From NCBI GenBank assembly GCA_947650285.1, contig CANTFL010001283.1, positions 186,001 to 250,000 on the forward strand: DNA of 64,000 nucleotides. Reading direction: 5' to 3'. Each line of letters opens with the position of its first letter. The first letter of the stretch is position 1. The position numbers and the translations under genes are program-made. The notes below the pieces were generated by a model. It saw only the letters and a list, made by a program, of their open reading frames with translations, did no database searches and had not been told where the DNA came from. This stretch comes from Hyaloperonospora brassicae. Lineage: Eukaryota; Oomycota; Peronosporomycetes; Peronosporales; Peronosporaceae. This document shows positions 1 to 64,000 of the stretch, one piece after another.

Positions 1-1023
1 CTCGGCTTGCATCTTTCGAGACAAAAGCCTCTGAGCCCTCAACTTGTTCAACAACGAGTCATGGTTGCGTATGTTGGCGTAAATCACTCGCAGCGTTTTG
101 ACGAGCGCTTCATGACCACCTATTTCCTCCAGTCGACCGAGATAATCATGCACTTGTCCTGGGTTCATCGTTTGGAACAAAAGTCTGATTGCTTCATCGA
201 TACTGAGTGCTGCCAAGTGTTTTTCCTTGAACTTTATAATGTACAGTACCACTTCGTGAAAGAAGGAAGGGGTAAAAAGGGCTTCGTGGTCGGGGTGCCA
301 GTTGAGAATCTTAAGCAATTCTTCGGTGTCCAATCCCAAATTCATCCATGCGTCGGATATGACTCCGGGGAGGTCCTTGTGATTCGCAACTAGCTGTCTG
401 TGCAACACGTCGGAATCAGCTTCCATTCCTGGAACCGAACGAAGCAACACAACCACACGCGTCACGTCTAGTGGGTTCCTCTTCGACAACAAGGCTGATA
501 TTATCTCAGGTGTTCCAGCGTGCAATTCGGTCAATGATAAATCACGATTGCGAATCAGCAACGCTGCAAGTTTCGTTGCTTCCATGGGTTGCTCGCCTCT
601 TGCAAAGTCCTCATACACCTCGGTACATTTGGTATTGAAAGCGTAAGGGATTGTCCAATAAAACTGTGTCATGGTCTTCGTACGCAAATCCTTGCGGTCG
701 AAAGCTTTGACTTTTCGCGCCACGTCAGTCAGTGCCTGAGCTGACGATTCCAGCACCTCTTCGAGCTTGTTCTCCATTCGGTCCTCGCTTCTGGTGTCTT
801 CGCGCACTGTCTTATCCTTTTTTGAGACGTGCGACTCCGTAATGGATGCGGTCGGGCTAGAATCCGCTGGGCTGGCAACATGCATGCGTCTGTAGTCAGG
901 CTTGGATTCGTTGAAGCTTGTTTGTTCGGCATTATGAGCATCAGCACACACTAGATCGCCGTCTCCCAGCATCAGCAATGTAGGTGCGGCATATGCCGAT
1001 AGCAGTATGCTATTTAAACGCAT
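1..1023 (-). CDS. Partial secreted WY-domain effector, RxLR-dEER-like (C-terminus beyond window)
   Basis: The minus strand is open without a stop from an ATG at 1023 to the window edge (341 codons). Residues 1 to about 27 look like a signal peptide (MRLNSILLS start, hydrophobic core, Ala-rich cleavage zone). A degenerate RxLR-like RRMH lies at residues 45-48 and an acidic dEER-like stretch ending RSEDR at 74-82. The C-terminal half is helical and has a WY-fold pattern: W226 in the AWMNLGLD context, a TEELLKILNW helix, then Y261 about 35 residues later. Proteins of this class are secreted by oomycete pathogens and act inside plant cells; the host target here is unknown. The start is supported by an initiator-like element 25-39 bp upstream. 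Secretion and WY class are well supported; host-cell entry through the degenerate motif is inference. The gene continues off the left edge, so its length is unknown. Confidence 0.85.
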   Translation of the reverse strand, partial: MRLNSILLSAYAAPTLLMLGDGDLVCADAHNAEQTSFNESKPDYRRMHVASPADSSPTASITESHVSKKDKTVREDTRSEDRMENKLEEVLESSAQALTDVARKVKAFDRKDLRTKTMTQFYWTIPYAFNTKCTEVYEDFARGEQPMEATKLAALLIRNRDLSLTELHAGTPEIISALLSKRNPLDVTRVVVLLRSVPGMEADSDVLHRQLVANHKDLPGVISDAWMNLGLDTEELLKILNWHPDHEALFTPSFFHEVVLYIIKFKEKHLAALSIDEAIRLLFQTMNPGQVHDYLGRLEEIGGHEALVKTLRVIYANIRNHDSLLNKLRAQRLLSRKMQAE

Positions 1024-1047
1024 CGCGGGGTGCGCGTAGGTGCTAGC

Positions 1048-1062
1048 AGATTGCGAAGTGAG
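1048..1062 (-). promoter_or_regulatory. Oomycete initiator-like element of the effector gene
   Basis: The minus strand reads CTCACTTCGCAATCT, close to the published Phytophthora transcription-initiator consensus TCAYTYYNCAWTTT. It lies 25-39 bp before the effector ATG, the usual distance. It is the best initiator match I found upstream of any gene in the window. Confidence 0.5.
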
Positions 1063-3059
1063 TGATACATTGAATCGCAGCGTTCTATTCGCAGAGCGTG
1101 ACCAATCGTTTTGCTACCAGAAAATGTGTTTTGGTCCGACCCTAATTTTGTCTCCACAGACCTGGTTACGCATTTTAAAGCAGGTATTTCGATTTTTGTC
1201 CACTAATTTACAGACTCTTTGCGTTGCCAACGCCAGATGATTAGGATTCAAACCAACGACGATTCAACAAAAACTATCTTGATCGACAGAAAGACCAAGT
1301 GTCAGAGAGCGCTTCCTTTCCCACGGCGACTGCAATTGTACTTACGACCACCAGGCTGTACGCATGTGAGAAGCTGGCGTACATGCAGCAGTGAAAATCA
1401 CATAACGAGCAAATAATTAGCACATTGCGGATGTGCAGGCGAGTTCTGATGCGACGTGAAACATTATGAGCAATTTGTTACTACTTTCGCCGAAAGCAAC
1501 TTCACCGTAGTTACGTCGATGTGTTAATGTGAATGATAGCTCACTGTTTTTATGATACTTCATACGCGTAGATGATACATCGATGTTGCAGAGTTGCTTT
1601 GTGCAAGATGGCATTCGCTCTGTCAGCTGAAACGCCAAAACTACATGACATCGGGTCAAAGCCAATGAGTTTTCTCTCCGAGGTCATGTCGTGGCTACCT
1701 TTCTAACGACAAAATTCAGGATCGTTTGTATCGTTAACTACTACGTGTGACATGCTGCACGAAGTCGTATAGGTCATTCGCAAGGTATTTATCCAACTAG
1801 AAAAATTATCTACTGTGTGTACTAAGATAGCATAGCAGCAATCCTCTGACTTTAAATGCTTGTATGTATCGCGGATTGACAATTAAATACTTTTGGCGGT
1901 GACCAACTAGTCATGGGTGCGTCGAAGAGGCACGCCAATCTTCAAATTGATATACGTAAAGTACTCTACCAGTTTCTTTTATCGGGCCCGGGAACTTGAG
2001 CGCAGAACAAATCATTGACATCACCGAAGCTGAATGTGACTATAACATAGACATCAGGTTAGAATGCTCATACCTACTTAAGTGCAAGCCGTGCTATGTG
2101 TGTTCAGCGTACTAAGCTTTTCGGTATGAGCCACGTGGTAAAGCGACGTTTTTGATGCGTTTCCATTTCGTGATGGTGCGCGCTGATGGTCATCTGGTAT
2201 CTTTGCGGTTCGACATTTTCGACAACAAGCTTTAACCGCGCATGACACGAATGATTCGATTCGCATGATGGACTGCCCCGCCTTAGCTCAATCGTTATCA
2301 GGACAGACATTACTTCATTCCGTGCCCTCTCGCGCAAGAATAACGCACTCCACGCAAAAGTGTGTAGCAACTTCTGAGTCTGCCTTCAACACATAGAAGA
2401 CGCTCATCCGACCGATGTCGACAGGTCATGATACGAGATGTCTTATTATGCTGATGTTTATGATAAAGTGCAATTTCTAGAGATCATCTGTTTAATGGAG
2501 CTCATCATTACACTTTTTGATAAGTGACCCACCTCAATCTCGAGTAAAATACATCGCATTCTACGAAGACCAGCTGTGGCTGAGTGGCAATTCCAACTTC
2601 CTCGCAATATGTACTATCCGCTCACGCGCGGTCACCGACCGATGGACTGGTATTCCGATACCGTGCGTAAAGATGCATTCTCACCTGGTGCTTTCGTCGA
2701 TAACGCAAATTGCAATCTTCTCCGCGGGCTTCATAGGTCGTATGTGTGGCAATACTTATATGAACGCGATGTTACTCGCAGAACGAAATATTTCGGTAAC
2801 TCTGTTCATAAATGGACTTCATATCCACATTTATGATACGCGCACTTGTATGCAGACGATAAAGTGTCTCGATAAGGCGTAATTTTGAGTCCCTGTGCTG
2901 TTAATCTACAAACAATGCTGCTAATATGAGAGATAGTTGACTCGGTAAGTTTTAAGGTGAAAGTCATAATTTTTTGCAGACTGCCATAGTCGGGTGCTTA
3001 CGTTACAGCTAAAATAGATCTTCTTATGAGCTAATTAAAGTCCATCGGTCCTCTTGATC
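1063..3059. other. Intergenic, no convincing gene
   Basis: Only short open frames are present. The longest (2517-2882, plus, 121 codons) begins at TTG with its first internal ATG far downstream, and it overlaps another open frame on the same strand. I recognise no domain and treat the stretch as non-coding. Confidence 0.5.
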
Positions 3060-3345
3060 ACGTTGCAACATTGTCACATTATGCTGAAACTACGTAATGC
3101 TGCGTCCTTGGCGCGATCACGTTTCTGCGTTTGCACACAAAATGACGCTGTCGTCGTAGAGTGTATGCATCCTGTGGCAAATATAACTGTCGTGTTAAAC
3201 TGATTTCATGTGCAGGCGAAGTGATGAATATACGCAAACGAACTTCTAAAAAGGACAGAACGCTAAAAACACTTGTGGTCGTGCAAAAAGCTACGAAATT
3301 CATTTCGTGCGTTTTAGCAATCCTAAAGAATTTAAAGTGATCTTG
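3060..3345 (+). repeat. Decayed dispersed coding repeat, copy 1
   Basis: This aligns along its length, with many substitutions and few gaps, to the reverse complement of about 9905-10205. Shared blocks include CATTGTCACA, TGCTGCGTCC, AATGACGCTGTCGT, CTGTGGCAA, GAACGCT and AGCTACGAA. In one plus-strand frame both copies translate to similar peptides (for example an EVM-I motif, RTL-TL, ATK), although each is broken by stops. That suggests two relics of one protein-coding gene or transposon. I do not recognise the family. Confidence 0.6.
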
Positions 3346-4769
3346 ATCATGAAATGTAATTTGAATGCATGTCAAAATCGAATGATGCTTCGATTGTTCC
3401 TAATTATGTGGTAAATGAATATCAGTTTACCATTGCGTAAAACATTGTGTTGGCCCTTGTCTAATACCTTAAACTATGTTTAGTCTTTTGAGCATTTTTG
3501 GGGTTTTGAAAGATTTCCGTAAAGGGGAAATAAGAATATTGTGCCAAGTAACTACGAAAACAAAAATACTACCAGTAGTGTGTTTATGCGACCGAAAAAA
3601 CACAACCTGTAAGCATTTATATACATGTACGCATATCGCTGATCCCTCTCATGTCACGTACAATACCTCGAAACCCCCTTATTTTATTCAGTCACCACGT
3701 GAATTGCAAAAGGAGGACGTGCGATGACGCTTCATGCGTAGTCTTGAAGTGGTCATGTCGTTTAATAAATCAGATTTTTACATCAAACCGGTTCATCCAG
3801 CTTACATGTTGTTCGAATGGAATGATATATGGATGTTTTATTCGTAATGACGTGATGAACGATAAATATGGGATAGCGCTGTGTCTTAATGGCGCGCTAA
3901 CAGTGCTGGGTTTGATGTCAAAGGTACTACATTAAGAAGCTGGAGATGACGTATAGATAGGCGAAAGAGCACTTTATTCGACGAAAAAATATTTGATATG
4001 TTTTAATGTTATGGCAGGTGCTCATGTAAATGCTTGCTAACTTCTTAATTGTCAAAACTACCATCGTACTAGACGTAGACCTATCAGCTCTAGCAAGAGG
4101 ACGAAAGACGCATTTGGCATGTACGAAATCGTCTATATATGAATAAAGACGAATACAAATGTACACTTGTCATCGACAACATGTGGAAGGTATCGTGGAT
4201 GCAATACCCTGCGTGAAGATTTGTGTCGTTGTGACTGCTTTGTAATGCCTATATTTTTCTATTTCAAATCGCACAGTCGACAATACACTACGTGTGCGTC
4301 TACGTAATTGTAAAATATAGTTTTATTGTAAAATACCAAAAAAAGAATAGCGAAATCATTGTTCTTGCGACGCGCGTCTATCGTGCAAACGAAACTTGAG
4401 CAACAACAAACGCAAACAGCAACCATCTGCCGACAGGAAACAGCTTAAGCTACTAGTTTGAGTTTGAAGTGCTTGCTCGCGACATACTAAGCTCAACCAA
4501 AAGCTACAACGAGCATGTAGTGATACTGTGTTACGATCTAATGAGAAGGAGCCTCACATTGTTAAAGTATTAGAACATCTTATCCCATTTGTGAAGTCTT
4601 AAATGAGATTATGGTTGCGGATTGTGTACGCTATGGAGTAGCAATTTACACAACTATATGCACGAAATCTATCGTACGTGTGCTAAGATACTGACAATCA
4701 TATTGTTTACCGCAATCACATAGTATGTCTTCATGCACGACAAATACACATGACACTCGCGCTGTAAAT
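3346..4769. other. Intergenic, AT-rich, nothing recognised
   Basis: There are short overlapping open frames on both strands with no domain, no conserved splice arrangement and no repeat that I can see. Confidence 0.5.
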
Positions 4770-4827
4770 GCTGCGTATCGCACAAGAAGATGTTGCGTAT
4801 CGCACAACAAAATGTTGCGTGCCGCTT
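4770..4827. repeat. Short tandem repeat, 22-bp period, about 2.5 copies
   Basis: TGCGTATCGCACAA occurs at 4772 and 4794, and a third partial TGCGT copy starts at 4816. The spacing is 22 bp. The stretch is too short to assign a role. Confidence 0.7.
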
Positions 4828-5887
4828 GCTTTGATGATCAAAACGACATGATCAGTGGAGACTCGATGCCCGATCCACGTCGGGCAAATTATGGGTGGAC
4901 TTTCTTTCAGTCAATTTAAGAGGGCATATATATATACCACAACATCATTATTGTCTTTCTGGGTCTGTCTTAGTTAAGCACTTGTGTTCTCATACATGTC
5001 ATTTACAGCTCTGATGCATTTCTTATCATCTGTTTATTTGGCTTATTTACAATTTCCCTTCTTTACATCGAAGAATATGATAAAGTATGCATTGTACCTG
5101 ATTAAAATTGATCCGAGCCTACACGTGATCTATGACGTCCCGGTGCATGTTCGTCGCGTTCTATGTATCCTTTCATCTGACAATCTATTAGTCTGACTGC
5201 AAAGAGTCCACCTTTACAAGGCTGGAATTGAGGTGGAAATCGAACGTGGAGAAGGCAAGAAAGGTTGAAGGAACGAATTTATGCGTGCAATTTCTTAGTG
5301 ATAGCAAACAGCATTGCTGCTGGCTTCGAATGGTCACAGAATTGAGGGTCGATTGGAGCATAAAGGACATTACGTTCCGGTCAATATGAAATGTTAGGCG
5401 AGGCTAGCGAAGAGGTCGCGTTGCGTATGTGCTGCAATATGCTGCGTGAAGAAAGCACATAGGTGGTGGCCAACGGCTGAGGTCTGTATGCTCGAATGAA
5501 CCAGCGACATTAAAACTTCTTCTTGACCGTACTTGAGATAAATATGCTGCCTTACGGTATCAGACACCTGCTCATTAATTATCGGCAAGCGTGACCTGCC
5601 AGCTTAGAAGAAACGTAGAGCGATACGAGCAATCGGCTTTCTGAGAGATATGTACGAGTTTTTTGATGAAAAGGGTACTCTAGTCGAAGCGATACATTCT
5701 CTGGACTCTGTCATATCTACACTTGGCTGTCGAGATAACTAGCGGAACGATAAATGATCGTGATCACTACACCAGTATCATTACACTGTTCATTGGCACT
5801 CATACCAGGTGCTCGCAATAATGGTTCATACGCTGTTCACGATCGTCGAATCTGAGATTCAAGCATCTTCATGAAAGCCGCAATGCT
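4828..5887. other. Intergenic with unidentified stop-poor stretches
   Basis: Between about 5190 and 5720 base composition is closer to that of the genes, and both strands have several stop-poor runs. No frame stays open and no product is recognisable. A decayed gene is possible but not demonstrable by reading. Confidence 0.3.
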
Positions 5888-6600
5888 TTACAAGCGGTCC
5901 CAATTCAGCTCTTCCGCATCATCTTGGACTACACCATGCTCCATGATAAACTTGCCTTCTTTGTATTTCTGGGAACTCTCCATGGCTTTGATCTTTTCAC
6001 CATAAGATGTAGTTATTGCTCGAATGTTTATAATGCTAGCAAGATGAGTGCAAAAATCACTTGCTCACTTACGTATTTCCAGCCCAGCATGACATCGCAT
6101 TGACCGCATAGAATGTCAGCGATAGAGTGGATTCCAGTCCTCAGGTAGCACTTGCGAACAGAGCCGACGCGAACGTTGTACCTTATAACAAGACGAATTC
6201 ATTGCCAAGTTAGAACGCCACGTGCCATCATCCTCATCCCACTAAATGTGACATACACGTTATTCATAAGGAAGGCCTTGCCAGTGCGACCGAAGAACGT
6301 CTTGGAGATAACGTCGTCGTGGTCAGACACCATGTTGCCACAATAGGCACACCGAAAGGCGTGCGCGTCTTCCACGTCGCATCGCTCGCGCGAAAACCCG
6401 AACGATTTACTGACGCCGCCATAGTCACCACTACCACCGTCCCGTGTTTCTACAACTTGACGTAGCATTTCCTCGTCGTCTGCAGGTTTGTCGTCATCTT
6501 CACTGAAACGATCGGCCCATGATGCAGGACACCGTGGCGTGCGATTTCCCAGGTATTCGACGTGCTTGCAGCCGCTGCGGATCACTATGAGAGGCGGCAT
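5888..6600 (-). CDS. Yippee-like zinc-binding protein, three exons
   Basis: Exons on the minus strand are 6600-6257, 6181-6073 and 5992-5888, giving 185 residues. Intron 1 (75 bp) starts GTATGT, ends AAG and contains CTAAC; intron 2 (80 bp) starts GTAAGT and ends AAG. Splicing restores the full Yippee fold. The zinc pairs are C84-x2-C87 and C140-x2-C143. Family blocks are ISKTFFGRTGKAF, ADILCGQC, LGWKY and ESSQKYKEGKF. An acidic extension of about 80 residues precedes the domain; most Yippee proteins are only about 100-130 residues long. Open sequence continues upstream to a GTG at 6606, but 6600 is the first ATG. Yippee proteins are conserved small nuclear or centrosomal zinc proteins, and Mis18 and cereblon share the fold. 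Their biochemical role is poorly defined. The methyltransferase gene lies upstream on the same strand, its stop about 116 bp away. Confidence 0.88.
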
Positions 6601-6636
6601 CGGCACGTGCGGGTGTCTTTTTCACTGATTTTAGGG

Positions 6637-6679
6637 ACTGACTCGAGAATAATGGATTACAGCTGAGTACTGACTCGAG
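6637..6679. promoter_or_regulatory. Duplicated ACTGACTCGAG element between two genes
   Basis: ACTGACTCGAG occurs at 6637-6647 and again at 6669-6679, inside the 116-bp gap upstream of the Yippee gene. Each copy contains TGACTC, which resembles a bZIP (AP-1/GCN4-type) half site. A regulatory role is inference. Confidence 0.35.
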
Positions 6680-6716
6680 TATATAGAACACAGTTTATAT
6701 CGTGGCGAAAACCCTT

Positions 6717-7487
6717 CTATCGATTTGCACCTTCCAGTCGCAGCTCAAAAACTACGCTCCAGTCGTCCTCTTGGACGTGCAGGGGCCGACCTAGTGCACC
6801 TACTAACGTGTTTACGGCCTCGCAAGTCGCCAGACGGACCGGTGGATGTTTGTAAACCGCAAAGCCTTTCTGCTTTGCTGCAAATACAAAGTGCGAAGCT
6901 GTACACTTCTCCACGTCGCACGCTCCTACACAGGCAGCTCGACATGGATCCATCGAGAGAAGCGCTACAGACCTGGCACTGGGTCGGAGGACGCAGCAAA
7001 TCGTTTCAAGCAGCGGCACGTGTAGATCTCTTCCTAGCTGCGTGATCTCACTACCCAAAACCGTGTCGAAACGGTGCGCAAACGGCGCCACGGACTTGGC
7101 TAGACCCCATTCAAGCTCAGCGCTCGAAGCGACTGGTTCTCGAGCATCACCAGCTTCCTTCTCAGCCCAAATGTGGCGGTTCTTGGCAATGTTTTTCGTC
7201 AGCATGTCAGGAAACTCATCGGTTAAAACGGATGTTTTTGCACCCAGCGACGCAGCCACGAGACCACAAAGACCACAGCCTGCACCAAGCTCGATGACGT
7301 CGCGTCCCACTACCACATCGTAGCCGTGTGTTTCTAGAAACTCGCAAAGGATAAGCGCACCAGCCCATACTTCGCCGCCTAGTCCGTCCACCTTCGTCGT
7401 GTCTTGTACTACGCGAACACAGACGTGATCACGTGGCTGTTTTAGACGAAAGAAGGCTTCGTGCTCTTGCTGAAAGTGTCGGCTCAT
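6717..7487 (-). CDS. METTL21-type protein-lysine methyltransferase (Methyltransf_16)
   Basis: This single-exon gene has 256 codons from an ATG at 7485-7487 to a TAG at 6717-6719. The SAM-binding motif I is VIELGAGCGLCGLVAASLGA (about residues 63-82), followed by an acidic TDEFPDML segment and a GSEITQ segment where the family usually has its DVLY-like post-II motif. An N-terminal block, GLGGEVWAGALILCEFL, is the usual seven-beta-strand lysine methyltransferase lead-in. Characterised members trimethylate single lysines on chaperones, elongation factors or valosin-type ATPases. The substrate here cannot be read from sequence. The gene is intact, with no sign of transfer or decay. The upstream region contains a 41-bp tandem duplication. 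Confidence 0.85.
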   Translation of the reverse strand: MSRHFQQEHEAFFRLKQPRDHVCVRVVQDTTKVDGLGGEVWAGALILCEFLETHGYDVVVGRDVIELGAGCGLCGLVAASLGAKTSVLTDEFPDMLTKNIAKNRHIWAEKEAGDAREPVASSAELEWGLAKSVAPFAHRFDTVLGSEITQLGRDLHVPLLETICCVLRPSARSVALLSMDPCRAACVGACDVEKCTASHFVFAAKQKGFAVYKHPPVRLATCEAVNTLVGALGRPLHVQEDDWSVVFELRLEGANR

Positions 7488-7635
7488 GATTACTGGCCAC
7501 TCATCGCTAACCGGCTGTCACAAGGACGAGGTGATCTTGCAGAGCGTCCAAATGACACCTAAGTGCAAAACCCGACCCGGACCAGGTGTAGCTGGCTGGT
7601 CGCCGTAGCTGCGCAATATGCAGTATATGGAAATT

Positions 7636-7717
7636 AGTAAGCTACCTCGACGAGCTGTTCAGGTGACAGCGCCACTAGTAAGCTACCTCGACGAGCTGTT
7701 CAGGTGACAGTGCCACT
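7636..7717. repeat. Perfect-length 41-bp tandem duplication
   Basis: Two adjacent 41-bp units (7636-7676 and 7677-7717) differ at one base, C versus T near the end (CAGCGCC versus CAGTGCC). They lie about 150 bp upstream of the methyltransferase ATG. The single difference indicates a recent duplication. Confidence 0.9.
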
Positions 7718-9904
7718 TTAAAGAGAAAAGGTACGTTATAGCGAAATCAAAAGTCTAGCTAAGAGGGTTGAGATTGCGCTGCATCGTTGTGAACTGAGTG
7801 ACCTGGTCCAGCTCGTTTAAGGTGGCTACGTGCGCGGATGCTGCACATCCTAATTTTTGTGCCTTCGCCAAGACCGCAACGTAAGTTGGAGTATTTTCGT
7901 GTACCCACCTCCGAACATTTCCTCCTTTTCTTTACGGTAAACGTCCGTTCGTTTTCTTTGAGGTACGAGGCCATGTACCAACCCTCGATGGGAGAGGCTG
8001 GACAGCGCCAACTGAACGACCACCTGACATCAAGTGAAGCCATGAGTGCACATCGTGTGCAACCTTTCCTGACAGAAACGGCTACGGCATTTCCGTCGTC
8101 ATCCATAGGCATACGTTGAATATTTGCGTTTGCCGTATAATGGATCGGCTACCCATTCGCGTGGCGTCCTGTCGCAACGTCAGGTAAGCAGCTCCTACCG
8201 AATATCTCGTGTCTGGTTGTCTGGGCTACAGTCTTGGATGCATGCAGCGCTGTGCATAGAGGATGTTATCTGCAATAGATATCTTGCGCATAGGTCCTGA
8301 CCTAATGTCCAAATATTGCGGATCGTGACAGATAAGCGTGCGGCAGAGGCCTGCAATAGTCGATGCATCCGTTCGCTCGTATAAGCTCATATGTAGTTGC
8401 CCCGCTATAAATAATGTCGTCTTGATTCTTGCTAGCGTTTCGGTTTTGCACGATGGATAATTTATAAAATCTATCAAATAATCACGAAAGAAAAAATTGG
8501 ACACAAGATGAAAAATAAATGCCCCAAAGTACCAAAGAGCAAAGTAAATACACATAATGCACGAGATATGTACGAGAGCAAAGAAATGCGCCAAATGATT
8601 AAAATACGATACATTTTACCCTGATGTAAAATATACGATTGAACTTGCAAATGCCTGCCATTATACAAATACATTCACGAATGCCTGCTGCATTCCCTCT
8701 CTACTTCCAATAAAAGAATCCGATACATATAAGTATCAACAGTCGTATTGTACGAGGCAACAGCACGTCAACACTTCAAGAGTAGCTTAACTGCGTTGTT
8801 TGTCGGTCGATTGCAATAGCACGTTAATCCTGACACTATTATCTTGATTTTGCGACTCATCGTCTCATAAATGTGTAGCTTTCGTCTCGACCGAATCGTG
8901 CTGATAAAATGAGATGAGATGGCGCCGTATTCAAATTCTGCGTACATACTGCTCTGTAAGATATTACAGATACGACATGAGGAAGCACGAGATGGCTGAC
9001 AGAAAAATAAAATAAGAGGGTGTCCAAAAAGTAGAGATTTGGCGGAGGTGTCATGGTGCTAACGCAAATGGTCACGCGCATGATTGCGCCTATGCAAGGA
9101 TGATTGTATTATAAACAATCACGCACTGCTTACGAGATATTTAGACCACCACACAATTGAACGCTGCTGATGGTGGTACATCGCTATTGATTGTACATAT
9201 CGGAATGGATGTTGCGAAGATAGAAGCAATGTTGTATTTTGCGATGCATGATATAGTGACGTAAGCATAAAAGCTCGGTCCTCTCGATTTACTTCGGATA
9301 TGCGATATTATATACTGATACATCATGATGTTCTACAATTTTAACAAAGTTGTTCATCCTGCGAGTACATCAAACTATGACGCTCGCATCGCGGAGCTCA
9401 CATTTGCTGTGGCAAAGGTGCCGGCGTACTAACAACTTTCGTGCTGTAAACCCATGTGAGCTGGAGGGACAAAAGCCTCATTCGGCACCTTTTGGTCGTC
9501 GGAGATGCCCATTCATAATTGCTACATTACTTTTACAAATACCACAGAAGTGTTCATATGTGACCATGTAATGTCTAGCATCGGTATATTCGGCCGTGTA
9601 TTCCAAATTACTGGTACGTTTTAATAATTTATTACATGATTACGTTTTCATTTCGTCAATCTTGTGGTCTATTTCATATGACATATATACTTGGAGTTTT
9701 TTTAATAAAAATGTTTAACGCTTTCTTTTGCTTGTATCGAGCCGGTCGATCGACTATTAATGGTATTAAGTGCATAGTTTTTATTCTAGAAAAAAACACG
9801 TCGCATCACAACATGAAAAACACAAATTCATTTACAACACAACTACAAACAATAAAACGGTCTTACATTTTTCTATGCTATCAAAAGAACTGCTTATGCT
9901 CAGG
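7718..9904. other. Intergenic, one weak small ORF, no confident gene
   Basis: A 48-residue frame on the plus strand (ATG 7973, stop 8117-8119) precedes a short frame starting ATGGATCGG near 8143 that runs to a donor-like GGTAAGC near 8184. Together they could be a small spliced gene, but no family is recognisable and no acceptor exon is evident. Beyond 8.2 kb the sequence is AT-rich with short random frames. Confidence 0.25.
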
Positions 9905-10205
9905 GTTCCCATAAGTCCTTTCGGGTTGTTGAAAGTACAAAAAATAACTTCGTAGCTCTTCGTAAAAGAAAGAGTGTCATCAGCGTTCTTTCCCTCTCAA
10001 TCCATCATTTGCATATTCTCATCACTTCTTTCACACATGAAAGCAGCTTAACACGCCAGTACTCTTGCCACAAGATACAAACACTAAACACGACAGCGTC
10101 ATTTTTTGGGCAACGCAAAAGCGTGATCATACCAGGGACGCAGCATAACGAAGTATCAGCATATTGTGACAATGGTGCAACACGATCGAGGGACCTATTG
10201 AACAT
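9905..10205 (-). repeat. Decayed dispersed coding repeat, copy 2
   Basis: The reverse complement aligns with 3060-3345. One minus-strand frame is open for 66 codons at 10205-10005 and continues past a single stop into an RTL-TL...ATK peptide that copy 1 also encodes. The common frame suggests descent from a protein-coding sequence, possibly a transposon. The protein family is not recognised. Confidence 0.6.
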
Positions 10206-10968
10206 TCGCTAAAGCGCAACACGTCCTACACTGCAGATAGTCATATTGCAGCGATACCCTCTGTTCCTTAACGATAGTCGTTTCTGTCTGTCTACACCAG
10301 CTTCAGCACCACAATTGGCAGCTTGTATTGAGACAATGGCATCACTTCATCAGCAGTGCGCCATCGGCCATCGTGCTTCCCGATACGTGTGTCTGCAAAC
10401 ACCGCGTTGTCACTTTTCAAAGCGTTAGATAGTTCAATCAACTCTTCAGTAAAGTATCTGCTGTTGCTGTCTATGTCTATAAATGTTGCCTCTTATTTTA
10501 TAACGTTCTTATTTAGCATTGTGTAAACAACAGTTGAACACTGCTCTATCATCTTATGTTATGTCATCGATAACGCCGAGGGGACAGCTACACGCTACTA
10601 TAACGTCAAACAATGAGACCCGGATCAAGCGATTACCCTCCGGTTGTGTTAGAAAAGCCAACGCGCCTTTTTGTCATGCAAAATTAATGTCGGCGGACAC
10701 AGATGAAAAGGTTTGCTACATAGCTAAGTAACTGAGGGAATGAAAAAGATATACGTGGCACTCATGAATAATGTATCAGGCTTATGAATACCTGCTTGTG
10801 CAGCTCATACCATGAATGCATTTCGTTTCATTCATGTGTAGAGCAATATGTTACTTTCGGATTATCTGGTGCGCATTTTTCCGTTTCGAATCCATTTGGT
10901 GCACATTTTATTCTCATCATTTTCTAGTGCATTATTAAATCTTCCCATCTATCGTGTTATTATTGCCC
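10206..10968. other. Intergenic upstream of PEX10
   Basis: No gene is evident. About 45-60 bp before the PEX10 ATG the plus strand has a TTCTCATCATTTTC string (about 10911-10924). It partly resembles the oomycete initiator plus flanking element, but is two bases shorter than the consensus spacing. Confidence 0.35.
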
Positions 10969-12162
10969 ATGAAGCCGTTCACGGCAGCAAGCGCATTCCC
11001 GACTGCAGGATGTACGGAGCTCCTACTAGCTGACAGCAAGGACGCGGTCTATATAAATGAGCTCAAAAACGTGTTACATGGGGTGGCAGAGCGCGTCTAC
11101 GGGTCACATTTCATCTCGCAGCTTCTGCCGGAGTTGTCTACGTTGTCCACACTGCTCTACTACGCACTATCCATTGGCATGCAGCAGCCACGTCAGACCC
11201 TGGGCGAAGAATTTTGTGACATCATCCGCGTAGCGAAGTTTACGTCGGAGCCTGTTGAGCCTTTGCGGCTTTCACAACACGTACTTTGGCTCGCATGTAA
11301 TGTGCTGCCATCGTACCTAGCTGCACGATCGCAGAACGGATGGAACAACTTATGTCAGCTCACGCACACGTCACGGGAGCGCATGGAGCAGCAAATTCGT
11401 TTTCGGCAAGAATCTGACACGATAACACGAGAAGACACAGAAGGTTCCGGTGGAGTGCTGGGGCCGCTTTCGACATACAGAATGGCTACATTTACTCCGC
11501 ATCGACTGCTTCGTGGACTTGACAGAGTTGTGTCAAAAGTGAAAGTTATGCGCGGATGGATCGAAGTCAATATTGCACCGCAATCGTATGAATTTAATTT
11601 GGAAAGTGTACATCAGTGGGGAACTGACGCACACCTTGCAATATTCTACGCGTTCGCCCAGTACTTACACATGTCGAAGCGAATTGCCAGCATCCAGTAC
11701 GTTTTTGTACGCAAAGACGTAAGGCCCGGTCTCAATCTTTCCGTACTTGGATATATAATGTCGCTGCGGCTATTTACCACGGCGATGGTCGAGATGAAGA
11801 GACTGCACGGACACACCAGACAGTACAAGAAGCGGAGGCAGCAAGCATACTTAGCTAGCAGTGTCCCTGCATCTGTACTCGATCAATCAGCAAGAGTTCC
11901 CGTATCTCGTTCCCAAGCGAAAGTAAACTCAAGCTCTAATCAGAATCCAGTGGAACGCGCAGATGCTGGTATCTCTCGGCTGCTTCGTCGTAAATGTGCA
12001 CTTTGTCTTAGTGGACGCATTTCCCCTGCTGCCACCCCATGTGGTCACATATTTTGCTGGGGATGTATTGTGAGTTGGTGTCAGAAGGTAAAGGCCGAGT
12101 GCCCTCTGTGTCGCCGGGAGACGCACCCTCAGCAAATCAAGTGCGTGTACAACTATGTCTAG
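10969..12162 (+). CDS. PEX10: Peroxisome biogenesis factor 10, RING-type E3 ligase
   Basis: This single exon encodes 397 residues. The first ATG is at 10969 (MKPFTAAS); open sequence extends to a GTG at 10954, which I reject. The middle part carries the PEX2/PEX10/PEX12 membrane-domain signature (HLAIFYAFAQYLHMSKRI, then QYVFVR and VLGYI). A C-terminal C3HC4 RING spans about residues 343-381: CALC, PCGH, CWGC, CPLC, all eight ligands present. PEX10 sits in the peroxisomal membrane and, with PEX2 and PEX12, ubiquitinates the import receptor PEX5 for recycling. The RING sequence and the position of the membrane block fit PEX10 better than PEX2 or PEX12; PEX12 lacks several RING ligands. The next gene is convergent, with 98 bp between the two stop codons. 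Confidence 0.9.
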   Translation: MKPFTAASAFPTAGCTELLLADSKDAVYINELKNVLHGVAERVYGSHFISQLLPELSTLSTLLYYALSIGMQQPRQTLGEEFCDIIRVAKFTSEPVEPLRLSQHVLWLACNVLPSYLAARSQNGWNNLCQLTHTSRERMEQQIRFRQESDTITREDTEGSGGVLGPLSTYRMATFTPHRLLRGLDRVVSKVKVMRGWIEVNIAPQSYEFNLESVHQWGTDAHLAIFYAFAQYLHMSKRIASIQYVFVRKDVRPGLNLSVLGYIMSLRLFTTAMVEMKRLHGHTRQYKKRRQQAYLASSVPASVLDQSARVPVSRSQAKVNSSSNQNPVERADAGISRLLRRKCALCLSGRISPAATPCGHIFCWGCIVSWCQKVKAECPLCRRETHPQQIKCVYNYV

Positions 12163-12260
12163 TGTAGCTACGCAAAGGTGTGACAGTTTCCGAAGGCAAC
12201 GATACGTAACGAAATCGCACAATTGCAATATTGATCTGCATCATGTCGCCATAAGTCCAG

Positions 12261-12907
12261 CTATTGTTCGCGCTGGCGCTTATTCTTCTTGCCCTTCGAA
12301 ACAGAAGCCCCTCGTTTTCCTTTGCTTGTTGTCTGCACTTGTGCCTCATCAACAACCTCACTTTTCTTCTCCGCCTTTAGTGCGTCCACGTACACTTGGT
12401 CAGCGCTTAGCGCGTTATGAATGAAACGTTTGGAAGCATCCTTGTCCAGCAATAATTTCGGGCCTTTTGTCAGTTCTTCCGCCTCTTTGATCTTCTTGAT
12501 AAAAGATTGCACGCGTTCCTATGACAACAGTACGGCTCGCACACTTGGTTACAAAATTAAGATCTTTGCAATGACGGGCGTACCAGTTCTTGCTTGACAT
12601 GCATTTGCCGGATGTCGCTAGAAGACACTCCTTGTGTCTTTAAAAACACAAATAGTAGCGCATTGATTGTGTAGGCTATTGTCATTGTAGCATAGCAAAA
12701 AAAACGTGATTGTGAGTAGTCAACTTAACTCTCAGATGGCGCGTGACGAGACGTACCCAATGAAACCTGCACCTTCGCACGCTCCAGATAGCTGAGAGGG
12801 GCCATAAAGTCTTCCAGAGAAGTCGTGGAAAGCACGACTAGATGCTCCTCCACTGCTGCTAGCGTCTGCTCCACGCTAGCAAAGACTTGGGGCACTTTTT
12901 CGTTCAT
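12261..12907 (-). CDS. C1D/Rrp47-type nuclear exosome cofactor, three exons
   Basis: Exons on the minus strand are 12907-12757, 12675-12584 and 12518-12261, giving 166 residues. Intron 1 (81 bp) is GTACGT...TAG and intron 2 (65 bp) is GTACGC...TAG. Splicing joins the Sas10/Utp3/C1D domain: LSYLERAKVQVSLAYTIN, VFLKTQGV, HVKQELERV, then KDASKRFIHNAL near residue 115. A lysine/arginine-rich tail (KGKKNKRQREQ) follows. C1D (yeast Rrp47/Lrp1) binds Rrp6 and the nuclear exosome and helps process rRNA, snoRNA and snRNA 3' ends; the basic tail fits RNA binding and nuclear location. Length and domain order match the family. The reading frame is continuous across both junctions. Confidence 0.9.
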
Positions 12908-14070
12908 TGTTTAATGTTGTCTGATAAAATCATAGTTTTTGATTCGTCTACTTACGATGTCCATTCAAATTTAGTGCTTTTTCACTCTAAGGTTGATGGA
13001 TGCTAGCGGCTGCATAGTAGTATCAGGGTGTTTGGTCCTGTCATTAGAATGAGGGACGCTCTAATATTACATCGAAAATATGCATCAACAAAGATAAAAT
13101 TTTCGCTGACGCAATATAGCAACATTATAGCTGTAGATATTTTCCTGCACAATATTAAATGGCCTAATTATTAATAATGTCGTTTAAAAATATTCTGTTG
13201 CATATTCTTTCAACTATAAATTGTCTGCAGTGAAGTTGCTCCGGTGACTCATAAATTTCCTGATTGTTTAATATAGGACATTAAAGCAACCTACCAATTG
13301 CTCCTAGACGCGCGCAATGGGTGTTGAGAAGCCGTCATAATTCATGATTGTATATCGTTATAATTGACTTATAAGTCGTTATATAGATAAGATCAAGGAC
13401 GAGATTAAACATGGTTGCAACTTTTCTTCTTTACTACTGCGCATCGTTAATGGTAGCTATACCTCCATCTGCATACTTGCACTTGAGGCAGCAGGGTGCA
13501 AGATCAACATGTTATCAGTTAGGGTCATCTCGTACTGTATCTTGCACAAAGACAATAGAGCTATGTTACCAATTGGGTCGTTAACGTATGTTTCAAGCAA
13601 TAAATAGAAACAAACTAAATTTATATATGCTAAAATTATGGAACTAAATTCAAGCGTATTGTACACTTGCTAAGTTTTCGTACATGATAATATGATTTTG
13701 ATCGATTATTGGGACAGGCGGCATAACGTATTTCCGTACAGCAGTTTCTGATACTACTTTCATGGTCGCACGGATAGTGGTACTAAATACGATCGGTGCA
13801 TGCGTGCTTGGCTAGCCCAAGAATCCAAGCAAACGAAAAGATGGTCGTTGTGAATTGTAAAAAGCCTACACATCTGCCACTTTCTCTTGTTCCCAGTATC
13901 ATCCATTCAAGTGATAACACATGACTGCTGCAAGTTTTTGGAAGTAAAAGATGCACTTATGTTGACTATAACTATATAATCTACAGTAGCGCACATATAT
14001 TATGGTATGAAGGATTTTTTGTACGGTTTAAGTCATCATATATATACATTGGATATTTTTTACTTGTTCA
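12908..14070. other. AT-rich intergenic, no gene seen
   Basis: Only short open frames are present, none with a recognisable product. This is the transition from the gene island to transposon-derived sequence. Confidence 0.55.
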
Positions 14071-14073
14071 TGT

Positions 14074-14125
14074 TCAAGCCACTGACGAGGCCCCGGCGGG
14101 CTTTGTATGCGTCGGCGTGAGATTT
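14074..14125 (+). ncRNA. Decayed hammerhead-ribozyme-like motif
   Basis: TCAAGCCACTGACGAGG at 14074-14090 is identical over 17 bases to the hammerhead-like motif on the minus strand near 41.08 kb, including the CTGACGA core box (14082-14088). Downstream, the region that should hold GAAA and the helix III arms is changed (TTGTATGCG, then CGGCGTGAG). The motif is therefore a relic, not an active ribozyme. It lies about 150-250 bp upstream of the first recognisable LINE coding sequence. Confidence 0.4.
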
Positions 14126-14328
14126 CATACAGTTTTATCTACTTATTCAATTTAGTTCAAGTATTACAGAAGGTAATATATTATTTCACTGGGAACACCT
14201 TTATTCATAGATTAACTACAGATTGTGTATTAAAGTGGAAGAGCTTCTAATAGCACTCAGTTGTCAGGCTGGCATTCATAAACGCGTCCGTCCTACCCTT
14301 ATAGACATTAATTTTAACGAAAACATCC

Positions 14329-14700
14329 GTGACTTTTCCTGCTCGTGTAATGTATTCAGGAAATTCATGTGCACACGGAGACCGCAGCGGCCATGTTGTG
14401 GCCATACTGGGCTTGATTATGGTAGAAGAATTTGAATCTGGCGCTTCTCTATCATACTTGAGCACTGGGTCGCCCAACCAAGGAGGCGTTGCGATTCTTT
14501 TTATACCTCATTCAGCGGCGCGCACGGAGGTCGGGCGTCCGGAGCGATGTAGGAACCAGGCGATCACTGTTTCGATTGAGGACCACGTCCTCGTTAATAT
14601 GTATGCTCCTTCTATTCGGGTTGAATCGTGAGCAATTTTTTATGTCCCTCCAATCTTCGCAGCTGGTCACGACGAACACGATTATCGGCGAGTTTTTTTA
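14329..14700 (+). pseudogene. LINE endonuclease (APE/EEP) fragment
   Basis: The frame starting at 14329 reads ...QGGVAILFIPHSAAR... and ...HVLVNMYAPS..., matching the conserved GGV-I and L-N-YAP blocks of LINE endonucleases. A shifted frame then gives REQFFMSLQ and TIIGEFF, where family members have a GGDFN-type catalytic loop. That GDFN is absent here. A further piece at 14890-15156 corresponds to the segment that normally ends in SDH. The fragment is a non-functional relic. Confidence 0.7.
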
Positions 14701-15719
14701 AGTGCGTGCAGAGTCCATTTCTTGAAAGTGATAGCTTACGTAAGTCCAACATGTTAAAAAGTCTAGCCCTTGATATCGTCATGGCAGGGACGGGTATGGT
14801 GACGCAATTGTGCTGCGGGACCATTCGGTGCACGACGAGGTCAATGATTTTTTGGACCATTTCACATGCTGGAAGGGGGACAATGCTAGTTGAATCGATC
14901 AGTTTTACATTCCATCGGCATGAGAGGGCTGTGTTCACTGGGAGGAGGCGCGGTCCCGCCTAATCGCACTGATCACCAGGAGACTCTTCTTCACCTATGG
15001 GGAGACAGCCGACCGACCCTGCGTTCCTGTCACGGGAGGGTGGTGTACCCTATTTCTACTGCACACTCCGACCGCGTAGTGGCGGAATTGTTCGATGTTC
15101 TGGATGACATATCTATTGGTCTGGATGTCGAGACCGCTGCTTGGGACGAGGTATAAGCCAATTGTAAGCGCTGTGAGTTCAACTAGTCAGCAAGCGGGTG
15201 AAGCAACGTCGGGCGCGGCTGAGGCACACTTTTCAACGTCGCACACAACGACACGTATTTTATCGTTTGCAGTGGATCGACAGTAATACGGAGAAGTTAC
15301 GACAGGAACATCTTATTCGTATGGGGCGACAGCTGGTCAGGACCACAGACCGGCTCTGGTGGTCTTATCGACGAGATGCGGACTGAAATTGCGATCAACA
15401 GGTCACGACAATTTCGCATCAGCACGGGTGGCCTTCGGTCGGACTATATCGATTGCATATAAGTTTGCATCCGACTGGTCGACTATATTCGGTCTGTCGC
15501 ATCGGCCGGCGCCTATCGCCGACTTGCAGTCCGCTCTACGTAACTTGTTACGATCGCAGCTTGGCGGATTTTAGCCTCGGCCGACAACCAAGAGCTTCTA
15601 AGTAATTATACGAATGCGAACGTTCTATCGGCCGCCGTTATTATCATTCGTCACTAGTCCGCGGGTTCGGATTGCCCCAACAACGACTTTTATAGGGATA
15701 CGGCCGTTTTTCTAGTTCT

Positions 15720-16860
15720 GGCGCTGGTGAGACCCAGCAATCTGGTTTTGTCAAAAGGTTCCCTGCCCTCTTTTCTGGAGGCCCTGGTCATCCCACTACG
15801 TAGAAAAGTATATTGGGCGGATGACGATGGATTATCGGCCTATCTCTTTAGCCCAAAACAGCTATAAAATATTTGCCAAAGTTCTGGCGACAAGTTTACA
15901 ACAAGTGCGACCGAAGCTCATCGGAGAATCACAACAAGGATTCGTGCACGGCAGGCCAATGCTTACATTAAATATGATGATGCTTTCTCATCCAGCCACA
16001 GCGACGAGCGATGTTGATATGGACACCATCGACAGCCGGGTCATTCGCTTGCTCTAGTTTCGTACAGCGTACGACACCGTGGACAGAAAAATTCTGTATT
16101 AGAATTAGCTGCAGTTTGAATTTTCTGATCGCTATGTTCAGCTCATCGCCCGGGTCCATGCAGATACGTCGGCTTCTTTTCTTGTCAATGTTATGCAGTC
16201 AATTCTAGTATCCGTTCGTGACCAGTATTCTTTAAGGTAGTCCGTTGGCAGCGCTTTTGCTTCTATTGGTGGTGGAGCTGCTAGGCTTTGCAATTCAGAA
16301 ATCGCCTGACTTCACAGGGCTCACGTTGCCTGGTTGTCATTCAGCACGACACACGTTCACCGCGGGTTTGTGGAAAGCTCGACGATTTTATCGAAGCAAG
16401 CGCGGCAGCTAGGACCGGCGCATGGCTTCGTTTCTCGTTTTGGTGCTCTGTAGGATCTCCAAGACCAGCTGGCCGAGCGGAAGCTGATTTTTTTGAATCA
16501 CACGGTGTGATTAAAAGATTTCAAGGCATCTCAGATCTACAGCTGGCAGACAAGGTAAGGTATTTAGGCGTTGAGAATATTAAAGGGTACTTACAATATC
16601 GCAATTAGTCTTTTAGAATTCGGAAGCTACAAAGACGTCCTTATACGGCTGTTAAAGTGGCGGCCAGTGTGGAGCATAGGGTGTTGATTCTTAGCTCCAT
16701 TATCCTGCCGTCAATCATGTTCATGGCGGCCATTTTTGACATCCCGGAAAGTTCAAGAAAAGAATTACAGAATTTGTACAAACAATTTTGTGGGCCCGGG
16801 CTACCTCTACAAAGGCCTGGCCGTCATAAGTTTAATCCCGGTCTGCTCTTTATTTTATAA
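15720..16860 (+). pseudogene. LINE reverse transcriptase fragments
   Basis: Frame 15821-16057 has DYRPISL, then YKIFAKVLATSLQ and ESQQGFVHGRP, the classical fingers/palm entry of LINE RT. A shifted frame then gives FRTAYDTVDRKIL (the FD-AYD palm block). At 16367-16378 the place of the catalytic FVDD/YADD box reads FVES, followed in frame by STIL, so both catalytic aspartates appear lost. Pieces at 16500-16600 (LADKVRYLGV) and 16657-16860 (ASVEHRVLILSSIILPSI) are the thumb and downstream linker. Several frameshifts and stops are present. Confidence 0.75.
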
Positions 16861-17951
16861 AGACCAAGAGAGTAGGGAATCGCCTCATTCAAGGTGGACA
16901 CCAAAACGCAACGGACGAATCATGCGCTACAGTGGCCTACGCAAGCCAATGATATATAGTTCGGCTCGTGGCGTCTTGGATTTACCAGGGTTGAACTAAA
17001 TCTTCCGAATCGGTCCTGCACGAGATGCTTCAAGAGGGTCGCTGTCAGCCGGTTTTGCCAATACATCCAAGAACTAGGTGTTGAAGGACTTGGACGAGCT
17101 TTTTAATTCCCGCTAAATGTAGCGCGGGTGACAACACTTAGTGTACCCCTTCTTCATGGAGACAGCAGTCGGTGGAAAGATGACGATTGGGTGTTGCCGT
17201 TTCATCATTCTTTTCCAAAGGCATTAGCTCCTCAATATCTCCGCTTGCGCGCGATCCACCAAAGGTAGAAAACGTATGAATGGAGTGATAACCTCTGGTT
17301 TCGAGACAGCCGGGGGCTACCTTTATTCATCTCAAAATACGACCGGATTGTTGCTCGTTCCTTATCGGACTTGCACATCCACAAGACGGCACCAACAAAG
17401 TCTATATTTAGCAATTCTTCAGCTGGACCACATTTTGCTCTCCACTTTCTTCCCAAATTACGGCGATGGGCAACGGGCATTCTACAAACGTCCCCTCCTT
17501 TTTTTCATTAGGACTGAGCTGGCTCTCGAGCTTTGATTTATGCGTAGTCACGCGCCTTCATTTCGGGTCGACTATGACTGGTCAACGGTGCTACGTGGGC
17601 ATATCATCGGGACGCGAAGGAGTGTTTAAGGCTACACTGACGATCAGGTTCACTTGCATCAGGGAGCAGATGAGTTCGGCTGTTGCTTTTCATACAATCG
17701 CCTGGGCTGCTTACAGCTCTCCGAGGTAAGTCCTCACCTTCCGCTGACCTTATACGGAGGCGAGGGGTGGTTCTTATGCCCACCACGTAACCACAGATTT
17801 CCTCAGGTGGTGGCCGATCGTGTCGCGAATGTTTCCATTTAGCGGGCGGTCTTTTGACATACTTTTAAGCTTCATAAAAGTCAGCTAGCGGTGGCGTTAC
17901 AGTCGTAAATTCGGCGTATGGATACCGTCATTAGCATGGACTCACGGCAAG

Positions 17952-18321
17952 TGTAACGGGGCAGCCCGAAACATGGACATTGTCATTTGAAGAGATAATG
18001 ACAATGAATAATATTATTTTGAATATTCTTTATACAATACCACCAAAGTGGTGATATTGAAGGGTCGACCAAAGAGTCTGTTCATTGGTTGATATCTTGA
18101 TGATATCAACCCACCAATCGCCGCAAGACGCGCGCGATGACTGGAGACGAGACGTCACCATACACTCAGTTAGATTAGTATAATTAAGTTAAGTCAAACA
18201 GAGAGACAGTGGTTAAAGACTTAATTATATTAATATAACAGTTCTGCTTCTACCTTACCTACGCTTCCTCGTTTGCCTCGTGTACGTCTGTCGGGGCACC
18301 AAAACCCTTGCGTTAAGTCAC
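17952..18321 (+). mobile_element. Solo-LTR-like insert inside the LINE
   Basis: The insert begins TGTAACGGGGC and is AT-rich inside. GCAAG directly precedes it (17947-17951) and directly follows it (18322-18326), as for a 5-bp target-site duplication. Removing the insert and one GCAAG brings the flanking LINE coding remnants back together. There is no internal protein-coding region, so it resembles a solo LTR left by recombination. The right end is less certain: it ends in C rather than the usual CA, and a hairpin (18304-18329) overlaps the junction. Confidence 0.6.
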
Positions 18322-18329
18322 GCAAGGGT
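18304..18329. repeat. 9-bp stem, 8-nt loop hairpin at LTR-like right end
   Basis: ACCCTTGCG (18304-18312) is the exact reverse complement of CGCAAGGGT (18321-18329), with loop TTAAGTCA. The second arm contains the GCAAG duplicate, so part of the symmetry may come from the insertion itself. Confidence 0.7.
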
Positions 18330-18334
18330 GTGCT

Positions 18335-18688
18335 TTGTTCCAGCAAGGGGAGGCCGTGCATCTGTGTCTTTCTCAGGTTTGGGACCATTGCCATGGCCTA
18401 ACGGACTATCAAATACGGAAGACTTATCGGAATGCCACTAAAACATTTCTCCTCCTTCATGCAGGTCGTCAGGTAAAAAATAGTTGTCGTGCTTTGCCGA
18501 GTTGTCATGGCGATAAGGAGTCTTCTGCTCACACCATTTGCGACTGTGTGAAGGCGTGCGCCTGTTGTGGTAAACTATACGGGCGATGGGCAGGAGTCAC
18601 AGTGTCGTCTCACGGGAATTTAGGTTTTTATGGGGTTGCGCTACCAGTCGCGCTCCAGCGATACCGTTACGGCAGTGCCATCGCCTGA
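18335..18688 (+). pseudogene. LINE C-terminal cysteine/histidine region
   Basis: A 117-codon frame reads ...HLCLSQVWDHCHGLTDYQIRK... and then SAHTICDCVKACACCGKL. This resembles the zf-RVT-type tail (E-S-x-H-x-x-x-C-x-x-A) of plant and oomycete LINEs. It directly follows the LTR-like insert and is the best-preserved piece of the element. Further frames to about 18945 look like its last residues. Confidence 0.5.
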
Positions 18689-18945
18689 TTCGTCGGTTGC
18701 AAGACGATTACGAGGCCGAAGTCTGGGTATGTTAGGGATATTGTTCCACATAAGCACCGTCTGCCTACTCACCGATGGGTGGTGCGGAACGATGCAGTGT
18801 TTTGCGGAGTGCAGACCACGGTGACCCACAGCGTCGAGAGTTTTTAAGCGCAAGGGGTCCGCCAACTTAGGGCATTTGCTAAACGCGATCATCGTTGTCC
18901 AGACACAGCTGCTCAAGAAGACCTTATGCACGTCTGCCTGGACTT

Positions 18946-21900
18946 TTGTAATTTAATATCCCGGGATAATTCGGACGCTTCACTGTAACGCCACGGCAAT
19001 TCACCGACAATGGCGCTTCTATTTTAGTGACGGAGTTTTCAAACGTCTTATACTTCATTATCTGTAATAGACCGTCATGATCTATCTTTCATTCATTCAA
19101 TCAGTTTGCCAAGTAATTTATTTATATCTATCAGCGCATAAAACGACGATTTTAAATCACATTACGCATTGGTTATTATAGTCCATACTATAAGCATCTA
19201 CACCACCATTTGCATTTTTTCGCCCTCATTAGGTATCAACGAATATTGATAACATATTTAAATTTATTATAAGTATGAGTTATTTACTGATATGCTACAC
19301 GAGACATTTTCGATAATTATATTGTTTATCATTTTTGTCTCATTTAAACGATTCTGACAGGCTCCATTATCTTCTTCTGCATGTACAGGGTTCCTAATGG
19401 CTACGAGGCAACTGCCACGCGATTATGAAATTAGGTATCATGGAATATATTAGTACATACGCTGGATCGCCGCCGTAATGCCTGGTAGCACTTTATGAGC
19501 CTTCCAACGATTACAAATATTACATCCGGCATAAACATCTGATACTCGGAATCGATATTATTTACGCCATGGCTACAGGATTCTCCCCTTCATTATATAA
19601 TAATAAGGATGCAGTCTGAATTTGACTTGAGCCGTCGGCAGAGGCGCTGATTAGCACCAATGGGTTTAAATGTGTTGCAGGTGAGCTATATGCAGCAATT
19701 TTCAAATAGACCAGCTGGATGGCGATCATAAGTGACCCCCTCTTTAAATGCAATATCCTCAATATAGATCGCTGTTGAGAGAGATTAGGGTAAAAATCAA
19801 TTGAGACATTTAAGCTTGAAGTAGATCAGGAAGCTGCTACCCGTTAGACGCATGCACAAATCCCTTGCATTTTGAAGATGGACATGAAAGTGCATTAAAA
19901 AATCTCAATGTACGTATGAATTATCGAGTTAGATAGCAATATTTGAGATTGTCGCATCGTCGACATAGAAAAGTCGGTCGCACCGCCCAATTATTTTGGT
20001 CTGGACGAGGAAACGGCGTTCCTTTGGGCTCTCGATAAATGAAACATTGGCGTTTTTTTTTAAATAATTAAGATTTACAATGCCCGAATTCATGTCTATA
20101 TTATACACCTACACGTGCTGAGTTCCGAGATCTTTTGGAGATACTGCTGAACTATATAATAAAATTTAAAAAGTTTCATAATACTGGATGATATTGCGTC
20201 ACAGTATCGTCCATATTCGTACAGGCACTTTGCTGCGAACGAAATATGTAGTCTGAATGTAGGCCTCCATTTATTAAAGAGGTATTTATGAAATTGGTGT
20301 CTAAATACAGGTTGGTTATTAATTCTGTCTACGTGGAAAAAATGTAATTAATTCATATTCCTCTAAAATTCTTTTCCGGAAAAACCAAATTATGTTTATT
20401 CATAGCGATTGATAAATAGATCAGATCCATACATATACCACTTGATCTTCTTTATAGAGCCCGAGCTATTCATCTAACTTAGCCTCCAATATTTTATTTA
20501 CACTGCGATAGCACCATTTCTCGCCTTTTATTAAAACTACGACGTCCATATGCATAACGTCTATGTCGTAACTGAATGCAACACCGTTAGAGCTATATAA
20601 TCGCCGAAATCAAACTTATTTGAGTCAAAGATGACTACCAAGACCAGTTTGCGGCTTTAACACATTTCTGATCGATACAAAGTGGCTGTTTTTATTCAAG
20701 TTCGAAGATTTCTCGAGAAGAGCTGAATGGCAATGTTGATAAGGAACAGGAAATAAAAATTTAAAACTTTGTTAATCAATATATTGGGGCACCGATACCA
20801 CTATGTATTGACCCTTGTTTCTAAAGGATTCCGAATACGATCTGACATATATACCAAGCGTGGCTACTAAATATAACCATGCGCGAAACAATGATTTCAT
20901 CTCAGATATAGATATTCAATGATTAGCTATAAATCTTTGCTTTCACATTCGCCATTTTCAGATTTATGAGAATATATTGCTTATTTTCACTAAAACACCC
21001 GTATTTTTCTTCTCATGTGTACGTGCACGTTAGTGTCTAGCTTGTCGTTCTTAAAAACGACATAATGGTGTCACAGGATTTCTCGCCAGTCGATCTTTAT
21101 ACGGGATATTAGAATCTAGATCGTATTTAAAGTTGAAGTGAAGCAAATAAATGCATAGTTTACCCCTTCGGCTCAACGACGGTAATTTGTTGTACGCGAG
21201 TTAAGCATAACTAATGAAACTTAATATGAAAGATAGTTATTAGTAAACTTATCTATAGAACATTCTTTCTCGGACATCGCCTAAATTGTGTACTACCAGT
21301 CGATCTTAACAATCACACTAAATTACTGCCATGTAGATAAAGCAGATTCGTGCACGTCAAACAACTATATGGAGGCTTTGTAGGCTTTCCAGCATTATCA
21401 AATAGAACTTTAGTATGGATAATACTAGATATGCAAGTCGCGTTCATTATGTTGGCGCATAGTCGTTTTGTTTTTAACCACGTTTGATATTGTATAGTAC
21501 CGCAATAACATAGATTTATTGTGTAATTATATACATATGAACTTTGTCACTCGTTTATTGCGCTGCTTATGGCAAAATGCAGCATTAGTGATGGTTGTAG
21601 CCCATTCTGACTTTGGTTGCTTGAGGCCACCTTATAATTGACAATGTGATGCATGTTAACCCCTTAATATAATACATTTGTCTATCGCTAATTTTAGCCG
21701 CAGATACATCGTTCAAGCTTGGATTCTTTTCTTGCCGTACTATCGGTATTTAAAATGCTCTCATATTAACTTATTGTCTTTATTGCTCTCACAAGCGTAA
21801 AACATACAGAGCAAATTTCCACCTATGATTAGCGCTCCTACCACATGTCGTGTATATTCAACCTTGCTGGTACTGAGAAAAATTCCTGCAATTCCCGCTG

Positions 21901-23769
21901 TATTTGCCGGTTTATCGCTGGTATAATTCCAACAAAAACGAAATAAATCGCTTGCTCCTTTTGATTGCACACACTGTATGTGCCCTGATGGCGTCATATA
22001 TATGTTTTACATTACCATTCACAGCACCCTCAACACCTATACTTTTTCCTGATACAGTAGTTCATGTCAAAGCGGTAGGAAGTCTTATAAGTATACCATT
22101 ATACGATTACTCTACAACGTATCGTTTGGAAGATTTTCTATTTATTAATGATAAAAAACTAGTTCTGTTAAAAGTTTTGCGGTGCAGTAACCATTTCTTC
22201 ACATTCTTTAAACAAAAATTATCGATGTTATGCTAATTTTACAGTACTTGTACGATGCGCAATGGGAATCAAGCAACTTTGGCACTCATCTCAGAATATA
22301 TGTTGTCAATGTAGAATACAAGGTTTCGTCTGCTTAATTCGATTTTAAACATGCCGTATCTACGCCGTCTTTCAGTTATATTACTGATCACGCCACGTAT
22401 GCTATGTATCTGCGTTCTACTAAAGAAATGGCAAATTAAAATTGGTACTTTGTTACCTAAACGTTTGACGCTGGTAAAAGCACCGCTTCTCATTAGCTGC
22501 GTCTATGTTGCTGCCGCTTGACTGTTTTTTTCTGTTCAATTTTATTAGTAACATAAATTTGTATCGTCTCGTTATTGTACAATTCTTCCTTACCAAAAAA
22601 ATGACTTTCAAGAATACAAGCCGATAAGCAACTTTGAACAGAATGATAATGAGCAGAGCCATATAAATCTAATAAATATTTATTTACCGATCATGGTATT
22701 CATTACAACTTTTTATAACAAAATGTTCGTATCTTCTGGATTAAAAAATGGAAAAGTGTGTTACATTGTTTGTCATTATAAAAACATTATACTACAACAA
22801 AAATCTACTCACCAAATTGTAGTTTATTAATAATACAAAAACAATAAATGTATACATCGACATTTTTGAGGCTCTAAAAGCCTTGCATATTCTTCTTTAA
22901 CTCTTCGATGACTTTTTACAATTAGCGATTGTGACGACTACAAACAACGAATCTTACCTTAGTGGGCCAAACTCAAGTGATAATTGTCCGCCAGGGGATT
23001 AGAAGGACGAGCACGCATAGTTCTGCCCTCATCAATACTTCAGCCGCGATGACAAATAATAGGGTGCCATAATTCAATACAACAAAGGAGTTACGAGGGC
23101 GTATCTTGTAGTTGCGTTTCACCAAAGAAGTTCAAAGACTTTATGCGTCGACCCAGAATGAACATTTGCAGTCGTTATTGCGTATAGTAGAAATTTAAAA
23201 TGCCTCGTAAATTTGTGCCGCATACATGCGACGCTACGAGGGTTGACCTACTTTTATAAGAAGATAGTCATTTCTACAAGTCGTTATTCGCAGATGTTCT
23301 TGACTTAGTCCTCTAGTTCATCGTTAAAAGAAGCGTGGAGCCAGTCAAGCTAAGCTGCGGAAGAAGATGGTAGCTGATGGTCGTCAATTGGTGAGCCACA
23401 TATGTGTCGACGCGTGTATGTGACTCGAATCTCATCTCATCGATGAAGGTCGCACCCAAAATCCGTTCAATTTGCAAAACTTATTTAAAAAAATAAGCGT
23501 GTACAGGAGTAAGATATCAAGTTGCGTGAGGTAAAAAAAATGTCGGATCATCATTAATTATAAGCTCAGGGTCATGTGCTTCGCAAATTAGCAGATCACG
23601 GTATAAATTTATATTTCACACATATCAAGCAGTAATATGGTGTAGTCCATCTTGACGCTTACCTAAAGGACAGCAATAGTTAAAGGTGAATTGCTTTGAT
23701 TGCTTAGGAGTCAAGCGAGCTAAATGACGATTGCTCATGGTTTTTGGCTTTATCTACGTGTGCTGAAGT
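18946..23769. other. AT-rich gene desert, first part
   Basis: No open frame here has a recognisable product, and between about 19.8 and 21.7 kb none reaches even 60 codons. Base composition is clearly more AT-rich than the left gene island. Stops are dense in all frames, as expected from long neutral decay of transposon sequence. Confidence 0.6.
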
Positions 23770-24020
23770 GGCGATCGCTCGTTGAGGACGTGATTTAAAC
23801 TCTTCACTGGCGCCCGTACAACCGCCTAACGGAGGGGGTACTCCAATTCATGGCTAAATACCTTGCTCACCTTTGTGCCCGTCGGAAGGGCGGGTCGTAA
23901 TATTACAGGTGAAATCGAGTCGATGCCGAACTTGACCGTGGTTGGGATTCCGGCTGTCGCGTGGAAACCGTACACGATAGCGGCTGTACCTGTAAGGTGC
24001 TCAGAAGAAGTAACTATAGT
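23770..24020 (+). repeat. Repeat family B, partial copy (LTR-retroelement-like)
   Basis: This stretch aligns with 57430-57670 and with the reverse complement of the 39.4-39.6 kb region. Shared strings include CACTGGCGCC, CCGCC/CCGAC-TAACGGAGG, GGTACTCC/GGTACCCC, GCTCACCTTTGTGCCCGTC and GCGTGGAAA. It is more GC-rich than its surroundings. Only the first 250 bp of the family can be followed. Confidence 0.6.
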
Positions 24021-27000
24021 CTCTGCGTGATCGCCTGGTCCAAAGTAGATAATGATTAGCGATTATTTTGACCAATTGGGCCGTCTCGAGATCTTGTACC
24101 CTCTGTCTTTACGTTTTTGCTACATCCAATCGCATTGTAATTTTGTTAAGAGTCCTTAATATCTAGCCAAACAATACAGATATGTCACTTGCTTTTAGTA
24201 TGTAATATAATTTGAGTCAGGTGGCCAGTTATTGAGCTCGAAGGAAATTTTGGTACGCGTACTTGGAAGCCAATCGCACTCTGTTATATATTTAGCAATC
24301 ATATCTTAAAACTCACACATACCTAATCCTATCCGTCTCACTAACTTCCTAGGCCCCGCTTCAGACGATCGCCGCCCTGTATTTCTGTGGTGTCACCAAG
24401 TAGTATTTCTCTTGAACCTTGTCGTGCCCATATCCGACTTGTACGCAGCTGACTCCAGTCTTGCGATCTTTGAGTGATCTCGTGATTTCTGGTAGGTCTC
24501 GCAATCTCTGATTTGATTCGTTTAATTCACGGAATCATCTTTGAGTCACCACATATTCAATTTTTGTCTTAAACGGTTTCGCGATCTGGCATGTTCGATA
24601 CCTGATTGTGAGCCACTCGTCTCAGATAGTATCCTCCAATAAGAATACATTTTTAGACTCAATTGACGCTGGCAAACTGTGAGTATTCAAAACCAACTCA
24701 ACGGTATAATCTCGAAATCACTTTGTAACAAACGATCGGTTGATAGCCAGAATTTTCTATCTACGATCGTGACATAAGTCTCATCCAGGCGATGCAATTT
24801 TAAGCAGGTGACATTCCTCACTTTTTTGTGATTGGCACATTGTAGATAACATTAACGCTAAAAATTAAATGCGACACTAAAGGACCATGAGCAGATATTG
24901 GCAAAATACTTAAAAGTTGCCTCGATCGATTGGCATGCATGTAAGTAAAAAAAGTTAAGGGCGATGTAATGGCTAATCGTACTGAATAATTAAATGTTAA
25001 ACGAAAATTAGTATGCTTTCGAGCTTTAGGAACACGAAAATCAATATTGTGGAGTCTTGCATGATATATTGGTTATTTCATAGGTTGAGTTTTCGAATGT
25101 TTTACGACTATGGAGAAGAACGTAGTAATCAAGTAAATTCGTATTTTTGCCCAGCCGGATGCGTGAAAAGAACAAACGGATAATGAAAATAAGATTCTCA
25201 ATCGCGAGCGATTTGTCTCTAAGTCTTTCAGGTATAGTTTCAAAGCTGCTTGACATCATTTTGGTCCAAATAAAGAAAGATGGAGAGATGCAAGTCAATT
25301 TTTTTTGGTTTTGCAAACTCTAAAAAGTTGTGTATTTGTGCCTACTTTGGTAATATATTTAAGACCATAGTTTATCTCGATGTGGATTTTTTATTGGTAT
25401 ATAATTATCGCTTATCAAGACGTTTTTGGCGATGCGCAGTAGACCAGTTCAGTGCATTAGCGTTTCTACTACTCCTTTGTTTAGATATTTCCATGCGTGA
25501 CGAAGGATGAATTGGTGCGTTCATAAACGTAACACCCATTGACAGTGTCATTAAAACTTATCAGCTTTCAAAAAACCAAACGATTTGAGAACCGGGAGTG
25601 CCAATCCAAAGAAAAGATGAGGCGCACCAACAAGCTCTAAATGCGGCAAGTACGGCCATCGGGATTAACGAAATATATATATAAAAATATATTTAACATT
25701 GAAATTAATATTTTATTTGATATTGACATAAATTTCGTTCCATTATATAAAACCGATTCGGTTTTCAAAATCAAATTCTTATAATGGGCGTTCTTTGTAC
25801 CATAGAAATTTATAATGTCAAGTAATTAAAATACATTTTTTGTTGTAGTATTATTTAAAAAATGAAAATCTTAAGTAATTATATTTTTAGAAAGCTCATC
25901 GAAAATCCCTAACTATACGTTTTCTGTTTTATTTCCAAAACCAGATGACCAATTTGGCTGCTTGAACCTCTGGGCCGTTTTTCAGCTTAAAAAGGATTGG
26001 TAATCGATTTATTACTGACTCTTTTATATCTTAATTTTGAATAAAACATGTAAAACAAGCACAATGATATCTTTGAGATCTCTGTCCGATTAACTACCCC
26101 GCTATCACAATGCATAATTGCTGTAAGCTTTTTATTTCTCACCTAACTTTTCCTCAGGGTGGATTCGTGATAAATGATTTACAACGGTATAACTTTTATG
26201 CCAATTAAAATTGGTTAGTTGCATTTACGATCAAATCCGCACTATACGTTATGTATATTTTAATTAAAAATGCCACATCTGCAAAAAATTTAAATAAAGC
26301 ACACACATTCCGTTTATATGAAAACGAAACAGGTTCACATACTAAGCCCATATGAGGATGCCTTTCAAGTGTAAATTAGCTTGTGTCGTTTGACGATTCC
26401 GTACTAAACGCAAAGGCATTGATGGTGCACATGTAGTTATTATAGTCTTACCTACTTTTCAGGGTTTTTTAAAAAAATAATATGTCATGCGAGATAATGC
26501 TCTACATTATTTGTTCATAATAATATACTATCAGATGAGAGCCTGTTAAGGACACATCCATGACCTCCTTATTGTTGAGGTATTTTATCATTGCCATACC
26601 TCTGGAAAGCACATATTTTTGCCTTTATGGTATCTAATTTCTTCTGCATTTTCTCGGGTACATGGGTGAAAGTCGTAATAATATATTAGATAAGGTATTT
26701 TTAACTTTCTCACCAACATCATTTGTTGATGAGATTACACTCATAAGAAGAAGTCGTAAATAATTTAGTACGTCATTTTAATCCAACAATCAATTTTCTG
26801 TGGCATCTTGTCCTGGTGTAGCCTATCAGGTTTCTTCTGCATTAATACGTTAAAAAAATTAAGTCCACATACTTGATCGATTAAAAAATAGTATAAAAGT
26901 GCCGCCAGTTTTATAATTTCGGGCATTAAGGTCCGACTTTGCAAAATAGATTCATAAATTTATCAACAATACGTGGCCGCATTATACATCCTAAAAATAA

Positions 27001-30000
27001 AGGTAAACGAATTATTTATTCTAGAAGCCCGTATCTCCCCATTATAAGTTCTGCGGTAAAATTAGGCCTTCACTGCTAAATAATGTCATTTAAATTTCTC
27101 GACAACCTCGATGGTGGTGACGAAGGACATCTCGCATCGTTATGTCTTATTTCCTGGTCCATATTATTTTTGTATAGTCTTTAAAATGAGACGTAACGCC
27201 TCGGTTAATTGGCATTTTGTTACGGTGTAAGTGACTAAAAGTTGTCTGACATCTATATGTCGTGCTCGATAAATGAAGTCGCTCTTTGTAGTCATTAATT
27301 GGCAACACATCCTTTGTAAATGGTTAATTACACTTATATATAAAATAATGATAAGATCGACGACGTCAAATGAAAATAATTACTGTAAAGGTATACATTG
27401 AAAGCAAAAGTTCGAGATATTGCAATTAACAATATTTTTCTTATCATGTAACGGCAGATGCAATTGTTAAATTTTTATAAGATCGTACGCCGTAGAAACG
27501 AGTGACACCTGAGTCGCATTTGTATTAAATTAGACGATATATTTTAAATTCTTGTTTCCATCGGTGAAGATCAAAAACAAATGCATGTATCCGCGTCATA
27601 GTTATCCACGATTCGTGCTTATGCATTCGCTTTGTTTGACAAGCTAGGACATATCCTTGATCAGGTACACTATAATTTCCTGCTTATCTTCCCTCAATAC
27701 GGGATTGTCTTGGTCGATAGATCCATATCTTCCGTAGATATCTTTTTGCATCAGAACATGTGGTCACCATCAAATTTCCGCTGGTCTACATTTTGAGTTC
27801 ATAATTGCCACTCTACCCCACCCTTTGTAATGAACAACTTTTACTTATAGTTTTGAGATTTTTTGATAATTTTGTTGGTTCGAAAGCATAGTTGCGCTTT
27901 TCACATGTGGCAAAGCTGCATCCTGACAGATCTCTAATGTAATTGATTCAAAATTCGTGTGTCAATAGTTTTGGCTAGATATCGAATTTTTTGGCATGTT
28001 TATAGTACTATGATGTTCATAAATTTGCATTCATTCTCGTCGCACATTTGACGGATGACAAAAATGGATCATGACAAATAAAAGTGCGTTTCCAGTTAGT
28101 ACCTACTAGCATTTTATAGATTATAAGTCAAATTTATAATGTTAATACAGTATTGTTCAATGTAATTGCTTTACCGAAAGATCTGCTGCTACAGCTCATA
28201 TTATTTTACTATCAGCTCCGATTTCGTTAACAGAGCCGTTTAAACAAGTATAGGTATCGATTGTATTTCTTATTTTTCAATTGCAGCTCATATCATATTC
28301 ATGGTCTGGATGAACTGGGAATGAACTAGAATCGCGACTAGATTTCGGCGTCGTTCCTTTTATGATTTTGTACTTGCGGGTGTAGCACCAATTACATCAT
28401 CGAAACATCCCTCGTATTAGCTCATTTCCAATATCCCGTTCGTTTATAAGTGGACCTTCATCGAAGCCTAATCTTGCGATCAAATGGTAAGTAGAACCAT
28501 TTCAATGTTTATAAACGATAAAAAGATTTGTATATCTCGCAAAAGAATGAGGAAATATGATACAACACCACAAAAATAGGCTAACCCTCTAACTGGACCG
28601 ATCCAGTGATCAATTTAAAAAGTTTAAAATTGAACATGTAAATTTCACAAAAAAATTGTTATCTTCTGAGACGTGCAGTAACGCCTTCTATCCGCCCATT
28701 TTTTGTCAAAATGTGTTTCATTACATATTGTATTATAATGAAGTTTATAAGGCTTAAAGACGTAGCGATCTTTGCTTTTATCAAAAATTATTGATAAGGA
28801 AACCCTTTGCAACGGATTGTGCCGTTTCGATCTGAATCGATCTCAATATTACGAATTAAATCCAGATCATCAATGAAGGCATGAAATGACCATAAGGAAA
28901 ACGATTAAACTTGTTAAAAATTACCTCACGGACCGTATAAGCAACTAATGCATCGATTTTATTATTTTGAATAATGTCGAACATTGTGGGTCCGTAATTA
29001 TAACGACAGCACGGCTTGAAGTGTCCGGGAAATCAAAACTTTTACAAGCAATGATTCATCGTCATACTATTGTTCTGGAACCGTACATAAATTTGCTTCC
29101 TTTAAAATCTACCTTGCACAGCTCTCATTAACATTTAGCCTTGGCTAATTGACCGATTAAATATAATACAAAGTTCTATCAATCGGCTCCCTTGTCATAT
29201 AAATAAACTTAATCCATAAGATGTCAACATATGATCGTAGCCCCAGCTTAGATGGTTTGTTATATATATTTTATATCTCTTCTGCATAATCGTCAGTCTC
29301 ATTTGGCGATTAGCAGCAATCTCAAGTGGTTCATGACGGTATTGAGAACCTAAAAATTTTTCGTATTCAACCAGCCTTTTTCAAAATTTGGGAGTCGTGT
29401 TTAACTTAAACGGAAATTTAATGTATGCAATCAGCGCGAATGGCGTACTGATAGCTAAAGAAATTTCTCGCGCTCTATCATTCATCGGCCTCTATTTATT
29501 GCCAAATTAATAACAATATAGGATAATAATTACTGTGTATTATTTTAACTGATATATGAAAGGGGTTCATCAGCTATTTGATGGATTATTGTATCCGCTA
29601 AATAACATATTGACAAATAAGTGTCTTCCGAACGATTTTTTTACCAACATCTATCAATACGCATCTATTCCAATGCTGACGATAAGGGCTACCATCACTT
29701 TTTTGTGGTCGATCTCGATTTTCTCTCCCAGGTATATGCCAAATGTTTTTATACAATCAGTGCACACTCGAAATGTTTACTTAACATAAATGTCGAGCAC
29801 CACGCGTCGTGCTGCGGTATTTATTGCACGCTTTACATATTAAAAGCGGAGAAAGTGTCGTTTCTCAAATTTCTTGCCAAATAGATTATGAACCTTTGGC
29901 CAGTGGGAAGATTTAATCGGCTAATAAAATTTGGCAATCTGCACGTTTATTGCAGGCGTCAAAACCAATGGCAGGGTCCATTTGATGATTTATCTCACCA

Positions 30001-30127
30001 GATCCTTTTTGGCCACTACTAAGATAATATTTTCATAAGGACATGGGTCATGTAAATATTTAAAAAAATTATAGACGTCCTAATAGCCCAAAGCAGCATC
30101 TTCGGCACAAAATTCGTTTAATATGAC
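24021..30127. other. AT-rich gene desert, second part
   Basis: About 6 kb with almost no open frames: between 25.5 and 29.5 kb there is none of 60 codons. I recognise no gene, RNA or element. Scattered short AT runs such as AAATATATATATAAAAATATATTT-like strings near 25.67 kb are simple sequence. Confidence 0.6.
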
Positions 30128-30319
30128 CTAATGTTGTTTTCGTAAATGATTCGATACTTTCGAAATCGTCCGTGAAAAAAGGTTTCCCCTATCAAATAAC
30201 TTCGTGCCTGATTGACTAATTATATCCTCAAGTTTATTTTTCAAATTACATACCTCCTGTCGTTGGCGTGCCCTATATAACCGCTTTGCCTGCATTTTAA
30301 TAGGATAATTGATAATCAT
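30128..30319 (-). pseudogene. Possible bZIP basic-region fragment
   Basis: The 63-codon minus-strand frame contains KMQAKRLYRARQRQEVCNLK followed by NKLEDI. This resembles the basic region and start of the leucine zipper of oomycete bZIP factors (pattern QARYRxRQR...L). The canonical basic-region asparagine is not present and the zipper is short. The downstream minus-strand sequence has coding-like pieces broken by stops, consistent with a dead gene copy. The match is short and could be chance. Confidence 0.3.
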
Positions 30320-31788
30320 AGTGACTTCTCCAACTTGTTAACATGAGGCCTTTGCCTTCCTTTTACCTACTCCTTAATAATATTGGACAAGTAAAAATAT
30401 AAATTCGCTACTGCTACAAAAATTCGTAATGCTTTTTTCCTTTAATTTTTTGGTTGATGAAAAGATCGTTTGTTACACATCTTATACGGGATAAATTTCA
30501 TATACAATGGGCTCAGATCCGGGCTTCGGGCGTGCATTCACACACATCTTTATCGGGGCTATAGCATCTTAATTTTGGATTGATAGTATGTATAAGCTAG
30601 CATCAGATATAGCAATGAGCTAGTTCCGATAATTACTATTGGTGTTGACATCGCATGTCTCGTCGAACACATCTTACCTTAAGGGAGTTGGCACCAGTCG
30701 TCTCTACACTCGCCCTATCTTTAATATTCAAAATGCGTTTATCGATATCTGTAATATCTCGTAAAAAAATATAATGAAGGTCTTGCATAGCAATTATGTG
30801 TTCATTTTTATTGGCAGACCAAAAATTTTGTCGACACCCCATGACGAATTTTCTGCCTGCTATACGCGTACATGACTATAATTATTTTTTAACCTTGTTC
30901 CCTACCCGAATATATAAGTACAATAATTATGATATATTTTAAGTGATATTGTCCTGCAATTGTTAAAAATGTATAATAATCGGAGCCCGCGTACTTAAAA
31001 ATTAATTTTTTTAGAATGACACCGACAAAATTCGACGATAAGTTTGAAAAACGAAGCTGACTTCGGCTATCGAATACCTATAACTGTGGCCGTATTGTTG
31101 TAGATCCTGCACACTTCGTTGCCGAAACCTTTTTATTCCAAGTGTTATAACATCCACGGTATCTTCTTAGCTCAATAAGTGCCAATCGAGATCCATCTTC
31201 ACGGGCATCGCGATCTGATGTCATGCCTACAGACACTTGACATTTCGCTGTTCACATTTTTCAATGACATGTAGTTCATATATTGATAAAATACATTATA
31301 TCTATGTGCATTTAGCTTTCATTAAAAAATGTATGCATAAAGACACTAGAATCTCTATATGTTTCCGGTTTAAATTTGGCAAGTACTTATTTCAATTAAC
31401 TTACCGCAACCTGTATGAAACTTCATGCAGTTTTAATCGGCACATACGACTGGCCTTAATGATTGTAAATGCGTTCATTGGTAATTTTCATCCTCGAAAC
31501 ATATCCTTAGGCTCGGCACTCATTATAATACTTGTCATAAGTCTGAATTTGGTTCTCCAGTTTCTTCATGTGAGCCTGTTCCAGCATTTGCAAAAATCAT
31601 GTATCTTCGATTCATGATGAGTAATTTCATTCCGTTTAACCTCACGATTTTGACTAAGAATATGATTTGGGTTATATTTCTATTACGTTGAGCGTGTAAC
31701 TAGATCGCGCACTTTATGCATCAGCCCCGAATACTGTAGGTCGGTCCATGTAAGATCCTATCTGGAATTAGTTGCCATTAAAATGCTA
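30320..31788. other. AT-rich, nothing recognised
   Basis: A 126-codon plus-strand frame at 31237-31617 is rich in hydrophobic and aromatic residues, as random AT-rich DNA would be. It has no recognisable domain, and I do not call it a gene. Confidence 0.45.
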
Positions 31789-31971
31789 TCACCGGCTTTT
31801 ACAAAAATGTTTATCACCCCACGTATTGAAATTACCATCATTTGAGCAAATGTTGTATCGGATAGTCGCCAAGATCCACTTAATTTTATAAAGCTTTGTT
31901 TTGTCGAGAGTGCATGAATCGGGACGCTTAATACACTTATCAAATTTCTTTCGCGCCCATAGGCGTGGCAC
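31789..31971 (-). pseudogene. Possible gypsy RNase H-end fragment
   Basis: The minus-strand frame reads KLYKIKWILATIRYNI and then NTWGDKHFCKSR. Ty3/gypsy polyproteins end RNase H with a W-L-L...FRY-I...N-WAD-LSRW pattern, and the spacing of W, RY-I and NTW-D fits. The motif set is degenerate (K for L in several positions) and no neighbouring RT or integrase is readable, so this is a tentative relic. Confidence 0.35.
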
Positions 31972-34900
31972 ATATGTTGCGCAATCAATTCAAAAAAATA
32001 TGAATGTGCAAATAATGTATTTTACATATTTTCGTCGATCTAATTAGTGCACATCGAAAAAGATTACTTAAAAAATTTTCTACGCTAATTTAAGATGCAT
32101 ATCACCACATAAATTATATCCGTTCGATTTATCTAATGATTGATTTACGGTTACCGGCAAATCTAGATATTTAGGTAGTCGTCTACTTGTTCTCACGAGT
32201 GACAAGCCCATCTTATTAGCAAAATAGGTTTGGTAAGTGCTAGCCACGTAGGCACCACGTCATTAAAAGCTTCTGCTGGAGGTTTTAGAGAGAAGAAAAG
32301 CCGGATACAGTTGCCGATATTGATCCTCGCTACATCGTCTTTTCCCCGCTCATCGATAGTATTTCTAGATGAGCCACTGCAGATATCTAACTCGCTAGCT
32401 GAATAGTCCAACTTCAAAATTATCTAAATTGTTGCCACTAATTTAAGGTCTTAACATTTCACATTCAAAGTATTTAGGATCATATTTACTAAACCGGATT
32501 TATCACAATTTCACTGACTTCATCGATCTATTAGATAGTTGTTATGTAAGAGTTGAGCCCTTTTTAAAAGACTTGAAAATGAGGGTTCGATATTATAATA
32601 TCAACTGGTGCCTGCTTTGACGTATGGATGATACGTTAAAAAGGTCGAATTTGGTTCTTCTCTATTGGTCTAACTGTTATTATCACGTATGTCATGATCG
32701 AAGCCATGCGTTTGCATATTAGCGCTGTTGAGCTTGGTCTGATATCCATATGCTTGATGATGATGAGATCGCCTTCTCTCACAATCAGTTTCGACGAAGC
32801 GTTTTAGGGCTATCTAATATGATATTTCTTCTGCTCATTTGTCATTGTTGTAAACGCGTCTATCATGTATAATTGTCGGAATAACTGAAAGGAATACACT
32901 GCGCAACCCGCGATATTCCGCTTAGGTCAATGGATAGTGACTGTCCTACAACAGAGTTGATGCACTGACAATGCTCGCGATTAATTTAGAATCATGTAAA
33001 AGCTGCATCAGACGATAAAGTAGCTATAACTGGGAAAGGGTCGTATCGGCTCTGAGAAAGTTCCATATAGAGATTCGATTAGGTCAGCTGTTTTGTTCAA
33101 CGATCGGATACGACTAGCGTTTTGCCGACTTCATCTCGTGATCATTTAGGATATTCTTTCTGACTTTTATTTGCGTTTGTAAGCATATAAATATGCGTTT
33201 GCTTATATAAAGTTTCAAGATTGGAGGGTCTTATGTTTGCACGTATATTTATCAGGTATATCGAGGTCATAGAGGAATTCAAATTTACTATTCACGAAAT
33301 TAGAAGTTTTATTAGGGATATATAGATCAATATTCTTTTTAATTTACGATTCGTCAAAATCATTTCTGTAACTTTTATGGTCCGAATATAATTTTATGAA
33401 ATTATTCTGCTTAAATTTTTTTTTGCTGATGCAATTTTTATTAATCAATCTTAATCTGAATATCTTTTTTTACCGCCTCACAGTAAAAATAAAGGCTACG
33501 AAAAGATCGGATTGCGTATATCATTGTGTTGGTGAAGAAAAAATTGCAAAATCTTAACGTGACCGCTCCTATTTACTGAATCTCAAACCGCAGACCATCA
33601 CAGAGGCAATCGGTAGCGTACTTTTGCCCTTCTGTTAATTTGTGTATCGGTCGGTAGGGCGGATCAATCAATTCTTAACGGACCTCGAATGTAATCGGAC
33701 TGCCCTACCAAAGATTTATTTTAATGGGGTGCAAATGTGCCGACTAATTGCTTGAGAAGACGAAGGACGATTTATAGTCTACCAATCTCTTGTAAGATCT
33801 TCTCATTTAATGATCTTATATATTTTGCTTTGCTTTCCAACTAATTTTGCATCTCGTGTTCTTATATCTGGATCAATGATATCCATTGCGTTTGATTGCG
33901 TTAGGGAGAGACGTGGGGGGTCAAGAGGATCGCGACTAGCCACCCAATCAAAAAACTATCTTCGATCTCGCGCTATTTGCTATTATCGCGCAAGGGGATG
34001 TAAGATACATTCTAGAGGTTTAATACGCTAACGTACTCTTAAAAAATTCTTCATGCGCATACGGTTCTATTTTTATACTTAAACCACTGGCAATGCTCAT
34101 TTATGCATCAAAGCTAAAAGCAACGTGTCGTCCATTTTGACAAACAAACCATGCAATACGAAAGCAACAGTAGTTTTGCAAACAGATAGACTGTAGATCA
34201 CAGGGTGAGACCGTTACGCATATGTTTGCGGAATTGCAGTTTGTAATCCACACGGATCATGTGTACACCTAAGAGGTCGCACTATTCATTTTCGATTTCG
34301 ATTGTATAATGAGATAGCACTCGCAAATTTTGCGATCCTAACTGTCCAATTGGAAGCAGACGACCGACTATTCAAATGAGTACTCCATTTACTATTTTTC
34401 CATCCTCGCATCATTGAATGAACTTTTATCTAATCGGTTCTAATATGTCAAGAATATTTATTAACGTATATATGATTGGGTCAAGGGTATATCCCCCTTT
34501 TATTTAAACACTATTTTAAGGGTAATTAATACGGATCAGACCGATTTTAGAGTATTTATTTGTTAATATGTATATGTTCGATCCGCTTGACCTTCGGAAC
34601 ATTAGAGCTGTCTCGTAGTCTTGAAATCTTGCCTCTACGGTTTGCTGCGACCAAAAGCGGTAAATTATATTGTCCTGAAAGATCGATACCTAGCTTAACT
34701 ATTCGAGACAATATCTCGCTTGCAGTAGATTACTTTCCTGACGTCGATAATAGGTGATCGAACCGGGAAGAGAGATTGAAAAGTGCACTATGACGCAAAT
34801 TAAAATCGTCACAATGCTCAACTAAATAAGCACAAATTATTAACATGCTTGTTACAGACTCCAGATCTGATGCCGGATGTATTCTTTCCGCTGATCGCCT

Positions 34901-37845
34901 AACGTTCTAGAGTAGCCCACATTATAGCTTTTTGCATCCCAGATATTCGATCACAGAATTACTTTTTACAAATTGCGATGTGTCATATAAACAATTAAAA
35001 TTCATCGCGATCTTTTTCCAGATCGCGATATTCGATGTTTTAAGCAGCATAACGATGTTATTGTAGTACACACATAACCGATGTATCTCGATTTTGTTAT
35101 TGACGCGGATTGCAGATCGCAGGTTGCTTATTGTAATACACTTTACCAAGTGTTGCATACCGACACAACAACGCTATGGATCACGATCTCATCCATAAAG
35201 CGCATCGCGCATTATTTAGTAATATCCCTTATTCCTTTTTCATTAAACTTCCAAACGATGTAGCAATTCTAGATTATCTCAAATGCAACATACTAAGCAT
35301 TTTCCTTTTGACCAGTGCGACATTCTCCAACAATCAATAAACAGTAAAATGAATTGCGCTGATACATTTTTTTCTCTCAGTTTATATTCGCTCGTTGCCG
35401 AATATTGTATACTATTAATACGTGGATCGCGTGAAAGCCGTTTCTCTATTTTTCTACATCTTCGACAGCCTAATTATATCAACGAACCTTCATGTTCCAT
35501 TTAAACTTATACATAAGTCAACACATTTAATCATCGGCACACCTTCTACCTTAACTCACATTTTGTTTCTCTCGAGTATTACAATATGTGAAGACTTTTA
35601 TATCACCTCATGGACCGCGGAATGTATTATGATATACTGGTATACATTACTGCCGTCGGGGGCCACAACGCATCGTGGACTTTAAGCGCCCTGCACATTT
35701 AGCTTAAATCTATAAATGGTCGCAAATTATACTTCCTATCGAATGCTGCTGATCGAAGTCCTTACAGGCGTGACCATAGCCTAAAATCTACGCAGCTTTA
35801 ACTGCGCGCTCGACTGCCAAAGTCACTTGTGGCCATAAAATTTCGACAAAATATGTCAGCTATTCGCGTAACACGTTGTTATGCGACATGATGCATGTAT
35901 ATGTGAGACAGTAAAGAAAAAGTAAATGAGGTGACGAATAGGGAAATAAAACCTACTAAATAGTTTATAAGTAATTTAAATTTACTGTTTAAATGACGTC
36001 AACGTTCTGTCCTCTAATCTATAAAAACGCCATTTTAATTCCAACAAAATGGATTGCTTTTTAATATATATGTCATCAGGTCTACCTAGGTACACAGTGG
36101 GTGTAATCTTTTTCGTTTGTACGTAAAACTCAATAAAGAAGATTATTTTTTACATAAAACAAAATGTACATATATTGTTTAAATTTGACTGAAGTTTAGT
36201 TTCGAAGATCAATAAATTCATCTGTACAGATAGGGTAGTTTTAAATTATTTTACATATTTTATTCACGTATAAGCAACCCTGCGCGGCGGACTTATTACA
36301 TATTCATCTTTTGACAAACGTTAACGTATGTATGTATCGATCAGAGGTTTAGTTACAAAAACGAGACGATTACCGTACATCACGAACTCTCTTTTATACG
36401 CATGGTTCTAATATTTTGTCTTCGTTTTTTATGTACCAATTTATCAATTTACAAGTATACAGGACTATTTTAGATATTTGCGACAAGCACTATGACAAAA
36501 TTATGATACACAAAACCCTTTTAAAAAATCATTAGTCGCTGTGAAAAGCAAATTAATCTACACATATATTTCCGACAGAAACAAGGACTAGTGTAAATTT
36601 AAAACATATATAGATAGATGTTAAAGCTATAAGAAATAAAAACTTTTTAAACTAATGTTTATGATATACACAATGTCGACTCAATATTAATCCTAAGATT
36701 GCTCGATATTAAAATTGACCGAACACTATATATTAATCGACGATATGGCTTAAAAAAATTTATGTGCGCCATTATGTACCAACCTATTACCGGTGGATTT
36801 ATCATTTTATATTATCATATCTATCGATTAACTCGAGATATGTATTTTGTTTGTTTAAACTGAAGTGATTACAACCGCAAAAATATATAACACATGTTAT
36901 CTTTTACTTATCCTTTCCATAGGTTTATACTACAATAATTGCCTAATATTTGTTGTAGGTGTAGACTTGGTGTGTAAAAGTATTTATTAATAAAAATATA
37001 TATTCCACACGATAATTTTCAACTAGCCCACCCATAATTACTGTTTGGTCACGGAACACTTTGCTACCTTTTTCAGGTGTTTTCATTTATCTTTTAGCAT
37101 ATATATATAAAAGTTCATCAGTTTAATTTTGCTCATCAGTTTTAAACCTAAACAGCGTGAGCGAATATGAATACGGAAAGCTTAATCAGAAGCAGTAAGC
37201 ACCGATAAAAACTGGCAAGCGCAAAATGGTGAGGGCGCAAACGTTGTAAAGTTTTGCTTTGCGAATCTATGATACTCTTCACAACTAATATTCGCAACTT
37301 GAAAGGCTAATAAATTACTAACAAATATGTTAGCCAGTACAATAAGTATGACTTATTCGCGTTGCTTCAGCAATAATGTTTTTGGAATAAAGTTTTGTTT
37401 TTTTATATATACATCATTAGCTAAATTTAATATATGTTTTATAAAGAAAGCTATGTATATGCCAACTTTAACCACTGCAAGAAAAGCAACCGCAATAACA
37501 AATAACGCGGATCTCTCCTGATTATGTATGACGTTCGGCAATTTGTAACTCTTCGTACTTATGGCAAAAAAATTAAGACGATCATTTAATGACGGACAGC
37601 AATTAAATATTTTGTATATCGACTTTATATTGCACCATTTTTTGTAACTAAAATAACGTAGTCTATATTAGTGCCCTATAGACTTGCTATTTCGAGGATT
37701 TGATGTAACGAAGCAAAAGATCGACTTGTTTATAGCAAATAATTGCGTCAACTTCATCACATGTCTTAAACAGCATTAGTTGAAGCCATTAATCTATCTT
37801 CGCTTATGAATATGTGGTAAAGTCATTAATTAAATTTTGGGACGT
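31972..37845. other. AT-rich gene desert, third part
   Basis: There are only short open frames. The frame 35422-35685 (87 codons) has no recognisable domain. A perfect 10-bp hairpin lies at 35004-35029. Between 35.9 and 37.3 kb the sequence is very AT-rich with no frame of note. Confidence 0.6.
35004..35029. repeat. 10-bp perfect hairpin
   Basis: ATCGCGATCT (35004-35013) and AGATCGCGAT (35020-35029) are exact reverse complements around a TTTTCC loop. The stem is GC-rich for this AT-rich setting. The role is unknown. Confidence 0.75.
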
Positions 37846-39620
37846 GGATCGGTTAAGGCGTCACTTACTGGTGGAAAATGATGACATTGGACCTAGCGAT
37901 CCAAGAAGGATATGGAAAGCGATCTCAACGGGGATCGGCGATCCGATCCAACTGTCTCCAGATTGATGGATATGGATCGACCTGAGACAGAGCGATCTGG
38001 GACAAGACAAGAACTAGAATATTTCCATGGAGCGATCTGGGACAAGACGACAACTAGAAGATGTCCTTGGAGCGATCTGGGACAAGGATCTGGGACCAGG
38101 TGATGCGATATGACTCTGTGACGAAGGTGTAACATCCAGCAGATCGGTGAAACTCTTCACCAGTCTCTCAAGGGGAGTACTGATTTAGGTTAATTAAAGC
38201 CCGATCTGGAAGTGTGGTACTCGTGGGAGTCCAGGGAACTGTTTCAAGACCTGTGGATAGTCTGGTTGATCCGATGAACTCGGGAGGATGATATTGGAGC
38301 ACGTACGGTAAACAGAAAGCTATGTACTGCTGAATTGTACCGTACCGATCCTCAACAATCTCTAATTGGAGATCAGATCAGTCATTTTCCCTGCTGGTTA
38401 TGGATATATCGGTGGTGAAGCTATTGTACGATGATGTATTGAACATGCTTGTTGAAAGTCAAAGAGTGATGTCCTAAAAGTTCAGATCTAAAAAAGACAG
38501 TGGAAGCCGATTGAATTGACGTCGCAAAATGGATTTAGACACATTCGGCATTTGGATACTATTTTGGACTTTTCGGTACCAAAATTGGGTATTAGGTAAC
38601 GCATTTGGAATTTGCTTCCTTTTTGGTGTCTAGGTACGATATCGGGAGTATTGGCGCTATCTTTGGAGCACAGGTCATGAGATTTCGACACGTGTCAAGG
38701 GGGCGGTCAAGCTTTAGGTGATATCGATTTGGATAGTGACCTACAGTTTGGAATAGGCTTAAGGATAGGATGACTATTAATTTGGTTAGATAATAAAACA
38801 GTTACCGTTTTTACATATAAAGCACGTCGCAGACTTCTCTTCCGGGCAGGATATTTGGCCTCCCGTCGATCAAGAGACGTCGCACGCGCCGTGTATCGTG
38901 TACTCACCTTGGATTGTTTGGCCAAGGTGGGGTTAAGGTAATTCAACTCAACTCTAACTGATAGGGTAGCAGCAAACAACGGTGAAGGAAAAGGATTTTA
39001 TTTACAAGATCGCGAGGCGATTCAAGTGGTCAGAAGATCTGGACAAGGAGTTCAAGACAAGACCAAGCAAGAATGAAGCGATCTACAGAGCAGATCGGCA
39101 CGTTACATTTTGGTGAAACAAGCAATTGATCCGCCCACATTGCGCACTTCCGGCAAGATCGGCCGATCCCTAGACCAGATCGGACCGATCCCAACGCAAG
39201 ATCGACGCAAGACTATCATTTGCTGAGTGAAGATTTCCGCACTGCAAAGACCCCGAACTTGAAGATAAATCGAGATCGGTGTGATTCAAGATCGAGATCG
39301 CGACGTTTCCAGATAGAGATCGCCGCGACTCAAGATCAAGATTGCAGAACCCTGTTTGTGGTGAGAAAAATTCCGCACCGAAAGCGAACGCACAACCCCA
39401 AACCCTCAGCGAGATCGACATCTTCCAAGTCCATTACGAAGAGCTCAAGCCAGCCCAACTGACGGGTACACAAGGTGAGACCAGGGCTATACAACAAAGG
39501 ATGGGTCGGAGTACCCACTTCGTGAGTCGGTAAGTCTGGGCGAGTGGAAGATCGACCCTCACATAAAACAATTTTTTGAGATCGACTTCACCACAGATGA
39601 TTTTGTACTCAACATTAAAA
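37846..39620 (-). repeat. Repeat family B, longest copy, GATC-dense
   Basis: On the minus strand this copy aligns with 57430 to about 58050. Shared blocks include CACCTTGTGTACCCGTC, GAGCTCTTC, ATGGACTTG, TTCTGACCACTTGA, AACAATCCAAGG and GGGAGGCCAAA. It is a diverged copy of one long non-coding repeat, probably LTR or leader sequence of a retroelement. By hand count it holds about 35 GATC sites in 1.75 kb, roughly five times chance expectation. No open frame in it has a recognisable product. Confidence 0.7.
37990..38086. repeat. 40-bp tandem repeat, about 2.4 copies
   Basis: GAGCGATCTGGGACAAG occurs at 37990, 38030 and 38070, exactly 40 bp apart. The intervening sequence is similar (AGAACTAGAATATTTCCATG versus CAACTAGAAGATGTCCTTG). 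The array lies inside the GATC-dense family B copy and adds to its GATC count. Confidence 0.9.
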
Positions 39621-41020
39621 GTGCAATTTCATCATTAGGTGTCTTAATCTTCAGCGCAAGGTCTATTTTGCTGAGTTAGCTCTACATTTGTAGAGCGTCC
39701 CAACTAGACGATACGCATGGCCAAAACGTCAGTTAAAAGGTTTTTCTCGGAGATTAAAAATTGGTTTTGATTACTTTAATGTATGTATATAGGCCATCAT
39801 AAATGAGAATGCCGGCAAAAAGGCTACCATCGTTCCACTTCGTCAAGTGTATCATTCCTAGTGATCTATCCCTCTTCCGATCTTGTAGAAAGCTTTATAG
39901 CACTCTCTTCACTTATAAATGTTATGTAGACTCGTGTGCACTGTATCATCAGCATATCGATTAGATGTGAGCGAAGCTATCTTTTATTATCATATGCGTT
40001 TACTGCCTGAAAACTTCATCGGACGCAGACGTATGTGTTTACAGATATTTAGTCAACTCGAATTCATAGAAGCCCTTGTTTACTCTGCTAACATGTGATG
40101 TAAAGACCAATTCCGAAAGATCCGTCTGAGATGATTTTTTATTATATTTTTACTCTGATTGGATAAAAAAAGGTATTACCAATACAGCTTAATCCAGATT
40201 TGCAAATATTTAGTTAATGATTAGTATTATTTTGGATTTTTAGTTTTTATTTCAGCTGACAAAACATTCTTTTTGCGGCCAATATAGAAATTGAATCGAC
40301 GCTTTAACATAAGTATTTTCGGTTATCTCGTTATAGCACATAAACAACCGATTGATTTCGTATTAATAATATACATTTCTACAAATTAAGTTAGTTGGTA
40401 GAACAATAAACTTACAACATGTTCCACTTCTTTATAACGCGCTTGGTAAATACAAGTAAATGGTGTTCTTGCCTTTCCCTCTGGTATACACAAACGCTAT
40501 TCTGTAAATCTCACAAATGGTTTTTGGTAACCGCAAATTGGTCTTATCGATCGCTATACTAAGTCCCTACTTGGTGCGGTATCTCAAAGACATTTATTGA
40601 GTAACTACCACGATCAATCGCTTTATTTATAATGTTATATATTAAAGATTTGGAAAAAAATGAATTTTGCAAAAAACATTCATGCTTGCTGATAAGCATT
40701 TATTATAGTTTTACCGGCTGTAACCGTAATCTGTCGATCTCATAAGAGCTCCATGTCGTTTATAAAAGCTATCCTTAAATCTCAAGGTTAATTTGATTGT
40801 ATAGCTTAATAAGCCATCGATATGCCTATCTAAACCACAAAATGGTGTGGTTGCCAAATATGGTATCACGCAATTTTTTTGATCACGTGATTAAAGTATC
40901 GTTTACAAAGTGTTTATTGTACATATACTCGATTAACTTTTCTTTATCAGAAACGAAGAAATGACAGCAGATACAAGTATAAAATATTTGATATTAGGAA
41001 AAAAATGAAGAATGTATATT
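39621..41020. other. AT-rich, nothing recognised
   Basis: No gene or repeat was recognised between the family B copy and the hammerhead-like motif. Confidence 0.5.
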
Positions 41021-41033
41021 TAATAATCTCTAT

Positions 41034-41093
41034 ATCAAAACGCGCACCAGCCGCGTTTCGGCCTCCCGACCAGGACCTCGTCAGTGGCTTGAT
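41034..41093 (-). ncRNA. Hammerhead-ribozyme-like motif
   Basis: On the minus strand the two invariant boxes are in order: CTGACGA (41084-41078) and GAAA (41059-41056). Helix II is GGTC (41077-41074) with GGCC (41063-41060), including one G-U pair. Helix III is ACGCG (41056-41052) with CGCGT (41044-41040), a 7-nt loop and U16.1 in place. The cleavage-site base H17 is T, which is allowed but less usual than C. Helix I is imperfect: ATCAA (41093-41089) pairs with TTGAT (41038-41034), but GCCA before CTGACGA has no partner. A TGGC partner may have been deleted, which would weaken or abolish cleavage. Type I hammerheads of this shape are known in Penelope-like elements and retrozymes. Confidence 0.6.
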
Positions 41094-41109
41094 CAATATA
41101 TAAGTGATT

Positions 41110-41660
41110 ACTTTCTTTATCCTGCGCTCAAACACAAAAAAATCTCTTAAAATTAGTGTACCCATAAAAAAGCTTAAATGATTATTTCCAAACCTGTTTG
41201 CTGGATCGTCGACATGGAAGGAAGTATCTGCTATGACATCTCTGATCAAAAATATCAACATCGGATTAAAACCCCAAAGTTAATTGCTGAATCTAAAATT
41301 GGGTGACCTCATAAGTCGCCATTTATATATATCGACCAAAAATAATGAATAAAGAGTAATGAGAAGCTTGACCTCATTAGGGTGATAAGATGAAGCTCAT
41401 TAATTTTATTGGAGACGCAATCAAACCCTGGTGGTCTTCAATATGTAAACATAATGCGAAAAAGAAACGTAAACGAATTTCAATTAGGCAAAAATAGGAC
41501 TAAATTTCATGAATAATACTATTTTATACCTGTCTTTTGTTCTACAATTCGTGAAAGCGAGCAAAAAAGGAGAAATAACACTTCATGTACCATATTAAAT
41601 AGAGCCAAATACCTCACAACTAATAATTTAAACGTTTTTTAAGGTAATTTTCCAAAATGG
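41110..41660. other. AT-rich flank of the inverted repeat
   Basis: No gene was recognised. The last bases before the arm (TTTTCCAAAATGG) are only loosely similar to the sequence outside the other arm. Confidence 0.5.
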
Positions 41661-42789
41661 TCGACCTAAAGGCAAAGTGATTGACGAAATTAAACCGCAC
41701 ACCAGGGAGAGTGTACCAGAAAACAAGGGTTCACGGAGGTGAAATGACTATTGGAGTAAAAAAGCTTGAGGCACCAATCAAGCGTATTATGGTCAGGGTA
41801 ACAAATATACGTTACGGAAAGGATTCGACCATGGTTCCTCATCGGAAGTCCCGTTCTCTATCTATTGACATCGTTCTCTCATCGGAAGCCCCGATCTCTT
41901 ATCTATTGACATCGTTCTCTCATCGCAAGGCACGGTCTCTTATCGATTGACCATAGTTTCTCATCGGAAGTCCCGGTATCTTATCGATTGACCTTGGTAT
42001 CTTAGTGGTGGACCCGGTCTCTTATCGATGGACCTCGGTCTTCCCGTGGTGGGCCCGGTCTCTTATAGATAGACCTCGGTCCCTCCTTGATGGCTCGGTC
42101 CCTTATTGGGTATAACTCAGTCTCTTAAGGTCAAGCTAAGCCTGGCTAGTCAAAACAATGAGTCAGAGCATAAGGCAAGGATACAAAAAAGAAGTTAAAG
42201 GATAGGAATACATTGAATACTACTCGAGTTTCGATCTACGTGGCGCGTCTCTGTCGTGATTAATGGAACTTGTCAAATATGCTCGCCTGTTTTGGGTAAG
42301 GGATACAAATTTGCCCCTCACCCCGTCGAAGACACTCGCGACGCAAGGCCAAGTGCGAATAGAACTCCAGTAGGTGTTTGGTCTGTGATTTTGTCTTGAG
42401 TAGCGCCCCCTAACGATCGGCTATCGGAAGATGACTCCCCTACCTAGTGATTAGGGAGCAAAGTAAAGCCAAGGTGGTTAACACCATTGACATAACCAGC
42501 GAAAACGTCAGGGGCAACAAGCTTCTTGAAGAATTTGGGTACAAGTCCACTTGCGACTAAGTCGATAGAAAGTGACCACCTACTGGCCCACCGGGTAAAG
42601 CACATGCACTCGGGTACTCCCAGGTCTCCCTCCTACAAGGTGATCTCTACATCCTCACCAATACCTACAGAAATTGTCATACGCCAGCTTACGAGTACAC
42701 AAGATGAGTCAAGGTCCATGCGAGGCGTCATCGTGCCCGTCCGCAAGCCAACGTTTTCGTACAGAAATAGATGTGTGGTCTCGTCACAC
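41661..42789 (+). repeat. Left arm of a 1,129-bp inverted repeat (family A)
   Basis: Line-by-line comparison with the reverse complement of 47328-48456 shows the same length and only two differences (A/G at about 41668 and at about 41898). The arm begins TCGACCT and ends GTCTCGTCACAC; similarity stops abruptly on both sides. It contains seven 40/41-bp tandem units (41841-42126) and, downstream, a non-repetitive GC-richer half. Open frames within it (for example 42526-42849) have no recognisable domain. A diverged relative lies at 53.1-54.2 kb in the same orientation, so the arm is probably LTR or leader sequence of a gypsy-type element. Confidence 0.9.
41841..42126 (+). repeat. Seven-unit 41-bp tandem array in left arm
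   Basis: Units start at 41841, 41881, 41922, 41963, 42004, 42045 and 42086 (first unit 40 bp, the rest 41). Each has the form ..CGGTCTCTTATCGATGGAC.. with an internal half-repeat of about 20-21 bp. The mirror array in the right arm is 47991-48276. Confidence 0.85.
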
Positions 42790-43121
42790 ATTTTGAAAAC
42801 TTACTCCAACACGCTGGTATTTCGTAGATGCACCTGTCGAGTGACCTGACTTTACATCTCCTTACAAATTTTAACCTAATCTTCTGAAATGGGTAGTTAT
42901 GGATCCTAATGAAACTTGAACCACAGATCAAGAAATATTTGATTACCGCTAAATTTCAGGTTTAACGTATAATAGAGTCAGAAGTGCATATGAAGTCATT
43001 TAAATAATTCAGAGGGGTGAAAGAAATAGACACCCGTTTCGCACTTTCGGTCATACGGATGACCTAAAATCCGCTCGCCATAATAAGATTACCGATTTAA
43101 ATTGCCCGATCTAGGTACTCC

Positions 43122-43394
43122 TTAAATTCTCTGATTTAAGGCATAGGATAGACCATGAAGAGGGTAAATCCAATCAACAGTAGATAGTCGTTTCAGATAC
43201 TGGTTTTTTACGCCATTCGGCTTCCCAATATCCACAATTGGGCTGGCACAAGGCGACTTAAAGGGTTGAATATTCTTCGCTGATAGCATTTCCTTAATTA
43301 ATTTAGAAGCTTCACTTTCAATCGATAGAACACCTTCCGTATGCGCTGCACGATTTTTTGTGCATTTACCATATCGATGTTGCACATAGCCCAT
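43122..43394 (-). pseudogene. Gypsy reverse transcriptase N-terminal fragment
   Basis: A 90-codon frame contains KLIKEMLSAKNIQPFKSPCA directly followed by SPIVDIGKPNG. This matches the conserved entry of Ty3/gypsy RT (E-L...G-I-PS-SP-ASP-V-V-K-G). The next expected block (R-C-DYR-LN) is replaced by QYLKRLSTVDWIYPL, so part of it is scrambled or shifted. The YIDD/YVDD region is not present downstream. Confidence 0.7.
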
Positions 43395-44136
43395 CGGGAA
43401 TCCTCGGCAAGGCGTTACCTTTAACCCGCTGACACATGTCGTTTTTTCGTATTATATGTCGCATCGGTACACCGCTTCGGTGGTGTTCCCATCTGGAAGG
43501 TGAATCTGTATCTTCGTTCTCATATTCTTGGGTGAAAAGTCCACTCTCATTACGATTCAGCATCGTTAGTACATTTTTTGGCACCCTGCTCTCCGCTCTA
43601 AATAGCATAATGAATCATCTGTAAGCGCTGTTCCACCTCCATGGATTTCTTCGCATCGCTGTGGCTTCTGCAGGTTAAATCTCTTGGGTGCACTTTGTTC
43701 GTGAGCAATCCTTTCCTCCTATACACCTTTTCTTCGCGCGTTCGTTATATTTCCCGGGATTCTGTAGGTATCTTACTTTCATCATTGGATTTGAGGCCTT
43801 TGACATTTGCATGGTTTATGCCAAGTCTTATACGGCGGTGCATTCATCATCGGCCTCTCCTCCTTTTTCGTTGTATTTACCTGAAGTATACCTAATAAAT
43901 AATTGATTCATACGCTACATTCATCATTTAGTTCAGATTTGAGAGCCTGCTACAACAAACCCTGGCGCTCTTTAAACTTGATATATGATCAATCACATAC
44001 TTACCGTACTTGTATATTCATGCAATTTGATTTTTTTGACGTCCTACCCCCCGTGTCATGATTGTGACCCACCGATCTCATCCCAAGACCCACATTGTCC
44101 ATTGTTAAAATATCGGCCTTTTCTACTAGGGTAACA

Positions 44137-44500
44137 TTACGTCTGATACGCGTTTATCATAAACGTTCGTCCCCCAAATAGTTGCGCACTAACTTCATCA
44201 GGGAGACAGACGTATTCCTTTGCCAGAGCGAGCCTGATGCTGGTAAGGACCATCATTTGTATGCCCACGATTACGTCTTGGTCCATCATTGGTCCTACCC
44301 ACACATAAAATATATGCACAGGGTGTCCATTCAGATCCATCGTGATGCAAAAACGCTTTTCGGTATCATACACAAATTTATTAACCAACACACCTTTGTT
44401 GTTCGCTTTGGTCCATTATACATCCTACCGTACGATTAAAGGCAAAATGCAGGATCGATAATTTGGAAGCGGTATCGAAATGAATGTTTACGCGATCATT
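44137..44500 (-). pseudogene. Gypsy aspartic protease fragment with altered active site
   Basis: In one frame VNIHFDTASKLSI (near 44485-44455) stands where gypsy proteases have a DTGAS active site; here glycine is replaced, giving DTAS. In a neighbouring frame (44391-44137) HPVHIFYVWVG, DQDVIVGIQMM and LALAKEYVCLPDE follow, matching the flap-to-C-terminal blocks of oomycete gypsy proteases (R-V-Y-WVG, D-LLGM-FM, R-C--EG-V-LPDE). A frameshift separates the two parts, so the protease cannot be functional. Confidence 0.6.
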
Positions 44501-47327
44501 GTTGACCTTCAAGAGGCTTAGAAATATCTGTATCACTTAGCGGGAGCATGTTATTCTTTATAATTCCACGACTTTTCCAGCAACAGTTTTAAATTATCGC
44601 ATTTTCTCGAGCAATACATTAAGGCTCCTCTAGAGCCATAACTGAACAATAGGGTTCATTTCAAACTTTGATATATACTCGTTTTACAAGTTGGGGTACT
44701 CCTCTCTTCATTAAGCTGTATATCCGCCTATGCATAGATACATAACGTAGAACCCTAAATCGTCAGAATTTAAAACTATCGAGCCTCCTACTTTATTATC
44801 TTCTTAGCCGCCTTTTGCAGCATTTCGGCGTTATTTATTGGCTGTACCGTATACGAGATACAATCTAACAATCCTTTCAACGGGCATTTTTCAGCTTCAT
44901 AAGTCTCTCCATATCATCGGCACACATACAGTCAGCGATCAGATAAGTGATTTTTTTTCCACAGCGGTTACAGGTGATTTGCCATCATCAATCTAGATTA
45001 ATTTGTTTTCTGGGCCCGCAGTGATCATATCTCGTATTTAAAGCGGATAACGAAGTGCGTAATCACGGTTTCCCTGCCTGATGTCGAAGTTGGTGGACCT
45101 CACTGATGGGTAGGTCTCTAGTACTTCTAATAAATGTGTCCTTCTTCGCTTACGTTTCCACTAGGTAGACTTGGGGTAAATCGCCTTTGTTGTCCGAGTA
45201 TTTCATGCTGGATCCCTAAAGCGTTTATCTTTCGGATTCGTCCGAACTTAATGCAACTATCGGCTATTCAATCTTTTGGTCGGTCAGAGGGAAGGTGCCT
45301 TCTGACGACAATTTTTCGACCCCAACCTCATCTTACCTCGTCTTGACTTCGTTCTAGGAATCGCCCTCAGCGTATCGTCCAATTATTTTACCCCGCTAGG
45401 CTGAACAAAGAAAATTGTTCTGCTAGCTCCGCGACATTGAACGATTTACTATATGGCTAGACATATGCTTTTGAATCGTGGACGTTCCGTCTATAATGTT
45501 CAACTTCACCGAAGGCTAGTCACATCCAGGCAATAGGTGATTCAATGGAGATTCATTAAAAAAAAATTCGCGTACTAGTACTGGCGAGATACTGGTACCC
45601 TTAAGCCCCATAACTGCACCTGGAAGCTTGTATCAGATCTTAACGACCTCTTGAAGAGGAGAGACCCAATTGGCGGTACCAATTTTGCGCTAGATCGGTC
45701 AAAGCCCCCTCTACTAATTACCTTGCTCCGTCTGGCGCTTGATCTCTTGTAAATTCGGCTTGAAGGTGGCCATTCAGGTGCGTGACCAGTACTACGCTTG
45801 CTCTCTCTCATTGAACTCAATGAGATTTAACGTCGCTGATAGTTTGACCGAGGGAACACGTCCGCTCTCTGTACAAGTTTAGGAAAGCTATCTTCGCCAT
45901 AGGTTATTCGAGGTCCCTGTCGGCTATGTCCACTTTTAATGATCAAACAGACTCTATTTTTACAGCCAGAGTTGAACGCTGTCTCGATACTCGGACACCT
46001 ACATCCGGCCCATGTCAAGCCGTCTTCATTTGCGCATCTTGTATTCCATTATCCACTCGCTGGGATGTGTATTTCTGTGTGATTTGGCGATCATGGAAAA
46101 ATGTTTGCCATCTCTTCGTTGAAGCGTGTCTGAAAATTAAAATGTGGGAAATTGCGTTCTCCCAGTATCTTCGCCACGTCGCAGGATATGTTCCGGAGCA
46201 TTATAGTACTGGATTAATGTTTGCCAATAAATCAAATGCTCAGGGTCATATTTGTAGTTTTAGTTGGTCACTCACCGTCGTCAATAAAGCATTCTTCTCG
46301 CGCTCCGATTCCCTCGCTCGCGAATGAAGTAACACCTCACTGGTCGGTATCAATTTCATTCTGCTTACGTGTCTAGTGACAGCGGACACTTGTAACGACT
46401 CTCCTGTCATACCCTTATCACCGATTCTAACGGTTTTAGCGAGTAATTTGGCTGTATCGGTTGACCCTAAGTCGTTTCTTTCGGTCGAGCGTGGTCGTTG
46501 ATTTCCTGGAGCGTCATCTGGCTTTTTCTCGATTATTACTTTACGTTAGGCGCAAAATGTGAGCTGAACTGTATGAAGGATGCTATGACGAGAATTACCG
46601 AATACTTGTGAATTTTCACTGACATCATTGATATGCGTCTAACCCAAGGAAAAAAGCGTTTCCCGATTCAAAACTGCCTACCACCATGTTTGTTTGTCGA
46701 AGAATGGTGTTTAGCCTGGTAACCGAGTTTTTAAACCGTCTTAAGCTTTAACAAGATCAACTTTGGTCCACTGAGCTGACCAAGCAGCCGGATATTGAGG
46801 CTTTCAAAAGGAAGGTGCTCGCTAGATAGATGCCAATCTTATGGCGAGGGTTATTTAGAGAGTTGTATTTACGTCAGACTAGGAAGGGATTCTGACCTCC
46901 TGGGTTCGACCGACTACGAATCATCTGACCCCTTCATTTATATTTTTGTGCCGCGAACAAATAAATTTTTGTTTGTTGTTTCTGTCAGCGATCAAAACTC
47001 GGTTATCATTGTCGTCCATTTATCCCTTAAATCACGATATATATCATTACATAAGGTGTAGTCTATGAGGCCATAGAGATGGTTGTTATGTTGATCAAAT
47101 ATAAACTTATCTCGACATTGTCGGCCGGACCCGTCCCAAGTTCCGAACCCCTTTAATCTTCTTTCTTCTTCTGTTGTCGTCACTGGCAATCGCCCTTCTA
47201 GTAAAGCTTAAGTCGTTTTTTTAATGGTAGCTTATAACTCACTTAATTTCTAGTGCCTCATTGTAAATTTTCGCGTCTCCCGGCATTCCGGGCACACGCA
47301 ATATTGTGGTCAAGTAGGCATTATATG

Positions 47328-48456
47328 GTGTGACGAGACCACACATCTATTTCTGTACGAAAACGTTGGCTTGCGGACGGGCACGATGACGCCTCGCATG
47401 GACCTTGACTCATCTTGTGTACTCGTAAGCTGGCGTATGACAATTTCTGTAGGTATTGGTGAGGATGTAGAGATCACCTTGTAGGAGGGAGACCTGGGAG
47501 TACCCGAGTGCATGTGCTTTACCCGGTGGGCCAGTAGGTGGTCACTTTCTATCGACTTAGTCGCAAGTGGACTTGTACCCAAATTCTTCAAGAAGCTTGT
47601 TGCCCCTGACGTTTTCGCTGGTTATGTCAATGGTGTTAACCACCTTGGCTTTACTTTGCTCCCTAATCACTAGGTAGGGGAGTCATCTTCCGATAGCCGA
47701 TCGTTAGGGGGCGCTACTCAAGACAAAATCACAGACCAAACACCTACTGGAGTTCTATTCGCACTTGGCCTTGCGTCGCGAGTGTCTTCGACGGGGTGAG
47801 GGGCAAATTTGTATCCCTTACCCAAAACAGGCGAGCATATTTGACAAGTTCCATTAATCACGACAGAGACGCGCCACGTAGATCGAAACTCGAGTAGTAT
47901 TCAATGTATTCCTATCCTTTAACTTCTTTTTTGTATCCTTGCCTTATGCTCTGACTCATTGTTTTGACTAGCCAGGCTTAGCTTGACCTTAAGAGACTGA
48001 GTTATACCCAATAAGGGACCGAGCCATCAAGGAGGGACCGAGGTCTATCTATAAGAGACCGGGCCCACCACGGGAAGACCGAGGTCCATCGATAAGAGAC
48101 CGGGTCCACCACTAAGATACCAAGGTCAATCGATAAGATACCGGGACTTCCGATGAGAAACTATGGTCAATCGATAAGAGACCGTGCCTTGCGATGAGAG
48201 AACGATGTCAATAGATAAGAGACCGGGGCTTCCGATGAGAGAACGATGTCAATAGATAGAGAACGGGACTTCCGATGAGGAACCATGGTCGAATCCTTTC
48301 CGTAACGTATATTTGTTACCCTGACCATAATACGCTTGATTGGTGCCTCAAGCTTTTTTACTCCAATAGTCATTTCACCTCCGTGAACCCTTGTTTTCTG
48401 GTACACTCTCCCTGGTGTGCGGTTTAATTTCGTCAATCACTTTGCCTTCAGGTCGA
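47328..48456 (-). repeat. Right arm of the 1,129-bp inverted repeat (family A)
   Basis: This is the reverse complement of 41661-42789, with two differences seen across the full length. Outside the arm (48457 on) and inside it (below 47328) the sequence is unrelated to the corresponding flanks of the left arm. Relative to the minus-strand gypsy remains, this arm is on the 5' side. Confidence 0.9.
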
Positions 48457-51400
48457 TTATTTTTAAGAGTACCTTTTGGAAGAATCACATTAATGTTTTG
48501 AAGCCAAAAAGATGTCTGTGGTGATTTTAGTGGAAAATAAAACCTGCGGTAGTAGGATAGTCATTAATCACTCCATTCAGAAGAATTTGACCGGAAAAGA
48601 CGGTTATATATGTCTTTGTCAAAAAGACGTCTCCTAGTCACGAATATAATATTTTAATTTTTTCGATCTATCCGACGTCTAATGATATCGGCCAATTTGC
48701 ATCTTTGAAACTTCAAGGGATTAAATGTTGCTACTTTTATAGCTTCGTTCCATTTTTCCTGTCTAAAACATCCGATCTACTTATCATGACTGCACTATGT
48801 GCAACGACTATGTCCCGTACTTGTGTTTGTATGGGATAAGTTAGGCATGCATATTGCACTTCACATAGGTATAGCTGTCACGCCACTTGCTAAAATGTTC
48901 GTTGTCAGTCCTTTCGACAAACTGATAATCAGTTGCTGGATCATTGCTCCATGACTCTTTACTGTCATAACGGGTACATAAAATATGTCGAACACAAGCA
49001 AATTAAGGTGTAAAAAGAGAAGGTTATAGTTTTGCGAAGTATACCGATGCGTGTACCAATAATAACTTGGCGCGAAAGAAGGAAAGCGTCAGCCAGTAGA
49101 TCATAGATATTCTTAATGCGTACGTGATATTGCAATTACCGAATTCTATAGAGTCAACCCAGATGAATTGAAAAGTACTCACCAAATTGCGTTTTGGAGT
49201 CTGTTCGCATCCTAATCGATTCGCTTGCGTAAATATAGCACCTCGCTCCGTCTTCATGTGCAAGGGAACACTTATAATTAATCAAATGGAAAAACAATTA
49301 CAGAGTCTGAAAAGCGCAATCGTAATTGACCTATGTATATTTTATTGATAGATCATGAAACGTTAAGCAAGACACTAAGACGAGCGCATGGGTGTGGTTA
49401 GAGCTAAGCGTGGCAAAGCGCGGTATCCGACAAAATAAAGCACAGAGAGGATGATGCAAACATCAGCAAATATGTCGAGCTCAGAATCAATTGTCGATAT
49501 CCCACCTTTACTTAGCGTGGCTCGAGTGTTAGGCATGCGACCCAAGGTTACGGAGAACCCACGTTGAAAAGCAAAAGAAATTGAACTTTATGCTACTCGC
49601 TGCTTTAACGTAGCTACTTCTTGATTCTGGATAAATTCTGGACGCATCAATGCCGACGTAACGCAACGGCGTGTTAGCAATCGACCTGCAGATAGGTACC
49701 GATATGTTGGCGTTCCTCGGCCTGTGCATATCCATTTAAAATGCCCCAATGCAATGCTGAAGACAATACGAGCGCTTATCGAATCGGCGAGCCGATAGCA
49801 TAATTTAGAGCAATAGCTGGTTCATCTAGTCGGACGCGATCGTTACTTCAGCTCCTGAATTCACACTCAGAGCGTTGAGTGTAATTTATGTCGTAAAAGA
49901 CAAGACATGTCGATTCGCAAAACTTATACATTTAAATCATACATACATAATTTATAACTCATTCGAACGTTCGGAAGTAATATAATGTAAGGATGCATTT
50001 TCAATGCAAGATTATAAACCGGTTAGAAATTTGCACCTATTGTACAAAAAACTAAACGGTCGGTGTGAAAAATAGTATAAATAGGCTCATAAATATCAAA
50101 TTCTCCCCGATTCAATTAATGTGATGAGGTAATAAATTATGTGCTGAATACGTGTATTTTCGAAAACATTGGCTGACGTAAAATTTCCTTATTATCGTGA
50201 CATCGGACTGAGGAATGCATCTTTCATGTAGTCCCGCCCCAATTAGATAATTAAAATGAAAATTCTTTCTCCATTTCATTTGCACAATTTCATTTAGCCA
50301 TATCACTCTCATCTTTAATGTTTCCAACAATTTATAGCTTACGATGTCATCGATAGATTAAACTGATATTTATTGCAATTGCGATGGTATATTTTTTTTA
50401 ATAAAATGGACGGGTATAAACTCTTTTTAAAAGCCGTACAAAGAGTGATTTTGGTAGAATCGTTTTGAAATGATGCAAGATACTTTGGGCATTTTTTTTC
50501 ATTTACAGAAGATTAACGTTGATTCAACTACTGTATTGCAATGTATAAAGTATACTAAATTGTGTTATAAATCATAAATTTTGTGTCTGCAATATTTACA
50601 TGTAGTATGCGAACACGACATCCTTTATATGTATAATGAAACAAAGTTAAAGAATGCTTTCAGTATTTCGACTATCCTTAAGTTCTATTCTTCATCATTA
50701 TTATTGAATCAATTTTGTTGGTGTCGTACAGAGAATGGCGGAGATGTAGAAGCTGTAATGGATAAACATTAATACTAAAAAAAATTTTAGACTATAAAAC
50801 AAATAACTAATTTAGGCTCTGGATTGTATAAGCATCTTTGTGGCGATGTGCATGTACATGAACCTTTTTACTATACCGGCACCTTTTCATATCGTAAGAA
50901 GCATCATTTCAAGATACTGGCTGGAACGAAGTCTTGGTCTGCTAAGATTTACCATTTTTATCAGTATTATTAATTTTTACCCTGTTCAGTGTATATCTTA
51001 TGCTCATACTACATCTTTGGTTGGTTAGTTTGGTGAGGTATATTTGGGTACACGAACGACCCAATATATCCGTTATATTCTAACCAATGTTTTGAGTGTA
51101 GTGGCAGATTTTACAGCTACCGTGGGAATTATGATTCGATTGTCACCCTCATAGATTATTGTGCACATTGTGGGGATTGAACTGGCAGTCATTATCTTAA
51201 AAATAAATTTACTGCACCACTACTCCAAAGAACCATCCCTTAACATGAAATCTTTATCGAGACGCTTCTTTCAAAATAAAATGGCTATATATAATGCACG
51301 ATAGAAACCGGCTAAAGTAAAAAAAGAAAAGGGGAATATTCCAGAACGTATTTGGCTGGTTCGACAACTATCTTCACGAGCATTAAACATAGATAAATTG

Positions 51401-53099
51401 ATGCATGTTTGGGTGTGTAAGACGGGGAAGAACGTAGGGAAAAAGCATTTCGATACCAATTTTCGAATGTGATTCGTTATTAAAACATAGCTAGTCAGTT
51501 ATCTTTAATCGAACGACTACTATCCCATATCTCTGCTTTGTATTCAGATCCTGCTAATTTTACCTGAAATCTCGGTGAAGCCCTAAAGCAGTATAGAAGG
51601 CATTTCTACGAGGTCAAGAAATGCATGTTGATCAACTGACTATTATAAATAACATGTAGCGGTTTTTGAGAACAAATTAGGAGCAATTCGCCTACATTAA
51701 TAACTAAATAATTATAAACTTCACGGTTTATGCACTTCATGAGATAAATGTATATATACCACGTACTGTGTTCTAGTTACCGCGATCGTATGTACACACC
51801 TGTTAAATGATAATCTATTTTATAAATACTTAGATGGTGGCATGTCGTAAGGTCCTTTACTTCGAACAGTATACATAAAGACACATATATCTGCCGATGT
51901 AGTTCGAGATAAGTATATTGTAGGATTATGTATTTAGTCGTTTGAATAGACATAAAATCTATGCTTACTTTACTGGTTTTAAACCTTCCGTGATGCAACT
52001 CTGGTGCTATCACATTTAACATACTATAGTTTACAACTTCGATTGGTCGTTGCCTTTCGCTTTTTTTATTTCTTATCAGATTCGTGAGGACACGTAATGC
52101 ATTTATCGTCGCAATACATTTTGAACACATTTTATAATTTTTGATGGCTTTTGAGTAAAACAAATTGCTATAGATTTCTATCTGTTTTAAGATCGATTAG
52201 GAATCTAGATTTGTAAATGGCATAACTAGGAGCAACCCTAGCATTATTGCGAGTGTGTAAAAATACTTTCTTTTTGTCTTATACACGAAATATGATACCT
52301 TGTAAATGAACTTTTGTTTTCCCAAAGTCGCCGGCAGTTAGAACTGAAATGGTGACTTTGTACAGCGACGTAAGGAACCTTACGGTTTAGTGCGGTATAT
52401 TAGGATCGAGTGATGGGACTATGGCAAACTGAGATACTTCACCCTTTTTCTAGTCCTAAGGACACGCGTGCATCAACGGAACGCATCTTTAATTTCATCG
52501 AAGCGGATTACACACTTTGATTGTTTGAATCCACGATAAACATAGATAATGTAGTTTTAAAGCAGTATTGCGACTGAAAATAAATAATGCTATGCTGTCC
52601 CACAGTTTTATATACGCAAAATTAGACAATAATACAAATTATGTTATTTTTTAAACGTTGAACTCATCTTAAATATAAGACAGTTGAGCCACCCAAGGTC
52701 CTTACATTTCCTTGTGGGAAGCCTACATGACTACATTAATGACATCATGCATATTGTTCGGTCCTACAGAAATATTCGTCTACAGATAAAGTATTTTGCA
52801 CCTTTATCCGAGAGAACCATTAGAGCTTATTCTGAGATCGTCTAATATGCGCTAAAATTGTATGCTTTGTGTTGTATAACTCATTTCGATAGATTGTGCC
52901 CTCTATCCTCCTTGGTATGTTAGACTTGCAATCTCGGATTAAGCCAGAGAGGTAAATCAATACATAATGTTTATTTTGTTTTGAAACGATTTGGTCCGAA
53001 CGTAGTAAAAAAGTTTATAAAATACCCGTATTTTACCCTGATAATCTATATAGGCGGTAATAAAGGCGGAGTGGTAAGCACAAATGTTATTGTTGCGGA
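48457..53099. other. Gene-poor stretch, nothing identified
   Basis: Composition is closer to the gene island at about 49.3-49.9 kb, but no frame there has a recognisable product. The 128-codon minus-strand frame at 51777-52163 lacks any domain I know. No repeat family was matched. Confidence 0.45.
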
Positions 53100-54185
53100 A
53101 TATTTTTGAAGAATAATAAACTCAGAGATCGAAAAGGTGAAGGGACGAGAGGTCACCCTCGAAGAGAGAGTATACAATGGCAAAGGGACCTATGAAGATG
53201 TACATTCTGTAAGGGAGAGAGGTCTGCAAAACCACTCAACGGGGAGACAGATTCCAAAGTACCGATTTTGCGTTAATGATAAAAGACGACCGCGGAACCT
53301 CACTGGTAGACCCGACCCCACCAGTAGACTTAAGCTCTCACCGGGTAAACCTGGTCCCTCCTGGTAGACCTGTATCTCGTATTGGTAGATCCGGTCCTTC
53401 CTCGGTAAAACTGAGTTTCTATTTGATAGACCCGATCCCTTATCGGCATAGCTGGTTCTATCATGTTAGACTCGTTCCCCTCGCGGTAGACATGTTTCCC
53501 TCGCTGGTAGACCCGGTCCCTCATCGCCCGTCTACTGCTGACTAGTCACATTACGAGTTAGTGCAACGGGCGAAGAGAGAAGTTGAGATATAGGTCTATA
53601 TCGAATATTATTCAATTTTCGATCAATGTGACACGTCGTCCTTGGGTCTAACGAAATACGTTGGTAAGCCCGCGCACCTGTTCCGCGAAGGGAAAAACTC
53701 TGCCCCTCTCCCGCTACAGACATTGCGTTGCGATACTACGTGCAAATTCGAACGGCAGGAAGTATTAGTCCTGTGGGTTCGTTGCATTTTACCCTTCCTC
53801 AGCATCCGCTATCAGGATTGGCCTCATAAACTAGAGGTAAAGGAGCATGGTAAAGGCTAGGAGTTTGAAACCTTTGTGATTACACAAAATACCAGAAGCA
53901 ACCTGCTACCCAAAACATTTGGTTTAAGCCCCCTATCGACCGAGTCGTTCGTGTGGCCACCTACTGATTAGTCGAGTGAAGAATATTCACTAGGGGTCCA
54001 ATGTCTACCGCTGCCAAGGCTAACATATGTCCGTCTCCGTCCGAGTTGAACCGAAGAGTGAAAACCGCCAGCCGATGGGTGCGGAAGGTGAGTCAATGTC
54101 CATACGCGGCATTAGGTTGCCCTTTACCGTTACGCGGCAGTACGACACAGTACGTCTTTGGGTGCTCATCACACAATTTATGAGC
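53100..54185 (+). repeat. Family A, diverged third copy
   Basis: This copy has the architecture of the inverted arms: a tandem array, then a block like CATTGAATACTACTCGAGTT (here TCGAATATTATTCAATTTTC), TCTGCCCCTCTCCCG versus TTGCCCCTCACCCCG, GGCCACCTACTGATT versus GACCACCTACTGGCC, and finally GGTGAGTCAATGTCCATACG versus GATGAGTCAAGGTCCATGCG. It is strongly diverged, so the family is old even though the two arms are nearly identical. Confidence 0.7.
53300..53530 (+). repeat. About eleven 21-bp tandem units
   Basis: The unit consensus is close to GGTAGACCCGGTCCCTCATC. Because 21 bp is seven codons, both strands show seven-residue periodic peptides (for example SLVDPTP-like on plus). It corresponds to the 41-bp array of the inverted arms, where units appear to be pairs of this basic unit with one base lost. 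Confidence 0.75.
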
Positions 54186-57100
54186 TCATCCTTTTTTAAT
54201 AATTAGAGTGTATCGATCCTGTGTAGCTTGTAATTTTATGAACGCTCAGCAATTATAGTTGTGTGATGTAACGGTTAAATGAATTGAAGAATTAAATACA
54301 TATCATTATTCGCTACTTTTCGGGCATATCCTTGTCAAGCAACATAAAGTTACTGCTATACTGGTCAACTTCAAATAATGTCAGGATTTGGTACTAAAGT
54401 TTCCAAATTATAGCGCCTGCGATCTCAGATACTATATACTCTGTTTAAGTTAGTAATTATTTATTCATATTTGTTTTGATTTACAAATATTTACAATATA
54501 CATAATCCCTGATCGTGTCTAAATTTTTTAAATCAAGCTTCGTTCGTGAATGCGGGCTATTCCCGATATTATTTTGGATAAACACTATCAGTTGCGTGTA
54601 AATACATATCGAAATTTTCCATTACACTAGGAGTTTTGCAGACGATCGGTTATACCTACATCTGATAAAAATCGAACAATGAAATGCATTTCTCCATAGA
54701 CCCACAATTGATATGAAAATATAGCAATTGAATCATGTCGAGCAATTTTTCACGCGACATTGCTATCCACTTCAACAGTTTGATTATGAAGTATCTCACT
54801 GATTTATGAAATAACTGGCATGAATATAAAAAACCTGCTATCCATATAGCGAACGAAATTCTATAATACTGCAAATTTAAGTCGTTCCGGTATCTTTCGG
54901 GTTGACTTACTTTATTGCCGAATCAGTAAATTTAACTATCTTGCGCAACGATAGACGACATCTCTGTACAGCACCAAAATTTTGTATTCGATAAGAGTCG
55001 CTCTTTTTAACATATACTAGTGACAGTCTTTTACTATTTATCTTGTGTTAATTTACAGAAAAGTATAAATACTACGTACTTGATGCACAAATATGAAATA
55101 TACCGAATCCAGGTTTGAATTAAACAGTTAGGTCGAGCTTAAACCATGTATGAGTTGCAAATTAGTTCTTAGGTTCCTCTCTTTGCCTTCTTTTCCGTGC
55201 ATTTATTCCTCCAGGATGGATCGTCTCATGTCCGGATTTGCCTGCTATCTTTTGCGTGCCATCTAATAATCGCGACTTCTGCTGTTTGGCCATAACCTTC
55301 TTACTTGCGTATCGGTATAAGTTAAAGTTGATATTACCAACAAAATGGTACTTGAGACTCGGGCACGATTTTCATGGATGCATGTCACGACACGTTTGGG
55401 ATCGCCGGCCAGAAAATTGACCAGTGTTTTAAACATTTGGACCCTTCAGATAGTTGTGTGGCTTATTTCATACAGAAATATATGCGTGCTTTCGCGCTGT
55501 CTTCTCGTAGTTTATCCAATGGTAATTGAATGTATTTGGCCGTTGCGTACGTTTGACAATCCTTTAAGTTTGACATTATCTGTATATCGTGATAAGGTTG
55601 TTACTCCATTACCAGTGTCAACACAAGCGGTTGTTTTGTCACTAAAATTTAGCGTTTATAAAGCATCTTTGCCGAATCAGAATCAATTTGGTGTCATTTT
55701 TGACATATTTGTTCACTAAAAATTGCCATATCCTTCTATCACTTACGTTGCAAAATATGCAGCCAGTTTTGCTAGTATTTGTGTATACGCTCTGTGAACA
55801 GAAATAGCCCGGACAATGTTGCGAAAAAGGTTAGATTGATCTTACACTCGAATGAGAAGATAGCACGTCAGGAAATCCTGAAGAACTCGAAAAATGCTCT
55901 TTCGAGCGTTGCTGTGACCGTTCTAAGCCATCTCGCATTTATCTTTTTAACGCGCACTATTTTTGCGTGCTTATAGGGATGACGTCATTGTTAAAGACGA
56001 TATCCTGGCTACCGAATATGAGGGATCGATGGTCGCACCGTATAATATTTTAAGGCCGACAGTGATACGGTGCTAGCTGATGTCTAACAATAAATGCGAT
56101 AGGCTATTTCGAGAGTTTGACACATCATGTGTTCTTTACGGATAATAAGTTGATTTCTGGAATGCAGCGGAGCTGAGACGTCCTGGATGAACTATTTCTT
56201 ACAATGTCCAATTTATGCATTTGATGTAGGAGGCGCTCATATCAACACGCATCGCAAAGCAATATTCCTCTCTCTTCAACAGATTTTTTCCGCCTTTCAG
56301 TAGCAATATATATGCTGAGCCAATATGTTCAAAGTTATACGGTAAATTGTTTAACCTGATCGACTTTCTTTACACATCTATATATGTTTTGCCGAACAAT
56401 ATTTGTCAATTTAGGTCTATGATAGATATGTGCAATTGTGGCGATGATGTGCATTGAAACGCGCGTTATACTATCTAGTCCCAGTTAAAGATCATTCATA
56501 AACAGAAGCTGAAATATCGACTTCTCATGTAAAATTCCATTAAATGCTCGTTTAAGCTGCTCATATCATAAGGATTTGACCTTCTGGTATTATGGCATTC
56601 GAAGAGTGGTCGGCTGCATAAGGTGATTCTAATAAATATTCTTTGAATTTTCTTTTTGATATATCTTCGCCTAACTGTATTAGTTTCTTGTAGCTAAAAT
56701 CAGTGAAATTTTACCCGCTGAAATTGTTGCCGAGTGAGGACCCTAATGCTCGAACCTAGCCATGGAATGGCTTTTTTAGGCTTCTTCTGGACACATTGCC
56801 TCATAGAGGATGTTAATATCTCCTCCTTTGTCTTTGAATCTTTTAATTCTACAATATTGTACGTGCCGGCTACTGAACCCTATATATAAATGGATTGAAC
56901 TAATCACCTATGTCTGTACCTAGATATATCACGCCAAGATTTGTAATATAGAAGTTATATATCATTACAAATTGGTTAAGATCATAATAGCTCGCTTCTA
57001 CGGTTTCTACTCTGTGTCGAAACCAGTCTAAAACCGAAGTGTGTATTCGCCTGACTCCAATGATAATACCGATTTTGCCATCGTCGTAAATTACTATTTA

Positions 57101-57429
57101 CGTATCATAAAAGACTCGTCAACTATGTGTATAATACGTCTGATTCAATCTATGAATCAATTTATGATTTTTAGCTGCAGCGTTCGTCTCAAACGTCTTT
57201 TTAATCTATAAAGCCGCACTAAATATTCGAATTGTGAAGTAGAATCTGGTAAATTGATTACAGCAAATTATTTGTCCACATACCAATTTCTTTGAGCCGA
57301 GGCCTATCATATGACCAACTTTATACAGGCCAAACGGTAGATCAATGGTAAGTGGATTGTCCCTACGGTGGCATTGTCGTGAAGATACTACTAAGTTTAC
57401 TCTATCGAATTTACATTCCAATTATTAGT
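54186..57429. other. AT-rich gene-poor stretch with a few odd frames
   Basis: No intact gene is evident. Frames at 55345-55719 (plus, 124 codons) and 55779-55976 (plus, 65 codons, NSPDNVAKKVRLIL...) have no family I recognise. A small basic frame on the minus strand (55162-55293) is described separately. Confidence 0.4.
55162..55293 (-). pseudogene. Possible TMA16-like N-terminal fragment
   Basis: A 43-codon minus-strand frame starts MAKQQKSRLLDG and continues QKIAGKSGHETIHPGG, ending in a very basic KRRQREEPKN. The pattern MAK..K...G..KI.GK...E.IHP recalls the start of translation-machinery-associated protein 16, a ribosome-associated factor of about 200 residues. No downstream domain follows, so if the match is real it is a 5' fragment of a dead copy. 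The resemblance is short and from memory of the family. Confidence 0.2.
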
Positions 57430-58680
57430 GGGGTGGAGTGGTGATCACAAATTATTTGTGATTCCGACCCTCCACTGGCGCCTGGACGACCGACTGACGG
57501 AGGCGGTACCCCGATTCCGTGCTATGTGTCTTCTTGTTCACCTTGTGTACCCGTCCTAGAGGCGGTTTGAGCTCTTCTCGATGGACTTGAGCTGAAGCTG
57601 AACTTGACCATTTTAGGGATAGGTGTTGATCAGGTGTAAATTCTGCATTCGGTCACACGTAGGGGCGGATCGCGTGGAAATTCTTCACTCGATCGCTCGT
57701 AACTTGGGCGCTCTCCCAGAGTCTCCTTTGCCAAGGTTGATTCTTAATCCGCGAGCCTTCTGACCACTTGAGCCGTACCGCGGTCTTATATATGAACCGT
57801 TAGGTTACCTGTGTCCGATACCAGTTGGGGGGTGAGAACTGATGTTCTGCCTGGACGAACAATCCAAGGGCGAAGCTTGCAAAGACGTGGGTGACTCTCT
57901 ATTCAATGGGAGGCCAAAGTTCCTGCACGGGAGAAGTCGACGCGTGCCTTTCGTTGCAAATTCAATTCTCTTTAATGTTACCCAACCAAATCCAAAACCT
58001 ATATATATACCTATTTGTTCGCTAGGTCAACTGTTGTGCACCGCCTGTCTATGTTAAGTCTTCTTCCATCATGTGGTCTATAGAAGATACTAGGATGGCG
58101 GATCACTCCATAGCGGATCGCTCGGGTGGTGAATCGCTCGGGTAGTCGATCGCGGTATGTGGTCCTCAATAGTTATGCGTTCACACAATAAAGCGGTACG
58201 CACCAAGGATAGATCGTGGTCAATCTCTCGAGTCTCTTGTCGGCCATCTACCGTTGAATCGCTGTCAATCCTAAGACTTTTTTATGCCTTTGACGATCTA
58301 CTCCTCCAGCCTGCTTCCATATTAACATATTATCCACTGTCATTATCGATCGCGTTATCCAGATGATGTTCACCTCTCGAGAATTCTGGTCCTTGTAGCT
58401 TAATGAACTAACCCGTAAATTGCGGATCGTGGTCGGTCAATCGTCGATCTTTGACTATATTCCCTTATTGGACTTTAAGTAGATCAATCCGCATAACTTT
58501 AGCAGTCGTATTCTTTTACTCAGTCATTCAATCACATTCCTTGTGCCAACGGGTCAATCTCCGAGCGAGCTCCACCAATCAAATTAATTATGCACTGGAT
58601 GCGGCTCGCACGATCTACCTTTCCATCATTTTTTCTCTGCGCTTCTTCACACAACGTCTTAGACCAACATAACAAAACTA
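57430..58680 (+). repeat. Repeat family B, plus-strand copy
   Basis: From 57430 to about 58050 it can be aligned with the minus-strand copy at 39.62-38.75 kb; the first 250 bp also match 23.77-24.02 kb. The outer edge carries a small palindrome (ATCACAAA TTA TTTGTGAT, 57444-57462). GATC sites are again frequent near 58.1-58.4 kb. Short open frames inside have no recognisable product. The right boundary is approximate. Confidence 0.65.
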
Positions 58681-61600
58681 ATGTATGTAAACCTCAAACT
58701 TATTTGACGATATTATCTTCTCAATAGCAATACATACTTTACCCAGTCCACCTACCAGATCGACCAAGAGAGTGATAATCACTGGTATCAGTCATAAGTG
58801 CACAACAATAAATTTAGTACGACATACATCACCCAAACGTCAACTATTTGCTTCGAAAAATAGGTGCGATTATAGTATCATTTAAATTACTATAATTGCT
58901 TTGTGGATCGTGCTATGTCGAATCGAGTTCTTAAATACATTGATCGGTCAAATTTCAATAGATTAGCGCTAACATGCATGCATATTATACATGGATTAAT
59001 TCTCTACAACGCCATTGACTATACTCTTGTATTACTAGGATCAGTGGAAAGTACAAGATAACAGCATGACGAAGGAAAGTTATATTTGGTACATCTTTGA
59101 TGAGGAACAGGAGTTCCCAGATTCTAGACATACAAACGAGCGTATTCATCAATTTTCTTCATAATAGATAGCAATGTTTCATTCACCTCCACCTAATTTA
59201 TAATGTCCGATTCATATCAACACTAGCATCACAATTGCCATCAATATCTTCATTGTGACGAATACATCACCAACTAGGTATCTCGCACAATACCACATGT
59301 ATATTTTGCGTGATCAACCATATGAAATGCGCACGATATAGGCACTTGGTAACCTTACATATCCGCAAGTGCCTATATCGCCACTAACGATAGCTATCTA
59401 GCAAAGTATATTGCCCTAAGGGGACAACAACCGCTCAGAGCTACGTGTAGAAACATGAGCATTTTTTAACCGCTTTATTGCATACGTATTTTCTGCGGCA
59501 TCAGGACTTAAGTTTCTATTGTACGAGGTTATTGAGAGAGGTTTGATTTGCGGATATGATAATCATCGATCAAGAATTATATTATAGTAGGATATTCTAA
59601 ATTTCACGATGATCTTCATCCGGCTATCGAATTCGTAGCAGCAAACTTTGTTAATACAGATATGGACGATTCAGCGATACATCAAACAAAACCATGCACA
59701 TCGTACAAAGTTTATAATTGCGATGGAAAATATGTTCTATGTGCAAGTGCATGTGAAAATTATTGGTAGAAACGCTAAGTGCAAACCCGCCTGTCAAGTC
59801 ATTAGTACACCTTGAGTATAAATTTATTATGTTGTTAACTACGGCTACCAGCGATCGTTTCTGATATCAACACGACACCATGAATGTGGTGGTGGAATGA
59901 TATTGGACGTATATTTCATTGAAGCAAAGATCTGAGAGCAGCAAACAATGTTAAAAGGATTTTGTTATGATATTTCAGTGAAGTTATGATAACAATATTG
60001 ATACCCTAAAATGTTTGACTTGGAAAACGAAGATAATCAAAAACAAACCTTAATGAAGATATCATGTATTCAGGATATGTGCCCAGGATTAACTAGTGCA
60101 GGGTGCAATAATGCACCAGTTGCTGGAATTTGTTTCGGTGGCGTCAACTTGCCTCCATGTATCTTAGGAATCAACAAAATAAGTGACAATTTTTTTCGAT
60201 TTTACGAAGCAATTGCTACACTTTTGCACCTTACCGCGAGAAGAATCCCAAATTATTATGTTTTATGGGCCAATCCAGCTGAGCATTTGTAAAGCAACTA
60301 CTAAGCTTGTAAAAACATAAATTTCCTTGGTACCGTGTCGTACACTTCACCATAATTCACATCCTCGTATAAAGATAACGATTAAACAGAAGTAGTGCTG
60401 GACTAGTGAAGCGATAGCGACTCACTTAAAAAACCACTAGCATCAAAAATATATGATATAGCACGAGTATACGCTGTCCGGAGTGAACTCATACGTATAA
60501 CACGCAGTCGAACGTTTACACGTTAATAACAGCAGAGACGAAGAACATCCAACTGGATGTGGACTAAGCATAGGTCAAATGCTGCGTACAACAATATGAA
60601 AGACTATTACACATATCATATTACTTCGATGTACATCAGCATTAAAAGGTGTATAAGGCCATGTCGTCAAACAAACGTGTCACAAACGATCACACGCCAA
60701 CTTTATCGATGTGGCGACTACATGCAGAAGCAGTCTCTAAAAGGGTTAATTCAGCTATAAAAGGTATAGGGTGACGCTTTCCCAGATTTTGTAAGCAATA
60801 ACCTTCTTATCGAGTATTCTAATCAATGATCGTCCCACGTGGCCTGCATGGCACATTTGTGGTAAGTGAAAATACTATCGGAGGCGATATTTTACAGTAT
60901 TATTAGATGCTTAGTAGTGGAACGATGCATGTATAGGATAGGTCTTATACTGAGAATGGATAATAGGCCTTGGTCTTGGTTAGATGTAAAGGTAAGCACC
61001 TGATAAAAATGTTTGTATTTGAGTACTTGGCGGATCGGAACGTCAGGGGCTCAAAATTAAATATGCTACGCATTTATTCTACCCATGTGGCATGGACGCA
61101 TTTATAATGTGTTTATATTCCTGTTTTGGGTATCCAAATGACTGTAGCATGAGCGAAGACCGCCAAACAGATGAGATATTATAATTTGAAACTAGCGGGA
61201 TATAATCATGCAAATCGTCGTTAATATTCATCGGACATAGCGCTGGCAATGCGTGATAGATTAATGTACGGTCCAAGGCTTATATTGTACGTTCGAACTT
61301 CGATATTGCGCACAGATATAGTTCCACTTTTACATCATTATTCGTGCAGAGATGTCGATTAGTAATACAGGTACTTGCGTCCATCTCACGAATAGGTCAG
61401 AAACCCAGTAATAATATTTTATATCGAATCGATTGGGGTGTATGGCCGTCGTTGCTTTACGTTTGCATCGATAAAAGTGGATTAACACGCGTAATATGTC
61501 CATGGAGAAGGTGGATATAGACACAGGGTGATTTCTTGAATGGTCACGCAACAACGTCGGTTAACCTCATGTCGAGAGATTTTCTGTTAGCTTCAGCAAG

Positions 61601-63370
61601 AAATAAAATATGCAAAAAAGACACAAATGTCATATAAAGTTACTCTACGTGCGGTCGTTTACCTCGAAGGACGTTAATTCGTATCCAGCTGGGGCTTCAG
61701 TTTTAATGTGAAAGAAGTGATAAAAGACATGACAAAATTAATGATTGACACATATAAGTAGCACCACTTAAAGACAAGACTATTGATCTTATCTTAAAGC
61801 CGTAGCGATCATCGGTACAGGTGGATGCGGACGATCTAGTGTAGGGAATAAACAATTAGTATTAGAATCAATGTGCAATTTCAATGCGCTCATTGATATC
61901 ACTGCCTTTTTCTAAGCAATGCAATACCACGGGTGTAAAGTATCACGTCCGTTTTGCCTATCTCCTACTACCTTGCGCATTAGTAAAATCTCGACGACAC
62001 CCCGTATGCAATAAATTTGTAGGTCGAACAGAATCATCAATTTGATATAACCTTTCGTGCATTATCAGCGCAATGTTTGAAATTACTTTCCAGGGACACT
62101 AAACGCGCCAACATATAAGTGATCGGGAGGCTGGAGGCTAAAATATAAGTCTTCGCACGACTTTCGATTAGTATTATCAGCGCTAGATTGTAGTCGAAAA
62201 AGTAATTAAATGGAAAATCGAGCATGTCATTGTTTTGTTGCTTACTTGATTTGTATCTAGCAAAGAGATGAACACATTTGTAGCAAGAGTGGTCGACACT
62301 GTATCTAATTACGCGCTCCAATATCGCGTTCAATAGGGGTGCGACATGCTCACAAAAGATTAAACAAATTAATCAGTAGATAGGTAAGCTACCACTGTAA
62401 TCTTAGATCGAGCAATTTATGCAGTGATCAGTGTAGAAATTGAGGTGGAAGAGTTATATTGTCAAACAAATTAAGTCAAGCTAAGAGAATTTGTCACCGC
62501 AATTAGGACATCACGCGGATAATTGTTAATATGCAACACCACTACTAATGCAGTGGACCTAAAGAATCGTATATTGATCCATGTAATAAAGATAATGTAG
62601 CAAAAGTGAGTGCTGCTTCATGTATGCGCAGATTCATACCAATTTCATGGAAATGTCTTGCCAAATCGATTGCCGCATCAATTGGGCATAAATTTCTTAT
62701 CGTTATTGACACGTACCATTTTTAATCAATGTTATACACATGCATTTATAGTTTAATAAATTATTTATAGCATTCACTAATTAAACCGCATTGCAAGATT
62801 TTCAGCATCCCAAATAGGTACTAAACCGAAAGTGATGATGTAATATGTCAATGAAGAACATATTTGCATCGGATACAATGCGATACTTGCTGCCGTTAAC
62901 ATATTACGTATGCTGATTTTCATCGTGCAATTAAGATTGCGTAAAACAAAAACGATTTTTTTGCTCTCCGAATAACCATAACGCTCGCGAGTCAGCCACC
63001 ATCATTTCCAATCATAACATTGACTACCTACATTACATTGAAGTATATTTATTGATTAATTCGAAGCAATTGAATTTTCAATGCATTTCTATAGGTGGAG
63101 CAGGTGGGATCCCTTGATATGCTTTCCGACAAAATACATAGGCAATTATTTCTTGCTAAACAATGGTCTCGCTGCACCGATTAAGTCATATTTAATGGTA
63201 TTCGTTAATCGTCCCTTACCTTTTCGTTAACCAGCACCCACCATACAAATTAGGGTTAATGATTGGCCCAAAAAGCAAATCAGAACCTAATAGTCAACGG
63301 CTTTCCTGACCCTTAACAACAACCACCTTGCACTACCAGTTTGACTACCTATCTTCTCTTTTGACCCACG
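58681..63370. other. AT-rich gene-poor stretch
   Basis: No confident gene. The best open frame is 60011-60292 (plus, 93 codons, ATG start, CPGLTSAGCNNAPVAGICFG with several cysteines); I do not recognise it. A perfect 15-bp hairpin lies at 59334-59380. Confidence 0.45.
59334..59380. repeat. Perfect 15-bp inverted repeat, 17-nt loop
   Basis: CGATATAGGCACTTG (59334-59348) and CAAGTGCCTATATCG (59366-59380) are exact reverse complements, separated by 17 nt. No other copy was seen in the window. Confidence 0.9.
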
Positions 63371-63850
63371 ATGGATAGCCTTGCACCCCCTCAGCAGCTT
63401 GCATACACTTCCCTAGAAGAAGAAAGAGCCGCAATAGATCCTCACGCGCAGCTAAAAGGCTATGTAGTTGGAACCAAACACACAAGAAGGGTCGGCAATA
63501 GAAAATACGGTGATGTAAAATCTGTAATTCTTCTTTGCTTCCAGTCGAACCCCCCTGTCATACCCCCGGGCGCTAGACTTCGCCAAATTATGCCATCCAG
63601 CCTCAGCACCGGATGTTTGTTTCAGGACAGTATACGGCAAGGATAAGCTGGAGATAGGCAGGTACAAGTTGCCAATGGAGAACACAATTAAGAACTCTTT
63701 GCCCACCAGTCTTTCTATCGACAAGCGCGCACTTTGACATGAAAGGCTCGGATAGAAAGCTTGGCTCTAACACGTGCTAGAGTGACATCCGGCCGCATAG
63801 TCACCTCACTGCGGCAGAACTAAAAAGCCTTGGCCACAGCTTAAGCCGTT
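63371..63850 (+). pseudogene. Decayed FAR1/MULE transposase N-terminus
   Basis: An ATG at 63371 opens a 91-codon frame: SLEEERAAIDPHAQLKGYVV then KSVILLCFQS, resembling the FAR1-type DNA-binding domain of MULE transposases (EEA--AI--HA---GYA------R-GNVK-V-L-C). After a frameshift the text continues RTVYGKDKLEIGRYKLPMEN (normally W-L-V-N--HNH), then a LTRARVTSGRIVTSLRQN-like peptide with stops. The zinc-binding cysteines are only partly kept. It is a dead transposon fragment; any catalytic DDE domain would lie beyond the window. Confidence 0.5.
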
Positions 63851-64000
63851 CATTCTCTGCTTATGCAGAGCGTAAAAGGATGCTGGCGGGCTGCTCTCTC
63901 CTATTAGCTCTCTTGCACTCTTTGGAAGCAAGTGAATAATTTTCTCAGTTTGACCTACAACAGCATATCACTCCCCTGCAGATTATCTCCACATCGGAAA

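Follow-up and report, generated by a model that had tools for sequence, protein, structure and literature searches.

A decayed solo LTR with a hammerhead-like motif in Hyaloperonospora brassicae, a probable relic of retrozyme-like, Copia-dependent non-coding elements

Results

The window analysed here is a stretch of 64,000 nucleotides from Hyaloperonospora brassicae (contig CANTFL010001283.1, positions 186,001 to 250,000). It encodes a PEX10-like peroxisome protein at 10954-12162 on the plus strand (best named matches in Phytophthora and Peronospora, 61-65% identity; one further entry at 93%) and a lysine methyltransferase domain at 6717-7487 on the minus strand. A decayed solo long terminal repeat (LTR) of the type termed family 1 below occupies 40993-41253 on the minus strand, with its 5' end at 41253 and its 3' end at 40993. 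This LTR, the boundaries of which were drawn from 29 aligned copies, matches its family 1 counterpart at locus L002 with 74% identity over 248 nt. Its target duplication is gone (flanks match at 1 of 5 bases). A 41-bp tandem repeat adjoins the LTR remnant (window 41818-42075). An older second LTR remnant, family 2 like, lies at 13938-14175 on the plus strand, its 3' limit being guessed from sequence. It shows 70% identity over 168 nt (window 13938-14100), scores 19.8 bits with model R1 at 14072-14137 and keeps CAAGCCACTGACGAGGCCCCGGCGGGC, whereas GAAA and helix III are lost.

The family 1 LTR carries a hammerhead-like module. On the minus strand, 41034-41093 comprises, in this order, CUGACGA, the hairpin GGUC..GGCC, GAAA, then ACGCG and CGCGU around a loop of 7 nt, and finally U and an arm rich in A and U. 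An earlier note on this DNA had described the two boxes together with helix II (GGTC/GGCC), helix III (ACGCG/CGCGT), U16.1 and a pairing of ATCAA with TTGAT that leaves GCCA unpaired, and all of these are confirmed. All core bases of a hammerhead are found (C3 U4 G5 A6 N7 G8 A9, G12 A13 A14, A15.1-U16.1, H17). The 5' arm of helix I (41093-41105), weak here and homologous to the covarying helix I of other families, is followed by a conserved spacer leading to C3 at 41085-41092, NNAAGCCA in general and TCAAGCCA in the window copy. Next come the CUGANGA box (C3-A9, here CTGACGA; 41078-41084), helix II, which is imperfect here, and its loop (41060-41077), G12 A13 A14 A15.1 (41056-41059), and the remainder of helix III (CGCG/CGCG) with the 7-nt loop and U16.1 at 41040 (41040-41055). 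The two boxes were assigned from the sequence and its conservation in family 1, and the 3' arm of helix I (41026-41038) from arm-pairing comparisons. By homology to hammerheads, cleavage is predicted between H17 (U, 41039) and 41038. The predicted topology is that of a type I hammerhead with an extended helix I/helix II junction.

To assess chance occurrence we used a descriptor consisting of exact CUGANGA, helix II of at least 4 bp, GAA with A15.1, helix III of at least 5 bp, U16.1 and H17, with helix I optional. It matched the window once, at 41084 on the minus strand. On simulated DNA with the dinucleotide frequencies of the window (1128 strand-Mb), it gave 38 matches, or 0.004 expected per window. 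A looser, box-only pattern was uninformative (1 match in the window against 1.21 expected). The Rfam search of the window returned no family at its cut-off, and none of the hammerhead models gave a match at E≤10, either in a 601-base stretch around the site or in nine further loci that contain copies. A genome search with the Rfam hammerhead models likewise gave nothing above cut-off; control genomes were equally silent, so that absence is not implied. Two weak RF00163 matches in the genome (22.6 and 18.9 bits, both below cut-off) are best regarded as noise, since 11 of 14 control genomes also gave sub-cut-off matches. The covariance-model score on which the earlier note had staked its proposal was thus obtained from no Rfam hammerhead model, which, taken literally, counts against it. 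This silence and the abundance of box-only matches would fit a chance resemblance, but the low expectation with helices II and III included and the retention of the core in many copies make that reading highly improbable. The hammerhead-like core at 41034-41093 is thus a genuine feature that chance is unlikely to explain. The window copy itself is a relic with a poor helix I: 260 of 500 shuffled arm pairs were equally good, in line with the doubt already voiced about its activity.

We next analyzed the distribution of the module in the genome. A DNA search with 161 bases around the site, a query that itself contains the module, yielded 129 candidate places, and all of the best 40 of these, which were scored, matched. 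(In the genome DNA searches, the best 40 of 129, 252 and 147 candidates were scored.) The family 1 alignment comprises 29 of 30 loci, L027 being omitted as a member of family 2. The aligned copies share ~257 bp with abrupt ends, TGTTGGAAGTGG on the left and TTTCCTACA on the right, giving sharp LTR termini of the form TGTTGGA...CCTACA/CTAACA. The flanking 5-mers match at 4-5 of 5 bases in 20 of the 29 family 1 LTRs (exactly in 15), a set that includes some duplicates such as L017/L019 and L028/L029, compared to 29 of 812 between-locus control pairs. Nine LTRs fall short of this, three of which (L012, L015, L021) are each one LTR of a two-LTR element with matching outer flanks. Given the matching 5-bp flanks around single LTRs, most family 1 copies are solo LTRs.

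Three or more LTR families are present in the genome, with TG...CA termini and duplications of 5 bp at the target site, and they are mutually poorly alignable. BLAST between families returns a match of 52-91 nt (85-90% identity) that spans the hammerhead in every pair; the other matches are the termini and blocks of 9-25 nt. A genome-wide hammerhead pattern that fixes most core bases and leaves N7 free gave 115 matches including nested ones, at no fewer than 72 distinct places among the 100 matches listed, and none in the control. Note that variation counts from pattern-found segments are biased, because the pattern fixes most core bases. GAAA and the helix III complement are kept together in many genome copies, the point on which the earlier note had made its proposal depend.

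Complete elements are 0.92-1.04 kb long and have two LTRs 0.68-0.79 kb apart, without a long reading frame. The element on contig C10 has two 257-bp LTRs (8 differences) that are 786 apart, with GGCAC on each side, GGTTATGAGCCCAAG after the first LTR and a GAAGGGGAG tract before the second. The family 2 element on C857 has two 237-bp LTRs (3 differences), 681 apart, with TTGAT on each side. Family 2 in general (C857, C175 and others) shows 237-bp LTRs, units of 681-683 bases, the same primer site as C10, and GAGGGGAAG. The longest overlapping frames encode 107 amino acids in the C10 element and 110 in that on C857. Both elements thus combine two LTRs and a non-coding interior with a hammerhead-like module in each LTR, the hammerhead being a variant. 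They also have a polypurine tract (PPT) and a primer binding site (PBS) for tRNA-Met, the identity as initiator tRNA resting on our reading of the anticodon arm. The module in the window accordingly sits in the decayed LTR of a small non-coding element, the unannotated oomycete retroelement end that had been suspected. Four family 2 LTRs follow each other on C177 in steps of 675-683 bases, and longer tandem repeats including family 2 LTRs are found on C870 and C150. The 681-nt unit RNA is not strikingly folded (z -1.86; 1 of 20 shuffles as good).

Two identical LTRs are expected from ordinary reverse transcription of an LTR element. In an element on C276 (L035, 1995-3021), the front LTR belongs to family 1 and the rear one to family 3, with GTCAG at both outer flanks.

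The 12 bases of the PBS, GGTTATGAGCCC, are complementary to GGGCTCATAACC, the anticodon arm of an initiator-Met-like tRNA. A first, stricter pattern for this tRNA gave no match. A looser one matched on C874, where 22 initiator-Met-like matches are arrayed in 574-bp steps (112547-124630); GGGCTCATAACC is accompanied there by a T-arm-like sequence (letters available for the first four). By our reading of the anticodon arm, this array would represent initiator tRNA-Met. The primer site together with the LTR end occurs at 301 genome sites with at most one mismatch, and the reversed-pattern control gave 0. At 42 or more of 100 listed PBS sites, a Copia reverse transcriptase domain (PF07727) follows 1.8-4.4 kb downstream on the same strand. 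No CUGANGAG box was found within the LTR ahead of three such Copia-linked sites (L099, L100, L101). Long tandem arrays on C558 and C804 repeat the same primer site every ~1928 and ~1438 bases, without a hammerhead-pattern match among the matches listed; tandem structure is therefore not specific to hammerhead-bearing elements.

Anticodon-loop primer sites and 5-bp duplications have been tied to Copia (Kojima 2024, PMC10886601). The elements described here have the short LTRs, non-coding interior, PBS/PPT and 5-bp duplication of Copia-dependent terminal-repeat retrotransposons in miniature (TRIMs), PBS sharing being the link that was tested, and they are apparently mobilised by Copia. The earlier note had instead thought of a Penelope-like element. 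The type I topology and the hammerheads that Penelope-like elements carry in other organisms (PMC7761336) would agree with this, but the TG..CA termini, the 5-bp duplications, the PPT, the anticodon-arm tRNA-Met primer site shared with Copia and the structure of the complete elements as short two-LTR non-coding units leave it hardly any probability.

Several promoter-like motifs were seen in the LTRs. ARAGORN detected no tRNA-like promoter in the LTRs of four loci. The sequence GGGTCGACKCC occurs near the LTR start in families 1 and 2 (L033 317-327, L042 2951-2961) and was not found in the family 3 LTR. The consensus of the Pol III B box is GGTTCGANTCC, to which GGGTCGACKCC appears close. A heat-shock-element-like motif, TTCTAGAAGGTTC, is present in the LTRs of all three families (L033 380-392, L042 2997-3009, L035 2848-2860), one base off in families 2 and 3. 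A motif of this kind also lies ahead of the primer site in L099 and L101, and TTCTAGAA occurs twice within the LTR region of two Copia elements. Such motifs, common to the small elements and Copia, could reflect a shared stress-driven promoter.

We then examined the conservation of the module. Among the 29 family 1 copies, U4, G5, A6, G8 and A9 are invariant (29/29), C3 is kept in 28/29 and G12-A14 in 27-28/29. The 11 invariant core positions deviate from the majority in 2.2% of cases (0.022), compared to 8.3% (0.083) for the 177 LTR positions outside the module (permutation 0.00015). Corresponding values are 4.0% for the spacer AAGCCA, 2.2% for the helix III arms, 6.9% for position 7 and 11.1% for helix II with its loop. 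For comparisons across families we used 56 segments, located by an error-tolerant pattern in loci on the similarity lists, many family 2 and 3 loci having first been fetched through the pattern; L015, L027, L029 and L046 were omitted and identical segments merged. CUGANGA is intact in 47 of the 56 (27/30 in family 1, 13/13 in family 2, 7/13 in family 3). Position 7 is C in 28/30 and 13/13 segments of families 1 and 2 and G in 10/13 of family 3; at H17, families 1 and 2 have U, and family 3 mostly has C.

The unbiased sample of family 3 consists of the six copies fetched by similarity alone (L102-L107), five of which have a broken box, and the C276 query copy, broken likewise. Except for L102, family 3 copies with an intact box came via the pattern demanding it. 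The sampled broken-box copies are old, and no intact young family 3 element was among the copies analysed. In 55 sequences (alignment A2: the 56 segments minus L028 and L043, plus L077), helix II pairs in 88% and helix III in 97.5% of cells, both directly flanking the boxes. No compensatory change was detected in helices II and III among these sequences, so that both rest on conservation.

In contrast to helices II and III, helix I covaries at the family level. Its commonest pairing is ACUUCUA/UAGAAGU in family 1, ACUUGUA/UACAGGU in family 2 and ACUUUGU/ACAAGGU in family 3. Between families, both partners are exchanged in three of the seven pairs: pair 5 is C-G, G-C and U-A, pair 6 is U-A, U-A and G-C, and pair 7 is A-U, A-U and U-A in families 1, 2 and 3, which provide three independent points at most. 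In the 56 segments, counted at fixed offsets without gaps, 85% of cells pair (83, 97 and 78% in families 1-3) compared to 52-82% with arms swapped between families; the upper value is that of family 1 front with family 2 back arms, against 83% for family 1 with itself. We prefer these figures to those from an earlier set of 23 hand-picked arm pairs (10, 7 and 6 per family), in which 89% paired versus 51-82% when swapped. In folding energies, the arms of L002 (family 1) reach -9.7 kcal/mol together and -3.5 kcal/mol with a family 2 partner, whereas family 2 front arms bind family 3 back arms at -9.1 to -10.2 kcal/mol compared to -8.5 kcal/mol with their own. Within single copies, helix I beats 95% of shuffles in 4 of 9 tested, the number of shuffles (of 500) reaching it being 4 for L002, 8 for L042, 20 for L074 and 21 for L054, and 43, 55, 76, 260 and 265 for the others.

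The near-identity of the module between LTR families might result from recent recombination or gene conversion rather than from functional selection. An LTR on C197 (L073/L074, module near position 1500) resembles family 2 in its front part and family 3 in its back part and is a recombinant joined inside the module; together with the mixed C276 element and its matching duplications, it shows that recombinants do occur. However, the differences between families in the commonest helix I pairs are compensatory, and within family 1 alone the core is less variable than the rest of the LTR. We therefore consider recombination an improbable source of the conservation. The C197 junction was also considered as support for the cleavage site and rejected, position 17 being family 3 like and the joint off the exact site.

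Helix I is separated from C3 by 7-8 nt, a spacer whose last bases are GCCA. This tetranucleotide is present in 50 of 56 segments (26/30, 13/13 and 11/13 in families 1, 2 and 3) and in 50 of 59 pattern-found segments. The unpaired GCCA, previously attributed to a small deletion in the opposite strand, is instead part of a conserved spacer. Copies with an intact helix I had been anticipated; helices better than that of the window do exist elsewhere, but those examined keep the spacer before C3. Placing ATCAA/TTGAT next to the core with a GCCA bulge fits family 1A and the window copy but was rejected as a general helix I. A shorter helix I, ending 1-2 bases earlier, with a spacer of 7-8 nt is preferred because AA.UU is lost where positions 1.1/1.2 are C,G, as in most of family 3. 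The boundary is a matter of judgement, and family 2 then needs a 2-nt bulge.

Could the spacer be held by pairing? GCCA can pair with GGC of loop II in 91% and with UGGC of loop III in 92% of cells, although covariation with either loop did not exceed that of shuffles. The near-identical neighbours L077 and L078 (C218) show a matched change, GCUA/UAGC; the pairing with loop III is broken in L083/L086 and that with loop II in L079/L080. Thus, GCCA may hold the spacer by pairing with UGGC of loop III or GGC of loop II. The predicted free minimum lies below the best fold with unpaired boxes by 1.3 kcal/mol in L002, 3.0 in L042, 7.0 in L045 and 9.4 in the window copy. In L002 and L042 this minimum pairs GCCA and GACG with CGUC and UGGC, closing the hammerhead. 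At position 7 (C7-G52) the alternative pairing fails in 12 of the 55 sequences; most of these are of family 3 type and have G7.

These folds raise the question whether the module is a conserved RNA structure of the LTR that never cleaved or no longer does so, a fold derived from a hammerhead and retained for a different step, for example dimerisation, packaging or protection of the RNA end, with GCCA-cu-GACG/CGUC-UGGC as its working form. The closed fold is the free minimum in the well-kept copies L002 and L042, GCCA and UGGC of loop III are both conserved, and the spacer sits where a 2-nt insertion impaired a saltern hammerhead variant (PMC3088659). Against this, the necessary C7-G52 pair is lost in the sequences just mentioned, the catalytic bases of family 1 are nearly or fully unchanged, and in the whole structure including GCCA/UGGC a single pair has changed on both sides, fewer than in most shuffles. 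A non-cleaving structure is thus unlikely, though it is the strongest of the competing explanations. The closed fold does not by itself speak against function, since the hammerhead of plant retrozyme RNAs has been described in a blocked form (Cervera et al., PMC4918200).

Discussion

The site in the window is very probably the relic of a small, Copia-dependent LTR element with a hammerhead-derived module. LTR identity, target duplications, PBS and PPT, the PBS shared with Copia, the non-coding interior, the conservation of the module and the covariation of helix I at the family level were obtained here directly. That the module self-cleaves in the living element is a more guarded proposal, favoured because the catalytic bases are kept in families 1 and 2 despite changes at position 7 and in helix I. 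Three points disfavour a standard ribozyme, namely the spacer, the closed fold and the lack of Rfam matches, for which reasons we describe the elements as retrozyme-like with a hammerhead variant and assign them to neither family. Taken together, we assign a probability of roughly 0.6 to the reading of the site as a relic solo LTR of retrozyme-like, Copia-dependent non-coding elements with a hammerhead-like motif that cleaves.

For such elements we infer transcription, cleavage, circularisation and the use of Copia enzymes. The LTR would drive a transcript, which the motifs in both LTRs would cut after H17, releasing a unit RNA of ~0.68-0.79 kb. This RNA would be ligated into a circle, and a cleaved half of initiator-Met tRNA would prime reverse transcription at GGTTATGAGCCC by enzymes that autonomous Copia elements supply. 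Integration of the resulting cDNA (one LTR, unit or multimer) would duplicate 5 bp of the target.

Plant LTR retrozymes (Cervera et al. 2016, PMC4918200) are described with the same organisation: two LTRs with a hammerhead in each, a non-coding interior, PBS (tRNA-Met) and PPT, a unit RNA of 0.6-1 kb, many LTRs that stand alone, some copies in tandem, and families that differ save for the hammerhead and terminal boxes. The likeness rests on DNA, the circular RNA being predicted in our case. Differences from the plant elements as described there are the oomycete host, 5-bp rather than 4-bp duplications, an anticodon-arm PBS shared with PF07727 elements instead of Ty3-gypsy boxes, LTRs of 237-267 bp versus ~350, and a type I topology with a spacer before C3, where the plant motifs are mostly type III. 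Helenus/TRIM elements (Kojima 2024, PMC10886601) are also small non-coding LTR elements, and the fungal ones have 5-bp duplications, mostly an anticodon-loop primer site and a Copia link; their LTRs are reported to bear tRNA-like Pol III promoters, in place of the hammerhead-like module seen here. Metazoan non-LTR retrozymes and Penelope-like hammerheads share the type I topology (PMC7761336), but the metazoan retrozymes are described as lacking LTR, PBS and PPT, and helix III is weak there compared to 5 bp here.

Insertions between stem I and C3 are known from three saltern hammerheads, where they are short and were termed unprecedented (Perreault et al. 2011, PMC3088659). In HHmeta/HHphage the insertion measures 2 nt (residues 2a, 2b) and comes from a hypersaline setting, in contrast to the conserved 7-8 nt in eukaryotic LTRs described here. 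The 2-nt insertion was shown to reduce activity strongly, making cleavage slow and dependent on high Mg2+, which HHmeta needs (PMC3088659). A search by title and opening of the abstract, with most subscription journals outside its coverage, found no description of hammerheads in oomycetes or Copia LTRs, and a word search of PMC7761336, PMC6155905 and PMC11722881 found no mention of them.

A more far-reaching version, which we put forward as speculative and doubtful, is that oomycetes possess a separate lineage of LTR retrozymes, which would propagate by way of circular RNA on Copia machinery and use a new hammerhead subclass. In this subclass the NNAAGCCA spacer would have two alternative partners, UGGC of loop III and the strand freed when helix III opens, and the motif could switch between cutting and blocked forms, the latter suiting the circle.

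Plant retrozymes have been tied to Ty3-gypsy (PMC4918200) and metazoan ones to Penelope-like elements (PMC7761336). If the reading favoured here is true, the retrozyme lifestyle would have arisen or travelled beyond plants and animals, on another retrotransposon superfamily. The insertion conserved at C3 would then offer a natural experiment on the amount of change that a hammerhead active site can tolerate, an issue that a few saltern sequences have raised (PMC3088659).
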